Shown piece by piece: positions 1 to 64,000 of a stretch of DNA of 64,000 nt. Within the stretch, counting starts at the first letter, position 1. Each line of letters begins with the position of its first letter. The notes below the pieces were generated by a model, which saw nothing but the letters and a program-made list of their open reading frames with translations, was not told the DNA's origin and searched no databases. Source of the stretch: an uncultured Methylophilaceae bacterium (GTDB lineage Bacteria > Pseudomonadota > Gammaproteobacteria > Burkholderiales > Methylophilaceae); NCBI GenBank assembly GCA_903953055.1, contig CAJBIA010000008.1, forward strand, positions 19,791 to 83,790, read 5' to 3'. The position numbers and the translations under genes are program-made.

Positions 1-526
1 CGAGTACAGCATGAACTAAAGCACGTGTTCTTTCGCATTTTATCCCATAAGGGGGCGTTTCTTCCCAAGACATAAAGTACTGAAGTGGCGTGTATAAGAC
101 GAAAGGAAGTAATAAATTACGTTTTAAGCGCGGCATGTTCCAGCCATCGTAAAAAAAAGTTGTAGATAGTAAACCAAGACCATCTACACGTTCGCCTTTT
201 TCTTCAGCTAATTTGATGGCGATTAAAGCCCCCATTGATAAGCCTGAAACAAAAACACGTTTATGTTCTTTTTTGAGGGCTTCGAACGTGACTTCAATCG
301 ACTTATACCAGTCTCGCCATTTTGAACGCTTAAGATCGCTTACGGAGCCGCAATGACCAGCAAGTTGTGGGCAAGCAACGCTAAATCCCTGTTTAAGTAA
401 ATTTTTGGCAATATAACGCATCTCAGCAGGCGTGCCTGTCAGTCCGTGAATCAGTAAAACAGCATCTTCCCCGCGCTTATCGTAAAAGCCGGTTGATCCG
501 AGACAGTTTAGAATTTCTTGGTTCAT
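1..526 (-). CDS. alpha/beta hydrolase (carboxylesterase-like), 3' end outside window
   Basis: Reverse-strand reading from ATG at 526: MNQEILNCLGSTGFYDKRGEDAVLLIHGLTGTPAEMRYIA...VFVSGLSMGALIAIKLAE; HG motif and GLSMG nucleophile elbow; open to the window edge. Confidence 0.8.
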   Translation of the reverse strand, partial: MNQEILNCLGSTGFYDKRGEDAVLLIHGLTGTPAEMRYIAKNLLKQGFSVACPQLAGHCGSVSDLKRSKWRDWYKSIEVTFEALKKEHKRVFVSGLSMGALIAIKLAEEKGERVDGLGLLSTTFFYDGWNMPRLKRNLLLPFVLYTPLQYFMSWEETPPYGIKCERTRALVHAVL

Positions 527-602
527 GTAGTCTTTTTACTTTTGTTAAATCGAACAATCGCTATAAATAAAATCGGGGCATTAAGCCCCGATTTAAAGTC
601 GA

Positions 603-1976
603 TTACTCAGCACCGCATCGTTTGAGAAGTGCTTCAAATAGTTTGATGCCTAAGTCAATTTCTTCTTCTGAAATCAAAAGTGATGGTGCAAGGGTAATGA
701 CGTTCTTTTCATAGCCGCCAATATCCAACACTAGCCCATATTGTTTGCCATCAATCATGATGTCACCTTTTAGGCCTTCATTGAACATGCGGTCTGCTAA
801 AGCACGACTTGCTTTAAAACCATCGCTTTCACATAGTTCGATACGAAGTGCTAAACCTAAACCACTTACGTCACCAATACATTTCCATCTTGATTTTAAT
901 TCTTGAATACGTTTCAAGAAGTAAGCGCCGCGGTTTCTGACGTGTGGCTCAAAGTCTTTTTCAAGCGTCATGTTCATTACTTCAAGTGCTACTGCGGTTC
1001 CAAGTGGGTTAGAAGCAAATGTTGAGTGTGTTGAGCCAGGAGGGAATTTTTCTGGAGAGATCAATTCCTCACGTGCCCAGATACCTGACAATGGGTTCAA
1101 TCCATTGGTGATGGCTTTACCGAATACAAAAATGTCAGGAATAATGTCAAAGTTTTCCCAAGACCAAAGCTTGCCAGTCCGGTAAACGCCCATTTGAATT
1201 TCGTCAGCAACTAGTAAGATGTTACGTTTCTTCAACGACTCTTGAAGCTTTTTCATGTAACCAGCCGGCGGAACGATGTAGCCACCAGTTCCTTGCATTG
1301 GCTCAATATAGAAAGCACCAAACTCACTTTGCTTTGCTTTCTCGTCCCAAACAGATTGATATTCAGTATCGAATAACTGTTCAAATTGTTTGTGGCAGTA
1401 TGTGTCACAGGTTTCTACTTTCATGCCATATGGGCAACGGAAGCAATATGGATAAGGCACAAAGTGCGCACGGTCTGCAAAGTTGCCAAAGCGACGACGA
1501 TAGCGGTAGCTAGAAGTGATGGCTGATGCACCTAATGTTCGACCATGGTAGCCGCCCATAAATGCAAATTGGTGTGTTTTGCCAGTGTGGTTACGCACTA
1601 CCTTAAGTGAATCTTCAACTGCTTGTGCGCCACCTACGTTGAAATGAACGCGACCCTTTACGCCATATTTTTCTTCCATGTATTTGCAAATTATTTCAGC
1701 AAGGTCCACTTTTTCTTTATGTAGGTATTGGCTTGCTAATTGTGGAAGGGTATCTACTTGTTTATGTAAGACGTCAGCAATACGTTTGTTTTTGTAACCG
1801 AAGTTAACTGCGGAATACCACATTTGCCAATCTAGATAAGGGGTCTTGTTTTCATCAAACAAGAAGCTACCTTCGCAATTTTCAAATACTTTTGGAGGAT
1901 CCGCATAATTAACGGTATCTCCATGTGAACAATATTTGTCATTCTTTGCGAGGATTTCAATGATTTTTTTATCCAT
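603..1976 (-). CDS. class III PLP-dependent aminotransferase
   Basis: 457 aa; GGYHGRTLGA, VADEIQMGVYRTGK and FGKAITNG motifs of fold-type I class III aminotransferases. Confidence 0.85.
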   Translation of the reverse strand: MDKKIIEILAKNDKYCSHGDTVNYADPPKVFENCEGSFLFDENKTPYLDWQMWYSAVNFGYKNKRIADVLHKQVDTLPQLASQYLHKEKVDLAEIICKYMEEKYGVKGRVHFNVGGAQAVEDSLKVVRNHTGKTHQFAFMGGYHGRTLGASAITSSYRYRRRFGNFADRAHFVPYPYCFRCPYGMKVETCDTYCHKQFEQLFDTEYQSVWDEKAKQSEFGAFYIEPMQGTGGYIVPPAGYMKKLQESLKKRNILLVADEIQMGVYRTGKLWSWENFDIIPDIFVFGKAITNGLNPLSGIWAREELISPEKFPPGSTHSTFASNPLGTAVALEVMNMTLEKDFEPHVRNRGAYFLKRIQELKSRWKCIGDVSGLGLALRIELCESDGFKASRALADRMFNEGLKGDIMIDGKQYGLVLDIGGYEKNVITLAPSLLISEEEIDLGIKLFEALLKRCGAE

Positions 1977-1995
1977 GATTTTGGCTTTCGAAAAA

Positions 1996-2664
1996 TTAAG
2001 CAGATAAACTAGTAATGTTGCGGCGAGCTTCTTGCGGCCAGGCTTTTACTTTGGTTAAAACATCCGCAAAGGTTTGGAATTTGAAGTGTGGAATATTGTT
2101 TGTCTCGCAGTACTTAATTAGTGAGCCTTTTGCGAACACGATATCTGCTGACTTAGCTAAGCATGCATCTGATTTGCCGTCGCCAATTAGCACCACCGGT
2201 TTTTCACCACCAGATAGATCTTGTGCCACTTTACATTTGCATACGCCATTACCTGCATTGCAACTTGGATTTTTGTGTGGCCAGGACATATCAATACCAT
2301 CAGGAACGAAATGTAATTTATTGGCGTAGATAGGGAGATCAGGGAAGGCTGCATTTTTCATAGCAACTTTAATTGCGTGGTCTAGGCCATCGCTAACGAC
2401 AGCTACCTTAGCAAATTGGCTGACATGCTTATAAAAGGGAAGAAAGCTTGCATCGAGCTGAATGCTTCGGAAGAAATTCTCGAGAGCAACGTGATCAGCT
2501 TTAACCATACGCACTTGCTTTTGCATGCATTGAACTGCTGTAATATGGCCATCAAGCCATTCTTTTTCAATTTCTTCCCATGATGGGTCTGCGAAACGTT
2601 CAAGCATTGCATCTACAGTATCGCGAACAGATAAAGTACCGTCAAAGTCAACTACAAAAAGCAT
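1996..2664 (-). CDS. HAD-IB family phosphatase (MtnX/SerB-like)
   Basis: FVVDFDGTLS motif I, VVSDGLDHAI motif II, LIGDGKSDACLAKSADIVFAKG motif III/IV; the start at 2664 follows an AGGGGG-type RBS, so it is preferred to 2706. Confidence 0.8.
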   Translation of the reverse strand: MLFVVDFDGTLSVRDTVDAMLERFADPSWEEIEKEWLDGHITAVQCMQKQVRMVKADHVALENFFRSIQLDASFLPFYKHVSQFAKVAVVSDGLDHAIKVAMKNAAFPDLPIYANKLHFVPDGIDMSWPHKNPSCNAGNGVCKCKVAQDLSGGEKPVVLIGDGKSDACLAKSADIVFAKGSLIKYCETNNIPHFKFQTFADVLTKVKAWPQEARRNITSLSA

Positions 2665-2839
2665 GGAATCGCCCCCTTTAAAAATGACTGTAGGGATAGT
2701 AAACATGCTTCCTTACAAAATACTTACAACAAATAAATTTTTGTATTGATGTTGGTGTTGCTTATGGGGTAAACCACATTATGTTGTGGTTATTTGGTTT
2801 TATAATCTTTTAAATAATATATTATTGGTAAATAAACAC

Positions 2840-2868
2840 TTGACTTCATGGAATTAACCCAGTACAAA
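2840..2868 (+). promoter_or_regulatory. putative sigma70 promoter of the cold-shock gene
   Basis: TTGACT - 17 nt - TACAAA; implies a leader of about 100 nt before the ATG at 2978, typical of csp genes. Confidence 0.5.
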
Positions 2869-2977
2869 GCACATTGGGCGTTTTTACTTTGATCTTTTTT
2901 TGTTGGCGTAGCTGGCTTTAGTTCGTGAAGTACAAACTTTTGGGGCGCCTCCCCTTGTTTTAGTAAGGAAGTATGCA

Positions 2978-3181
2978 ATGGCAACTGGTACCGTAAAATG
3001 GTTTAATGATTCTAAAGGCTTCGGCTTTATCACTCCTGATGAAGGTGGCGATGATCTTTTCGCTCACTTCTCTGCGATCGTAGATAGCGGCTATAAAAGC
3101 TTAAAAGAAAACGAACGTGTTAGCTTCGATGTAACTGACGGCCCTAAGGGTAAACAAGCATCAAACATTCAAAAGGCTTAA
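2978..3181 (+). CDS. cold-shock protein, CspA family
   Basis: [37 protein letters not shown]1/RNP2 motifs, 67 aa. Confidence 0.96.
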
Positions 3182-3216
3182 TTGCTTTTCGTAGTGTTTA
3201 GCTACATGCTTTAATT

Positions 3217-3247
3217 AAAACGGCTCGTTAATCGAGCCGTTTTTTTT
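3217..3247 (+). terminator. rho-independent terminator after csp
   Basis: AAAACGGCTCG-TTAAT-CGAGCCGTTTTTTTT hairpin plus T-run. Confidence 0.85.
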
Positions 3248-3282
3248 GGTCGATTGATATTGATTAGGTTTAGATCAAAATA

Positions 3283-3522
3283 ATGCCTTGGATTTTATAT
3301 CTTTTGGAATGTAAGGGCGGTAGTTTCTACGCTGGCATTACCAATAATCTGGAGGCAAGATTTCTTGCTCATTCTGAAGGTAGGGGCGCCAAATATACGC
3401 GCGCTAATCCCCCCATTAAAATCCTAGCTCATAAGTATTATCCTGATAGGTCCGAAGCGAGCAAAGCGGAATCTCAGCTAAAGGCTTTAACAAAAGCTCA
3501 AAAAATAGCTTTTTTTGAATAA
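3283..3522 (+). CDS. GIY-YIG nuclease family protein (YhbQ-like)
   Basis: MPWILYLLECKGGSFYAGITNNLEARFLAH; 79 aa, UvrC/YhbQ-type GIY-YIG domain. Confidence 0.9.
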   Translation: MPWILYLLECKGGSFYAGITNNLEARFLAHSEGRGAKYTRANPPIKILAHKYYPDRSEASKAESQLKALTKAQKIAFFE

Positions 3523-3651
3523 TTTCCTAATAAAAATAACTATTGATACAAAGTAATAACAAAGTGACATATTCCTGTTACAAGCCAGTGATTAAATACA
3601 ATCCATTAGCTTGTTTACATGAATAAGTTATCTCCTTGTATGACCTCCAAT

Positions 3652-3705
3652 GGTATTTAAATATACCAATTTCGTGGCGAGATTTTATATCTCGCCATTT
3701 TTTTT
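3652..3705 (+). terminator. tandem hairpins with T-run; intrinsic terminator (possible end of a small RNA or long 3'UTR)
   Basis: TGGTAT-TTAAAT-ATACCA (3652-3669), then TGGCGAGAT-TTTAT-ATCTCGCCA-TTTTTTTT (3675-3705). Confidence 0.75.
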
Positions 3706-3830
3706 GTTTAGATTTGGATTTGTTATTTAGATAACGGATGCTTTCTAGAAAATGAAAAAACATGGTTTGTTACAACCACTGCTTTCCAGTAAAATATATA
3801 ACAAATAAAGCTCTTGTCCGTAATATCTAG

Positions 3831-5473
<1,643 letters not shown>

Positions 5474-5474
<1 letters not shown>

Positions 5475-6313
5475 TGAAACTATGTGGTTTTGACGTTGGG
5501 ATAGAACATCCAATTTTTCTTATTGCAGGTCCATGTGTGATTGAGTCAGAACAAATGGCCATTGACACAGCAGGTCAACTTAAAGAAATTTGTGCCAGTA
5601 TTGGTATTTCATTTATCTATAAATCTTCATTTGATAAGGCAAACCGAAGCTCTAATAAAACTTTTCGTGGTTTTGGTATCACAGAAGGCTTGCGTATTCT
5701 AAGCGAAGTGCGAAGCCAAATTGGTGTGCCTATCCTCACTGATGTTCATACGGAAGAACAAGTCACTGAAGTGGCTTCAGTGGTTGATGTACTCCAAACC
5801 CCAGCATTTTTATGTCGTCAGACAGATTTTATTACTGCTGTAGCAACTTGCGGTAAACCAGTAAATATTAAAAAAGGTCAGTTCCTGGCTCCTGGTGATA
5901 TGAAGCAAGTGGTGCAAAAGGCGAAAGAAGCCAACGGGGGAACGGACACTATTATGGTCTGCGAACGCGGGACTTCGTTTGGTTACAATACTCTAGTATC
6001 AGATATGCGTGGGTTGGCCATTATGCGTGAGACTAATTGTCCAGTGGTATTTGATGCGACCCATTCCGTTCAACAGCCAGGTGGCCAAGGTGATAAAAGT
6101 GGTGGTCAACGCGAACATGTGCCCGTATTAGCTCGTGCAGCGGTTGCAAGCGGGATCGCAGGCTTGTTTATGGAAACCCATCCAGACCCTTCGAAAGCTT
6201 TGTCAGACGGCCCTAATGCATGGCCGTTAGCTAAAATGAAAGACTTGTTAGAAGTTCTTGTTGATTTAGATAAAGTGGTAAAAAAAGCAGGCTTTATTGA
6301 GCAAACGCTTTAA
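5474..6313 (+). CDS. kdsA: 3-deoxy-8-phosphooctulonate synthase
   Basis: [47 protein letters not shown]. Confidence 0.97.
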
Positions 6314-6326
6314 AGAACAATTTTAA

Positions 6327-7628
<1,302 letters not shown>

Positions 7629-7634
7629 TCATCC

Positions 7635-7979
7635 TTGAAAGCATTAACCCTTATCTTTGTTATTTTAATTGCCGTGCTACAGTATCCATTGTGGCTCGGC
7701 AAAGGAAGTTGGCTGAGAGTGTGGAATTTAAATCAGCAGATTTCACAGCAAAAAGAAAAAAATGATGGCTTAAGAGCACGTAATGCAAGCTTGGATGAAG
7801 AGGTTAGGGATTTGAAACAAGGGTACGGTGCCATTGAGGAGCGCGCGAGAAGTGAGCTTGGAATGGTGAAGCAAGATGAAGTATTTATTCAGATTCTAGA
7901 TCCAAGCAGCCTTTCACCAAGTAAGCCTGCAGTTGCATCATTACCTCAGTCAGAATCAAAAACAACTCCCAGCCACTAA
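7635..7979 (+). CDS. ftsB: cell division protein FtsB (TTG start)
   Basis: TM segment followed by coiled coil, [18 protein letters not shown]; conserved position after eno. Confidence 0.9.
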
Positions 7980-7980
7980 A

Positions 7981-9009
7981 TTAATTAAGCGTGTATGGGA
8001 GTGGCTTAAACTGTAGCTGACTGTTTTTCCACATTGGAATTTCAGATGATGCTTCTGAGTGTTCGAGACGAATTTCAACTAAGACATCAACACCACCAGA
8101 GATGGCTGGGGCTACGCGCACAATCTGTCCAATCTGTTCCTCAAGATTTTTTAAGTGAATAGAATCCCCCGCATTGGGTATAGCATCTGTCGCTATATGA
8201 GCCAGTAGTGTCCGACGTTTTATTTTGCCTAGGTAATGCGTGCGAGCAACAATCTCTTGGCCTGTATAACAGCCTTTTTTGAAATTGATCCCATCGAGCG
8301 CATCTAAATTAATCATCTGCGGAACAAAAGCTTCCTGAGTGCCGGGAATTATTTCAGGAATTCCTGCTTGAATCTCTAAATAATCCCAAACTGGCTTACC
8401 TACTTTAGTGCAGCTTAATGACAGAGTTTCCCAAATGCGCTCTGCATGTTTCATGTTGGTATAAACATAGAATTTAGGGAGATCACCAATGAGTTTAATG
8501 ATCGTTGCATCTTCAACAGTCACAACTTGTTTTGCGGCTGTAGGAATTTCCTTAAAAAGATTAATAAGGACAATTTCTACATTTTGACCTGCAACACCAA
8601 AGCATAAAATGTCATTAGATTTGTCTGTGATGACTACTTTTGATCTTAATACGTACATTTTTAATCGCTTGATGATAGCCTCTAAAATATTTTTGGGCAT
8701 TTGTAGATGTAAGTGATCATGATGTGCAAAGGCTAAAAATAAAGCCAATAAACGTCCTTTTGGATTGCAGTAACCTGCATATTGGCTAATGCTTCCATCA
8801 AGTTGTTTGACGTCGTTGGTTAATTGCCCCTGCAGAAACGGTATAGCATCTTCACCGCTGACTTCTAAAATCCCAAAGTGGCTTAGCGTTGTTAGGACAT
8901 TGGTATTACCCACTGCAGCAAGTTCCTTTTTTGCATATCCAAACGATTGCAAAAGATCTTCTTGAAAAATTGCGCCTTGGGTAGTTAAAAAGTCATGCCA
9001 TTGATTCAT
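7981..9009 (-). CDS. ygfZ: YgfZ/GcvT-like folate-binding Fe-S maintenance protein
   Basis: DGINFKKGCYTGQEIVARTHYLGKIKRR is the YgfZ signature KGCYTGQE. Confidence 0.92.
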   Translation of the reverse strand: MNQWHDFLTTQGAIFQEDLLQSFGYAKKELAAVGNTNVLTTLSHFGILEVSGEDAIPFLQGQLTNDVKQLDGSISQYAGYCNPKGRLLALFLAFAHHDHLHLQMPKNILEAIIKRLKMYVLRSKVVITDKSNDILCFGVAGQNVEIVLINLFKEIPTAAKQVVTVEDATIIKLIGDLPKFYVYTNMKHAERIWETLSLSCTKVGKPVWDYLEIQAGIPEIIPGTQEAFVPQMINLDALDGINFKKGCYTGQEIVARTHYLGKIKRRTLLAHIATDAIPNAGDSIHLKNLEEQIGQIVRVAPAISGGVDVLVEIRLEHSEASSEIPMWKNSQLQFKPLPYTLN

Positions 9010-9062
9010 AAGTTGCTTTGTATAAAGGAAGCTGTTTGACTATTATAAATCAAGCCATGGCA

Positions 9063-10049
9063 TTAAGCTTTGCGTCTACGTCGCACCCAAATACTCAGCC
9101 ATTTAGAAAAACTGCCGATGGGTCTTTTGGGCAGATATGCAGTCAGTAAAAGCAGGCCTGCAATCGATGCAAGTATCCATTGAATATCATATGGAGCAAT
9201 ATCACGGCGAGCAGGTTTTTGTTTTTTCATTGCAGCAAGGATAGTTTGTAAGCTATCACCACGTACATAATCACCGCTGACCTGTTTAGAGATGTCTTTT
9301 AGATATTCTTCTTGCAGCTTGGATAAGAATCGGTCACCAGTTGCCCCAGCAACGTTGTTGTCACGAACACCAATATTGGCCTCTGAAATTTGTGCAATAC
9401 CTGGTTGCATCGCGAAACTATCGGCAGACCAGTAGCCGATCAGTTGATTCTTATCATCTAGTTTAGGAATAGCGGTCCCTTTTTCACTACCAATTCCTAC
9501 AAAAAGCCAGCCATTACCACCTTGAAAGTTAGTCAGATCTTTGGTGTTGAAGGCATGTAGTTTTGGGGCCTCTTCGCCGTCTGTAAAGTAAACGACTTGA
9601 GCTGGCTCTGGAAAAGCACGAATTACTCTAGCAAGCGTGAACATACTGTCGCGCAGTCGACTATTGCCTGACCAAGCGGTTCGCCAATCTAGATGATCTA
9701 TGGTGTCTTGAATTGCTGCATAATTACTACATACCTCAATTGGTGTGTAGAGTGCAGCAATACTCACCCCCGCAAATAAACCGATACTGACTCTTGTGCC
9801 ACAAGGCATGTTGGCAACAATGTGATGTAGCATATATTGCGTATAAGCAATGCGGCTTGTCGGCTTTCCTTCTAACGTCGTGTCTACCACGTTCATGCTT
9901 TGCGAAATATCAGCAACAAGTAAGTAACTATAAATGTTGCGTGGTAGGGGAATCGCTGGCTTAAATGCTGCGGCAATGAGCAATACAAAAGCGCTTGCTA
10001 ATAGAGCAGCGTCGCGACGATTGCGCAAGTAATTAAATACTTTGTTCAT
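9063..10049 (-). CDS. mxaL: MxaL, VWA-domain methanol dehydrogenase maturation protein
   Basis: VWA MIDAS VADISQSMN, C-terminal TM; position in mxaRSACKL order. Confidence 0.87.
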   Translation of the reverse strand: MNKVFNYLRNRRDAALLASAFVLLIAAAFKPAIPLPRNIYSYLLVADISQSMNVVDTTLEGKPTSRIAYTQYMLHHIVANMPCGTRVSIGLFAGVSIAALYTPIEVCSNYAAIQDTIDHLDWRTAWSGNSRLRDSMFTLARVIRAFPEPAQVVYFTDGEEAPKLHAFNTKDLTNFQGGNGWLFVGIGSEKGTAIPKLDDKNQLIGYWSADSFAMQPGIAQISEANIGVRDNNVAGATGDRFLSKLQEEYLKDISKQVSGDYVRGDSLQTILAAMKKQKPARRDIAPYDIQWILASIAGLLLLTAYLPKRPIGSFSKWLSIWVRRRRKA

Positions 10050-10050
10050 A

Positions 10051-10605
10051 TTATGGAAGACCTACGGGAATGTTTCCCATAATCAGACCCGGTGAATCAG
10101 ACTCTCCAACACCTGGTGTTGGTGTGCCAGGCAATAATAGAATTAATCGGTCTAAATTATGACGAGTATCCCAATGGGTATTATCAAGGCGCACAGCTTG
10201 TTGATATAGATTTTTAGCTTGTCTTAATAGATATTCTGTTTCTTTTCCAACTTTCATGTTGGTCCCATTTAACGCTAAGCCGCGACGAAAAAATATGGTC
10301 GCCAAGTTATGCTGAATGGCTTCTTTTTGTTTTTTGTTAGCATGCTCTAATAGATGAGTAAAAAGCAAAGTGGACTCTTTGTAACGCTCATTTTTGGCAA
10401 GCCAATAAGCGGTTGCAAACTTAGCCTCAAAACTTTGCATATCTGTTTTAGGTGATTTAGCGTTCAAAATAGCCTCGTTAAACGCTTGTATTTGATGAAT
10501 GCGATTTATTTCGACGGCTGCGAAAGTTGCACTCACCATGGCTGAAATAATCAATATCCATGTGAGTTTTTTAGCATTAAGGATTTTAAATATATTGAGT
10601 GTCAT
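10051..10605 (-). CDS. mxaK: MxaK-like protein
   Basis: Small membrane-anchored TPR-like protein between the mxaC and mxaL homologues; called mainly by synteny. Confidence 0.8.
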   Translation of the reverse strand: MTLNIFKILNAKKLTWILIISAMVSATFAAVEINRIHQIQAFNEAILNAKSPKTDMQSFEAKFATAYWLAKNERYKESTLLFTHLLEHANKKQKEAIQHNLATIFFRRGLALNGTNMKVGKETEYLLRQAKNLYQQAVRLDNTHWDTRHNLDRLILLLPGTPTPGVGESDSPGLIMGNIPVGLP

Positions 10606-10609
10606 TTGC

Positions 10610-11602
10610 TTAATCCCATGTTCTAACTTCTAAATATTTCACAACGAGTAATAGGCCTATCATCAATGCCGCGAGTAAAAAACATATTTGAGAAAAATCG
10701 TAGCCAGGAATTTGCTCGTGGTAGCGAATAGGTTTCTTTTCTTTTTGATTAATGTCTGCAATCGCAGCAGCTAATGATTTTGGATCATCTGCCTCATAGG
10801 CATGAAATGGTGAGTTTAATGTCTTGAAAAACTCATTCAGTTCAATTTGAGGGGGCAAAACGGCATCTTCAGGCGGGACATAGCTTGCATCAAAAATACT
10901 TAAACCACCAGGTTGTCTTAATACAATCCAATACAAGCCTATGTGTAAGCGATCTAACCAATCGCGAATCTTTTGTTGTGTGTCCGCATCAATACGGCCG
11001 CCACCATCCGATAGTAAAATCATTGCACGTGAGCCAGAATCTGGGACTTTATCGAAAAGACCGGCACCGCTTGTCATGCCACTCCCAATGTTGGTTTGGA
11101 ATAGGGCGTTACCAGCTGTCGCTTGGACGGCAGCTAAAATTGCTTCACGATTTTCGGTTAAGGGTAAAACATACATTGCCGAGTTGCTGAAGGTAATCAT
11201 GCCAAACATGTCATTTTGGCGAGACTTAACAAATTGAGTAATCAGCCGACTGGCTGCAACAGACTTAGTTTCAGCAACCTTGCCATTCGTATCGCCCCCA
11301 GAAAAAGGGTCATCCATACTGGCGCTGCGGTCTAAAACTAAAGCGATTTGAGCGCCCACGCCGATTCTCTCAATGCTTTGTTGTTGGCTATGTGGACTTC
11401 CTAGACCCAGGATAATAAAAAGTAAGGCTAATACCGCCAATACTTTAAGTAATAAGCCAATCAAGTCTGACAATCTGTCCTTGGGCAGCATCGCAACCCA
11501 TGAATACCGCTGTGTAAATGCCCGGTCTAGCACAAATGGCATCGCTGCTAAAGGAAGTAGCCAGAGCGCCCAAGGGGAGTTAAAGAAAACGTGAAAGTTC
11601 AT
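10610..11602 (-). CDS. mxaC: MxaC, VWA-domain protein
   Basis: N-terminal BatA-like TM region, MIDAS LVLDRSASMDDPF; synteny. Confidence 0.87.
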   Translation of the reverse strand: MNFHVFFNSPWALWLLPLAAMPFVLDRAFTQRYSWVAMLPKDRLSDLIGLLLKVLAVLALLFIILGLGSPHSQQQSIERIGVGAQIALVLDRSASMDDPFSGGDTNGKVAETKSVAASRLITQFVKSRQNDMFGMITFSNSAMYVLPLTENREAILAAVQATAGNALFQTNIGSGMTSGAGLFDKVPDSGSRAMILLSDGGGRIDADTQQKIRDWLDRLHIGLYWIVLRQPGGLSIFDASYVPPEDAVLPPQIELNEFFKTLNSPFHAYEADDPKSLAAAIADINQKEKKPIRYHEQIPGYDFSQICFLLAALMIGLLLVVKYLEVRTWD

Positions 11603-11605
11603 GCC

Positions 11606-12634
11606 CTAAATCTTCTTCAAATTAGCTGGTTTTAGGCCGCGTTCACAATCGCGACATTGTTTGCAAAAACGCTTTAGCCAAACCAGGGAATTTTTATCAT
11701 GGGCACTCGTGTCTTGAGTATCAAAGAAAACTTTATGTGATAGCTCAAAGAATTGACCAAGCTCATTTTCAATAACTTTAAAGCTTGGCGAATGTGTTAG
11801 AAAATCACTGACGTTATCGCTGAACACACTGTATTTTGCTGTACTGTTAATTGCTTTGTGTAAGCATGTTAAGGCAGTCTTAAGGTCATCTGTATTTGTT
11901 GCTGAGAGTCCACGTAAATGCCGTCCGGCTTGTGCAAATGGCCTGCCCATAAATGGTAACCAAGCACGTGAGCCCAGAATATACAGTAAGCCTACTAGAC
12001 TTAGACCTAGCAAAATTAAGCTGGCGACAAGCTTTTCCTTTTCAGGGTAAGCTTGAAGCAAAATGGGCTGTCTTAATGGGCTCATGTCGTCTTCAATTTT
12101 AACTGCGCCAAAAACTGCCATTGGTGAAATTCTAAAATAGAACTCAGGTATCTTGTATTGCACTAAACCGTCCTTCGCTTCAGCTGAGGCGGGACCTTGA
12201 AATTTGATCACTTCTGCTGGCAATATTGCTGGCTTTACTACAGGAGCAGTTGTAAATATCTGATATGAAAGATGAATGACGTAACTAGTCTTGTCGTCAT
12301 TCTCTTTTTTTGTATGACTGATTTTACAAAGCTCAATGCCTGAAACTTGTCCTTGATAGCGATGTTCATAACCAACAATGGGCAAACTTGTTTCAATGAG
12401 TTTGTATGGTTTTTTGACGTCTAAGGCAATGGTGCGCTTTAGAATGTCGCCCATCAGGTAACCTACATTACGATCTGGGTTAATTTTACTTATCTTGACA
12501 ATACCTTCCGGGATATCAGGTGACGGCTCGTCGTTAGCAAACACTACAAAACTTTTGCTTAAAATAAAAGCGAAGACAAAAGTGAAGAGGTAAATGTTTG
12601 AAGATTTAATCAATTTATTCATTACGCATTTCAT
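11606..12634 (-). CDS. mxaA: MxaA-like protein
   Basis: Signal peptide, periplasmic domain, single TM and cytoplasmic tail; between mxaS and mxaC homologues. Confidence 0.8.
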   Translation of the reverse strand: MKCVMNKLIKSSNIYLFTFVFAFILSKSFVVFANDEPSPDIPEGIVKISKINPDRNVGYLMGDILKRTIALDVKKPYKLIETSLPIVGYEHRYQGQVSGIELCKISHTKKENDDKTSYVIHLSYQIFTTAPVVKPAILPAEVIKFQGPASAEAKDGLVQYKIPEFYFRISPMAVFGAVKIEDDMSPLRQPILLQAYPEKEKLVASLILLGLSLVGLLYILGSRAWLPFMGRPFAQAGRHLRGLSATNTDDLKTALTCLHKAINSTAKYSVFSDNVSDFLTHSPSFKVIENELGQFFELSHKVFFDTQDTSAHDKNSLVWLKRFCKQCRDCERGLKPANLKKI

Positions 12635-12636
12635 TA

Positions 12637-13497
12637 TTAGGCCGCCACAAATTGGTGAAAGTATTCGGTTAAAGCATCGGAGTCAAAATCGCCTTCAACA
12701 AAGAAAGGCGGCATATCGAACTTCATCAATAAAGCTTCAAGTTCAATACGTCTTTCTTCAAAACTAGCAATGATATTGGCGCGCATTTCTTTGCGTAAAA
12801 ACAGTGTGCGTTTTTGCCCCGTTTCACAATCTGTAACGTTAGTGATACCAAATTCAGGCAAGTTTTTATATTCTGATGAATCCCAAAGCACAATGGGAAC
12901 AATGTAATGCTGCATCAGTAATGAAAGTGCTTCTTCAAGCTCATTAAGGGGCATGTGGAAGTCTGAAATTAAAAAGATTAACGAGCGTTCACGGGGTAAA
13001 TAGCGGTTAACATCTTTTAATCCCATGCTTCCAACTTGCTCAGGTTCAAAACTTTTTAATGCCGCGGTTAATTCTAAAGCTTGATGCGCCCTGAATGATT
13101 GAGTGCATACCCAATCCTCACGGACTACGTCATCAAAACCAATGAAGCCGAATGGGTCGCTATTATGGTATGCCGACATAGCAATCGCGCTAGCAATTTG
13201 ACTCGTTAATGCAACTTTACTTTGTTTGCTACCAAAGTTCATTGAGCCTGATAAATCTGCAAGAGCGAATACAGGGGTAGCGCTTTTTTGATTAAAAATA
13301 CGCACATAGACTTGCTCTAGTGGATCGCGCATGGTTTGCCGAATGTCAATGCGGCGGGGGTCTGGGTATGAAAGCAGTGTCGTGTGACCACGAAACTCCA
13401 TGCCCATCCCACGTTGTGTACTTGCGTGGCTTCCTGAGCGACGCCCACGTGAGCGCCACCCAATATGGTAGCTAAACTCTTTGATCTCAGTATGCAT
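12637..13497 (-). CDS. mxaS: MxaS, DUF58-family protein
   Basis: YPDPRRIDIRQTMRDPLEQVYVRIF and FALADLSGSMNFG; synteny. Confidence 0.87.
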   Translation of the reverse strand: MHTEIKEFSYHIGWRSRGRRSGSHASTQRGMGMEFRGHTTLLSYPDPRRIDIRQTMRDPLEQVYVRIFNQKSATPVFALADLSGSMNFGSKQSKVALTSQIASAIAMSAYHNSDPFGFIGFDDVVREDWVCTQSFRAHQALELTAALKSFEPEQVGSMGLKDVNRYLPRERSLIFLISDFHMPLNELEEALSLLMQHYIVPIVLWDSSEYKNLPEFGITNVTDCETGQKRTLFLRKEMRANIIASFEERRIELEALLMKFDMPPFFVEGDFDSDALTEYFHQFVAA

Positions 13498-13518
13498 ATT
13501 CAGCCTTGCCTAGGATTT

Positions 13519-14535
13519 TTAAGGCGCAGCTATCGCATTCACAATGCCTGTGAGCAATTCGCGCGCAATTTCTGTGCGGCGCATTTCATACACAGGGCTA
13601 AATACTATGCGGTGGGCAACGGTAGAATGAAAGACTGCATGTATGTCTTCAGGCAAAACTGAATCACGGTTGTTGAGCCAAGCATTTACGCGCGCGGCAC
13701 GAAGCATCATACTCATGCCACGAGGGCTTGCGCCTGCCAATACGAGACGATTCATATCAACGCCACTCACCTTCACGCCGTAAGCACTAGGTGTTTTTGT
13801 TGCACGCCATAAATTTAGCGCATATTGACGAAGTGTGGAACTTGCTTCAATTTTGTTTTGAACTAAAGCAGAGAATTCATTTAATTGATCAAACTGCAAA
13901 ATGTCTGCAGGAATGGTATTCACCAGAGCATCTACGTTATGAAATTTAGTATCAAACACTAATGATTCCATGATGGCATTGTCGTCAGGAACTACGATTG
14001 GTATTTCCATCATAAAACGATCACGTGCTGCAGACGGAATTTCGAAAGTCTCTTCTTTTTCAACCTGGTTACGATCGGCAAATACGAGCATGTGAGGGAA
14101 GTGATATTCTTTATTGAAAGCTGATAATGTGCGTTCAGCCATAACGCGAAGTAATAATGAGTGAACTTGTGGGCGTGCACGGTTAATTTCGTTGAAGAAG
14201 AATACTGATAAGTTCTCTCCAGACATTAATAATGGACCTGGACTTACGTGCGGTTTACCGTCTTCGCCAAGGTAAGTGTGATACACCAAATCGTTTGGCA
14301 TTAAATCAATCGTGCCTTCAATACGTTGATAACCCCCACCGATACAGCGCGTAAAAGCTCTTAATAATGTTGTTTTACCTACACCGACGTCACCTTCAAG
14401 CAGAACGTGGCCGCGAGAGAATATCGCTGTTGTAATTAAGCGAATAGGTGTTTGCTGGCCTACCACGACTTTATTGATTTCTGATTCTAAATTTTGCGCG
14501 TGTTGTCGCCAGTCGGTAAGTTGCTTGTCGCTCAT
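13519..14535 (-). CDS. mxaR: MxaR, MoxR-type AAA+ ATPase
   Basis: Walker A EGDVGVGKTTLLRA, Walker B VFFFNEINRARP; start set to MSDKQLTDWRQ (14535). Confidence 0.9.
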   Translation of the reverse strand: MSDKQLTDWRQHAQNLESEINKVVVGQQTPIRLITTAIFSRGHVLLEGDVGVGKTTLLRAFTRCIGGGYQRIEGTIDLMPNDLVYHTYLGEDGKPHVSPGPLLMSGENLSVFFFNEINRARPQVHSLLLRVMAERTLSAFNKEYHFPHMLVFADRNQVEKEETFEIPSAARDRFMMEIPIVVPDDNAIMESLVFDTKFHNVDALVNTIPADILQFDQLNEFSALVQNKIEASSTLRQYALNLWRATKTPSAYGVKVSGVDMNRLVLAGASPRGMSMMLRAARVNAWLNNRDSVLPEDIHAVFHSTVAHRIVFSPVYEMRRTEIARELLTGIVNAIAAP

Positions 14536-14726
14536 GGACTTGTCCCGTAAGAAAGATAATGAAATTAAATAAGTGCAAAAAAACTGTAACAAATATTAGC
14601 TGAGATTTTGTATGGTGTAAACAGATCTGTATACCCCTAAATTTTGCCCGTAAATGACATTAGGGCTTTCACTTAAATGATTTTCCAGCGAAAATAGTAA
14701 AACTTTAAAAAAGGCTAGGTATAAGA

Positions 14727-15242
14727 ATGCAAAAAAAGAATAGCTTTAGCTACGAAGAGCTTTTGTCTTGCGGCCGTGGGGAGATGTTTGGTCCAGGAAA
14801 CGCGCAATTGCCGTTGCCCCCAATGTTGATGGTTGATCGTATAGTTGCTATTAACGAAGATGGCGGTGCTTATGGTCAAGGGCAGATTATTGCAGAGCTC
14901 GATATTAAACCTGATTTATGGTTCTTTGGATGTCATTTTGAAGGCGATCCAGTGATGCCAGGTTGTTTGGGTTTAGATGCGATGTGGCAATTGGTTGGAT
15001 TCTATTTGGGTTGGAAGGGCGGCCTCGGCCGTGGCCGCGCATTAGGTGCCGGTGAGGTTAAATTTAGTGGTCAAGTGTTACCAACAGGGAAAAAAATAAC
15101 CTATTACATCGATTTGAAGCGCGTTATTATGCGTAAATTGGTTATGGGTATTGCAGATGCTCGCATGGAATTAGATGGCCGTGAAATTTATGTTGCCAAT
15201 GACCTGCGTGTTGGCTTATTTACAAGTACAGAACATTTTTAA
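14727..15242 (+). CDS. fabA: 3-hydroxydecanoyl-ACP dehydratase/isomerase
   Basis: [30 protein letters not shown]. Confidence 0.97.
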
Positions 15243-15275
15243 AATTAACAAAGACTAGTTCGGGAGAGCGCTATT

Positions 15276-16493
15276 ATGCGTCGTGTCGTCGTTACTGGCA
15301 TGGGGATTGTGTCTAGCTTAGGCAATAATAAAGCTGAAGTAAAAGACAGTCTTTATGAAGGCCGCTCAGGCATTACATTTCAACCAGAATATGTTGAGAT
15401 GGGTTTACGGTCTCATGTGGCTGGGTCTATTAAAAATCTCAATGTAGAAGAGTTAATCGATCGTAAGTTGATGCGCTTCATGGCAAAGGGTCACGCTTAT
15501 GCATGGCTTGCTATGCAAGAAGCGATTGCGGATTCAGCTTTGCCTGAAGAGATGGTTTCAAATGTCCGAACGGGCTTAATTGTGGGGGCAGGTGGCGCAT
15601 CTCATGAAAGTATTTTGGAAGGTATTGATACCTTACGTGAAAAAGGTGTGCGTCGTGTTGGGCCTTATATGGTCACGAAAGCAATGGCAAGTGGGGTTTC
15701 CGCTTGTTTGGCTACTGGTGCAAAAATCAAAGGTGTGAATTACGGCATTAGTTCAGCATGTTCAACCAGTGCTCACTGTATTGGTGCAGGGGTAGAGCAA
15801 ATTCAACTAGGTAAACAAGATATCGTATTTGCTGGCGGGGCTGAAGAAGAACATTGGACTTTATCTTTTATGTTTGATGCGATGGGCGCACTCTCAAGTA
15901 AATATAATGAAACGCCAGAAAAAGCTTCACGTACTTATGACGCAGACCGAGATGGTTTCGTTATTTCAGGCGGTGGTGGTATTTTAGTCTTGGAAGAATA
16001 TGAACATGCCAAAGCGCGCGGTGCAAAAATCTATGCTGAAGTGGTAGGTTACGGCGCAACTTCTGATGGTTACGATATGGTTGCTCCAAGTGGAGAAGGT
16101 GCAGAGCGTTGCATGAAATTGGCGATTGAAGGTGTTGATCAAATCGACTACATCAACACGCATGGCACAAGTACTCCAGTTGGCGATACGAAAGAGCTTG
16201 AAGCTATTCGTGCGGTGTTTGGCAATAGCGAGATTGCTATTGCGTCAACCAAATCACTTTCCGGTCACGCGCTTGGTGCTGCTGGCGTGAATGAAGCGAT
16301 TTATACATTGATCATGATGGAAAGTAATTTCATTGCTGCATCTGCAAATATTGAAACATTGGATCCTGCAGCTGAAGGGATGAATATCGTCCGTAAGCGT
16401 ATTGATAATGCCAAAATTAAAACAGCCTTATCAAATAGCTTTGGTTTCGGTGGGACAAACGCTTCATTGACCTTTTCAACTAAAAATCTTTAA
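15276..16493 (+). CDS. fabB: beta-ketoacyl-ACP synthase I
   Basis: [29 protein letters not shown] active-site Cys, [20 protein letters not shown]. Confidence 0.97.
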
Positions 16494-16507
16494 GCTACAT
16501 AATCTCT

Positions 16508-16537
16508 TAAAAAGCCCCCAAAAATGGGGGCTTTTTT
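16508..16537. terminator. intrinsic terminator between convergent fabB and rlmF
   Basis: AAAAAGCCCCC-AAAAAT-GGGGGCTTTTTT. Confidence 0.85.
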
Positions 16538-16541
16538 GCTT

Positions 16542-17420
16542 TTACAAGAAGGACCAAGCAATAAATCGACTTTGTTTTTGGCCTTGTTTCATTTCAACAA
16601 CTTTCATCATGGTTACTTTTGATTGCATGAGCGTTTGTTTGATTTTTACAAGGTTGCTAGCTTTTGAAACTAAAGTGGTAAACCATTTGCATTGATTTTT
16701 GTAATCAACGCTTTCTTTAATCATCTGATTAATAAAATTAACCTCACCCCCTTCACAGAAGAGTTCCGAAGCTTGACCGCCAAAGTTAAGTTTAATGTTT
16801 TGTTTTTTTATTAATGGCTTTCCAGCGCTCTTGGCCAAGTTGTTTAACTTACGCTGAGTTCCTTTTAGTGCATTTTCTAGTGAATTGTGGAATGGGGGGT
16901 TGCACATGCTGAAATCAAAAAAATCATCTTTTTGTATAACCCCTTTAAATATATCGCTTGATTTGGTTTGTAAGCGAAGTTGAATGGCTTCACCTAATTT
17001 GTTTGTGTCTAAAATATGTTGTGCGTTATTCATGGCAGTAAGATCAATATCTACGCCTACAAAATCCCATCCATACTCTCGATTTCCAATTAGTGGGTAG
17101 ATTGCATTGGCACCCACGCCAATATCCAGCCCCCTCATTTTTTTATGAAGATCAACCTCAAGCAGATCTGCCAAATAATGAATATAGTCGGCTCTTCCTG
17201 GAATGGGTGGGCAAAGAAATTGGTCGGGAATGTCCCATTCGACTATGTTGTAATGTAAAGCAAGGAGCGCTTTATTGAGGGCTTTAACAGCCTTTGGGTT
17301 AGAAAAATCAATAGAAATATTGTTGTGAGCATTGACTTTTAAGAACGGCTTTAAGCCCACATTGGCATGCTTGAGTGCATCAAAGTTGTAACCATTATTA
17401 TGTTTATTTCGTGGATGCAT
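16542..17420 (-). CDS. rlmF: 23S rRNA (adenine(1618)-N(6))-methyltransferase
   Basis: MHPRNKHNNGYNF, LDIGVGANAIYPLIG, FSMCNPPFHNS. Confidence 0.93.
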   Translation of the reverse strand: MHPRNKHNNGYNFDALKHANVGLKPFLKVNAHNNISIDFSNPKAVKALNKALLALHYNIVEWDIPDQFLCPPIPGRADYIHYLADLLEVDLHKKMRGLDIGVGANAIYPLIGNREYGWDFVGVDIDLTAMNNAQHILDTNKLGEAIQLRLQTKSSDIFKGVIQKDDFFDFSMCNPPFHNSLENALKGTQRKLNNLAKSAGKPLIKKQNIKLNFGGQASELFCEGGEVNFINQMIKESVDYKNQCKWFTTLVSKASNLVKIKQTLMQSKVTMMKVVEMKQGQKQSRFIAWSFL

Positions 17421-17423
17421 TTT

Positions 17424-17792
17424 TTACAAAATTAATGCGGCAGCAACTTTGCGACCTTCAGCCATTAGGATATTGTAAGTTCTGCAAGCAGCGTCTGTCG
17501 TCATGCATTCAACAGGGATGTTGTTTGCTGTTAACTCACTGATTAGTCTGGGATGAATAAAATGGTGTATTGCGCCTGTACCCAGTAAAACTACTTCAGG
17601 CTGACATGACAACAAACATTCAAAATGCGCTTCATTTAATAGATTAAAACTGCTTACTTGCCAATCTAAAATTAGCTCTTCTGGCATTACAACAAGGCTT
17701 TGCATATACTTTTTATTATTAATTGAAATCCAGTCTTGGCTGTAAGCGGTGATGAGCTGTTTGCCGGGGGCTTGAGTTAAATGTAACTTCAT
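17424..17792 (-). CDS. Mth938-like domain (DUF498/NDUFAF3-like) protein
   Basis: 122 aa, VVLLGTGAIHHFIHPRLI and MTTDAACRTYNILMAEGRKVAAALIL. Confidence 0.85.
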   Translation of the reverse strand: MKLHLTQAPGKQLITAYSQDWISINNKKYMQSLVVMPEELILDWQVSSFNLLNEAHFECLLSCQPEVVLLGTGAIHHFIHPRLISELTANNIPVECMTTDAACRTYNILMAEGRKVAAALIL

Positions 17793-17905
17793 CTTTATTT
17801 CTCATGTCTGATAGGCTGATTAGCCAATCTAAAAGTAGCTTGTTTCATTGCCTGATATAGGCTTGACAGGGTAAGATACCATATTTTTCTGCTTAGGTTT
17901 TTACC

Positions 17906-19135
17906 GTGCAACCATTACTTAAATCTTCGAAGCTTAACAACGTCTGCTACGACATTCGCGGCCCTGTATTGGCGCGTGCCAAAAAGATGGAGGAAGATGG
18001 TCATCGCATCATTAAATTGAACATCGGCAACCCAGCACCATTTGGTTTTGAAGCTCCTGAAGAAATTTTGCAGGACGTTATTCGGAATATGGATCAAGCG
18101 TCCGGATACACGGACTCTAAAGGCCTATTTGCGGCGCGTAAAGCCATTATGCATTACTCCCAGCAGAAAAATATTGCTGGCGTAACGATTGATGACATCA
18201 TTATTGGAAACGGAGTCTCTGAGCTTATCGTGATGGCCATGCAAGGTTTACTGAACAATGGGGATCAAGTTTTAGTTCCTGCCCCAGATTATCCTTTGTG
18301 GACTGCTGCTGTTACCTTAGCAGGTGGAACAGCGCGTCATTATCAATGTGATGAAGTTTCAGGATGGTTGCCTGACCTTAAAGATATTGAATCAAAAATC
18401 AATGCTAATACCCGCGGTATTGTAATTATCAATCCTAATAATCCTACAGGCGCTTTGTATCCCGATGAAATTTTGCATGGCATTATCGAAATTGCAAGGC
18501 ATCATAATTTGGTGATTTTTGCAGATGAGATTTACGATAAAGTTTTGTATGACGGTAACACGCATACTTCAATCGCATCCCTCGCGGATGATGTGCTTTT
18601 TATTACTTTTAATGGGCTGTCAAAAAACTATCGTACTTGCGGTTACCGGGCTGGTTGGTTGATTGTTTCTGGTGAGAAAAAACATGCTAAGGATTATATT
18701 GAGGGCCTTAATATGTTGGCTTCGATGCGCCTTTGTGCCAACGTACCGGGTCAGCTAGGCATCCAAACCGCATTGGGCGGCTATCAAAGTATTGAGGACT
18801 TAGTTGCGCCAGATGGCCGCTTGTGTAAACAGCGTGATTTAGCTTATGAAATGCTCACTTCCATTCCTGGCGTTACTTGTTATAAGCCAGCTGCGGCAAT
18901 GTATTTATTCCCTAAGCTTGACCCTAAGATGTATCCAATTGATGATGACCAACAGTTTATTCTTGATTTACTTTTGGAAGAAAAAGTTTTGTTGGTACAG
19001 GGGTCTGGTTTTAATTGGAAGACGCCTGACCATTTTCGCTTAGTATTTTTGCCTAATGTGGATGATTTAAAAGAAGCGATTACAAGAATCGCGCGCTTTT
19101 TAGATCAGTATAGAAAACGTCATAGCACAATATAA
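17906..19135 (+). CDS. alaA: pyridoxal-phosphate aminotransferase, AlaA-like
   Basis: CYDIRGPVLARAKKMEEDGHRIIKLNIGNPAPFGFEAPEEI; NPNNPTGALY; TFNGLSKNYRTCGYRAGW. Confidence 0.88.
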   Translation: MQPLLKSSKLNNVCYDIRGPVLARAKKMEEDGHRIIKLNIGNPAPFGFEAPEEILQDVIRNMDQASGYTDSKGLFAARKAIMHYSQQKNIAGVTIDDIIIGNGVSELIVMAMQGLLNNGDQVLVPAPDYPLWTAAVTLAGGTARHYQCDEVSGWLPDLKDIESKINANTRGIVIINPNNPTGALYPDEILHGIIEIARHHNLVIFADEIYDKVLYDGNTHTSIASLADDVLFITFNGLSKNYRTCGYRAGWLIVSGEKKHAKDYIEGLNMLASMRLCANVPGQLGIQTALGGYQSIEDLVAPDGRLCKQRDLAYEMLTSIPGVTCYKPAAAMYLFPKLDPKMYPIDDDQQFILDLLLEEKVLLVQGSGFNWKTPDHFRLVFLPNVDDLKEAITRIARFLDQYRKRHSTI

Positions 19136-19162
19136 AAATCGTTAACGAAAGTATTTGAAAGT

Positions 19163-20479
19163 ATGAATTCATTAAAAGTTGGTTTGCTTGGCATTGGTAC
19201 GGTTGGGGGTGGTACCTATACCGTTTTGAAACGCAATCATGAAGAAATTTCACTCCGTGCAGGACGTAAAATCGAAATTGTTAAAATAGCAGAACGTAAT
19301 GTTCAGCGCGCAAAAGAGCTGACTGATGGTCAAATTGAAGTCACAAATGATTTATTTTCTGTAGTGACGGACCCGAATATTGACGTTGTTGTTGAATTAA
19401 TTGGCGGCTATACACTGGCGAAAGATGTAGTACTTAAAGCTATTGAACAGGGTAAACATGTCGTTACCGCCAACAAAGCGCTTATCGCGTTACATGGTAA
19501 TGAAATTTTTGAAGCAGCCAAATCTAAGGGCGTGATTGTGGCTTATGAAGCTGCTGTAGCTGGTGGAATCCCAATCATTAAGGCACTACGCGAAGGTTTG
19601 GTGGCTAATAAAATTGAATGGATTGCCGGGATCATCAACGGAACAACAAACTTTATTTTGACTGAGATGCGTGAAAAAGGCTTGGCATTCGCTGATGTGC
19701 TCGGTGAGGCTCAACGCTTAGGTTATGCTGAAGCTGATCCAACATTTGACGTAGAAGGTATTGACGCTGCTCATAAGCTCATGATTATGTCAGCAATTGG
19801 GTTTGGTATTCCAATGCAATTTGATAAGGTTTATACCGAAGGCATTACTAAGCTTGAAAGCAAAGATATTCGTTATGCTGAGGAACTTGGTTACCGTGTA
19901 AAGTTGCTAGGTATTACTAAACGCAGTCTTAATGGGATTGAACTTCGTGTTCACCCAACCTTGATTCCAGAAAAGCGTTTAATTGCGAACGTCAATGGCG
20001 CAATGAATGCTGTGGTTGTGAAAGGTGATGCTGTCGGTCCAACCCTATATTATGGTGCTGGTGCTGGTGCAGAGCCAACAGGAAGTGCAGTGATTGCAGA
20101 TTTAGTGGATGTCGCCCGTATGCAAAATGCAAGTGTTGAACAACGTGTACCTTATTTGGCTTATCACGATAGTACCTCAACAGCTACTACGCCCATCTTG
20201 CCAATCGACGAAATTAGTAGTGCTTATTATTTACGTATGCGCGCTTTAGATAAACCAGGGGTCCTGGCTGAAGTGACTAAGATTCTAGGCGATAGACAAA
20301 TTTCTATTGATGCGATGATGCAAAAAGAACCGCAGGATGGCGAAACTGAAGCGGATATTGTGATCTTGACCCATATTACGGTTGAAAAGAATATGAACTC
20401 AGCAATTCAAGCGATTGAAGCGTTGCAGGCTATCGATGGTAAGTTAGTCAGACTGCGTATGGAAGAATTGAATAAATGA
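19163..20479 (+). CDS. hom: homoserine dehydrogenase
   Basis: GLLGIGTVGGGT, AGIINGTTNFILTEM, C-terminal ACT domain. Confidence 0.97.
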   Translation: MNSLKVGLLGIGTVGGGTYTVLKRNHEEISLRAGRKIEIVKIAERNVQRAKELTDGQIEVTNDLFSVVTDPNIDVVVELIGGYTLAKDVVLKAIEQGKHVVTANKALIALHGNEIFEAAKSKGVIVAYEAAVAGGIPIIKALREGLVANKIEWIAGIINGTTNFILTEMREKGLAFADVLGEAQRLGYAEADPTFDVEGIDAAHKLMIMSAIGFGIPMQFDKVYTEGITKLESKDIRYAEELGYRVKLLGITKRSLNGIELRVHPTLIPEKRLIANVNGAMNAVVVKGDAVGPTLYYGAGAGAEPTGSAVIADLVDVARMQNASVEQRVPYLAYHDSTSTATTPILPIDEISSAYYLRMRALDKPGVLAEVTKILGDRQISIDAMMQKEPQDGETEADIVILTHITVEKNMNSAIQAIEALQAIDGKLVRLRMEELNK

Positions 20480-21912
20480 AATACATCAGTACCCGCGGGC
20501 AATCGCCGGCCTTAAGTTTTAGTGAAATCTTACTTGGGGGTTTAGCCCCTGATGGCGGATTGTATTTGCCAGAAAGCTACCCGCATTTTTCTGATGCAGA
20601 TTTAAGTGCTATGCGTGGGATGACTTATCGTGACTTAGCATTCACAATTCTCAGTCGTTTAATTGATGAGCAAGATATTCCCGCCAAGGACTTACGCGCA
20701 ATCGTTGATCAAACTTATCGTGCTGATGTTTATTGCTTTACTCGCAAAGGCCAAAATGCAGATGACATTACGCCAACACTTAAGCTAGAAAATAATCTGC
20801 ATTTATTGTCTTTGTCTAATGGCCCTACCTTAGCTTTTAAAGATATGGCGATGCAGTTGCTAGGAAATCTATTTGAGTATGTGCTCGCTAAAAAAGGTGA
20901 AACGACTAATATTTTAGGCGCAACTTCGGGTGACACAGGCTCAGCTGCTGAATATGCGATGCGAGGGAAGAAGGGCGTAAGTGTTTTTATGCTATCACCA
21001 TATCAAAAAATGAGTCGCTTCCAAGAAGCGCAGATGTTTAGTCTGCAAGATAAAAATATCTTCAATATTGCAGTGAAGGGCGTTTTTGATGATGCTCAAG
21101 ACATTGTAAAAGCAGTTTCTAATGACCATGCCTTTAAAGCAGCCAATAAAATTGGCGCAGTTAATTCTATTAATTGGGCTCGTGTTGCAGCGCAAATTGT
21201 TTACTACTTCAAAGGGTACTTTGCTGTGACGGAAAATAATCGTCAGAAAGTAAGTTTTGCAGTGCCATCAGGTAATTTTGGTAATGTTTGTGCAGGACAT
21301 ATTGCTCGAATGATGGGCTTGCCCATAGATAAGTTAGTTGTCGCTACCAATGAAAATGATGTGCTCGATGAGTTCTTTAAGACAGGTGTTTATCGCCCAC
21401 GTGGCTCAGCGAACACCTATCATACATCTAGCCCTTCTATGGATATCAGTAAGGCATCCAATTTTGAGCGTTTTGTATTTGATTTAGTAGGTCGTGACGC
21501 ATCAAAAGTGCGCGAACTTTGGTCATCAGTTGATGCTGGCGGAGCTTTTGATATCAAAAAAATGGATTTGTTCGAGAAGATTGCGGATTATGGCTTTGTA
21601 TCCGGAAGTAGTAATCATCTTCATCGTATGAATACTATTCGTGAGTGTGAGGCTAAATATGGCGTCGTGATTGACACGCACACAGCTGATGGCTTGAAAG
21701 TAGCCTTAGAGCTTCGTGATGCGAATACGCCCATGTTGGTATTAGAAACTGCATTGCCAGCCAAATTTGAGGATGCTATTTTTGAAGCTTTAGGACACCT
21801 ACCAGATCGTCCAGGCGTATTAGACGGTATCGAAAATCTTCCACAACGATTTGAAGTTATAAATGCAGATGTTGAGACAGTAAAAGCATATATTCTCGCT
21901 AATACTCATTAG
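20476..21912 (+). CDS. thrC: threonine synthase
   Basis: MKYISTRGQSPALSF, GPTLAFKDMAMQ; 4-nt overlap with hom. Confidence 0.97.
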   Translation: MKYISTRGQSPALSFSEILLGGLAPDGGLYLPESYPHFSDADLSAMRGMTYRDLAFTILSRLIDEQDIPAKDLRAIVDQTYRADVYCFTRKGQNADDITPTLKLENNLHLLSLSNGPTLAFKDMAMQLLGNLFEYVLAKKGETTNILGATSGDTGSAAEYAMRGKKGVSVFMLSPYQKMSRFQEAQMFSLQDKNIFNIAVKGVFDDAQDIVKAVSNDHAFKAANKIGAVNSINWARVAAQIVYYFKGYFAVTENNRQKVSFAVPSGNFGNVCAGHIARMMGLPIDKLVVATNENDVLDEFFKTGVYRPRGSANTYHTSSPSMDISKASNFERFVFDLVGRDASKVRELWSSVDAGGAFDIKKMDLFEKIADYGFVSGSSNHLHRMNTIRECEAKYGVVIDTHTADGLKVALELRDANTPMLVLETALPAKFEDAIFEALGHLPDRPGVLDGIENLPQRFEVINADVETVKAYILANTH

Positions 21913-21927
21913 TAAGATGGAGCAAGC

Positions 21928-22722
21928 ATGAAGCAATATCAAGACCTAGTTCGCCATGTGCTTACAAACGGCAATAAGAAAGAAGACAGGACAGGTACAG
22001 GGACAGTTTCTGTTTTTGGTTATCAAATGCGCTTTGATTTGAATGCAGGCTTCCCGCTTGTGACGACTAAGAAAGTGCATCTAAAATCTATTATTCATGA
22101 GCTGCTTTGGTTTCTAAAAGGCAGTACTAACATTGCTTATCTTAAAGAAAACGGTGTGCGAATTTGGGATGAATGGGCAGACGAAAATGGCAATTTAGGC
22201 CCTGTGTATGGCTACCAATGGCGCAACTGGCCCAATCCAGATGGCACGCATATTGACCAAATTACGCAAGTCGTTAATATGATTAAGAACAATCCGGACT
22301 CACGTCGGTTGATTGTTTCTGCTTGGAATGTGGCAGATGTTGACCAAATGAAATTACCCCCTTGCCATGCTTTTTTCCAGTTTTATGTGGCTGATGGCAA
22401 ATTGAGTTGTCAACTTTATCAGCGAAGCGCAGATATTTTCTTGGGCGTTCCATTCAATATTGCATCTTATGCATTACTCACCATGATGGTTGCGCAAGTG
22501 TGTGGATTAAAACTTGGTGATTTTGTACACACGCTAGGCGATGCACATATTTACAGCAACCATTTCGACCAAGTGAATGAGCAACTCACGCGTGATTTGC
22601 GTGCTTTGCCAACCATGCACATTAATCCGAATGTACAAGATATTTTTGATTTTAAATTTGAAGACTTTACGCTAGAAGGCTACGATCCACATCCCCCAAT
22701 TAAAGGCGTGGTCGCTGTTTAG
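21928..22722 (+). CDS. thyA: thymidylate synthase
   Basis: [33 protein letters not shown]. Confidence 0.98.
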
Positions 22723-22723
22723 T

Positions 22724-23209
22724 ATGGCATGTTTGTCTTTAATCGTTGCAATTGCTAAAAATCGTGTTATCGGCGTTAACAATACCTTACCTTGGCATTT
22801 GCCCGAAGATCTTAAACGCTTTCGTGCTTTAACCACAGGTCATCACATTATCATGGGTCGTAAAACCTACGACTCTCTTGGTCGTTTATTGCCTGGTAGA
22901 ACGACTGTCATCGTCACGAGAAATAAAGATTACAAGGTCGAGGGAGCGATTGTTGTGCATAGCCTAAAGGCTGCAATTGATGCTTGTGGCGATGATAATG
23001 AAGCATTCTTGATTGGTGGGGCAGAGCTTTATAAAGACGGCTTAACGCTTGCTAATAAGCTCTATATCACTGAGATTAATGCAGAGTATGAGGGGGATGC
23101 ATTTTTCCCTGAATTTGATGCGTCTAAATGGCAAGCAGGGGCGCGTGAACACCATCAGACTGATGATGGCTTAGGGTTTAGCTATATGACCTATCTGCGA
23201 ACTCAATAG
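22724..23209 (+). CDS. folA: dihydrofolate reductase
   Basis: LIVAIAKNRVIGVNNTLPWHLPEDLKRF. Confidence 0.97.
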   Translation: MACLSLIVAIAKNRVIGVNNTLPWHLPEDLKRFRALTTGHHIIMGRKTYDSLGRLLPGRTTVIVTRNKDYKVEGAIVVHSLKAAIDACGDDNEAFLIGGAELYKDGLTLANKLYITEINAEYEGDAFFPEFDASKWQAGAREHHQTDDGLGFSYMTYLRTQ

Positions 23210-23221
23210 TGTTTAAAAAAT

Positions 23222-23253
23222 AAAAAAGGCGCTTGATTAAGCGCCTTTTTTAT
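23222..23253. terminator. intrinsic terminator between convergent folA and decarboxylase
   Basis: AAAAAAGGCGCTT-GATT-AAGCGCCTTTTTT. Confidence 0.85.
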
Positions 23254-23266
23254 TTGATTCGTTAAA

Positions 23267-25507
23267 TTATTCTGCTACACAATCAACGAAGTACATAGCT
23301 TTACCATCTACCACTTGTTTCACTAAGCCATGTACATCAGTCTCAAATCCTGGGAAGCGCTCGTTAAACTCACGTGCAAACTTCAAGTAGTTAACGATAA
23401 TAGCATTGAACTGTTCGCCAGGAATTAACAGTGGAATGCCTGGTGGGTAAGGGGTTAGCAACACGGCAGTGATTCGGCCTTCTAACTCGTCAATCAATAC
23501 ACGGTCAATTTCGCGGTGCGCCATTTTTGCAAATGCATCAGTCGGCTTCATGGCTGGTACCATGTTTGATAGATACATTTCGGTGGTTAAGCGCGCCACA
23601 TCATTCTTTTTGTAGATTTCGTGAATTTGCGTACACAAATCTCTTAAGCCAGTTCGTTCGTAGCGTGGAAATTTGGCTGCGAACTCAGGTAATACCTTCC
23701 ATAATGGTTGGTTCTTGTCGTAATCATCTTTGAACTGCTGTAAAGCGGCTACCATTGTGTTCCAGCGGCCTTTTGTAATGCCAATGGTAAACATGATGAA
23801 GAATGAATAAAGGCCAGTCTTCTCAACAATCACGCCATGTTCAGCAAGGTATTTGGTGACGATGGCAGCTGGAATGCCAAACTCATCAGAGAAATCCCCA
23901 TCCACGTCCAATCCTGGGGTGATTATAGTGGCTTTAATTGGATCGAGCATGTTGAAGCCTTCGGCAAGATTGCCGAAGCCATGCCAGCGTTCATTGGCTT
24001 TAAGCATCCAAGCTTCGCGTTCCTCGATGCCTTCTTCTGATAGATCGTTTGGGCCCCAAACTTTAAACCACCAGTCAGCACCCCATTCCTCATCCACTTT
24101 GCGCATCGCACGGCGGAAGTCTAATGCCTCCATAATGGATTCTTCGACTAATACTGTGCCGCCAGGTGCCTCCATCATTGCGGCAGCTACATCACAACTG
24201 GCAATGATTGAATATTGAGGGCTAGTTGAGGTGTGCATCAAATATGCTTCGTTGAATACATCACGGTCAAGCTGAATGCCTTCAGCATCTTGCACTAGAA
24301 TTTGCGAGGCTTGACTAAGACCAGCAAGCAATTTATGCGTAGATTGTGTAGAGAAAATCATCGACTCTTTACAGCGAGGGCGATCAGCACCAATGGCATG
24401 GTAATCACCATAAAAATCATGGAATGTTGCGTGAGGTAACCATGCTTCATCAAAATGGAGGGTGTCAATTTTTCCGTCTAGCATTTCTTTAATTTCTTCA
24501 ACGTTATAAAGAACGCCATCATAGGTGGATTGTGTAATGGTTAAGACGCGTGGTTTTGCATTTTTATCTTTTGCAAAAGGATTCGCTTCTATTTTTTTCT
24601 TAATATTTTCCCATTCAAACTCGGCTTTTGGTATCGGGCCGATAATGCCAAAATGGTTGCGGGTTGGCATTAAGAATACGGGTATTGCACCAGTCATAAT
24701 AATCGAGTGCAATACGGATTTGTGACAGTTACGATCAACGACAACAATATCGCCCGGTGCGACGGTTGAGTTCCATACGATTTTATTCGAAGTTGATGTG
24801 CCATTGGTCACAAAGTACAAGTGATCGCAGTTGTAAATCCGTGCAGCATTTCGCTCTGATGCAGCCACAGGACCTGTGTGGTCTAATAATTGACCCAGCT
24901 CATCCACAGCATTACAAACATCGGCACGTAGCATATTCTCACCAAAAAATTGGTGGAACATTTGGCCAACAGGGGACTTTAAGAACGCTACCCCACCTGA
25001 GTGCCCAGGGCAGTGCCATGAATACGAACCATCAGCTGCGTAATGAGTTAAAGCTTTAAAGAAGGGAGGTGGCAGGCTATCTAAATAAGCCTTAGCTTCA
25101 CGGATAATCAACCGTGCGACAAATTCAGGCGTATCTTCATTCATATGAATGAATCCGTGCAATTCACGTAATACGTCGTTTGGGATGTGCCGGGAAGTGC
25201 GTGTTTCGCCATGAAGAAAAATAGGGATCTCTTCATTACGATAACGAATTTCTGTCACGAAGGTACGTAATTGCTCAATCGCTTCTGGTTTTGCTTCTAC
25301 AATTTCTTCATCATCAATCGATAAAATAAAAGCTGACGCACGACTTTGTTGCTGGGCAAATGAGGTTAGATCCCCATAGCTTGTTACACCTAAAACTTCA
25401 AAACCTTCTTCTTCAATCGCTTTTGCAAGCACACGGATGCCTAAGCCTGAGGAGTTTTCAGAGCGAAAGTCTTCGTCAATAATAACAATTGGAAATCTAA
25501 ATTTCAT
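23267..25507 (-). CDS. Orn/Lys/Arg decarboxylase (class III, basic amino acid)
   Basis: 746 aa; TNGTSTSNKIV, HFDEAWLPHATFHDFY, STQSTHKLLAGLSQAS PLP-lysine motif; substrate not assignable by eye. Confidence 0.92.
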   Translation of the reverse strand: MKFRFPIVIIDEDFRSENSSGLGIRVLAKAIEEEGFEVLGVTSYGDLTSFAQQQSRASAFILSIDDEEIVEAKPEAIEQLRTFVTEIRYRNEEIPIFLHGETRTSRHIPNDVLRELHGFIHMNEDTPEFVARLIIREAKAYLDSLPPPFFKALTHYAADGSYSWHCPGHSGGVAFLKSPVGQMFHQFFGENMLRADVCNAVDELGQLLDHTGPVAASERNAARIYNCDHLYFVTNGTSTSNKIVWNSTVAPGDIVVVDRNCHKSVLHSIIMTGAIPVFLMPTRNHFGIIGPIPKAEFEWENIKKKIEANPFAKDKNAKPRVLTITQSTYDGVLYNVEEIKEMLDGKIDTLHFDEAWLPHATFHDFYGDYHAIGADRPRCKESMIFSTQSTHKLLAGLSQASQILVQDAEGIQLDRDVFNEAYLMHTSTSPQYSIIASCDVAAAMMEAPGGTVLVEESIMEALDFRRAMRKVDEEWGADWWFKVWGPNDLSEEGIEEREAWMLKANERWHGFGNLAEGFNMLDPIKATIITPGLDVDGDFSDEFGIPAAIVTKYLAEHGVIVEKTGLYSFFIMFTIGITKGRWNTMVAALQQFKDDYDKNQPLWKVLPEFAAKFPRYERTGLRDLCTQIHEIYKKNDVARLTTEMYLSNMVPAMKPTDAFAKMAHREIDRVLIDELEGRITAVLLTPYPPGIPLLIPGEQFNAIIVNYLKFAREFNERFPGFETDVHGLVKQVVDGKAMYFVDCVAE

Positions 25508-25528
25508 TGAGTAACCTTATTCTGAGGC

Positions 25529-26104
25529 CTAGATTTTAGGAAGAGTTACACCGACTTGGCCTTGATATTTTCCGCCACGGTCTTTATAACTGGTTTCGCA
25601 AATGTCGTCTTCATCTGCTTCAAAAAATAGTACTTGGGCACAACCCTCGTTAGCATAAATTTTTGCTGGAAGTGGGGTTGTGTTGCTAAATTCAAGGGTA
25701 ACGTAACCTTCCCATTCTGGTTCAAATGGCGTCACATTTACAATAATTCCGCAACGTGCATAAGTGGATTTCCCTAAACAAACAGTTAGTACATTTCTTG
25801 GAATGCGGAAATATTCAACAGTGCGGGCTAGTGCGAATGAATTTGGTGGAATGATGCAGTAATCCGCATTCACTTCTACAAATGAATTGGGGTCAAAGTT
25901 TTTTGGGTCGACAATTGTGCTATTAAGGTTGGTGAATAACTTAAATTCTTTTGAACAGCGAATATCGTATCCATAGCTTGATGTACCATACGAGACAACG
26001 CGTTGACCTTCGGCATTAACTTTAACTTGATTTGGCTCAAACGGCTCTATCATGCCATGTTGTTCGGCCATGCGGCGTATCCAATTATCCGATTTAATGC
26101 TCAT
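25529..26104 (-). CDS. dcd: dCTP deaminase
   Basis: [57 protein letters not shown]. Confidence 0.97.
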
Positions 26105-26208
26105 TATTCACTCAACCATCCATTAAAAAACAAAAATAACTAAATTAAAATGCCCACGCATTATGCCATTTTACTGGCAATCCGCGCAGGCGATTTGTAA
26201 TCACAACA

Positions 26209-27717
26209 TTAGTGTTGGTCGCCACCCAGCTCAATGCTGTAACGCCAGAACTGGTCTTCTGCTTCGAAAATTACGCTAGACTCTTCTGGGTCGCGGTTGC
26301 CAGCACGGTATTGATGCAATGGCGTTTTATCTTTTGCCCATGCGTTTACAATCTGGTCAACCAAACGCCATTGCGCTTCGACTTCACTAATGTGCAGATA
26401 TTGTGAAGGGTCACCTTCCATTAAATTCAACATCAATGTTTCGTATGAATCGATTGTTTCGTCATCTTGTTTGCGCTGTGGTCCATCAATGCTCATCGTG
26501 CGTGTCGCAATATCCAAACCAGGAATCTTTGATTCCATCTCAATTTTCACACATTCACGCGGTTGAATATTGATGATCAGCCAGTTGTGATGTTGACCTT
26601 CTTTTAATTCGATTGGTGATTGTTTGAAACGAATGGCAATAGCAGTGTTACCTTCATGCATACGTTTGCCTGTGCGGACATAGAACGGCACGCCATTCCA
26701 GCGAGGGTTATCAATAAATAATTTAACGGCAGCGTAGGTTTCTGTGAAGCTTATATCGCCAAGTCCATCACGTTTTACTTCTTCCAAGTAGCCAGGGACG
26801 TTTTCACCGTGCCCGTCACTTGCACAAACACGACCAGCAGCATACTGAGCACGGAATACTTGTTTATTGAAGTTTGCTAAGTCAATGGGGCGAATGGATT
26901 CTAAAACTTTGATTTTTTCTGCGCGTATGCTATCAGGTGTTAGGTCTTTTGGCTTTTCCATTGCCACAAGTGCCATTGTTTGCAGTAAATGGCTTTGAAA
27001 CATGTCTCTAAGAGCGCCAGTTGCATCGTAGAAGGTTGTGCGTTCGCCAACGCCTAATGTTTCATTGTTGGTGATTTGTACGTGGTCGATATACTCTCTG
27101 TTCCAAAGGGGTTCAAAAATCGCGTTGGTAAAGCGAGTCAACATGATGTTTTGAATCGCTGATTTACCGAGGTAATGGTCAATGCGGTAAATTTGACTCT
27201 CTTTTAAGTGCTTCGTGATTTTTAATTGAAGATCTTGTGCACTTGCGAGATCAGTGCCAAATGGCTTTTCAATCAACACACGTCGCCAATATTTGCTTTC
27301 ATCAAGTAACCCTACGCCTGAAAGTTGTTCCACTACTGGCGCAAAGTCAGTAGGGCGCACAGACAAGAAATAAGCTAGGTTTTGTGGAAACACTTTTTGA
27401 TCACTCAACTTATCCCGCATTTTTTCGAAAGCATTCGGATCGGTTGGTGGGTTGGCGTGGTAATGGTTGCGTGCGATAAAACGTTCAAATACTTTTGCGT
27501 CAAAGCCGCCTTTAAATTTAGCGTCCAACATGCCTTTGATTTCTTTATGCCAATCGTCTTGAGAAATGTCACCGCGACCCACAGATAAAATAACCATATG
27601 ATCTGGTAAGCGCCCAGCAGCATCTAAACGGAACAGGCCGGGAATTAACTTGATACGAGATAAATTACCGCTAGCGCCAAATAAGACAAGGGTACAAGGA
27701 TCGATTTGTTTGCTCAT
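26209..27717 (-). CDS. zwf: glucose-6-phosphate 1-dehydrogenase
   Basis: LVLFGASGNLSRIKL, RIDHYLGK; start set at MSKQIDPCT (27717). Confidence 0.97.
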   Translation of the reverse strand: MSKQIDPCTLVLFGASGNLSRIKLIPGLFRLDAAGRLPDHMVILSVGRGDISQDDWHKEIKGMLDAKFKGGFDAKVFERFIARNHYHANPPTDPNAFEKMRDKLSDQKVFPQNLAYFLSVRPTDFAPVVEQLSGVGLLDESKYWRRVLIEKPFGTDLASAQDLQLKITKHLKESQIYRIDHYLGKSAIQNIMLTRFTNAIFEPLWNREYIDHVQITNNETLGVGERTTFYDATGALRDMFQSHLLQTMALVAMEKPKDLTPDSIRAEKIKVLESIRPIDLANFNKQVFRAQYAAGRVCASDGHGENVPGYLEEVKRDGLGDISFTETYAAVKLFIDNPRWNGVPFYVRTGKRMHEGNTAIAIRFKQSPIELKEGQHHNWLIINIQPRECVKIEMESKIPGLDIATRTMSIDGPQRKQDDETIDSYETLMLNLMEGDPSQYLHISEVEAQWRLVDQIVNAWAKDKTPLHQYRAGNRDPEESSVIFEAEDQFWRYSIELGGDQH

Positions 27718-27788
27718 TACTTCAATTTTCCTAAAGTTTCGGGTTTGATAAGCGACCATTGTTCAATGGCCGCCATGAGTTTTTGTGC

Positions 27789-28712
27789 TTAGTCGTTAAC
27801 GGACTTGACGAAATGACCACCAAAGCCATTGCGCATCATTGATAATAACTTGTAGCTGTAGCCAGTTGCGTCTTGGCTTCTAAAGCGAGCTTGTAATGCA
27901 AGTGTTAATACGGGTGCAGCAACCCCTTGCTCAACAGACTCCATTACTGTCCAACGCCCTTCGCCAGAATCAGCAACGTATGGAGCAACCGCAGTTAATT
28001 CTTGGTCTTCCTTAAGCGCATCAGCTGTTAAATCTAATAGCCAGCTTCGAACCACTGAACCATGACGCCACAACTCTGTGACTTGCGCTAAATCTAAATG
28101 GAAATCTGTTTTGCCTTTTAATAGATCCAGACCTTCAGCCATGGCTTGCATCATGCCGTATTCGATACCGTTATGAATCATTTTGGTGAAGTGACCAGAA
28201 CCAACTGGACCAACATGAGCCCAACCGTGCTCTTTAGATGGGGCAAGGGCTATTAGGATAGGTTCTACTACTTTTGCGATTTCAGGGGTGCTACCAACCA
28301 TTAGGCAGTACCCATTTTCTAAGCCCCAAATCCCGCCTGATGTCCCGGCATCCATAAAACCAATACCACGTTCTGCTAACCAAGCGCCTCGGCGTTGACT
28401 ATCTTTGTAGTTTGAATTGCCCCCATCAATAATGATGTCGCCTTTAGAAAGCATATGAGCAAGATTTTGAATTTCAATTTCAGTGGGTTCGCCGCTTGGC
28501 AGCATTAACCAAACAATCCGTTTTTCGCCGTTATCGCCCAATTTTGAAACTGCATCGGGTACCGAGCACGCCGCAATCATGCCTTCATTTTCGGTTAGCT
28601 TTGTCACAACTTCTATACTTCTATCATATCCAACAACATCTATACCACTGCGAAGCAAGCGTGAGGTCATGTTTCCACCCATCTTGCCCAAACCGATCAT
28701 TGCAAGTTTCAT
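27789..28712 (-). CDS. gnd: 6-phosphogluconate dehydrogenase, short-chain (YqeC/GndA-like)
   Basis: MIGLGKMGGNM, DGGNSNYKDSQRR, GHFTKMIHNGIEYGMMQ; 307 aa. Confidence 0.94.
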   Translation of the reverse strand: MKLAMIGLGKMGGNMTSRLLRSGIDVVGYDRSIEVVTKLTENEGMIAACSVPDAVSKLGDNGEKRIVWLMLPSGEPTEIEIQNLAHMLSKGDIIIDGGNSNYKDSQRRGAWLAERGIGFMDAGTSGGIWGLENGYCLMVGSTPEIAKVVEPILIALAPSKEHGWAHVGPVGSGHFTKMIHNGIEYGMMQAMAEGLDLLKGKTDFHLDLAQVTELWRHGSVVRSWLLDLTADALKEDQELTAVAPYVADSGEGRWTVMESVEQGVAAPVLTLALQARFRSQDATGYSYKLLSMMRNGFGGHFVKSVND

Positions 28713-28820
28713 TGTTTTTCCTTGATTAGGATATAGTCTGCCGTCGTCCTTTTGGGTAAGATGGCGAGCTAAATTGATTCATTAAAATAGTAAGCAATTA
28801 TAACGTGAAGGCTTTGCATC

Positions 28821-29522
28821 ATGCAAAACACAAACCAAGAAAAATCAAAGCAAATCAGCCGCTGGCACGATTTTGAAACACAAGACGCAATTAATCATGC
28901 AACATTAAATAGAATTTTAGCTGCAGCGGATGAGGCAATCGCCACTCGTGGTCATTTTTCAATTGTTTTAGCAGGGGGTGCAACGCCTAAAAGCGTTTAT
29001 GCTTTACTTAAAGAAGCAAACGCAGATTGGGCGCATTGGCATATTTATCACAATGATGACCGTTGCTTGCCAAAAGATAATGCTGAACGCAATAGTTTAA
29101 TGGCTCGCACTACTTGGCTAAATCATGTAAGCATTCCTGCAAATCAAATTCATGATATCCCAGCTGAATTGGGTAATATTGATGGCGCCAAAGCCTATGC
29201 TAAAACGCTTCATGGGCTACTAGCGTTTGATTTGGTGCTTTTAGGATTGGGTGAAGACGGTCATACGGCTAGCTTATTTCCCAATCAAGCAGTCGACAAT
29301 TCTGCTGATGCAGTGCCTGTATTTGACGCACCTAAACCACCATCTGATCGAATCACAATGAGTCAGCAGCGTTTAAGCAACACCCGAGAGGTAATTTTCT
29401 TGGTGACGGGGGCAGGCAAGCAAGAGGCTGTGAATAATTGGCGTCAAGGGGTCGCCATTCCAGCTACTTTGATTACACCTGAAAATGGTGTTGATGTTTA
29501 TTGTTTTGGCGTGACGTATTAG
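28821..29522 (+). CDS. pgl: 6-phosphogluconolactonase
   Basis: LAGGATPKSVY, LLGLGEDGHTASLFP. Confidence 0.95.
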   Translation: MQNTNQEKSKQISRWHDFETQDAINHATLNRILAAADEAIATRGHFSIVLAGGATPKSVYALLKEANADWAHWHIYHNDDRCLPKDNAERNSLMARTTWLNHVSIPANQIHDIPAELGNIDGAKAYAKTLHGLLAFDLVLLGLGEDGHTASLFPNQAVDNSADAVPVFDAPKPPSDRITMSQQRLSNTREVIFLVTGAGKQEAVNNWRQGVAIPATLITPENGVDVYCFGVTY

Positions 29523-29547
29523 GAGAGAACCGTTAGTCTTGGAATGC

Positions 29548-29588
29548 ACCTAAACAAGAACCCCGAATGTCGGAGTTCTTGTTTAGGT
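29548..29588. terminator. bidirectional hairpin between convergent pgl and apbC
   Basis: ACCTAAACAAGAACCCCG-AATGT-CGGAGTTCTTGTTTAGGT; 18-bp stem with one mismatch, overlaps the apbC stop. Confidence 0.65.
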
Positions 29589-30671
29589 ATTTTGAATTAC
29601 AATATTTGGGAACTTACTGCTTTGATCTAGCGCTAGTTGAGAGAGCTTGGATGCTGTCTTTCTAGCAATTTGTTTGTAGATGTTGGCAATTTCACCATTA
29701 GGTTCGCTAATTACGATGGGTTTTCCACCGTCTGATTGCTCTCGAATTTTAATATCTAATGGTAAGCTGCCAAGTAAGTCTACGTTGTAGTCCTTACACA
29801 TTGCTTCGCCACCACCTGCGCCAAAAATATGCTCCTCATGTCCACAATTCGAGCATATATGCGTGCTCATGTTTTCCACAATCCCTAAAATTGGGATTCC
29901 CACTTTTTCGAACATTTTGAGGCCCTTGCGAGCATCCAAAAGCGCAATATCTTGTGGTGTGGTGACTATAATAGCTCCAGTTACTGGAACCTTTTGCGAA
30001 AGTGTCAGTTGGATGTCACCAGTGCCAGGTGGTAAGTCGACAATTAAATAATCTAAATTTTTCCATCGGGTATCTCGTAGCAATTGTTCTAGCGCCCCAG
30101 TTACCATTGGGCCTCGCCACACCATCGGAGTATCGATATCAATTAAAAATCCTATCGACATGGCTTGAATGCCATGAGCTTGCATAGCTTCTATACTTTT
30201 TCCGTCAGCACTGTCAGGCCTTCCTGAAATGCCTAGCATCTGTGGTTGACTTGGGCCATAGATGTCAGCATCTAAAATGCCAACATTAGCACCCTCTTCT
30301 GCTAGCGCTAGTGCTAGATTAACTGCAGTCGTTGATTTGCCTACGCCGCCTTTGCCAGAAGCGATTGCAATAATGTTCTTAACGTTCTGAATGAGGGGGA
30401 CCCCGCGCTGAACGCTATGCGGAACGATCCGACTGCCGATGTTGATTGTCACTTTTTCTATGCCAACAATCGAACTCAATTGAGTTTCAATCAGACTCTT
30501 CAGTTCAGAAAGTACGCTTTTTGCTGGATATCCTAAAACGATATCTATTGAAAGACTGTTGCCATCAATTTGAATGTTTTTTGCCGACTTGCTTGAGATG
30601 AAATCCACCCCAGTGTTTGGATCTATCAATTTTTTGAGAACATTTTGAATGTCTAATTCTGAAATTGCCAT
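29583..30671 (-). CDS. apbC: Mrp/ApbC P-loop Fe-S carrier ATPase
   Basis: IASGKGGVGKSTTAVNLALAL; CSNCGHEEHIFG; N-terminal MIP18-like domain. Confidence 0.95.
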   Translation of the reverse strand: MAISELDIQNVLKKLIDPNTGVDFISSKSAKNIQIDGNSLSIDIVLGYPAKSVLSELKSLIETQLSSIVGIEKVTINIGSRIVPHSVQRGVPLIQNVKNIIAIASGKGGVGKSTTAVNLALALAEEGANVGILDADIYGPSQPQMLGISGRPDSADGKSIEAMQAHGIQAMSIGFLIDIDTPMVWRGPMVTGALEQLLRDTRWKNLDYLIVDLPPGTGDIQLTLSQKVPVTGAIIVTTPQDIALLDARKGLKMFEKVGIPILGIVENMSTHICSNCGHEEHIFGAGGGEAMCKDYNVDLLGSLPLDIKIREQSDGGKPIVISEPNGEIANIYKQIARKTASKLSQLALDQSSKFPNIVIQNT

Positions 30672-30789
30672 CTAAATTCCCTTGCAATAATTCTTGAGTA
30701 AAAGATTAAGGTAATTTTAACGCATGTGAAAGCGCTCGTCATTTGTTAAAATGGGCGTATTCGAACAATTTACAAATAGATTGAAATTC

Positions 30790-32841
30790 ATGAGTCGTAA
30801 AATTCTTATTACTTCAGCACTGCCTTATGCGAATGGCAGTATCCATTTAGGCCATTTGGTTGAGTATATCCAGACTGACATTTGGGTGCGTTTTCAAAAA
30901 ATGCAGGGGCATACGGTGCATTATGTCTGTGCAGATGATACTCATGGAACACCGATCATGTTGCGGGCTGAAAAAGAGGGGATTACACCAGAGGCTTTAA
31001 TCGCAAAAGTGCATAAAGAGCATTATGCGGATTTCTCAGATTTTTTAGTTGAGTTTGATAATTACTATTCAACCAACTCGTCTGAAAATAAAGCGCTAGC
31101 AAGTAGTATTTACAAGGCGCTTAAAGAGAATGGAAAAATTGCAATAAAAACCATAGAACAGTTTTATGATCCTGTTAAAAATATGTTTTTGCCTGATCGT
31201 TTCATCAAAGGCGAATGCCCTAAGTGTCATGCAAAGGATCAATATGGAGATTCATGTGAAGTCTGCGGTGCAACTTACAATCCAACGGAGTTAATTAATC
31301 CATTTTCTGCAGTTTCTGGCGCAGCGCCAGTGCGTAAGGAGACTGAGCATTACTTCTTCAAGCTTTCAGAATGCAGCAATTTCCTGCGTGGCTGGACACG
31401 TTCTGGGACGCTGCAACAAGAAGCTGCTAACAAGATGAAAGAATGGATCGGTGAGGAAGGCGAGAATAAATTGTCTGACTGGGATATCTCTCGTGATGCC
31501 CCTTATTTTGGTTTTGAGATTCCCGATGCGCCAGGCAAGTACTTTTATGTTTGGTTAGATGCACCAATCGGTTACATGGCAAGTTTTAAAAATCTATGTG
31601 ATAAAAAGGGTCTCGATTTTGATGAGTATTGGAAATCGGACTCTAAGACAGAGCTTTACCATTTTATTGGTAAAGACATTTTATATTTTCACGCCTTATT
31701 TTGGCCTGCAACATTGGAGTACGCTGGCTATCGCAAGCCAACTCAAGTTTTCTCGCATGGCTTTTTAACGGTGAATGGTGAAAAGATGTCTAAGTCTCGC
31801 GGTACTTTTATTACTGCGCGGAGCTATTTGGATCATATTGGAAATCCTGAGTATTTGCGTTATTACTATGCGGCAAAACTAAATGGCAGTATGGAAGACA
31901 TTGACTTAAACTTAGAAGACTTTGTTGCTCGTGTTAACAGTGATTTGGTTGGAAAATACATTAATATCGCTAGCCGCACGGCGGGGTTTATCAATAAGCG
32001 CTTTGCTGGGAAATTGGTTTCAGCTAATAAACATGCTGTTGTAGAAATAATTAAAGCGGCTGCACCTGAAATTGCTAAAGCTTATGAAGCGCGGGATTAT
32101 AGCCGTGCGCAACGTGAAATTATGCGTTTAGCTGATTTGGCTAATGCTGATGTTGCAGAGGCGGCACCTTGGGTTGTGGCGAAGCAAGCGGGTGATGTGG
32201 CGCAAGCTAAATTACATGCAGATTGTTCAAGTGCGCTTGAGATGTTCCGCTTACTTACACTTTACTTAAAGCCAGCATTGCCGGATTTGGCAGATAATAT
32301 TGAACGTTTCTTAAATATTGCACCGCTTACATGGGCTAGCGTGAATGATTCCTTTGATGACGGTCATGTGATTAACGAATATACCCATTTAATTACCAGA
32401 ATAGACTCGAAAAACATTGAAGCTATGACAAATGCGAATAAAGAAACTTTGCAACAAACCCCTGTGCTGGCGGCATCTAAACCTGCCCCAATAGTGTCTG
32501 AAAATGACGGTGATTACATCTCTATTGATGATTTTACTAAGGTAGATTTACGAATTGCAAAAATTGTTAATGCTGAGCATGTTGATGGTGCAGAAAAGTT
32601 GCTGAGATTGAGCTTAGATATCGGTGAGGCTACTCCACGGCAAGTATTTGCAGGCATCAAGTCTGCTTACGATCCTGAGACTTTGATCGGTCGATTAACT
32701 GTTATGGTGGCAAATCTTGCGCCACGCAAGATGAAGTTCGGTATGTCTGATGGAATGGTGTTAGCTGCAAGCGATGAGCATGGCGGCCCATTTATTTTAT
32801 CGCCGGACATAGGCGCTCAAGCTGGGATGCGGGTTAAATAA
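30790..32841 (+). CDS. metG: methionyl-tRNA synthetase
   Basis: [22 protein letters not shown]; zinc knuckle [28 protein letters not shown]-terminal tRNA-binding domain. Confidence 0.98.
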
Positions 32842-32844
32842 ATT

Positions 32845-32894
32845 ATTAATGCTATAAAAAAGCCCGCTGATGCGGGCTTTTTTATAGCATTAAT
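32845..32894. terminator. perfect 23-bp-stem bidirectional terminator between convergent metG and pyrF
   Basis: ATTAATGCTATAAAAAAGCCCGC-TGAT-GCGGGCTTTTTTATAGCATTAAT; right arm encodes the end and stop of pyrF. Confidence 0.9.
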
Positions 32895-33580
32895 TCCCTA
32901 TTGATCTTTATAAGCGTTTCTAGCGGTGTTGGTGACTGTGTAATTGGTCGACCAATAACTAAATAGCTCGATCCTAGAGCTAAGCCTTGGCTTGGGGTTA
33001 CCACCCGAGATTGATCATCAATGTTTGTATCTGAAGGACGAATGCCTGGCGTCACTAAACAGAAATCGTCTCCTAAGGCTTTACGTAAAACAGGGGCTTC
33101 CTGCGCAGAACAAACAACGCCATCAAGACCGGATTTTTTTGTGAGTAGAGAAAGTTTCAATACTTGGGCTGCAACTGACCCAGTCACCCCAACTTCATTG
33201 AGCATGCTTTGATTCATGCTGGTAAGGACGGTTACAGCAATGAGTAGGGGTTTTTGGCCTGATCGGTCAACACCCTCACGTGCCGCTTCCATCATGCCGC
33301 TTCCACCAGATGCATGTACGTTCAGCATCCATACTCCTAATCGACTTGCTGCTTCGCAGGCTTTGCCGACAGTGGTTGGAATATCATGAAATTTTAAATC
33401 TAAAAATATTCCAAAGCCCTTTGAGATAAGTGTTTCAATAAGCTGAGGGCCAGCAGCAGTAAATAGCTCTTTCCCTATTTTTAATCTGCAAAGCTTTGGA
33501 TCCAGTTGTTGCACAAAATTAAGTGCAACTTGAGGGCTCGGATAATCTAAAGCAATAACAATTTTAGGGTCATCTATCAT
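32882..33580 (-). CDS. pyrF: orotidine-5'-phosphate decarboxylase
   Basis: IVIALDYPSPQVAL, FLDLKFHDIPTTV, VTPGIRP; start at MIDDPK (33580). Confidence 0.96.
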   Translation of the reverse strand: MIDDPKIVIALDYPSPQVALNFVQQLDPKLCRLKIGKELFTAAGPQLIETLISKGFGIFLDLKFHDIPTTVGKACEAASRLGVWMLNVHASGGSGMMEAAREGVDRSGQKPLLIAVTVLTSMNQSMLNEVGVTGSVAAQVLKLSLLTKKSGLDGVVCSAQEAPVLRKALGDDFCLVTPGIRPSDTNIDDQSRVVTPSQGLALGSSYLVIGRPITQSPTPLETLIKINRELML

Positions 33581-33585
33581 GTGGT

Positions 33586-34749
33586 TCAAATTGCAGTTTC
33601 TTTTGGTTCCGAAGGAAGAGATTCCCATGCATTGCATGCGGGACATTGCCAATGGAAGTTACGGGCTTTAAAGCCGCATTGATCACAATAATACGCGTTG
33701 CGGTTACCTATGGCATAACGGATAGTTTGGTGCATTAAGTTAATGTCGCTGTTGGTATTCGCATTTTGCAGTCCCCGCGCTTTTAGGAGTTGATCTAACG
33801 TTTGTAAGCTAGGTTTTCTTTCTAAATCCTTGAGCGCTAGATTCGCTGCCGCATCCGCTCCTTGCTCAGTGAGAGTAATTTCAAATACCACAGAGAGTAG
33901 GGTTGGTAGTTTGTAGTTTTGAAAATATTCTTTTATTAGTTGAATGCCTTCATTAAGTTCACCCAGCTCTCTATAGCTGTTCAATAACTTATGAGCAACC
34001 AGTCCGAGATATTCTGGCTTTTGAAACTCAACACGTTTCCAGAAGGCGATTGCGAGCTTATATGCTTTGCTACTTGCTTCCATATCTCCAAGCATGATAT
34101 TAGCTCTTACGCAATTTTTATTAGCATCTAAGGCCATCTCAAGTTCATGTCGTGCTGTGTGACCATCTTGGTCAAGCATGGATTTAATTGCCATTTCACA
34201 ATAAAACTGCGCCACTTCTTTACGGAAAGAAACCCCAGAAACACGTTCTAGTTCAGTGGCGGTCTTAATAGCACGTTGCCATTCACGCTCGCGGATATAA
34301 ATTTCTAATAAGGCGCGAAGCGCTGGTTGTTTGTACCTACTATCATCTAACCCGCTAAATAATTCTTCTGCACGGTCATATAAGCCTGCTTTTAGATAAT
34401 CTTGTGCAAGCTCTGCTTTAATAGCTTTTCTTTGTTCAGATGGTAATTCCTTACGTTCCAGAAGGCTTAAGTGCATATTAATTGCACGATCTACTTCGCC
34501 GCTTCGGCGGAATAAGCTGCCTAACGCAAAGTGAAGTTCTAATGATTCCGAATTGGCCTGAGCAGCCTCAATAAAAGCTTCAATAGCTTTATCCTGTTGG
34601 TCGGTAATAAGGAAATTTAAGCCTTTAAAATAAGCAGCAGGTAAGCTGGTTGATTCAGACAGTAATTGTTTGATATCAATTCGTGCTGCAACCCATCCAA
34701 GCGCAAAAAAGAGGGGGATGGCAATAAGCCACCAATATTCAAAATCCAT
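33586..34749 (-). CDS. lapB: LapB (YciM) TPR protein
   Basis: N-terminal TM, TPRs, rubredoxin-like CDQCGF...CPACNAWESLP; next to lapA. Confidence 0.93.
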   Translation of the reverse strand: MDFEYWWLIAIPLFFALGWVAARIDIKQLLSESTSLPAAYFKGLNFLITDQQDKAIEAFIEAAQANSESLELHFALGSLFRRSGEVDRAINMHLSLLERKELPSEQRKAIKAELAQDYLKAGLYDRAEELFSGLDDSRYKQPALRALLEIYIREREWQRAIKTATELERVSGVSFRKEVAQFYCEMAIKSMLDQDGHTARHELEMALDANKNCVRANIMLGDMEASSKAYKLAIAFWKRVEFQKPEYLGLVAHKLLNSYRELGELNEGIQLIKEYFQNYKLPTLLSVVFEITLTEQGADAAANLALKDLERKPSLQTLDQLLKARGLQNANTNSDINLMHQTIRYAIGNRNAYYCDQCGFKARNFHWQCPACNAWESLPSEPKETAI

Positions 34750-35015
34750 TATTTCTCGCCTTGAATCTTGTTTGAATAAACATTTTCATTTCTTAATCGA
34801 TTTAACTCGCGGCGAAGTTTAATAAATGTCGGCATGATGGCAATTAGGCTGGCAACTATACCCGACAAAAATACTATGAATAATATGAGTGAAAATGGGG
34901 CTTGCCATGATGCGCCTAGATAATAAAAAAGGGTGACTGGGTAAGCATTCTTCAGGGCAAAACCTGTCAGAAGAATGAATAGTGTTGTGCCCAAAATTGT
35001 GTAAATAATTCGCAT
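34749..35015 (-). CDS. lapA: LapA domain protein
   Basis: 88 aa, two TM segments, ALKNAYPVTLFYYLG; upstream of lapB. Confidence 0.88.
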   Translation of the reverse strand: MRIIYTILGTTLFILLTGFALKNAYPVTLFYYLGASWQAPFSLILFIVFLSGIVASLIAIMPTFIKLRRELNRLRNENVYSNKIQGEK

Positions 35016-35159
35016 GTTTTCGATTTTACTGGCGCTAGCTAAAAAGGGCTAGGTAAAAATGATATAAAAAAACGGCAGATCCTCGATCTTTCGATTTTGG
35101 AAACTACCGTTTTTGAGAATCAACCAAAATAAAACTGATTGATGGATGACGCTTAGAAG

Positions 35160-35441
35160 CTAGACTAAATCTACGCGTTCACGTAACTCTTTTCCAGCTT
35201 TAAAATGAGGTACATGCTTAGCAGGCACTTCAACTTTACTGCCAGTTTTTGGATTGCGACCTAGGCGAGGCGGTCTGTAATTTAGACTGAAACTACCAAA
35301 GCCTCTAATTTCAATTCGCTCACCAGCTGCTAAGTTTTCCGTCATTGAGTCAACAATTGCTTTGACTGAAAGTTCAGCATCTTTGACTACAAGCTGAGGA
35401 AAACGTGCTGCTAAGTTAAGAATAAGCTCAGATTTTGTCAT
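35160..35441 (-). CDS. ihfB: integration host factor subunit beta
   Basis: [40 protein letters not shown]; downstream of rpsA. Confidence 0.96.
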
Positions 35442-35452
35442 TGCTTTCCACC

Positions 35453-36967
35453 TTATTCGTTATTTTTGCTATCAAGCTTAGCTTTAAGCAATGCGCCTAA
35501 ATTTGTAGTGCCTGCGGTTGCAGCGCCATCATCTGGCACTTGAGTTGCTTCTTTAGCTGCTTTTGTTGCTTTAGCTTTAGGTTTAGCTTCAGGTTTTTCT
35601 TCTGAAGTTGCACCAGATGGATCAGGCGTAAGTTGCTTAACCCCTAGTGAAATTCGTTCTTTTTCAACATCAATGCTCAATACTAGCGCTTCAAGCTCGT
35701 CACCTTTTTTGAAGTTTCGAATTGCTTCTTCGCCAGTTTGTGTCCATGAAAGATCTGATAAGTGAACTAAACCATCAATCCCGCCTGGTAACCCAATGAA
35801 TACACCGAAGTCGGTGATAGATTTAATTTGCCCGCTTACCTTGTCTGATTTCTTATGGGTTGCAGCGAAGTCATCCCATGGATTTGTTTGACATTGCTTC
35901 ATGCCCAAAGATAAACGACGACGATCTTCGTCGATCTCTAGAATCATAACTTCAACTTCATCACCTAATTGAGCTATCTTGGCTGGATGGACATTTTTGT
36001 TAGTCCAATCCATTTCTGAAACGTGAACAAGGCCTTCAATGCCTGGTTCAATTTCAACGAATGCACCGTAGTCAGTTAAGTTAGTTACTTTGCCGAATAA
36101 ACGAGTATTGGCTGGGTATCGACGGCTTAATGCAACCCATGGATCATCGCCAAGTTGTTTAATTCCAAGAGATACACGGTTTTTATCTTGATCAAACTTA
36201 AGGATTTTGGCTTCAACTTCTTCACCAACAGTCAAAACTTCTGATGGGTGTTTTACACGGCGCCATGCCAAGTCGGTAATGTGGAGCAAACCATCGATGC
36301 CACCCAAGTCAACGAATGCACCATAATCAGTAATGTTTTTCACAATACCTTTAACAACAGCACCTTCTTTTAGTGAACCCATTAATGCTTCACGATCAGC
36401 ACCCATGCTGTCTTCTAGAACAGCGCGACGTGAAACAACAACGTTATTGCGTTTGCGATCTAGCTTTATTACTTTGAAATCCCACTCTTTGTTTTCGAAT
36501 GGTGTCGTATCTTTTACTGGACGTAAATCAACCAATGAGCCAGGAAGGAAGGCGCGTATACCATTCACCATGACAGTTAATCCGCCCTTGACGCGACCAT
36601 TTACCATGCCCTTGATGATGCGAGCTTCATTCATCGCTTCTTCAAGATCTAGCCATGCTGCTAGACGTTTCGCTTTTTCACGTGATAATTTTGTTGAGCC
36701 GTAACCATCTTCTAATGACTCGATGCAAACTTTAACGAAGTCGCCAACTTGGACTTCAATTTCGCCACGGTCATTTAAAAACTCGGTTGCGTCAATTACG
36801 CTTTCAGATTTGAGACCGGCATTAACTACAACGAAATCAGAATCAATTGAAACAACTTCCGCGGTGATTACTTCACCTGAGCGCATTTCTTGGCGAGCAA
36901 GACTTTCTTCAAATAACGCTGCGAAACTTTCGCCTATAGGGGCGGTTGAGGTTGAAACATTAGCCAT
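35453..36967 (-). CDS. rpsA: 30S ribosomal protein S1, apparently with five S1 domains
   Basis: Five S1 motifs recognisable (e.g. [60 protein letters not shown]), then an Ala/Lys-rich tail; start at MANVSTS (36967). Confidence 0.95.
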
Positions 36968-37163
36968 TAAAAGGTACCTAAGTAATCCCACCGTGCAGTG
37001 GGGTAAATTAAAAAAATTGCGAGTTTTAGGGACACGCAAAACCAAATTATTTAGAACAAAGAAAGATTTTACAATAAAACAATAATTTAATTAAGTATTT
37101 TTTAATATTTTGTTTGTTTTATAGCCTTTTTCTAAATCATATAAAACGTTCTTATGTTTGAGG

Positions 37164-37829
37164 CTAAACATTTTTTAAAAGTGTTGCTTGCACTATGTTT
37201 ACAGCCTCTTCAACAGTGAGCTCACTCGTTTCTAATAAACTTGCTTCAGGGTCTGGTATCAATGGGGAGGTGGCACGATTAGTATCGCGAGCATCACGGT
37301 CTTGTAAATCCATTAAAATTTTTTGGTAATCTGCTTTTTGGCCCTTACTAACAAGTTGTTTGTATCTTCTTTCTGCCCGTACTTCGGCAGTTGCAGTTAA
37401 GAAAATTTTGACTGTGGCATCCGGAAAAATGACGCTTGCCATATCTCGACCATCTGCAACTAAGCCTGGAGTTTGTCTAAAACTATGTTGTAAGTTTACC
37501 AATGCCAATCTGACCATGGGGTGTGCCGCAACTTGCGATGCACCTTGCCCAATTTTTTCAGTACGAATTCTTTCAGACACATTGGAGTTATTAAGATAAA
37601 TTTCACCTTGCGCAAAAGCAATATTTAATTGAGGAACTAATTTCGCGATAGCTTCTTCTGCTTGCCAATCAACCCCTTTTTCTAGAGCGGCTAATGCAAC
37701 AATTCTATAAAGCGCCCCAGAGTCCAAGTAGTGATATCCTAAATTGTTAGCAACAATTTGGGCAACTGTCCCTTTGCCAGAAGCTGAAGGACCATCGATT
37801 GCAATGACAGGGATGTAGCTTTTAGACAT
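37164..37829 (-). CDS. cmk: cytidylate kinase
   Basis: IAIDGPSASGKGTVAQ, LVADGRDMASVIFPDA, RDARDTNRATSPL. Confidence 0.97.
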   Translation of the reverse strand: MSKSYIPVIAIDGPSASGKGTVAQIVANNLGYHYLDSGALYRIVALAALEKGVDWQAEEAIAKLVPQLNIAFAQGEIYLNNSNVSERIRTEKIGQGASQVAAHPMVRLALVNLQHSFRQTPGLVADGRDMASVIFPDATVKIFLTATAEVRAERRYKQLVSKGQKADYQKILMDLQDRDARDTNRATSPLIPDPEASLLETSELTVEEAVNIVQATLLKNV

Positions 37830-37831
37830 TT

Positions 37832-39124
37832 TTATTTAACGATATTTGCAAACGTCTCAAAATAGTCAGGGAAGGTTTTGCCCACGCATTTGGGATCGTT
37901 AATTACGATAGAAACTCCACCCAAACTTACCAAAGAAAAACACATTGCCATGCGGTGATCATCGTAAGTGTCAATTACAGCATTCTTAATTAGCTCTTTG
38001 GGTGGGGTGATATAGATATAATCAATTCCCTCCTCAACGATTGCGCCCACCTTGCGAAGTTCATTAGCCATCGCACTAATACGGTCAGTCTCTTTTACCC
38101 GCCAACTGCCAATATTGCGTAATTTAGTTGTCCCCTCGGCGAATAATGCCAAAATTGCTAGGGTCATTGCTGCATCAGGAATGTGATTGCAGTCTAGATC
38201 GATCGCTTTTAATTTCCCCAAGGCGCGTTTTACAATAATAAAATTTTTGCCATATTCAATTTTGGCACCCATTTTGCCGATTTCATCGGCAAACTTGATA
38301 TCCCCTTGAATGCTATCGGAGGAAACCCCCTCAATTTTAAGCCCATTAGAATCTGCTGCAATTGCCCCGGCAGCAAGAAAATATGAGGCAGAAGAGGCAT
38401 CTCCCTCTACAAAAATTTCTTTCGGGCTTTGGTATTGGCTATTTTTTTCGATGAAGAATTGCTGCCAGTCATTACGCCGAACATTTACGCCAAAACGGCG
38501 CATTAAATTCAATGTGATTTCTATATAAGGCTTTGAAATTAGCTCGCCCAAAACTTCAATAGTGAAAGCTTGCCCGGTAAGTGGTAATGCCATCAGTAAA
38601 GCAGTTAAAAACTGGCTAGAAACATCACCACGAATTTTTATGGCTTCAGATGATTGAATGTTTGCAGGTTTGATCTTGAGTGGCGGATAGCCAGCGTTCT
38701 CAAGGTATGCAATATCAGCGCCTGCTTGACGTAAGGCATCTACCAAGTCCCCGATTGGCCGCTCATGCATCCGGGCGATACCAGACAATCTGAAATTGCC
38801 ATGAGACAAAGCTAGGGCGGCTGTAAGGGGTCTAAAAGCAGTGCCAGCGTTACCTAAAAATAAGTCGGCTTCTTTTACACAGAGCTTGCCGCTATTGCCT
38901 GTTACTCGCCAATCATTTTCTCCGACTTTTTCAAGCGGGATGCCAAGCTTTTCTAAAGACTCTAGCATTCTTGCAGTATCGTCTGAAACCAATAGGTCAC
39001 GAATTTCTGTGATGCCATTTGAAAAAGCGGCAAGTAACAAGATCCGATTCGAAATGCTTTTTGATCCTGGCAATTTAATTATTCCAGCAACTAGGCTGGA
39101 AGGCTTTAAGGTAATCGATTCCAT
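37832..39124 (-). CDS. aroA: 5-enolpyruvylshikimate-3-phosphate synthase
   Basis: [35 protein letters not shown]; start at MESITLKPS (39124). Confidence 0.96.
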
Positions 39125-39129
39125 CGTAA

Positions 39130-40017
39130 TTATGAGTTTTCTCGTCCTTTTTGCCATGTTTGGCGTGCTTGACTTGCATGCTCAAACATCGAAAGCAAGC
39201 CTCGAGTATCTTCGTTTTTTAATAATTGCTGCAAAGCAGAAATTTCAGCTTGGTATGTTTCTAATTCGTCTAACAAAGCATTTTTGTTGGCTAAGCTAAT
39301 ATCACGCCACATTTCCGGTGAACTACCAGCAATACGGGTGAAGTCCCTAAAGCCGCTAGCAGCAAAATCAAATAATTGTTTTGCGTTTGGACGCTTTGCT
39401 AGATCGTTGACCAAAGCAAATGCTAATAAGTGTGGCAAATGACTGACGGCAGCAAAGATTTGGTCATGGGCTAGCGCTGACATTTCACTTACATTTGCAC
39501 CTGTAGTTAGCCATAAATTACGTACGACGTTGATGGCGTTTTCAGAGGTATGTTGGTCGGGGGTTAATACGATATTTTTGCCAATAAACAAATCCGCATT
39601 AGCAGCACTTACACCACTTTTTTCTGCACCAGCAACTGGATGTCCACCCACAAACTGACTTAGAAACTTTTCTGGGTTTTTGGCAAATTTGGATGCGCTT
39701 TGGACGTATTTTGCTATATCTGATTTTGTACTGCCAGCATCCGTAATTATTGTTTTTTCTGAAAGGTGAGGAATGATGGTTTCCAAAATCATTGGAGTTT
39801 GGGCTACGGGCGTCGCAATCATGACCAAATCGGCATCAGCGAGAGCCTTGGGAATGTTTGATCCTACTTCATCAATGACGCCTAATGCGAGCGCCATTTG
39901 AAGATTTTCAGCATTACGACCAACGCCCACGATTTTAAGCGCGATATTCTTTTTTTTAAGTGCGAGCGCAACAGAGCCACCAATTAGCCCAACACCAAAA
40001 ATGACGATTTTATTCAA
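39130..40017 (-). CDS. tyrA: prephenate dehydrogenase
   Basis: [39 protein letters not shown]. Confidence 0.93.
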
Positions 40018-40080
40018 GTATATTGCTTTGCAGAAGATTGAATGAAGAATTGTAGCATCGACATGCTGGGATTGTCTGAT

Positions 40081-40812
40081 TTATGGATTGGGTCTAAGCA
40101 TCTTTTGCCATTCACCATCAATCAGAGCTTCTTGTGGCGTGAATTTCTCTTTGTAAACCATTTTTGGACTGTTTTTTATCCAATAGCCTAAGTAGAGATA
40201 AGGTAATTTGAGTTCAGTACACCAATTGATTAGCCACATAATGCTGTAATTGCCGTAGCTTGCTTGGGTGTCATTGGTGTCATAAAAGGTATAAACAGCA
40301 GAAACGCCATCTTCAATGATATCGACCACGCTTACAATTTTAAGCATGCCATTTAATGTAAAAGAAATTAAGAGCGTATTGACATTGCTCTGCACCAAAA
40401 AATTTCGATATTGTTCCGCCGTTTCATCTTTGTCATTACCATCATGCCGGGCAACTTGGTATGCCTTATATAGCTCAAAATGTGCTTTTTCAAAAAAAAC
40501 AGGAGAAATCTTGGCATCAAGCGTTTGGTGTTGTTTGTAAGCGCGTTTTTGACTGCGTGAGGCTTTAAAATCAGCCACAGGAAGTCGAACTGGAATGCAG
40601 GCGTTACATTTTTCGCAATGCGGACGATAGACAAATTTACCGCTACGTCTAAAGCCTTGCTTAATAAGCTTACTGTATTGCTGAGAGTCTACTAGATGCT
40701 GTGGTGTGGCGATTAGTGATTGTGATAATTGATTGGGCAGATAACCACAAGAATATGGCGCAGTGACATAAAACTGAATTTTTTGCAGTGCTGATTCGAC
40801 AGGATTAGTCAT
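40081..40812 (-). CDS. bpt: aspartate/glutamate leucyltransferase
   Basis: [61 protein letters not shown]; adjacent to aat. Confidence 0.94.
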
Positions 40813-41500
40813 CTGATTCTATTAACTTATTCATCTTATTCATAAATTCAGTTCGACTAATTTCATGTGCTCCTAAAGACGCAAGATGTTTTGTGTTCAT
40901 TTGACAATCTATCATTTCGACGCCTTCGTTCTTTAAGAATTGTACTAACAGCGTGAATGCAATTTTTGAAGCGTCTGTAACATGGTGAAACATCGATTCG
41001 CCATAAAACATCTTATTAATCTTAATGCCGTATAAGCCGCCAACTAATGTGTTATCAATCCATGTTTCTGCTGAATGTGCATAGCCTAAAGAATGCAGCT
41101 CACAATAAGCATCTATGATCCCTGAGGTAATCCAAGTGCCTTTTTGGTCGGCACGATGAGTATTCGCGCAAGCTTCAATCACTTGGCGAAAATTCGTATT
41201 GAATCTCACTTCGTAATCATTTTTGTTTAATCGTTTATTGAGTGACTTTGAGATTTTAAGATCTTGTGGAAAAAGCACCATGCGCGGATTGGGGCTCCAC
41301 CATAGAACTGGATCTCCTTCGCTAAACCAAGGAAAGATGCCTGAGCGATAGGCATTTAATAAGCGCTCTTTTGATAAATCCCCACCTATAGCTAACAAAC
41401 CATTCGGTTCTTTAAGGGCGTTAGAGGCAGGGGGGAAGGGGGTGTTGATTTCTAGTGCAGCAACTTTGCCTGTTGATAGTTGGTAGTAATTACCTTGCAT
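40805..41500 (-). CDS. aat: leucyl/phenylalanyl-tRNA-protein transferase
   Basis: [42 protein letters not shown]. Confidence 0.97.
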
Positions 41501-41512
41501 TTCTATGCCCTT

Positions 41513-42247
41513 TTAAATCAGCATCCAAGCGGCCATCCCAGCCATAAGTAAGTCTTCGATGATAGTAATTGTCGACATCGGCAATTCGAATACTGTTCCA
41601 AGGCAAGCACATCTAATTTTTTGTTTTTTTATTACTGCACGAATTACACCTAAACTTGAAAATCCCATTATAACGACTGTTGCTGTATTGGTAATTCTAG
41701 GTTCAAACGCTAATAAATAAGCTAGCCCAAGAGTAAGTTCAATAAATGGGTAAATGAACCCATAAATTTTACTTCGCATGGCCAGCAAGTCATACATCGC
41801 ATAGCTGTTTGCAAATGCATGGATGCTTAGCATTTTAAAAAATGAAAACACTAAAAAGAAACCTGCCATGAAATGCATCATCCAGCGCTCAATGTTAAAA
41901 GGCTCTTGCGAAAAGTTAATGGTTAAAGTGGTCAAAAGGATATAACCAACTATCAAAAATAGTGGTTGATATGTGCGAACCCAATTTGCGATTGGTTGAT
42001 CCTTAAGCGGGGCTTGGCTTGTTTTAGTGAGGTTTAATTCAGATACATTGTATTCACCAACTTTAGCAAGTGCTTTATTGAGCTGGGCGATTGAAGCTAT
42101 TGGATTTTTTAGACTTGCGACTGGAGGACTTAGCGTGACTTTTACTTCTTCAGTAAAAGGCTGGAGGACGGCCGTTACTTTTTTGACACAACTTCCACAG
42201 TGCATGCCATTAATTGCTAATTGTATTGTTTTTTCTGAATGCGTCAT
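41513..42247 (-). CDS. N-terminal HMA metal-binding domain fused to a MauE/DoxX-like membrane protein
   Basis: GMHCGSCVKKV (HMA CxxC); about four TM segments; C-terminal IRCACLGTVFELPMSTITIIEDLLM, MauE-like. Confidence 0.7.
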   Translation of the reverse strand: MTHSEKTIQLAINGMHCGSCVKKVTAVLQPFTEEVKVTLSPPVASLKNPIASIAQLNKALAKVGEYNVSELNLTKTSQAPLKDQPIANWVRTYQPLFLIVGYILLTTLTINFSQEPFNIERWMMHFMAGFFLVFSFFKMLSIHAFANSYAMYDLLAMRSKIYGFIYPFIELTLGLAYLLAFEPRITNTATVVIMGFSSLGVIRAVIKKQKIRCACLGTVFELPMSTITIIEDLLMAGMAAWMLI

Positions 42248-42417
42248 GCTCTTTAACCCAATAAAAAAGCTTAAGTATCAGTTTATACCATTTTCTTAAG
42301 AGATTATTCCCTGTGTAATGGCTTGGTTAGTTCCTTTACAAAACAACAATTTCATTGGGCTATATTAATCTCGATTTCGGGTAAAATAATGCTTTTATCA
42401 TTTCAGCTTCCTAGGCC

Positions 42418-45400
42418 ATGTCCCATTCTATGCTCAGTTTGCGCGGTAGCGCGGCGCTATCCTCTTTTAGACTTCAAAAAATCCTTGCGAGTTTAAGTCA
42501 AACAGCACCTCAAATTATGGCAGTGCATGCAGATTTTTGGCACTTTGCTTGGAATGAGGGGCAACTGAATGCAACTGAATTGGATACCTTAACTAAAATC
42601 TTAACTTACGGCCCTCGGATGGATGAAGAGGCCGCTATTGGTGAACTGTTTTTGGTGATTCCACGTCCTGGGACAATTTCACCTTGGGCATCCCGTGCAA
42701 CAGACATTGCAAAGCATTGTGGTTTGTCGAATATGCAACGTATTGAACGTGGCATTGCTTACTACGTCAGTAAGCTTGATGGGTCAGCGTTGAACGATGC
42801 TGAAAAACAGGCTGTTAAAGCTGTAATTCATGACCGCATGACCGAAGTAGTATTTGGAAGTTTGTCTGAGGCAGATAAGCTTTATCATGAAGCAACGCCA
42901 GCGCCATTATCTAGTATAGATATTTTGGTGGGTGGTCGGGCGGCCCTTAATCAAGCTAATGCAGACTTGGGCTTAGCGCTCTCGCCAGATGAAGTTGATT
43001 ACCTATTAGAAAATTTTATACGAATTGGTCGTAACCCTACTGATGTCGAGTTGATGATGTTCGCACAAGCGAATTCAGAACACTGCCGGCATAAGATTTT
43101 TAATGCGGATTGGATTGTCGATGATGTGCCTCAAGCGCAGTCGCTGTTCGGTATGATCCGTAATACACATAAATTAAATCCAGGCGCTACGGTCGTCGCT
43201 TATTCAGATAATGCATCTATAGTTGCTGGATCAGCAGGCCAAAAAACTAAGCGATTTTACCCGCAAGCGGATGGTGCTTACGGTTTTATCGACGAAGAAA
43301 TGCATTACTTGATGAAAGTTGAAACGCATAACCATCCAACTGCAATTTCCCCTTTTGCTGGAGCAGCAACTGGTGCAGGTGGAGAGATTCGAGATGAGGG
43401 CGCTACAGGGAGTGGGTCGAAGCCCAAAGCAGGCTTGACAGGCTTTTCTGTCTCCAACTTGAATATCCCAGGGTTTGGACAGCCATGGGAAGGTGATTAC
43501 GGCAAACCTTCACGTACAGCTTCTCCTCTACAAATTATGATTGATGGCCCCCTTGGTGGTGCTGCTTATAACAATGAATTTGGTCGCCCCAACATTGCGG
43601 GGTATTTCCGCACTTTTGAATTAGAGACTGCAGGAGAAATGCGCGGCTACCATAAGCCAATTATGTTGGCGGGTGGCGTGGGTAATATTTCTGCAAAACA
43701 TTCAAAAAAGAATCCGATCCCAGCGGGAGCCTGTCTCATTCAATTAGGCGGTCCGGCGATGTTGATTGGTCTAGGTGGAGGTGCTGCTTCGAGTATGGAT
43801 ACTGGGGCTAACGCCGAAAATTTAGACTTTGATTCAGTCCAACGTGGCAATCCAGAATTAGAACGTCGTGCACAAGAGGTGATTGACCGTTGCTGGCAGT
43901 TGGGTGACAAAAACCCGATTTTGAGTATCCATGACGTAGGTGCTGGCGGCATCTCCAACGCTTTTCCTGAATTAGTTAACGATGCTGGCGTAGGCGCAAT
44001 ATTTCAGTTGCGAGATGTGCATAACGAAGAGCCTGGCATGTCTCCGCGCGAGCTTTGGAGCAATGAAGCGCAAGAGCGTTATGTCATGGCCGTCAAAAAG
44101 GAAGACTTACCACGTTTTTCTGAAATCTGCGAGCGGGAACGATGTCCTTTTGCAGTCGTGGGAGAGGCCGTTAAAAGTCGCCATTTAACCGTAGCAGATC
44201 GACATTTTGGAAACCAGCCCGTTGACATAGATTTATCAGTGTTGCTAGGTAAGCCTCCTAAAATGTTGCGCGATGTTAAACATGTAAGACGTACTTTGCC
44301 AACATTTGATACATCAAGTATTGATTTAAAAGATGCTGCAAATCGTGTTCTTCGTCTTCCGGGTGTCGCAGATAAAACCTTTCTTATAACCATTGGTGAT
44401 CGCTCTGTGACCGGACTAATTGCACGTGATCAAATGGTTGGTCCTTGGCAAATTCCTGTTGCTGATGTGGCTGTGACTCTAGCCGGTTATGAAACCTATC
44501 AAGGCGAAGCTTTTGCGATTGGCGAAAAAGCACCTCTAGCGCTAATTAATGCGCCTGCATCAGGCCGTATGGCGATCGGTGAGTCGATTACCAATATTGC
44601 GGCAAGTTTGATTAATGATATTAGCGATCTGAAGCTATCTGCTAACTGGATGGCTCCTGCTGGCCACGAAGGGGAAGATGCTGCGCTTTTTGACACAGTT
44701 AAAGCCGTGGGAATGGATCTATGTCCTGCCCTTGGCATAAGCATTCCTGTCGGAAAAGATTCCATGTCGATGAAGACGGTTTGGGATGAGAATGGGGAGA
44801 AAAAGGCAGTTACGTCCCCAATTTCACTAGTGGTTACTGCATTCGCAGCGACAGCAGATGCTCGTAAAACACTTACACCACAATTAAAAAATGATTTGGA
44901 AAAGACAAAACTCATTTTGATCGATTTGGGGGCAGGTAAAAACCGCATGGGTGGATCAGCTTTGGCGCAAGTATATGGTGCAGTTGGCAATGATGCGCCA
45001 GATGTAGATGACGCTGCCCGTTTGAAAAATTTCTTTGGTGTGATTCAACAGCTCAATTTGGATGGGAAACTACTTGCTTACCATGACCGTTCGGATGGGG
45101 GCTTATTTACCACATTGACTGAAATGGCGTTTGCTGGACATTGTGGTTTAAATGTCAATATTGATAGTTTGGCGGGTGATCCCGCAAGTATTCTTTACAA
45201 TGAAGAATTAGGAGCGGTGATTCAAGTTCGCGCTGCTGATGAGGATTCGGTTAAAGCAAGTTTGATAAAATCATTACCAAATTGTGTGCATATGATTGGC
45301 GATGCATCCTCTGGCAATATGATTACTATCTGGCAATCTGGGAACGCCATTTTTGAAGCATCATGTGTTGATTTGCATCGAGCTTGGTCTGAAACCACTT

Positions 45401-46320
45401 ACCAAATACAAAAAATGCGAGATAACCCAGTCTGTGCTCAACAAGAGTATGACCGCATCTTGAACACAGAGGATGTTGGTTTGCATGCTAAATTAACATT
45501 TGATCCTGCGGACGATGTTGCAGCGCCTTATATCAATTCCGGTGTACGTCCAAAAATGGCGATTTTGCGAGAACAGGGTGTAAATGGCCAGACTGAAATG
45601 GCGGCTGCATTTGATCGTGCAGGGTTCGCTACTTATGACATTCACATGAGCGATATCATTACTGGTCGTGTAAGTTTAAGGAATTTTGCTGGACTTGTAG
45701 CTTGCGGTGGCTTCTCTTATGGTGACGTCCTGGGGGCTGGCGAGGGTTGGGCAAAGTCTATATTGTTTAATGCTCGGGCTAGCGACGAATTTTCAGCATT
45801 CTTTCAGCGGCAAGAATCTTTCTCATTGGGCGTTTGTAATGGCTGTCAAATGATGAGTAACTTGCACAGCATTATTCCAGGGGCTGAGCAATGGCCTCAT
45901 TTTGTGCGCAATAAATCAGAACAGTTTGAGGCACGCTTCGCCATGGTGGAAGTGCAAGAGTCGCCATCACTTTTCTTTGCAGGCATGGCTGGAAGCCGCA
46001 TGCCAATTGCTGTTGCTCACGGCGAAGGTTTTGCGGAATTTTCTTCAGAATCTGCTGTCAATGCAGTTGTTGCTGATAAGTTAGTGAGTATGAAGTTTGT
46101 AGATAATGCTGGACATTCAACTGAGGTGTATCCATTTAACCCAAATGGCTCCCCACAGGGAATTACTGGTTTAACTACTAAAGATGGGCGTTTTAGTATT
46201 ATGATGCCCCATCCGGAACGAGTTTTCCGTACGGTGCAAAATTCTTGGCATCCAGATGCTTGGGGTGAAGATGGCGCTTGGATACGTATGTTTAGAAATG
46301 CAAGAAAGTTTATTAATTAA
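42418..46320 (+). CDS. purL: phosphoribosylformylglycinamidine synthase
   Basis: 1300 aa; [48 protein letters not shown]-terminal GATase [10 protein letters not shown]. Confidence 0.98.
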
Positions 46321-46341
46321 AAATAATTTGGAGAGTAATAA

Positions 46342-46824
46342 ATGAAATTTATTAAAACATTGATGATGGTCATCGCATTAAGCATTCCATTTGCATCTTT
46401 TGCAATGGAAAGTGACCAGCAAGTTGAATACACAGAGGCTTTGCGTGATGGTAATGTCAAAGTTGTTAAAAAATACTTGGATTCTGGTGTCGATGTAAAT
46501 GAGAAATTTTTTGCATGGTCGGCATTGCAAATTGCTGCAAACAAGAATCAATTGGGTGTTGTTAAGTTTTTAGTAGAGCACGGAGCTGAGGTTAACTATA
46601 CCCATCCTCTCACTAAAATGTCAGCAGGTGAAATGGCTGCATTTGATGGTTATACCGAAGTTGTGAAATATCTTGCATCAAAAGGCGCGGATTGGAATTT
46701 AAAATTACGTGGCGATGTATCGATTGTCCGTGCAGTTCGTGATACCGGTAATACAAAAATGGTTGATCTGTTAATTTCTTTTGGCGCTAAAGATGATGGT
46801 TGTAAAGAAGAAAAATGCTTCTAG
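46342..46824 (+). CDS. exported ankyrin-repeat protein
   Basis: Signal peptide MKFIKTLMMVIALSIPFASFA; ankyrin repeats (SALQIAANKNQLGVVKFLVEHGAEVN). Confidence 0.85.
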   Translation: MKFIKTLMMVIALSIPFASFAMESDQQVEYTEALRDGNVKVVKKYLDSGVDVNEKFFAWSALQIAANKNQLGVVKFLVEHGAEVNYTHPLTKMSAGEMAAFDGYTEVVKYLASKGADWNLKLRGDVSIVRAVRDTGNTKMVDLLISFGAKDDGCKEEKCF

Positions 46825-46844
46825 TTTGAGTTTATCAAACTAAA

Positions 46845-47252
46845 ATGGATCAATTTAAACAGATGATCAATTGCAAGAATGTTCATAAGTTTTATCGATT
46901 AACCCACAGATATCTACTGGTGTTTGTGGGTTTTTTTGTTTTTAGCCTAAATGTATATGCGGATGAAGTTCAAATTTCTAGTTCGCATATTCAAACTTTA
47001 GCGGCCTCTTGCGCGGCTTGCCATGGTAGTCAAGGCAATAGCGTAGGTGGTACTTCTGTACTGGCTGGTTTGGACGCTTCACATTTGGTTTTGCAAATGA
47101 TGTCCTTTAGAAATGGTAGTCGAAGTTCTACCGTTATGCATCGGCATGCCAAAGGACTGACAGTTGAAGAAATTAATGCTTTAGCAGTGTACTTTTCTGA
47201 ACAAAAACGAGTAAGCGCATTAATTCCACCCAGCCAACTGTTGGAGCAATAA
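46845..47252 (+). CDS. monoheme c-type cytochrome (FccA-like)
   Basis: CAACHG heme motif after a hydrophobic N-terminus; 1 nt upstream of the FCSD gene; likely start at 46845 or 46863. Confidence 0.83.
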   Translation: MDQFKQMINCKNVHKFYRLTHRYLLVFVGFFVFSLNVYADEVQISSSHIQTLAASCAACHGSQGNSVGGTSVLAGLDASHLVLQMMSFRNGSRSSTVMHRHAKGLTVEEINALAVYFSEQKRVSALIPPSQLLEQ

Positions 47253-47253
47253 T

Positions 47254-48516
47254 ATGGCGATAGATAGACGTGATTTTCTAAAAATTGCTGCTACAACAGC
47301 CCTAATTTCTTTTCCAATGATTTCAAAGGCGATCACTCAGTCGAAAGGGCGCATTGTAGTTATTGGGGGTGGTTATGCAGGGGCCACGGCAGCTAAATAT
47401 TTACGTTCCTGGAGCAATGGAAGTTTAGATGTCATCATGGTTGAGCCACGAACTCAGTTTGTTTCATGCCCACTGAGTAATTTGGTTTTGGGGGGCACCA
47501 AGAACATCAATGAACTGACTTTTGGCTACGACATGCTAAAAAGTAATCATGGTATTCAATGGGTTTCAGATGAGGTTGTGGCGATCGATACGTCAGATCG
47601 TGTAGTCAAAATGAAGCGGGGTGAATTAGCTTACGATAGATTAATTATCGCCCCAGGCATTGATTTTATGTATGAACAATTACCAGTTTTGCAAAGTGAA
47701 GAAGCTCAGTTGGCGGTTCCTCATGCCTGGAAAGCTGGTGTACAAACAGTTAATCTTCGTAAACAGCTTGAGAGCATGAAGGATGGAGGGGTGTTCGTTA
47801 TTAGCATTCCCAAAGCACCCTATCGATGCCCGCCTGGGCCTTATGAGCGAGTTTCCCAAGTGGCTTTTTACTTAAAAAATCACAAGCCGAATTCTAAAAT
47901 TATTGTGCTCGATGCCAATGCAGAGATTATTTCCAAAAAAGGATTATTCACTAAAGTCTGGGCTGAAATGTATGCAGGCATGATTGATTACCGCCCAAAT
48001 AGTAGTGTGGTGGATGTTGATGTTGTAGCAAAAACAGTTAAAACGGAGTTTGAGTCTGTGCGAGCTGATGTGCTGAATGTCATTCCGCCGCAACGCGCAG
48101 GAAAAATTGCTCAAATTGCAGGTGTTGCTAATGTCGATAAACGTTGGTGCGAAGTAGACTTTTTAACCTACGAATCAAAAATAATTCCAAACGTGCATCT
48201 TATTGGAGATTCTGTATCCGCTGCATTACCCAAATCTGCCCATATGGCAACTTCACAAGCACGTGTATGTGCTAATGCTATTGTGGCGCTTATGAGCAAT
48301 CAATTGCCAGATTCAGCGCCAGTATTTGCTAATACATGCTATAGCTATGTTTCGGATAAGATGGCGATGCATGTTGCGAATGTTTATCGCTATGACCCTA
48401 ATAAGAAAATTATGGTTTCTGCTGAAGGGGGTGGGGTTTCTGAAAAGCCTTCAGAATTAGAGGGTAATTATGCGCAAGCCTGGGCCAAAAATATTTGGTC
48501 GGATGTTCTGACCTAA
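47254..48516 (+). CDS. fccB: flavocytochrome c sulfide dehydrogenase flavoprotein subunit (FccB/SoxF-like)
   Basis: RRDFLK Tat-like signal; GGGYAGATAAKYLR; VSCPLSN flavin-attachment Cys position; YRCPPGPYERVSQVA and NTCYS redox-Cys positions; IPPQRAGKIA. Confidence 0.88.
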   Translation: MAIDRRDFLKIAATTALISFPMISKAITQSKGRIVVIGGGYAGATAAKYLRSWSNGSLDVIMVEPRTQFVSCPLSNLVLGGTKNINELTFGYDMLKSNHGIQWVSDEVVAIDTSDRVVKMKRGELAYDRLIIAPGIDFMYEQLPVLQSEEAQLAVPHAWKAGVQTVNLRKQLESMKDGGVFVISIPKAPYRCPPGPYERVSQVAFYLKNHKPNSKIIVLDANAEIISKKGLFTKVWAEMYAGMIDYRPNSSVVDVDVVAKTVKTEFESVRADVLNVIPPQRAGKIAQIAGVANVDKRWCEVDFLTYESKIIPNVHLIGDSVSAALPKSAHMATSQARVCANAIVALMSNQLPDSAPVFANTCYSYVSDKMAMHVANVYRYDPNKKIMVSAEGGGVSEKPSELEGNYAQAWAKNIWSDVLT

Positions 48517-48551
48517 GTTCTATTTTTCAGAAAGCGGTGTTGGTAATCATT

Positions 48552-49130
48552 ATGTTGAATTTCAAATTATTTATATCAGCTATTGTTCTGATAAGCATTA
48601 GAAATATAGCAATAGCACACGAAATCACTCCAACAAATATTGCCGTTTACATTCAAGCCCAAGAATATAACCATCAGATTCGATTAAGTCATTATTCTCA
48701 AGATTATTGGTATAGCCAAGGTCCAATGTTAGAGATGGCAGCAGCAGAAGTTTTGGGAGCCAATTATGCTGGCGTTGATATGTGTGATGCGCAACCAAAA
48801 GAGGCAAAGGTTATTGTCTGGCTTCGACCAAGAATGTTTTATAACCCACAAATGCAAACGTTCTACGGCAAAGTGATTGCGGTAGCATATACCGCTGATG
48901 GTAAACCTCTAGCTAATTATGTGGGAGAAACCTCAAAGCGTGCCTTTTTTGATGTTAAAACTGAGCTAAGCTTGAATGAGGTATATCATGGCGCAATGAA
49001 AGTGGTTTCAGCACAGATGAAAGCAGATGCAAAGTTTCAAGATGCGCTTAAAGCCTTATCCTTTTCATCGCCATGTGCAATGGTCAGCTTGTTGCCTGAG
49101 CCAAAAATTCAATTCATGTCATTTCAATAG
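48552..49130 (+). CDS. uncharacterised exported protein
   Basis: Signal peptide MLNFKLFISAIVLISIRNIAIAHE; no family recognised by eye; start at 48552 preferred to 48495. Confidence 0.7.
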   Translation: MLNFKLFISAIVLISIRNIAIAHEITPTNIAVYIQAQEYNHQIRLSHYSQDYWYSQGPMLEMAAAEVLGANYAGVDMCDAQPKEAKVIVWLRPRMFYNPQMQTFYGKVIAVAYTADGKPLANYVGETSKRAFFDVKTELSLNEVYHGAMKVVSAQMKADAKFQDALKALSFSSPCAMVSLLPEPKIQFMSFQ

Positions 49131-49138
49131 GGAGTTTT

Positions 49139-50002
49139 ATGCGAATTTCTAAGCTATTAATAGTTTTAATTGGTTTTGTAGTTTTATCATTCAATGTTCA
49201 GGCACACGAAACGAAAAAAATTACAGGATTAAAAATGCCTGAATCAGCCATCGCTGCAAAAGATGGTCGTATCTTTGTTTCAGAGATTGGTGAATTTGGT
49301 AAAGATGGTGATGGTCAAATTACTGTGATTGATAAAAATGGCGAATTGAAAGTATTTGCACAGGGTTTAGATGACCCTAAAGGCTTAGCAATTGTCGGTA
49401 ATGACTTGTTTGTGGCTGATAATCACCGCGTCATGAAAATTACTTTAGATGGCAAAGTTTCAGTGTTTGCGGCGCCAGAAGCTTTTCCTGAACCGGCTCA
49501 ATTTTTAAATGATTTGGAGTCTGATGCGGCTGGCAATATTTATGTGAGTGATAGTGGAGATTTAAAGGGAGTAGGTGGTGCAATTTATAAAATTAACTCA
49601 AAAGGTAAAGTTACAACCATTATCAATGGCAAACAAGATGCACGTATATTAGCGCCCAATGGTTTGTTGATGGGTAAAACTCAAAACTGCATTATGGTTG
49701 TTGATTTTGTTTCTGGTGTTTTATATCGCTTAGATATGAAGAAAAACGAGCTGATTGAAGTTGCAAATGGCTTCGGTGGTGGTGACGGTATTGTAAAAGG
49801 CAAAAAGGACCAGTTCTATGTCAGCGATTGGAAAAACGGGAAAGTATTTAGCGTTAAATTAGAAAAAGGCGCGGTTGTTAATGCAGAACTTATTAAAGAA
49901 GGCTTTGCGGCCGCGGCAGATATTGCGCCTAGCCTAGATGGTAAATTTCTATTGGTACCTGATATGAAGGCCGGCGAGTTAGTGTATTTGCCACTTCATT
50001 AA
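49139..50002 (+). CDS. exported beta-propeller protein (SMP-30/NHL-like)
   Basis: Signal peptide; repeated DGRIFVSE / GNDLFVADNHRVMKI / GNIYVSDSGDLKG blades. Confidence 0.75.
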   Translation: MRISKLLIVLIGFVVLSFNVQAHETKKITGLKMPESAIAAKDGRIFVSEIGEFGKDGDGQITVIDKNGELKVFAQGLDDPKGLAIVGNDLFVADNHRVMKITLDGKVSVFAAPEAFPEPAQFLNDLESDAAGNIYVSDSGDLKGVGGAIYKINSKGKVTTIINGKQDARILAPNGLLMGKTQNCIMVVDFVSGVLYRLDMKKNELIEVANGFGGGDGIVKGKKDQFYVSDWKNGKVFSVKLEKGAVVNAELIKEGFAAAADIAPSLDGKFLLVPDMKAGELVYLPLH

Positions 50003-50018
50003 GTAATCTTATTTTGTT

Positions 50019-50050
50019 AAAAAAGGCCTTCTGTTGAAGGCCTTTTTTTT
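50019..50050. terminator. intrinsic terminator ending the purL-to-propeller run
   Basis: AAAAAAGGCCTTC-TGTT-GAAGGCCTTTTTTTT. Confidence 0.88.
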
Positions 50051-50068
50051 GCTAATAATACTAATAAT

Positions 50069-50638
50069 TTATTTTGCCTGGGTAACAAGGGTAACTGATT
50101 CGATTGCCACTGTTTGTATTGGAACGTCGCCGCCATCTGTAGGGAGATGTGAGATTTTCTCAACTACATCCATGCCTTTGACTACCTTACCAAACACAGT
50201 ATAGCCCCAGCCGCGTTCAGATTTTTCAGTGTAGTTTAAAAAAGCATTGTTGGCGACGTTTATAAAGAATTGTGAAGATGCAGAATGGGGATCATTGGTC
50301 CGCGCCATGGCGATAGTACCTATTGTGTTGGCTAGACCGTTGTCTGCTTCATTTTTGATTGGTGCGCGTGTTGTTTTTTCATTTAAGCTTTTATCCATAC
50401 CGCCACCTTGAATCATAAATCCAGAAATTACGCGGTGGAAAATCGTACCAGAATAAAAGCCATCTTTTGTGTACTGTAGAAAGTTAGCTACAGTGGTTGG
50501 AGCTTTCTCTTGATTGAGTTCAACTACAATTATGCCTTTGTTCGTTTTGATTTCAACGGTAGGCTGAGCAAACGCGTTGACGCTTGAAGCGAGTGTTGAA
50601 AGCAAGGTGCATGAAATAAATAGTTTTTTAAACGTCAT
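50069..50638 (-). CDS. exported cyclophilin-type peptidylprolyl isomerase
   Basis: [36 protein letters not shown]; signal peptide. Confidence 0.94.
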
Positions 50639-50671
50639 TTTTAATCCTTTGGGTTAAATAAAAGTGCTTAA

Positions 50672-51520
50672 TTAAATCGTCGAGAATAAATTCACAATGC
50701 CATCTAGCCCAACATAATTAAGTGCGTAGCTGGCTTGGGCTTGAACGATGGGCTTTGCATGGTAGGCTATCCCTGCCACTGCTTCACGCATCATGGTTAA
50801 GTCGTTGGCGCCGTCACCTATGGCAATTACCTGATCTTTATTCAAACCGAGTTTCTCTCGTCTTTGTATCAGGAAATTAGCTTTTGCTTGAGCGTCTACT
50901 ATTTCACCATGTACTTTTCCAGTTAGTTTCCCGTTACAAATTTCTAGAGTGTTTGACTCGGCATAATCTAAATCTAGCTTTGATTTCACATGGTTTGCAA
51001 AAAACTCGAAACCACCCGACACTAATAACGTTGAAATACCATTAGCTTTACAAGCATCTATCCAAATTTTCGCGCCAGGGTTTAGTTTAAGTCTTTCGTC
51101 AACAACTCGCTGAAGGGCCGATTCATCTAGGCCCTTCAGGAGGGCAACGCGGCGAGTTAGACTTTCTTTAAATTCAATTTCACCCCGCATTGCACTTTCG
51201 GTAATTTCTGCCACCTGTGGTTTGATGTTCATCATATCGGCAATTTCGTCAATACATTCGATATTGATGAGGGTTGAATCCATATCCATAACTGCAAGTT
51301 TTATATTCTTTAGGGTTTGTTTCTCTGGTACATAAGAGCAATCAATTTGTTGACTATGACAGAATTTTTTGACCTCATCAGAAACCGAATCTTGGTGAGG
51401 TAAATAATAAGCGTGTTCCGCGATTTGAATAAATTGCAAGCCTGGTTTGGTCCTGCTCAATTGATGAATCTGCATCAGATGAGCTAATTGAATTGATGAA
51501 CTTTGAACGACTAAGCGCAT
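50672..51520 (-). CDS. serB: phosphoserine phosphatase
   Basis: VMDMDSTLINIECIDEIAD, LLVSGGFEFFA, AIGDGANDLTMM. Confidence 0.96.
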   Translation of the reverse strand: MRLVVQSSSIQLAHLMQIHQLSRTKPGLQFIQIAEHAYYLPHQDSVSDEVKKFCHSQQIDCSYVPEKQTLKNIKLAVMDMDSTLINIECIDEIADMMNIKPQVAEITESAMRGEIEFKESLTRRVALLKGLDESALQRVVDERLKLNPGAKIWIDACKANGISTLLVSGGFEFFANHVKSKLDLDYAESNTLEICNGKLTGKVHGEIVDAQAKANFLIQRREKLGLNKDQVIAIGDGANDLTMMREAVAGIAYHAKPIVQAQASYALNYVGLDGIVNLFSTI

Positions 51521-51666
51521 ATAGACTTAATGTGGAAAAATTAAAAAGTGACATATTATACATCGGTAAAGCCGTGTATTTATCATGGTATTAATCGCAA
51601 CTGGGCTGGTGTCTAGAGACGATTTGCGCGAGAATGTCACTTTAGGGTAAACCATAAAACATCAAC

Positions 51667-52830
51667 ATGAATTTGCATGAATTTCAGGCTAAACAATTAC
51701 TTCAACGCTATGGCCTAGCAGTACCAATCGGACAAGTTGTTCAATCAGCAGAAGCAGCTGCATCCGCGACTAAAGAAATTGCCGGCGAGGCTTGGGTAGT
51801 TAAAGCCCAGGTTCATGCGGGAGGTCGCGGAAAGGCCGGTGGTGTCAAGATTGTAAAGTCATCTAGTGAGGCTCAATCTGTGGCTTATGGGTTGCTAGGT
51901 AAGCATTTAGTAACTTATCAGAATGCCCCGGAAGGCCAGCCTGTGCATCAACTTTTGATTGAGCAAACGCTACCAATTGCGCGTGAGCTTTATTTGTCAA
52001 TTTTAGTGGATCGGACTTTGGAACGCGTTGTGATGGTCGCATCAAGTGCTGGTGGTATGGATATTGAAGAAATTGCTGAGACCACGCCAGAAAAAATACT
52101 TCAAGAAGTTTGTGATCCATTGAACGGCTTGGTAGATTATCAGGCTCGTAATTTGGCATTTGCCTTGGGTTTGGTGGGAGAACAAATTGCAGCCTTTACC
52201 AAATTGGCAAAAGGATTGTACAAGTTATTTAAAGAAAATGATTTGGCATTACTTGAGATCAACCCACTTGTAGTGACAACGGAAGGAAAGATTTTTGCCT
52301 TAGATTGCAAAATGAGCGTGGATGACAATGCTTTATATCGTCAAAAATCATTGGCTGAACAACGTGATTGGAGTCAAGACGATGAGAAAGAAGCTGAGGC
52401 ACATCATGCAGGACTCAATTATATTGCCCTGAATGGCAGTATTGGATGCATGGTCAATGGTGCAGGTTTGGCGATGGCCACAATGGATTTAATTAAGCTT
52501 CATGGGGGCGCGCCAGCTAACTTTTTGGATGTAGGCGGAGGCGCAACAGCTGAAACAGTGGCTAAGGCTTTCAAGATCATTTTGGCAGATAAAAATGTTA
52601 AAGCGATTTTAGTTAATATTTTTGGCGGAATTATGCGCTGTGACATTATTGCAGAAGGAATTATTGCAGCTGTGAAAGATGTAGGTATTACCATTCCAGT
52701 AGTCGTGCGTTTAGAAGGTACAAACGTCGAACTTGGCCGCAAAATGCTAAGTGAAAGTGGTCTTTCAATTATTTCTGCTGCAGGCTTAACTGATGCAGCC
52801 AAACAAGCGGTTGCTGCGGTCAGCGCATAA
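51667..52830 (+). CDS. sucC: succinyl-CoA synthetase beta subunit (ADP-forming)
   Basis: [45 protein letters not shown]. Confidence 0.95.
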
Positions 52831-52838
52831 GGTTCCAC

Positions 52839-53723
52839 ATGAGCATCTTAGTCAATAAAAATACAAAAGTCTTATGCCAGGGATTTACAGGCAAACAAGG
52901 TACATTTCATTCAGAACAAGCATTAGCTTACGGAACAAAAATGGTCGGCGGTGTGACCCCAGGCAAAGGGGGGCAAAGTCATTTAGGCTTACCTGTTTTC
53001 AATACCATGCGAGATGCTGTAGATCAAACAGGAGCGGATGCTTCAGTAATCTATGTGCCACCTCCATTTGCTGCGGACTCTATTTTGGAAGCATGTGATG
53101 CAGGCATTAGTTTAATTGTATGTATTACTGAAGGCATTCCAGTATTGGACATGCTTAATGTAAAGGCTGCGCTTAAAGCAAACAACGTGAAGCTGGTTGG
53201 TCCAAACTGCCCTGGGGTGATTACCCCGGACGAATGCAAAATAGGCATTATGCCAGGCAGTATTCATTTGCGCGGTAAAGTCGGTATTGTTTCTCGCTCA
53301 GGCACGCTAACTTATGAAGCAGTTAATCAAACAACGACTTTAGGTCTTGGTCAATCAACTTGTGTTGGTATTGGTGGCGATCCAATTCGCGGCCTTAGTT
53401 TTATTGACTGCTTGGAGATGTTCCAAGCAGATCCTGAAACAGAAGCTATTATTATGGTAGGTGAAATTGGTGGGGCGGATGAAGAAGCAGCGGCTGATTA
53501 TATTAAGCAGTTTGTCACCAAGCCTGTAGCTGGGTACATTGCAGGCCAGACTGCTCCTAAAGGAAAGCGTATGGGACATGCAGGGGCTATTATTTCTGGG
53601 GGAAGTGGTAAGGCGGAAGATAAGATTTTGGCTTTAGAGAAAGCTGGCGTGATTGTCGCAAGCTCTCCTGCAGGACTTGGTGATGCGGTTATAGCTGCAA
53701 TGAATGCAAAAAAAGACAATTAA
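52839..53723 (+). CDS. sucD: succinyl-CoA synthetase alpha subunit
   Basis: [41 protein letters not shown]-like [13 protein letters not shown]. Confidence 0.95.
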
Positions 53724-54703
53724 TGAACTTTAACTTTTTAAAATACTTAGGCCATCTTGTTGTTGTTCAGATATTAATGGCATTGATAGGTGGTTTCGTT
53801 TTAACTTCCACTGTGTTGGCGGAAGAGAACATATCTTATCTCTTAACAGTTTCTGCTAAGGGCGATCTTGCAACGGTAAGAGCGATGCTAGATGGAGGCA
53901 CAAACCCTAATGTGCGAGATGTTGATGGGGTAACCGCTTTGATGTATGCGGCACGCAAAGACAAATCGGAAGTTGTCAAAGCATTGCTCGAAAAAGGCGC
54001 GGACGCAAATGCCAAGGATAATAGTGGTTGGACAGCTTTGATGTTAGCTTCACGCAAGAATTACCTAAAAACAGCTGAGATTCTTCTCAATAACGGGGCA
54101 GATCCAACACTTCGAGATGTTTCTGGTTGGAGTGCTTTGGGAATGGCGGCAACATCTGGTTATGCGGAAATGGTGAGCATCTTAATTGAGCACGGTATGG
54201 ATGCTAATACTAAGAGCGATGATGGTAAAAGTATTTTGATGTATGCGGCTAAGAATGGAGATGTTGCAACCATAAAGGTTTTGTTGGCACATGGTGCCTT
54301 GGTTGCTGATGCCGATCGATTGAAAGTAAATGCTTTAATGTATGCGGCGCGTGAGGGCAACGTCACTGCAATTGAAACGCTCATTAATTCAGGGGCTAAG
54401 GTCGATGATCAAGACAAGTCTAAATGGACTGCACTTAGTTGGGCAGTTAGAAAAAAACATCTAGAAGCAGTGAGCGTTTTAATATCAAAAGGGGCTGATG
54501 TAAATCATAAAGATGATCAAGGCACCCCACCTTTGCAAAATGCTGTACTTAATGGGGATGCTGCAATGGTTGATTTGTTGATAAAAAACGGCGCTGACGT
54601 TAAAACAAAAGATCAATATGGGCTTACTGCTTTGGTATATGCGTTAAAAGGTAAAAGTTCTGAGATTGTAAAAATGATCAGAGATGCAGGTGGAAATTAT
54701 TAG
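53723..54703 (+). CDS. exported multi-repeat ankyrin protein
   Basis: N-terminal hydrophobic segment; about eight ankyrin repeats (DGVTALMYAARKDKSEVVKALLEKGADANAKDNSGWTALMLAS...). Confidence 0.9.
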   Translation: MNFNFLKYLGHLVVVQILMALIGGFVLTSTVLAEENISYLLTVSAKGDLATVRAMLDGGTNPNVRDVDGVTALMYAARKDKSEVVKALLEKGADANAKDNSGWTALMLASRKNYLKTAEILLNNGADPTLRDVSGWSALGMAATSGYAEMVSILIEHGMDANTKSDDGKSILMYAAKNGDVATIKVLLAHGALVADADRLKVNALMYAAREGNVTAIETLINSGAKVDDQDKSKWTALSWAVRKKHLEAVSVLISKGADVNHKDDQGTPPLQNAVLNGDAAMVDLLIKNGADVKTKDQYGLTALVYALKGKSSEIVKMIRDAGGNY

Positions 54704-56327
54704 CCAGCCCATTTGCTTAGCAATTGCCCAAATCAATTGTACTGTAGGAGATATTGCGGGTAATAGTAATAAAATATTAGCCGCAGCTTCAAAAGCGAAG
54801 GATGCGGGGGCCTCACTTCTCATCACTCCTGAACTTGCTTTAACTGGCTACCCGCCAGAAGATTTATTATTGCGTGATGATTTCAATCACGCGAGTCAAA
54901 CTGCCCTAGTTGATTTGGCTAAAAAAACGCAAGGAATAACGCTTTTAGTAGGCCACCCTAGAATGCACGAAGGGGCTTGTTATAACGCTGCTTCAGTTAT
55001 TCAGGATGGCAAGGTCCTTTTTACTTATCACAAGCATGCATTGCCAAATCATACGGTCTTTGATGAATTGCGTTATTTTAAACCGGGTATAGCGCCCTTA
55101 GTTTTTGAACACCATGGGGTGAAGTGCGGAGTCCTAATTTGCGCTGATGTTTGGGAACCAAATCCTGCTCGATTAGCAAAGAATGCCGGCGCTGAGATTT
55201 TATTGGTGCTTAATGCATCACCATTTCATATTGATAAACAAGATAGTCGTCATGAAATCGTTCGCCAACGAGTTTTAGAAACTGGTTTAGCTGTTGTTTA
55301 TGCTAATTTAGTTGGGGGGCAAGATGAGCTCGTTTTTGATGGCGCTTCTTTTGTATTAGATCGTTCTGGAGCAGTTGTTCAACAATTACCTGCGTTCGAA
55401 GAAGCGTTAGTGTTTATTGAGATTGATTGCGCTAAAAATAATAAGGCCAACCCTAATCTGGCGATAGTTTCCCCATCGCTATCCTTAGAGGCTTCTATAT
55501 ATGAGGCTTTAAAACTTGGTTTGAAAGACTATGTTAATAAAAACAACTTCAAGGGAGTGGTGATTGGGCTTTCTGGGGGTGTTGATTCGGCGCTAACCTT
55601 GGCGATAGCTGTTGATGCTCTTGGTTCAGATCAGGTACGTGTAGTCATGATGCCTTCTGAATTCACCGCAGAGATGAGTGTCATTGATGCGCATTTAATG
55701 GCAAAGGCATTAGGGGTCCAATACAGTGAGTTGCCAATTAATGCGCTATTTAATTTATTTAGAGAGACGCTTTCTGATGAGTTTTTTGGCTTGCCATTTG
55801 ATACAACTGAAGAGAATTTACAAGCGCGTATTCGTGGCATGCTGCTCATGGCATTGTCGAATAAATTTGGAAGTATTGTGCTAACAACAGGCAATAAAAG
55901 CGAAATGGCGGTTGGTTACTCAACGCTTTATGGAGATATGGCTGGTGGATTTGCACTGCTTAAAGATGTGCCAAAAACAATGGTTTATCAACTTTCAAAT
56001 TATCGAAATTTGATATCACCAGTCATTCCTGAACGAATTCTTCTTCGTCCACCATCTGCAGAATTAAGGCACGATCAAAAAGATCAGGATAGTTTGCCTG
56101 CTTATTCGATTCTTGATGGAATAATGGAAGCTTATGTTGAACATGATGCAAGTCGTGCGGACATTATAGAAATGGGATATAGAGAGCAAGATGTGAATCG
56201 TGTAACATCACTGATTGATAGAAATGAATATAAACGACGCCAGTCACCGATTGGCGTTCGTATTACTCAAAGAGGATTTGGTAAGGATAGGCGCTATCCC
56301 ATTACTACAAGATTTTTGAATGTCTGA
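54684..56327 (+). CDS. nadE: glutamine-dependent NAD+ synthetase
   Basis: N-terminal nitrilase domain (CLAIAQINCTVGDI, CGVLICADVWE); C-terminal GLSGGVDSALTLAIA. Confidence 0.96.
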   Translation: MQVEIISQPICLAIAQINCTVGDIAGNSNKILAAASKAKDAGASLLITPELALTGYPPEDLLLRDDFNHASQTALVDLAKKTQGITLLVGHPRMHEGACYNAASVIQDGKVLFTYHKHALPNHTVFDELRYFKPGIAPLVFEHHGVKCGVLICADVWEPNPARLAKNAGAEILLVLNASPFHIDKQDSRHEIVRQRVLETGLAVVYANLVGGQDELVFDGASFVLDRSGAVVQQLPAFEEALVFIEIDCAKNNKANPNLAIVSPSLSLEASIYEALKLGLKDYVNKNNFKGVVIGLSGGVDSALTLAIAVDALGSDQVRVVMMPSEFTAEMSVIDAHLMAKALGVQYSELPINALFNLFRETLSDEFFGLPFDTTEENLQARIRGMLLMALSNKFGSIVLTTGNKSEMAVGYSTLYGDMAGGFALLKDVPKTMVYQLSNYRNLISPVIPERILLRPPSAELRHDQKDQDSLPAYSILDGIMEAYVEHDASRADIIEMGYREQDVNRVTSLIDRNEYKRRQSPIGVRITQRGFGKDRRYPITTRFLNV

Positions 56328-56361
56328 GACGTTAGTTGAGTTATCACCTGAAGGAACGTAA

Positions 56362-56700
<339 letters not shown>

Positions 56701-56758
56701 GCTCTTTATGAATGGCCTTGCTTTTGCATAAGGGGGCAGTTTTTTTACTTTACTACGC

Positions 56759-58549
56759 TTAAAATCCTAGTAAGCGAGCTGATTGGTAGAATATAAAACT
56801 GACACCCCATGCGAGTGATAATGACCATAAAATAGATACCCATGCAAAGAACCAACTCTTTGCCTCATTTTTTAATGTAATGATCGTTGATAAACAAGGC
56901 GTGTAAATAAGCGTAAATAGCATGAAGCTCATGCCTTGCACCCAGTCAAGCTTATGTGCCATTAGATGCATCAATGCGTCTCCCTGAAGACCGTATATAA
57001 CGGCTAGGGCACCGATAACAATTTCTTTGGCAACAAAACCAAAAATCAAGGCAATTGCTAGTTGGCTGTCAATCCCAATTGGGTTAAGTACAATTGAGAA
57101 CCAATCTCCGATTTGCCCTGCAAAAGTGGCGTTACTGGCTGGTGCTAAACCCATTGGAAAATGGGTTAATGCCCACACAAGTATCACCCCTATCGTGATG
57201 AATTTAGTCGCGCGACTTAAAAAGTACTTTACTTCATGCCATCCTCTTAGCCAAATTTGGCGAGTTGTTGGGAAACGATAAGGGGGTAACTCAAGGATAA
57301 ACGGTTCGTTATTTTTATATTGGTTTTTAAACAACATTGCGGTAATGAATATCGTTGAAAAACTGACCAAATAGAGCGCGAATAGGACTATCGGTGCTTA
57401 GCTCACAGTGAACAATGTTGCTGTCATGAATAAAAATACTTGAAGGCGCGCTGAACAAAGGGATAATGGGATGACCAGCATGGTAAGTAAGCGCATGTTT
57501 TTTGAGCGCATAACACGTGTTCCCATTAATGCTGGTACGTTACAACCGAATCCCATTAGCACCATCACAAACCCACGGCCATCTAGACCCATCTTAGCCA
57601 TTAAAGCGTCTACTAAGAAAGCAGCACGAGACAAGTATCCACTGTCTTCTACCATCGTCATAATGAGAAAGAATAGAACAATGATGGGGATAAAGGCCGC
57701 AACAGTTCCTAGACCATTATATATGCCGTCCAGCAAAAGACCGCTTAACCATGTTGGGGTGTGAAATAAAAGCGGTTCTAGGGCGTTGGTACGTAATAAA
57801 GTAAGAAGCCATGCAATTCCATCTTGCAATGGTTTCCCAACGTTAAAAATGAATTGAAATAATAAGTACATCGCTACAAAGAAAATTGGCAAGCCAAGCC
57901 ATGGATGCAGTAACAGTTTGTCGATGCGGCTTGTAAGATCATTGCCAAGCTGCATAGGCATTTGTACTGTTTCTTGAACAATAGATTCCATTTCGGCTTC
58001 AATATTTAAATTCTGCTGAAGCTGTTTATTGATATGTTCAGCGTCAATGTGCGTTTTACTATTTGATAGTAATGCTGCTGCAGTTTTGAGCGCCTCAGGG
58101 CAATTATCGCCGTATTTCGCGCTAATTTTTATGACAGGCATTCCCAGCTTGGCCGACATTACTTCTGCGTCGATTGAAATACCAGCTCGCTTCGCTTCAT
58201 CTGTCATGTTAAGTAATAACATGGATGGCAAGCCTAAGGCGCGAATTTGGATTGCCAATGAAAGCTGGCGATCAATTTGGGCGCTATTTGCCACGATGAT
58301 TACTAAGTTTAAAGTGTTATTGCTTAAGAAGTGCCGAACAACCTGTTCATCATCAGAATAACCATGGAGATCATACAACCCTGGTAAATCGATTATTTCA
58401 CCAATATGCCCCCCTACTAGCATTTTGGCGCTCATCAGATCAACTGTAATGCCAGGCCAATTACCAACGCGTGCCGAGGACCCGCTCAGTCTATTGAATA
58501 GTGTAGATTTGCCTGTATTTGGCATACCTAATAATGCAATACGCTTCAT
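56759..58549 (-). pseudogene. feoB: ferrous iron transporter B interrupted by an in-frame TAA at 57398-57400
   Basis: N-part GMPNTGKSTLFNRLSG G1 motif, ends ...SARLQVFLFMTATLFTVS*; reading continues in the same frame as APIVLFALYLVSFSTIFITAMLFKNQYKNNEPFILELPPYRFPTTRQIW to 56759. Confidence 0.75.
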
Positions 58550-58788
58550 AAAGCCTTTACTTGAATGCGGTTGGCTTCCGAACGTCTTAGGATGATGTCA
58601 GTACTTCCTATACGAACCTGAAGTGGGCCGTTAAAACTAGCACAACGAATCAACTCAATTTCTTTGCCTGCGCGAAATCCAAGCGCGGCTAAGCGATGGA
58701 AAAGTGAGTTGTCAGCATTAACCTTGCTAATAACGGCAGTTTCACCTGGTTTTAAGTTGTTAAGACTTTGTGATGCCAGTGGATTCAT
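58546..58788 (-). CDS. feoA: FeoA
   Basis: 80 aa SH3-like; LAALGFRAGKEIELIRCASFNGPLQVRIGSTDIILRRSEANRIQV; overlaps feoB start by 4 nt. Confidence 0.9.
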   Translation of the reverse strand: MNPLASQSLNNLKPGETAVISKVNADNSLFHRLAALGFRAGKEIELIRCASFNGPLQVRIGSTDIILRRSEANRIQVKAL

Positions 58789-58810
58789 TTATTGAATGAA
58801 TATTCTAAAT

Positions 58811-58829
58811 GATAATGATTCTTATTATC
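58811..58829. promoter_or_regulatory. putative Fur box upstream of feoAB
   Basis: GATAATGATTCTTATTATC matches GATAATGATAATCATTATC at 16 of 19 positions, 22 bp upstream of the feoA start. Confidence 0.8.
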
Positions 58830-58832
58830 TCA

Positions 58833-58863
58833 TAAAAAAAGGCCTGTGAGCAGGCCTTTTTTT
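58833..58863. terminator. intrinsic terminator downstream of the parvulin gene run
   Basis: AAAAAAAGGCCTG-TGAG-CAGGCCTTTTTTT. Confidence 0.85.
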
Positions 58864-58882
58864 ATCGATACGCTAAATAGGT

Positions 58883-59692
58883 CTACTTTTTGGCGGCTGT
58901 TTTTGTGTTATCAACAATTGTCGCTTTAGCACGTAAATCAGTTAGCATTTTTTCTAATTGACGTTGGCTCAATTGCTTTTGAAGACTCTCTTTGACTTTA
59001 TCATAAGGAGGAGCTTTCATTTCTCGCACATCATCAAGTTTAATAACATGCCAACCGAATTGTGTTTGCACTGGATCGCTGGTAATGTTGCCTTTTTGAA
59101 GTTTTGCAACCGCATCACCAAATGGTTTTACCATCCCACTTAACGAGAACCAACCTAAGTCTCCAGCCTTGTCTTTAGAACCAGGGTCTTTTGATTTTTC
59201 TTTGGCAATTTTTGAAAAATCCCCACCTTTATTTAATTGAGCAATTACATCCTTTGCTTCAGCCTCTGAGCCCAGTAAAATATGACGCGCGTTATATTCT
59301 TTATCCCCCAATTCCGTCTTGAATTTTTCGTAGGCAGCTTTAGTGTCAGCTTCGCTTACTGGATGATTCTTTAAGTAGTCTTGAATATAAACATTCACTA
59401 GCAACTCACGACGAGTAAGCTCTTCTTTTGCTATGTAATCTGGTTTTTTATCGATTCCAGATTTTTGAGCTTCTTGTATCACTAGTTCACTACTAATTAA
59501 TTTAGAAATAATCACATCATGAACATTGTCATCTACTTTCTGGCCATGGTCAGTTGCATCTTTAACAATGAAATCGAATAAAGATTGCTTGATTGGTTTG
59601 CCATTTACGGTGGCAACTGCATCACCTGCCATTGCTGGAGCGTTTAGAGTAAAGGCGGCAATTAATAAAAGGGTGATTCTAGAGATTCTCAT
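58883..59692 (-). CDS. exported parvulin-type peptidylprolyl isomerase
   Basis: YNARHILLGSEAEAKDVIAQLNKGGDFSKIAKEKSKDPGSKDKAGDLGWFS; signal peptide from 59692. Confidence 0.93.
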   Translation of the reverse strand: MRISRITLLLIAAFTLNAPAMAGDAVATVNGKPIKQSLFDFIVKDATDHGQKVDDNVHDVIISKLISSELVIQEAQKSGIDKKPDYIAKEELTRRELLVNVYIQDYLKNHPVSEADTKAAYEKFKTELGDKEYNARHILLGSEAEAKDVIAQLNKGGDFSKIAKEKSKDPGSKDKAGDLGWFSLSGMVKPFGDAVAKLQKGNITSDPVQTQFGWHVIKLDDVREMKAPPYDKVKESLQKQLSQRQLEKMLTDLRAKATIVDNTKTAAKK

Positions 59693-59750
59693 AAGGTCCT
59701 TAAGTGTTTTATTTGAGTTTGAAGTGATTGATTTGATAACATTATAGGGC

Positions 59751-60008
59751 TTATTCGTTACCCGCGATAGCGTGTATGCTAAGAGCATGGATGTGATTTT
59801 GCATTAAGTCATTCATTAATTGGTATATCAATCGATGGCGCATTATCTGAGATTTTCCATTAAATTCAGCACTGATAATTTTGACGGTGAAATGTCCACC
59901 GCCGCCATTGCCTGTATGGTTTGCATGTAAATTGCTGTCGTCTTGAATAGAGAGATGCGTGGGGGACAGTACTTGCAGTCTAATTTTAATTTGTTCAACT
60001 AAATCCAT
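59751..60008 (-). CDS. BolA family protein
   Basis: 85 aa; HFTVKIISAEFNGKSQIMRHRLIYQLMNDLMQNHIHALSIHAIA. Confidence 0.9.
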   Translation of the reverse strand: MDLVEQIKIRLQVLSPTHLSIQDDSNLHANHTGNGGGGHFTVKIISAEFNGKSQIMRHRLIYQLMNDLMQNHIHALSIHAIAGNE

Positions 60009-60014
60009 ATTTTT

Positions 60015-60317
60015 TTAAACTGGTAATGTTTTACGGAACGGTTTTACGTTAACGCTAGCATAAACGCCTGCACTGAAAAATGGATCGGCATTGGCCCAGT
60101 TCTTAGCTTCTTTAAGGCTTTCAAAGTTCGCGACGATTAAACTCCCTGTATATCCTGCGGGTCCGGGGTCTGCACTATCAATTGCTGGGAATGGCCCGGC
60201 CAATAATAAGCGACCTGCCTCCTGTAATGCAGTGAGTCTTTCTAAATGAGCCGGGCGATAGGCTAAACGCTTTTCCAGGCTATTAGGGGTATCTTCGGTT
60301 ACGATGCTGTACCACAT
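60015..60317 (-). CDS. yciI: YciI family protein
   Basis: [25 protein letters not shown]; adjacent to yciB. Confidence 0.92.
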
Positions 60318-60940
60318 TATGCTTTGTCCTCATGGATAATATATTTATTAATAGCAAAGCTTTGCCCAATGATGAAAATGAACATGAGGCCCATGGTGCC
60401 AAAAAGCTTAAAATTTGCCCAAGTGTCAATTGAATAATTGAAGGCAACAAATATATTAAGTGCGCCGAGGGCGCTAAAGAAAATAGCCCAAGCAACGTTA
60501 AGCTTTTCCCAAATGGCTTCTGGCAAGGAAATTTCTTTACCCATCATGTCTTTGATCAAATTCTTTTTTGTAAATATATTTGCGCCAATCAAGACTGTGG
60601 CAAATGTCCAATAAAGAAGTGTTGGCTTCCATTTGATAAAAGCATCATTTTGGAAGTAAAGCGTCATACCTCCCAACACAATTACTAATAAAGCACTTAG
60701 CCACAAACTCTTGTCTACTTTTTTATAATGAAGTTTTGCCCAGATTATTTGTATGATACTGCCGATGATCACAGCAATAGTGGCTAGCATGATGGGGACA
60801 AGGCTAGCTTTTACTGTTGTTAAAATGCCAATGCTTGTGAGTATTTTTCCTAGAATTAAACTGGCCCCAGCTGCTTTTTCCGCTACTTTAAGGGTGATAA
60901 AAAATAAGATAATGGGGAATAGGTCGAATAAAAACTTCAT
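60317..60940 (-). CDS. yciB: inner-membrane septation protein A (YciB)
   Basis: [23 protein letters not shown]-like [18 protein letters not shown]; multiple TM. Confidence 0.92.
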
Positions 60941-61087
60941 TAACTGCTTTCAATAAATTTCAGCGGGCTTGAGCCCGCTTTAAGTGTCAGATAGACCCGT
61001 ATTTTGCTATGATGTGAGATTCCTGACAAGTCAACTTTTTTAGTTGTCTTTTATGGTTTCTATCACCTTACCTGAATTAATTAAATA

Positions 61088-61951
61088 ATGCGTTCGCTTA
61101 TTGATCTTCATTGTCATTCTACGGTTTCAGATGGCGTGCTCACGCCAACTGAAATAGTGAATCTTGCTGCCGAGAAAGGCATACGTGTATTGGCGTTGAC
61201 TGATCATGATGACGTGGATGGTTTGGCAACAGCAAGAGCAGTTGCAGAAAAACAAGGCATGCAATTTATAGATGGCGTTGAGATCTCGGTGACTTGGCGA
61301 CGCCGAACCCTCCATATTATTGGCTTAAAAATTGATCCTGAGCACCCCCCTTTAGTGAATGGACTTGCGAATATTAGATCTGGTCGACATACCCGTGCTG
61401 TTGGTATGGCAAAAGCTTTAGAAAAAATAGGCATTCATGGTGCTCTTGAGGGGGCTTATGAATATAGCAAAGGGAGTATTATTAGTCGAACACATTTCGC
61501 CCGTTATTTGATTGAAAAAGGCTATGCGAAAGATACCAAAGCTGTTTTTAAACATTATTTAGTAAAAGGAAAGCCTGGCTACTTTGAGCATCAATGGGCT
61601 AGTCTAGAAGATGCCATGGCTTGGATTATTGGTAGTGGGGGGGTCGCTGTCATTGCGCATCCTGGGCGCTATGAACTAGGAAGAGTGACAATGCTAGAGC
61701 TCATGCATGAATTTCGTTCCTTAGGAGGCTTAGCGATAGAAGTTGTGACTGGTAGTCATAGCGTTGATCAATATCAAGAATTTGCAAAAATGGCAAAACA
61801 GTTTGATTTGGCAGCTTCAATGGGTTCTGATTTCCATGGAAAAGGCCAAACTTATATTGAGATGGGACGCTTGCCTAGCTTACCTGAGAATTGTTTGCCT
61901 GTTTGGCATGACTGGCCTGAAGTAAAGAACATCGAATTAGAGGCTCATTAA
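61088..61951 (+). CDS. PHP-domain phosphoesterase (TrpH/RNase AM-like)
   Basis: DLHCHSTVSDGVLTPTEIV, LTDHDDVDG, GSDFHG. Confidence 0.92.
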   Translation: MRSLIDLHCHSTVSDGVLTPTEIVNLAAEKGIRVLALTDHDDVDGLATARAVAEKQGMQFIDGVEISVTWRRRTLHIIGLKIDPEHPPLVNGLANIRSGRHTRAVGMAKALEKIGIHGALEGAYEYSKGSIISRTHFARYLIEKGYAKDTKAVFKHYLVKGKPGYFEHQWASLEDAMAWIIGSGGVAVIAHPGRYELGRVTMLELMHEFRSLGGLAIEVVTGSHSVDQYQEFAKMAKQFDLAASMGSDFHGKGQTYIEMGRLPSLPENCLPVWHDWPEVKNIELEAH

Positions 61952-62581
61952 TTGTCTCAATACTTTTTAATTCATTCAGAGAACCCGCAGGCAAGATTAA
62001 TAAATCAGGCAGTGGATATTTTAAATAAAGGGGGCGTCATTGCTTACCCTACAGATTCTAGTTATGCGCTTGGCTGTGTGATCGGCAATAAGGAGGCGCA
62101 AACTCGTATTCGTTCTATTCGTGGTGTTGACGAGCATCATCATTTCACTTTGGTTTGTCGTAATTTAGCCGAATTGGCAACTTACGCACAGGTCGATAAT
62201 GTTCAGTTTCGGTTGTTAAAAGCTAATACGCCAGGACAATATACATTTGTTCTTAAAGCGACTCGTGAGGTGCCACGCAGATTGCAGCATCCTAAGCGAA
62301 GCACTCTAGGGTTGCGAGTGCCTGAGCATACAGTAACGCAAGCGTTATTGACTGAGCTCAATCAGCCTTTATTAAGTATGACCTTATCTTTGAAGGATGA
62401 CTCTGAGCCATTGCATGAAGCCTGGGAAATTCGTCAGCGCTTAGAGCATCAATTGGATTTGGTCATAGATGCTGGAACTTGCTCTGCTTTGCCAACAACA
62501 GTGATTGATTTGACGACGGACCAACCCCAATTAATTAGATATGGTTCCGGAGATTTGGCACCTTTTGGTTTGTCGGGGTAA
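61952..62581 (+). CDS. YciO/Sua5-family (threonylcarbamoyl-AMP synthase-like) protein, TTG start
   Basis: GGVIAYPTDSSYALGC, STLGLRVPEH; follows the PHP gene as in other proteobacteria. Confidence 0.88.
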   Translation: MSQYFLIHSENPQARLINQAVDILNKGGVIAYPTDSSYALGCVIGNKEAQTRIRSIRGVDEHHHFTLVCRNLAELATYAQVDNVQFRLLKANTPGQYTFVLKATREVPRRLQHPKRSTLGLRVPEHTVTQALLTELNQPLLSMTLSLKDDSEPLHEAWEIRQRLEHQLDLVIDAGTCSALPTTVIDLTTDQPQLIRYGSGDLAPFGLSG

Positions 62582-62609
62582 GAGTAACTCATTTATTTTA
62601 AGGATTAAA

Positions 62610-63245
62610 ATGGAATTAACCTATATACAAAAAATAGCCGTATACGCACTTCCAGTTATTTTTGCAATTACTGTTCATGAGGCTGCACATGGGTTTGCTG
62701 CACGTTTTTTTGGGGATATGACCGCCGACAGAGCTGGTCGTATTACTTTAAATCCAATAAAACACATTGACCCAGTAGGGACAATTTTATTGCCTGCGTT
62801 AACCCTACTTTTAGGGGGTATTTTATTTGGCTGGGCAAAACCAGTGCCCGTAGATTTTTCACGTTTGCGTAATCCAAAAAGAGACATGTTGTGGGTTGCA
62901 GCTGCCGGCCCAGCATCAAACTTTGTGATGGCTTTATTTTGGGCGTTTGTGATTAAGGTCTCAGTTGCTGCGCCTAGCGTTTATTCCGAACCTTTGGCTT
63001 TAATGGGGCAAGCTGGCGTGATGATTAATGTAGTTTTGATGGTGCTTAATTTACTGCCATTGCCGCCATTAGATGGCGGACGAATTGCGGTAAGCTTGCT
63101 TCCTAATCATTTGGCCTATAAGTACGCTCAAATTGAACGTTACGGCTTCATTATCTTAATTGGCTTGCTTGCGACAGGAATTCTTGGACGGATTATGGAT
63201 CCATTTATTAGCGCAGTGGTCCATTTTATCCGATTCATTTTTTAA
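62610..63245 (+). CDS. site-2 protease family (M50) membrane metalloprotease
   Basis: ITVHEAAHGFAARFFGD (HExxH-like), NLLPLPPLDGGRI; start at 62610. Confidence 0.93.
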   Translation: MELTYIQKIAVYALPVIFAITVHEAAHGFAARFFGDMTADRAGRITLNPIKHIDPVGTILLPALTLLLGGILFGWAKPVPVDFSRLRNPKRDMLWVAAAGPASNFVMALFWAFVIKVSVAAPSVYSEPLALMGQAGVMINVVLMVLNLLPLPPLDGGRIAVSLLPNHLAYKYAQIERYGFIILIGLLATGILGRIMDPFISAVVHFIRFIF

Positions 63246-63312
63246 TTTTTTAGGCGTGATTGCGTGCCTTTTCGTATAATAGATTCATCTTTATTCATGG
63301 CAATTGAACACT

Positions 63313-64000
63313 ATGGCAGTTGAGCGCGTTTTATCGGGTATGCGTCCTACGGGAAGCTTGCATCTTGGGCATTATCATGGGGTATTGAAGAATTGGGTTA
63401 AGCTCCAGCATGAACATGAGTGTTTATTTTTTGTAGCTGATTGGCACGCACTGACTACCCATTACGACACGCCTGAAATCATCGAAGAAAGCGTTTGGGA
63501 AATGGTGATTGATTGGATTGCAGCAGGAGTGGACCCGGCTAAAGCAACCATCTTTATTCAGTCTCGTGTTCCAGAACATGCGGAACTTCATACCTTGCTT
63601 TCAATGATTACCCCGCTAGGTTGGTTGGAGCGTGTTCCAACATATAAAGACCAACAAGAAAAACTTGCACAGAAAGATTTATCTACTTATGGATTTTTAG
63701 GGTATCCGTTGCTTCAAAGCGCCGATATTTTGATTTATAAAGCAACGCAAGTCCCTGTTGGCGAGGACCAGATACCGCATATTGAATTTACTCGAGAAAT
63801 TGCTCGACGATTCAACCATATATATGGCCGTGAAAAAGGCTTTGAAGAAAAGGCGGAAGCTGCCATTAAGAAACTAGGTAGTAAACGAGGTGGTTTGTAC
63901 GAAGAACTTCGCACCCGTTACCAAGAAAGCGGAGATGATGAAGCCCTTGAGTCAGCGCGTGCAATGATTGAAGAGCAGCAAGGGTTAAGTTTGGGCGACC
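63313..64000 (+). CDS. trpS: tryptophanyl-tRNA synthetase, 5' part
   Basis: Reads MAVERVLSGMRPTGSLHLGHYHGVLKNWVKLQHEHECLFFVADWHALTTHY, open to the window end. Confidence 0.95.
   Translation, partial: MAVERVLSGMRPTGSLHLGHYHGVLKNWVKLQHEHECLFFVADWHALTTHYDTPEIIEESVWEMVIDWIAAGVDPAKATIFIQSRVPEHAELHTLLSMITPLGWLERVPTYKDQQEKLAQKDLSTYGFLGYPLLQSADILIYKATQVPVGEDQIPHIEFTREIARRFNHIYGREKGFEEKAEAAIKKLGSKRGGLYEELRTRYQESGDDEALESARAMIEEQQGLSLGD

Follow-up and report, generated by a model that had tools for sequence, protein, structure and literature searches.

The block of co-directional genes behind purL in this uncultured Methylophilaceae bacterium, a lake methylotroph, includes, judged by its sequence, a true flavocytochrome c sulfide dehydrogenase (FCSD), fcsd, which together with the adjacent cyc gene encodes a genuine monoheme FccAB, and the signal-peptide codons of cyc hold an RNA stem that is conserved beyond coding need. 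In the account that we regard, as a whole, as somewhat probable, FccAB oxidises sulfide, the neighbouring genes have a separate role in the envelope, and the hairpin in cyc is a translation-gated attenuator. The window, i.e., the whole 64-kb stretch of DNA that was analysed, is 93% coding, and the block is composed of the following features:

42418..46320, + strand: purL (FGAM synthase), ORF, first gene of the conserved block and outside the sulfide function
46342..46824, + strand: ank, exported ankyrin-repeat protein of 160 aa (Pfam Ank/Ank_2)
46863 (or 46845)..47252, + strand: cyc, exported monoheme cytochrome c, FccA-type subunit (Pfam Cytochrom_C)
46901..46937, + strand: terminator-like hairpin with U-tract within cyc, proposed attenuator
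47254..48516, + strand: fcsd/fccB, flavocytochrome c sulfide dehydrogenase flavoprotein (Pfam, PDB matches, residues and tree)
48552..49130, + strand: P4, exported 192-aa protein of a Methylophilaceae-typical family without Pfam domain
49139..50002, + strand: propeller, exported SMP-30/NHL-type beta-propeller (Pfam SGL and NHL)
50019..50048, both directions: bidirectional intrinsic terminator closing the block, hairpin AAAAAAGGCCTTC-TGTT-GAAGGCCTTTTTT, dG -18

Initially, the locus was read as a row of co-directional genes with short gaps, and all of these genes were indeed found on one strand, with a gap of 1 nt between cyc and fcsd; the start of P4 was corrected to the ATG at 48552. It was also thought that the block ends at one strong terminator. 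The end terminator is there (50019-50048), but a further hairpin of equal strength, terminator-like in form, lies inside cyc (46901-46932). Hairpins resembling the end terminator were also found behind propeller in other genera. The terminator-like hairpins of the window were called by a stricter energy-based scan; a simple terminator scan yielded no more hits than shuffled sequences did and failed to detect the end terminator, and Rfam applied to 46300-50100 returned only three weak matches, each located at the end terminator and scoring far under the gathering threshold.

The identity of the flavoprotein is indicated by its domains, its structural matches, its residues and its phylogeny. Both FCSD_central (155.4 bits, cutoff 27) and FCSD-flav_bind (80.9 bits, cutoff 26) were detected with Pfam, as was the cytochrome c domain of the partner, and fcsd matches 1fcd/3vrd with 345 bits. 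The protein carries the Tat signal RRDFLK, the FAD-binding Cys in VSCPLSN, the redox Cys in RCPPG and NTCYS, the active-site Glu in PYER and a C-terminal Trp. Among 81 relatives two of the Cys and the Glu are invariant, while the remaining Cys is kept in 80 and the Trp in 79; the SQR outgroup of the same alignment lacks both the FAD Cys and the active-site Glu. In the tree, where the SQR outgroup branch is very long, fcsd is placed inside the FCSDs that include Chromatiaceae, not with SQR, and it belongs to a clade with Methylophilaceae (support 98/94). The sequence-only reading had recognized the FAD Cys and the redox disulfide of FccB, and had named the Pfam domains and the phylogeny as checks; these now agree with its view that the product is probably an active sulfide:cytochrome c oxidoreductase.

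The cytochrome subunit is encoded by cyc, with the heme motif CAACH and the axial Met in TVMH; the CxxCH and the Met are conserved among homologues. Its best PDB match is 5n1t_B, the cytochrome subunit of Thioalkalivibrio FCSD (2.6e-14), and it also matches 1fcd_C (9.7e-11). With FccAB of Allochromatium and Thermochromatium (1fcd, 3vrd) the pair shares the flavoprotein fold and domains, the FAD Cys, the redox disulfide, the Glu, the Trp and the adjacent cytochrome gene; however, those systems are diheme, whereas the cytochrome described here is monoheme and encoded in a purL-led block of a methylotroph. The Thioalkalivibrio paradoxus FCSD (5n1t) provides the closest solved cytochrome subunit, short and with one heme domain, and its flavoprotein matches fcsd at 331 bits, N-terminus included, but its gene context is different, and no counterpart of its copper-binding CopC partner was seen in the block. 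A related flavoprotein of another methylotroph, the Methylophaga FccB (52-54% identity), is encoded between lipoyl synthase-like and citrate synthase-like genes with no adjacent cytochrome, unlike fcsd. The cyc-fcsd pair was also found standing alone in other taxa (Polynucleobacter, Glaciimonas).

Concerning the role of sulfide oxidation, either electron gain or detoxification had been suggested. Detoxification or disposal fits better, since the same genome contains a cytoplasmic SQR/persulfide-dioxygenase-type operon and SoxYZ. The operon is located on one contig and comprises an ArsR-type regulator, YeeE-type sulfur transporters, an MBL-fold persulfide-dioxygenase-like protein, a BLH-SQR fusion and TauE. 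SoxY (127.1 bits, cutoff 125) is a true one, whose C-terminus, ENGCG, has the Cys of the GGCGG type, and so is SoxZ (126 bits, cutoff 76). Of a complete Sox thiosulfate-oxidation system, in which fcsd could take the role of SoxF, the SoxYZ carrier is thus present and SoxB is absent: none was found in the genus, and among 37 family genomes true SoxB occurs only in G020. The link between FCSD and SoxYZ is not strict, because SoxYZ is also present in two genomes that lack FCSD (G013 and G017).

It was further suggested that sulfide could arise from methylated sulfur compounds, and a stronger form of this idea is that FCSD serves lithotrophic energy gain from sulfide freed by oxidation of DMS or methanethiol, as proposed for Methylophaga thiooxydans. 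Methylophaga FCSD does lie near the Methylophilaceae clade in the tree, M. thiooxydans induces its FCSD on DMS (PMC6548844), and FCSD genes were enriched in DMS-SIP metagenomes in which Methylophilaceae and Thiobacillus predominated (PMC4611497). However, the SBP56-type methanethiol oxidase was not found in any of 10 genus genomes, and a search of 23 family genomes gave one clear member, again in G020, which leaves the proposed sulfide source unsupported. Together with the missing SoxB of the genus and with the reported absence of DMS-related monooxygenases from all pelagic strains (PMC6794327), this makes lithotrophy on methylated sulfur quite improbable, the least probable of the explanations considered here.

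One may ask if the whole block constitutes a single periplasmic redox unit, in which the GSDH-type dehydrogenase, P4, propeller and the ankyrin protein work with FccAB, e.g., by feeding or maturing the same cytochrome. The sequence-only reading had tentatively grouped the four companions into one periplasmic unit, and part of this is well founded: all members carry export signals, and the conservation of neighbours that it proposed to examine was observed family-wide. The block purL-ank-cyc-fcsd-[GSDH propeller]-P4-propeller is kept across Methylophilaceae, with purL at its head in nearly all members examined, and its gene order is the same in more than 20 genera, most gaps being below 100 nt, while the flanking genes change. 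The distribution of the genes nevertheless argues against a common function. FCSD is present in 31 of 37 family genomes, whereas P4 and propeller are each present in 36; cyc and fcsd are jointly missing from G013, G017, G031 and the block of G019, where ank, the GSDH-type propeller, P4 and propeller remain. P4 and propeller lie away from the block in G022 and G024. Both genes are kept, without FCSD and outside any such block, in the two most reduced genomes (OM43/Methylopumilus-sized). Moreover, a fusion of propeller to a GSDH-like protein (G019 and G030) ties it to that protein and not to FCSD. A single redox unit is therefore unlikely, and we favor an envelope role of the neighbours that would be independent of FccAB.

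As to the neighbours themselves, ank, which is kept in genomes without FCSD, has a C-terminal Cys pair (DDGC..eKC) shared by at least 90% of 43 homologues, and the nearest solved relative of propeller is CJ1041C (22gu). P4 gave no credible family match against Pfam, NCBIfam or PDB sequences. Its AlphaFold model (pLDDT 88) predicts a helix, a three-stranded sheet and a long helix, i.e., an LptE/PelC/PqiC-like alpha-beta fold as in these outer-membrane accessory proteins, to which Foldseek matches it weakly (E 4e-4 to 2e-3, TM-scores only about 0.3-0.55). It differs from them in lacking any sequence match, in its invariant Cys77 and Cys174 (numbering of the aligned copy), and in that no lipobox was seen by eye in the aligned N-termini.

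The hairpin inside cyc is a stem-loop at 46901-46932 with a G+C-rich stem of 14 pairs and a 4-nt loop, followed directly by a U-tract to 46937; it is located about 30-40 nt past the start codon, within the signal-peptide codons. It lies in the interval covered by the sequence-only reading and goes unmentioned there. Of nine genus genomes, eight have the hairpin, and compensatory changes occur among them; its stems vary (-12 to -21 kcal/mol), and the one in G009 has one A-C mismatch. In each of these eight genomes the observed dG (-12.3 to -21.4) was much lower than the mean of a synonymous-codon null (-3.3 to -7.6; P 5e-5 to 4e-3, depending on the genome), and protein-coding constraint was rejected as the sole cause. 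In the stem alignment 92.9% of cells are paired, versus 37-53% after sliding by 1-3 columns. Three pairs show double changes, the covariation score was attained in 2 of 500 shuffles, and pair 14-43 is AU in five genomes, GC in two and CG in one (permutation P 0.006); since only eight related sequences carry the hairpin, this covariation rests on two or three events. Origin from a dispersed mobile repeat was rejected by a repeat search of the genus genomes, as the CCCACA..TGTGGG+T5 element occurs in at most one further place per genome, with a different loop. The hairpin is absent from the divergent genus member G008, and none comparable was found at the corresponding place in other genera; FCSD function therefore does not depend on it.

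What would such a stem do? It could be a translational or mRNA-stability element, which would either delay ribosomes during emergence of the signal peptide or protect the mRNA, and both the position of the stem, 29-38 nt into the ORF in signal-peptide codons, and its maintenance by compensation are compatible with this. Yet, in all eight hairpin-bearing genomes about 5-8 U directly follow the stem, a hallmark of intrinsic terminators, although partly owed to Phe-Phe codons at this place (TTT being the preferred Phe codon). Furthermore, the window's other terminator-like hairpins of similar energy are all intergenic, the one in cyc being the sole case inside an ORF. We consider the translational or stability element rather unlikely, if less so than the redox unit, and propose a putative attenuator gating expression of cyc-fcsd-P4-propeller. 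Terminators are reported to be capable of working efficiently when they lie within the first 100 bp of a coding region, and to be repressed in its latter part (PMC4824070). In its full form the proposal is tentative, and we put it slightly short of probable: a functional intrinsic terminator may have been built by the streamlined genus into a mid-operon gene, within its signal-peptide codons, where a signal-peptide residue and a downstream third-codon position covary to keep the stem (Thr/Ala/Pro codon with GGT/GGC/GGG), giving a self-contained translation-gated switch that would part housekeeping purL-ank from the sulfide dehydrogenase genes. The arrangement resembles the pil1 leader of S. 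gallolyticus (PMC3894217) and trp-type attenuators in having a stem-loop and U-tract that a ribosome could block, but differs from them in that it has no separate leader peptide and lies mid-operon, in signal-peptide codons of the structural gene itself.

Taken together, fcsd would be exported by Tat with FAD bound and cyc by Sec. In the periplasm, we infer, FccB would oxidise sulfide (or polysulfide) at its Cys-Cys/FAD centre and deliver electrons to the respiratory chain via the monoheme cytochrome, so that the cell would be protected from sulfide and the electrons salvaged. The zero-valent sulfur product may pass to the orphan SoxYZ carrier and to the cytoplasmic SQR/persulfide-dioxygenase operon. 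Transcription coming from purL-ank into cyc would run into the terminator-like hairpin, and since any transcript with the cyc start must cross it, full expression of cyc-fcsd-P4-propeller would require prompt ribosome loading on cyc to block the hairpin.

In the literature searched no description of this locus was found. A practical point is that a simple operon cannot be concluded from short gaps and a single terminator at the end. If the proposed attenuator is true, the cyc hairpin would clearly exemplify a regulatory terminator that overlaps with protein-coding sequence and would provide base-pair evidence for RNA structure shaping the choice of signal-peptide amino acids. FCSD is missing from the two Methylopumilus/OM43-sized genomes examined; periplasmic sulfide oxidation appears, from gene content, to be a conserved trait of Methylophilaceae, kept in this half-streamlined pelagic genus.

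The genes from purL to the SMP-30/NHL-type propeller all lie on the forward strand and end at a terminal hairpin, as the sequence-only reading had observed. Their host is a Methylophilaceae MAG of 1.67 Mb.

42418-46320, + strand, purL
46342-46824, + strand, ank, exported ankyrin protein
46863 (ATG; possibly 46845) to 47252, + strand, cyc, monoheme cytochrome c
46901-46932, inside cyc, strong buried terminator-like hairpin, AACCCACAGATATC-TACT-GGTGTTTGTGGGTT with TTTTTGTTTTT
47254-48516, + strand, fcsd, FCSD flavoprotein
48552 (ATG) to 49130, + strand, P4, exported protein without a family
49139-50002, + strand, SMP-30/NHL propeller
50019-50048, bidirectional hairpin at the 3' end of the block

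The ankyrin protein has a conserved C-terminal Cys pair (DDGC..eKC) and is retained also in genomes without FCSD. Behind sucCD stands another ankyrin-type ORF (53723-54703), an arrangement shared by the window and other members of the genus, and a divergent gene for an HMA-MauE fusion protein (41513-42247), present in several genus members, lies upstream of purL.

The fcsd product contains the domains FCSD_central (155 bits) and FCSD-flav_bind (81 bits), begins with a Tat-type start (RRDFLK) and matches 3vrd, 1fcd and 5n1t over its full length (E 5e-102 to 8e-98). Residues that are nearly invariant across 81 aligned FCSDs, i.e., the FAD cysteine, both redox cysteines, the PYER glutamate and the C-terminal tryptophan, are all present in it. 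In the tree, in which the SQR outgroup branch is very long, it was grouped with Methylophilaceae FCSDs (98/94), inside FCSDs including those of Chromatiaceae and away from that outgroup. The best solved relative of the cyc product is 5n1t_B, the cytochrome subunit of Thioalkalivibrio FCSD, and its CxxCH and Met are conserved among 64 homologues. Since domains, catalytic residues, tree and cytochrome likeness agree on every feature testable in a sequence, cyc and fcsd very probably encode FccAB; the initial enzyme assignment was thus right, also by the phylogeny that could have refuted it.

FCSD is present in 31 of the 37 Methylophilaceae genomes compared, and in 30 of these it lies within the block purL-ank-cyc-fcsd-[GSDH]-P4-propeller, so that the neighborhood comparison proposed earlier bore out its conservation. 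The propeller is outside the block in G010 and G029, and the bracketed gene, encoding a glucose/sorbosone-dehydrogenase-type propeller (GSDH), was not found at the block position in the window's genus, G012 or G020. Both cyc and fcsd are missing from the block of G013, G017, G031 and G019, which retains ank-GSDH-P4-propeller; G019 has a diverged cyc-fcsd at another site, which groups with Glaciimonas. P4 and the propeller occur in 36/37 genomes (missed only in G006, a 0.8-Mb fragment), including G022 and G024 (1.3-1.35 Mb), which have no FCSD and keep the two genes at separate sites. Because cyc and fcsd are absent jointly from blocks keeping the other companions, and P4 and the propeller persist without FCSD, the pair behaves as a cassette and the role of the remaining companions is independent of it. 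The idea that the four exported companions form one periplasmic unit is therefore unsupported for the window's genome. In G019 and G030, outside the block, a GSDH-like protein and a relative of the window's propeller are fused in a single 640-650-aa ORF (L155:2077-4005, L156:2900-4858), which suggests that the propeller is tied to the GSDH-like protein rather than to FCSD.

P4 gave no match among Pfam, NCBIfam and PDB sequences. It is nearly confined to Methylophilaceae: a profile search of 291 other genomes of the order gave 7 weak matches, and a sequence search found it in 0/24 other genomes. Cys77, Asn97 and Cys174 are invariant among 34 aligned members, and the protein is tentatively regarded as probably disulfide-bonded. 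Its AlphaFold model is good (pLDDT 88, pTM 0.80) and Foldseek returned LptE, PelC and PqiC (E 4e-4 to 2e-3), but with TM of only 0.3-0.55; P4 may tentatively be a distant LptE/PelC-like envelope accessory protein. In G127, from another family of the order, three tandem P4-like units lie inside 657-aa open frames (C5:74099-75703).

The buried hairpin starts 38 nt past the ATG at 46863 (29 nt past the aligned ATG of relatives) and codes for part of the cyc signal peptide (THRYLLVFVGFF). It occurs in 8/9 genus genomes having cyc and is missing from G008, the most divergent of the nine; the same scan found no comparable hairpin at this position in other genera. Hairpins of its class stand at eight places in the window, which is 93% coding; seven are outside ORFs and the cyc one alone is inside. 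A dispersed repeat was rejected. Over the eight genomes, pair cells are standard in 92.9%, vs. 37-53% with the arms slid. At the second stem pair, five genomes have A-U, two have G-C and the remaining one has C-G (permutation P 0.006), so that a Thr-to-Ala or Thr-to-Pro change accompanies a silent Gly-codon change 29 nt downstream. The His codon is CAC in 8/8, while five local genes use CAC 9 and CAT 43 times. An accident of codon use is an unlikely explanation, and synonymous-codon resampling with local codon usage counts against it: equally stable stems arose in 0.005% to 0.4% of draws, each genome taken separately. Judged from these comparisons, the hairpin is probably a conserved functional RNA stem.

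As to its role, the hairpin's position beyond the start codon means that every full-length cyc transcript must cross it, whichever promoter the transcript comes from. According to PMC4824070, a terminator can work efficiently when it stands within the first 100 bp of a coding region, and terminators are repressed in the latter part. Position and precedent together make an attenuator the most likely role, a putative one with about an even chance of being correct. Quick ribosome loading on cyc would let transcription continue into fcsd, P4 and the propeller, and under weak loading the transcript would stop after purL-ank. That the stem instead paces translation or stabilizes the message is rather doubtful. 

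A sulfide/persulfide operon lies on contig 137 of the window's genome (L154, G000 C137:4000-10500). It comprises an ArsR-type regulator weakly resembling BigR, two YeeE-type sulfur transporters, an MBL protein like the dioxygenase part of Blh (persulfide-dioxygenase-like), a BLH-SQR fusion and TauE. The genome also encodes true SoxY (127.1 bits vs. a cutoff of 125, C-terminus ENGCG) and true SoxZ, paired at L148:8466-9228 (G000 C159). The pair adjoins an M48-type protease and moaC in G000, G005, G010 and G013. SoxB was not found in the window's genus, G020 being the sole family genome with it, and of the 23 family genomes searched for SBP56 methanethiol-oxidase-type proteins, G020 again gave the only clear one. 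These findings favor sulfide/persulfide disposal and electron salvage over growth on DMS/methanethiol sulfur, and they leave the suggested origin of sulfide from methylated sulfur compounds unsupported for the window's genome. DMS-labelled metagenomes in which Methylophilaceae and Thiobacillus predominated showed an enrichment of FCSD genes (PMC4611497), and M. thiooxydans FCSD was induced on DMS (PMC6548844), so such growth may occur in other members.

What is new at this locus is the conserved intragenic terminator-like hairpin, the enzyme itself being of known type.
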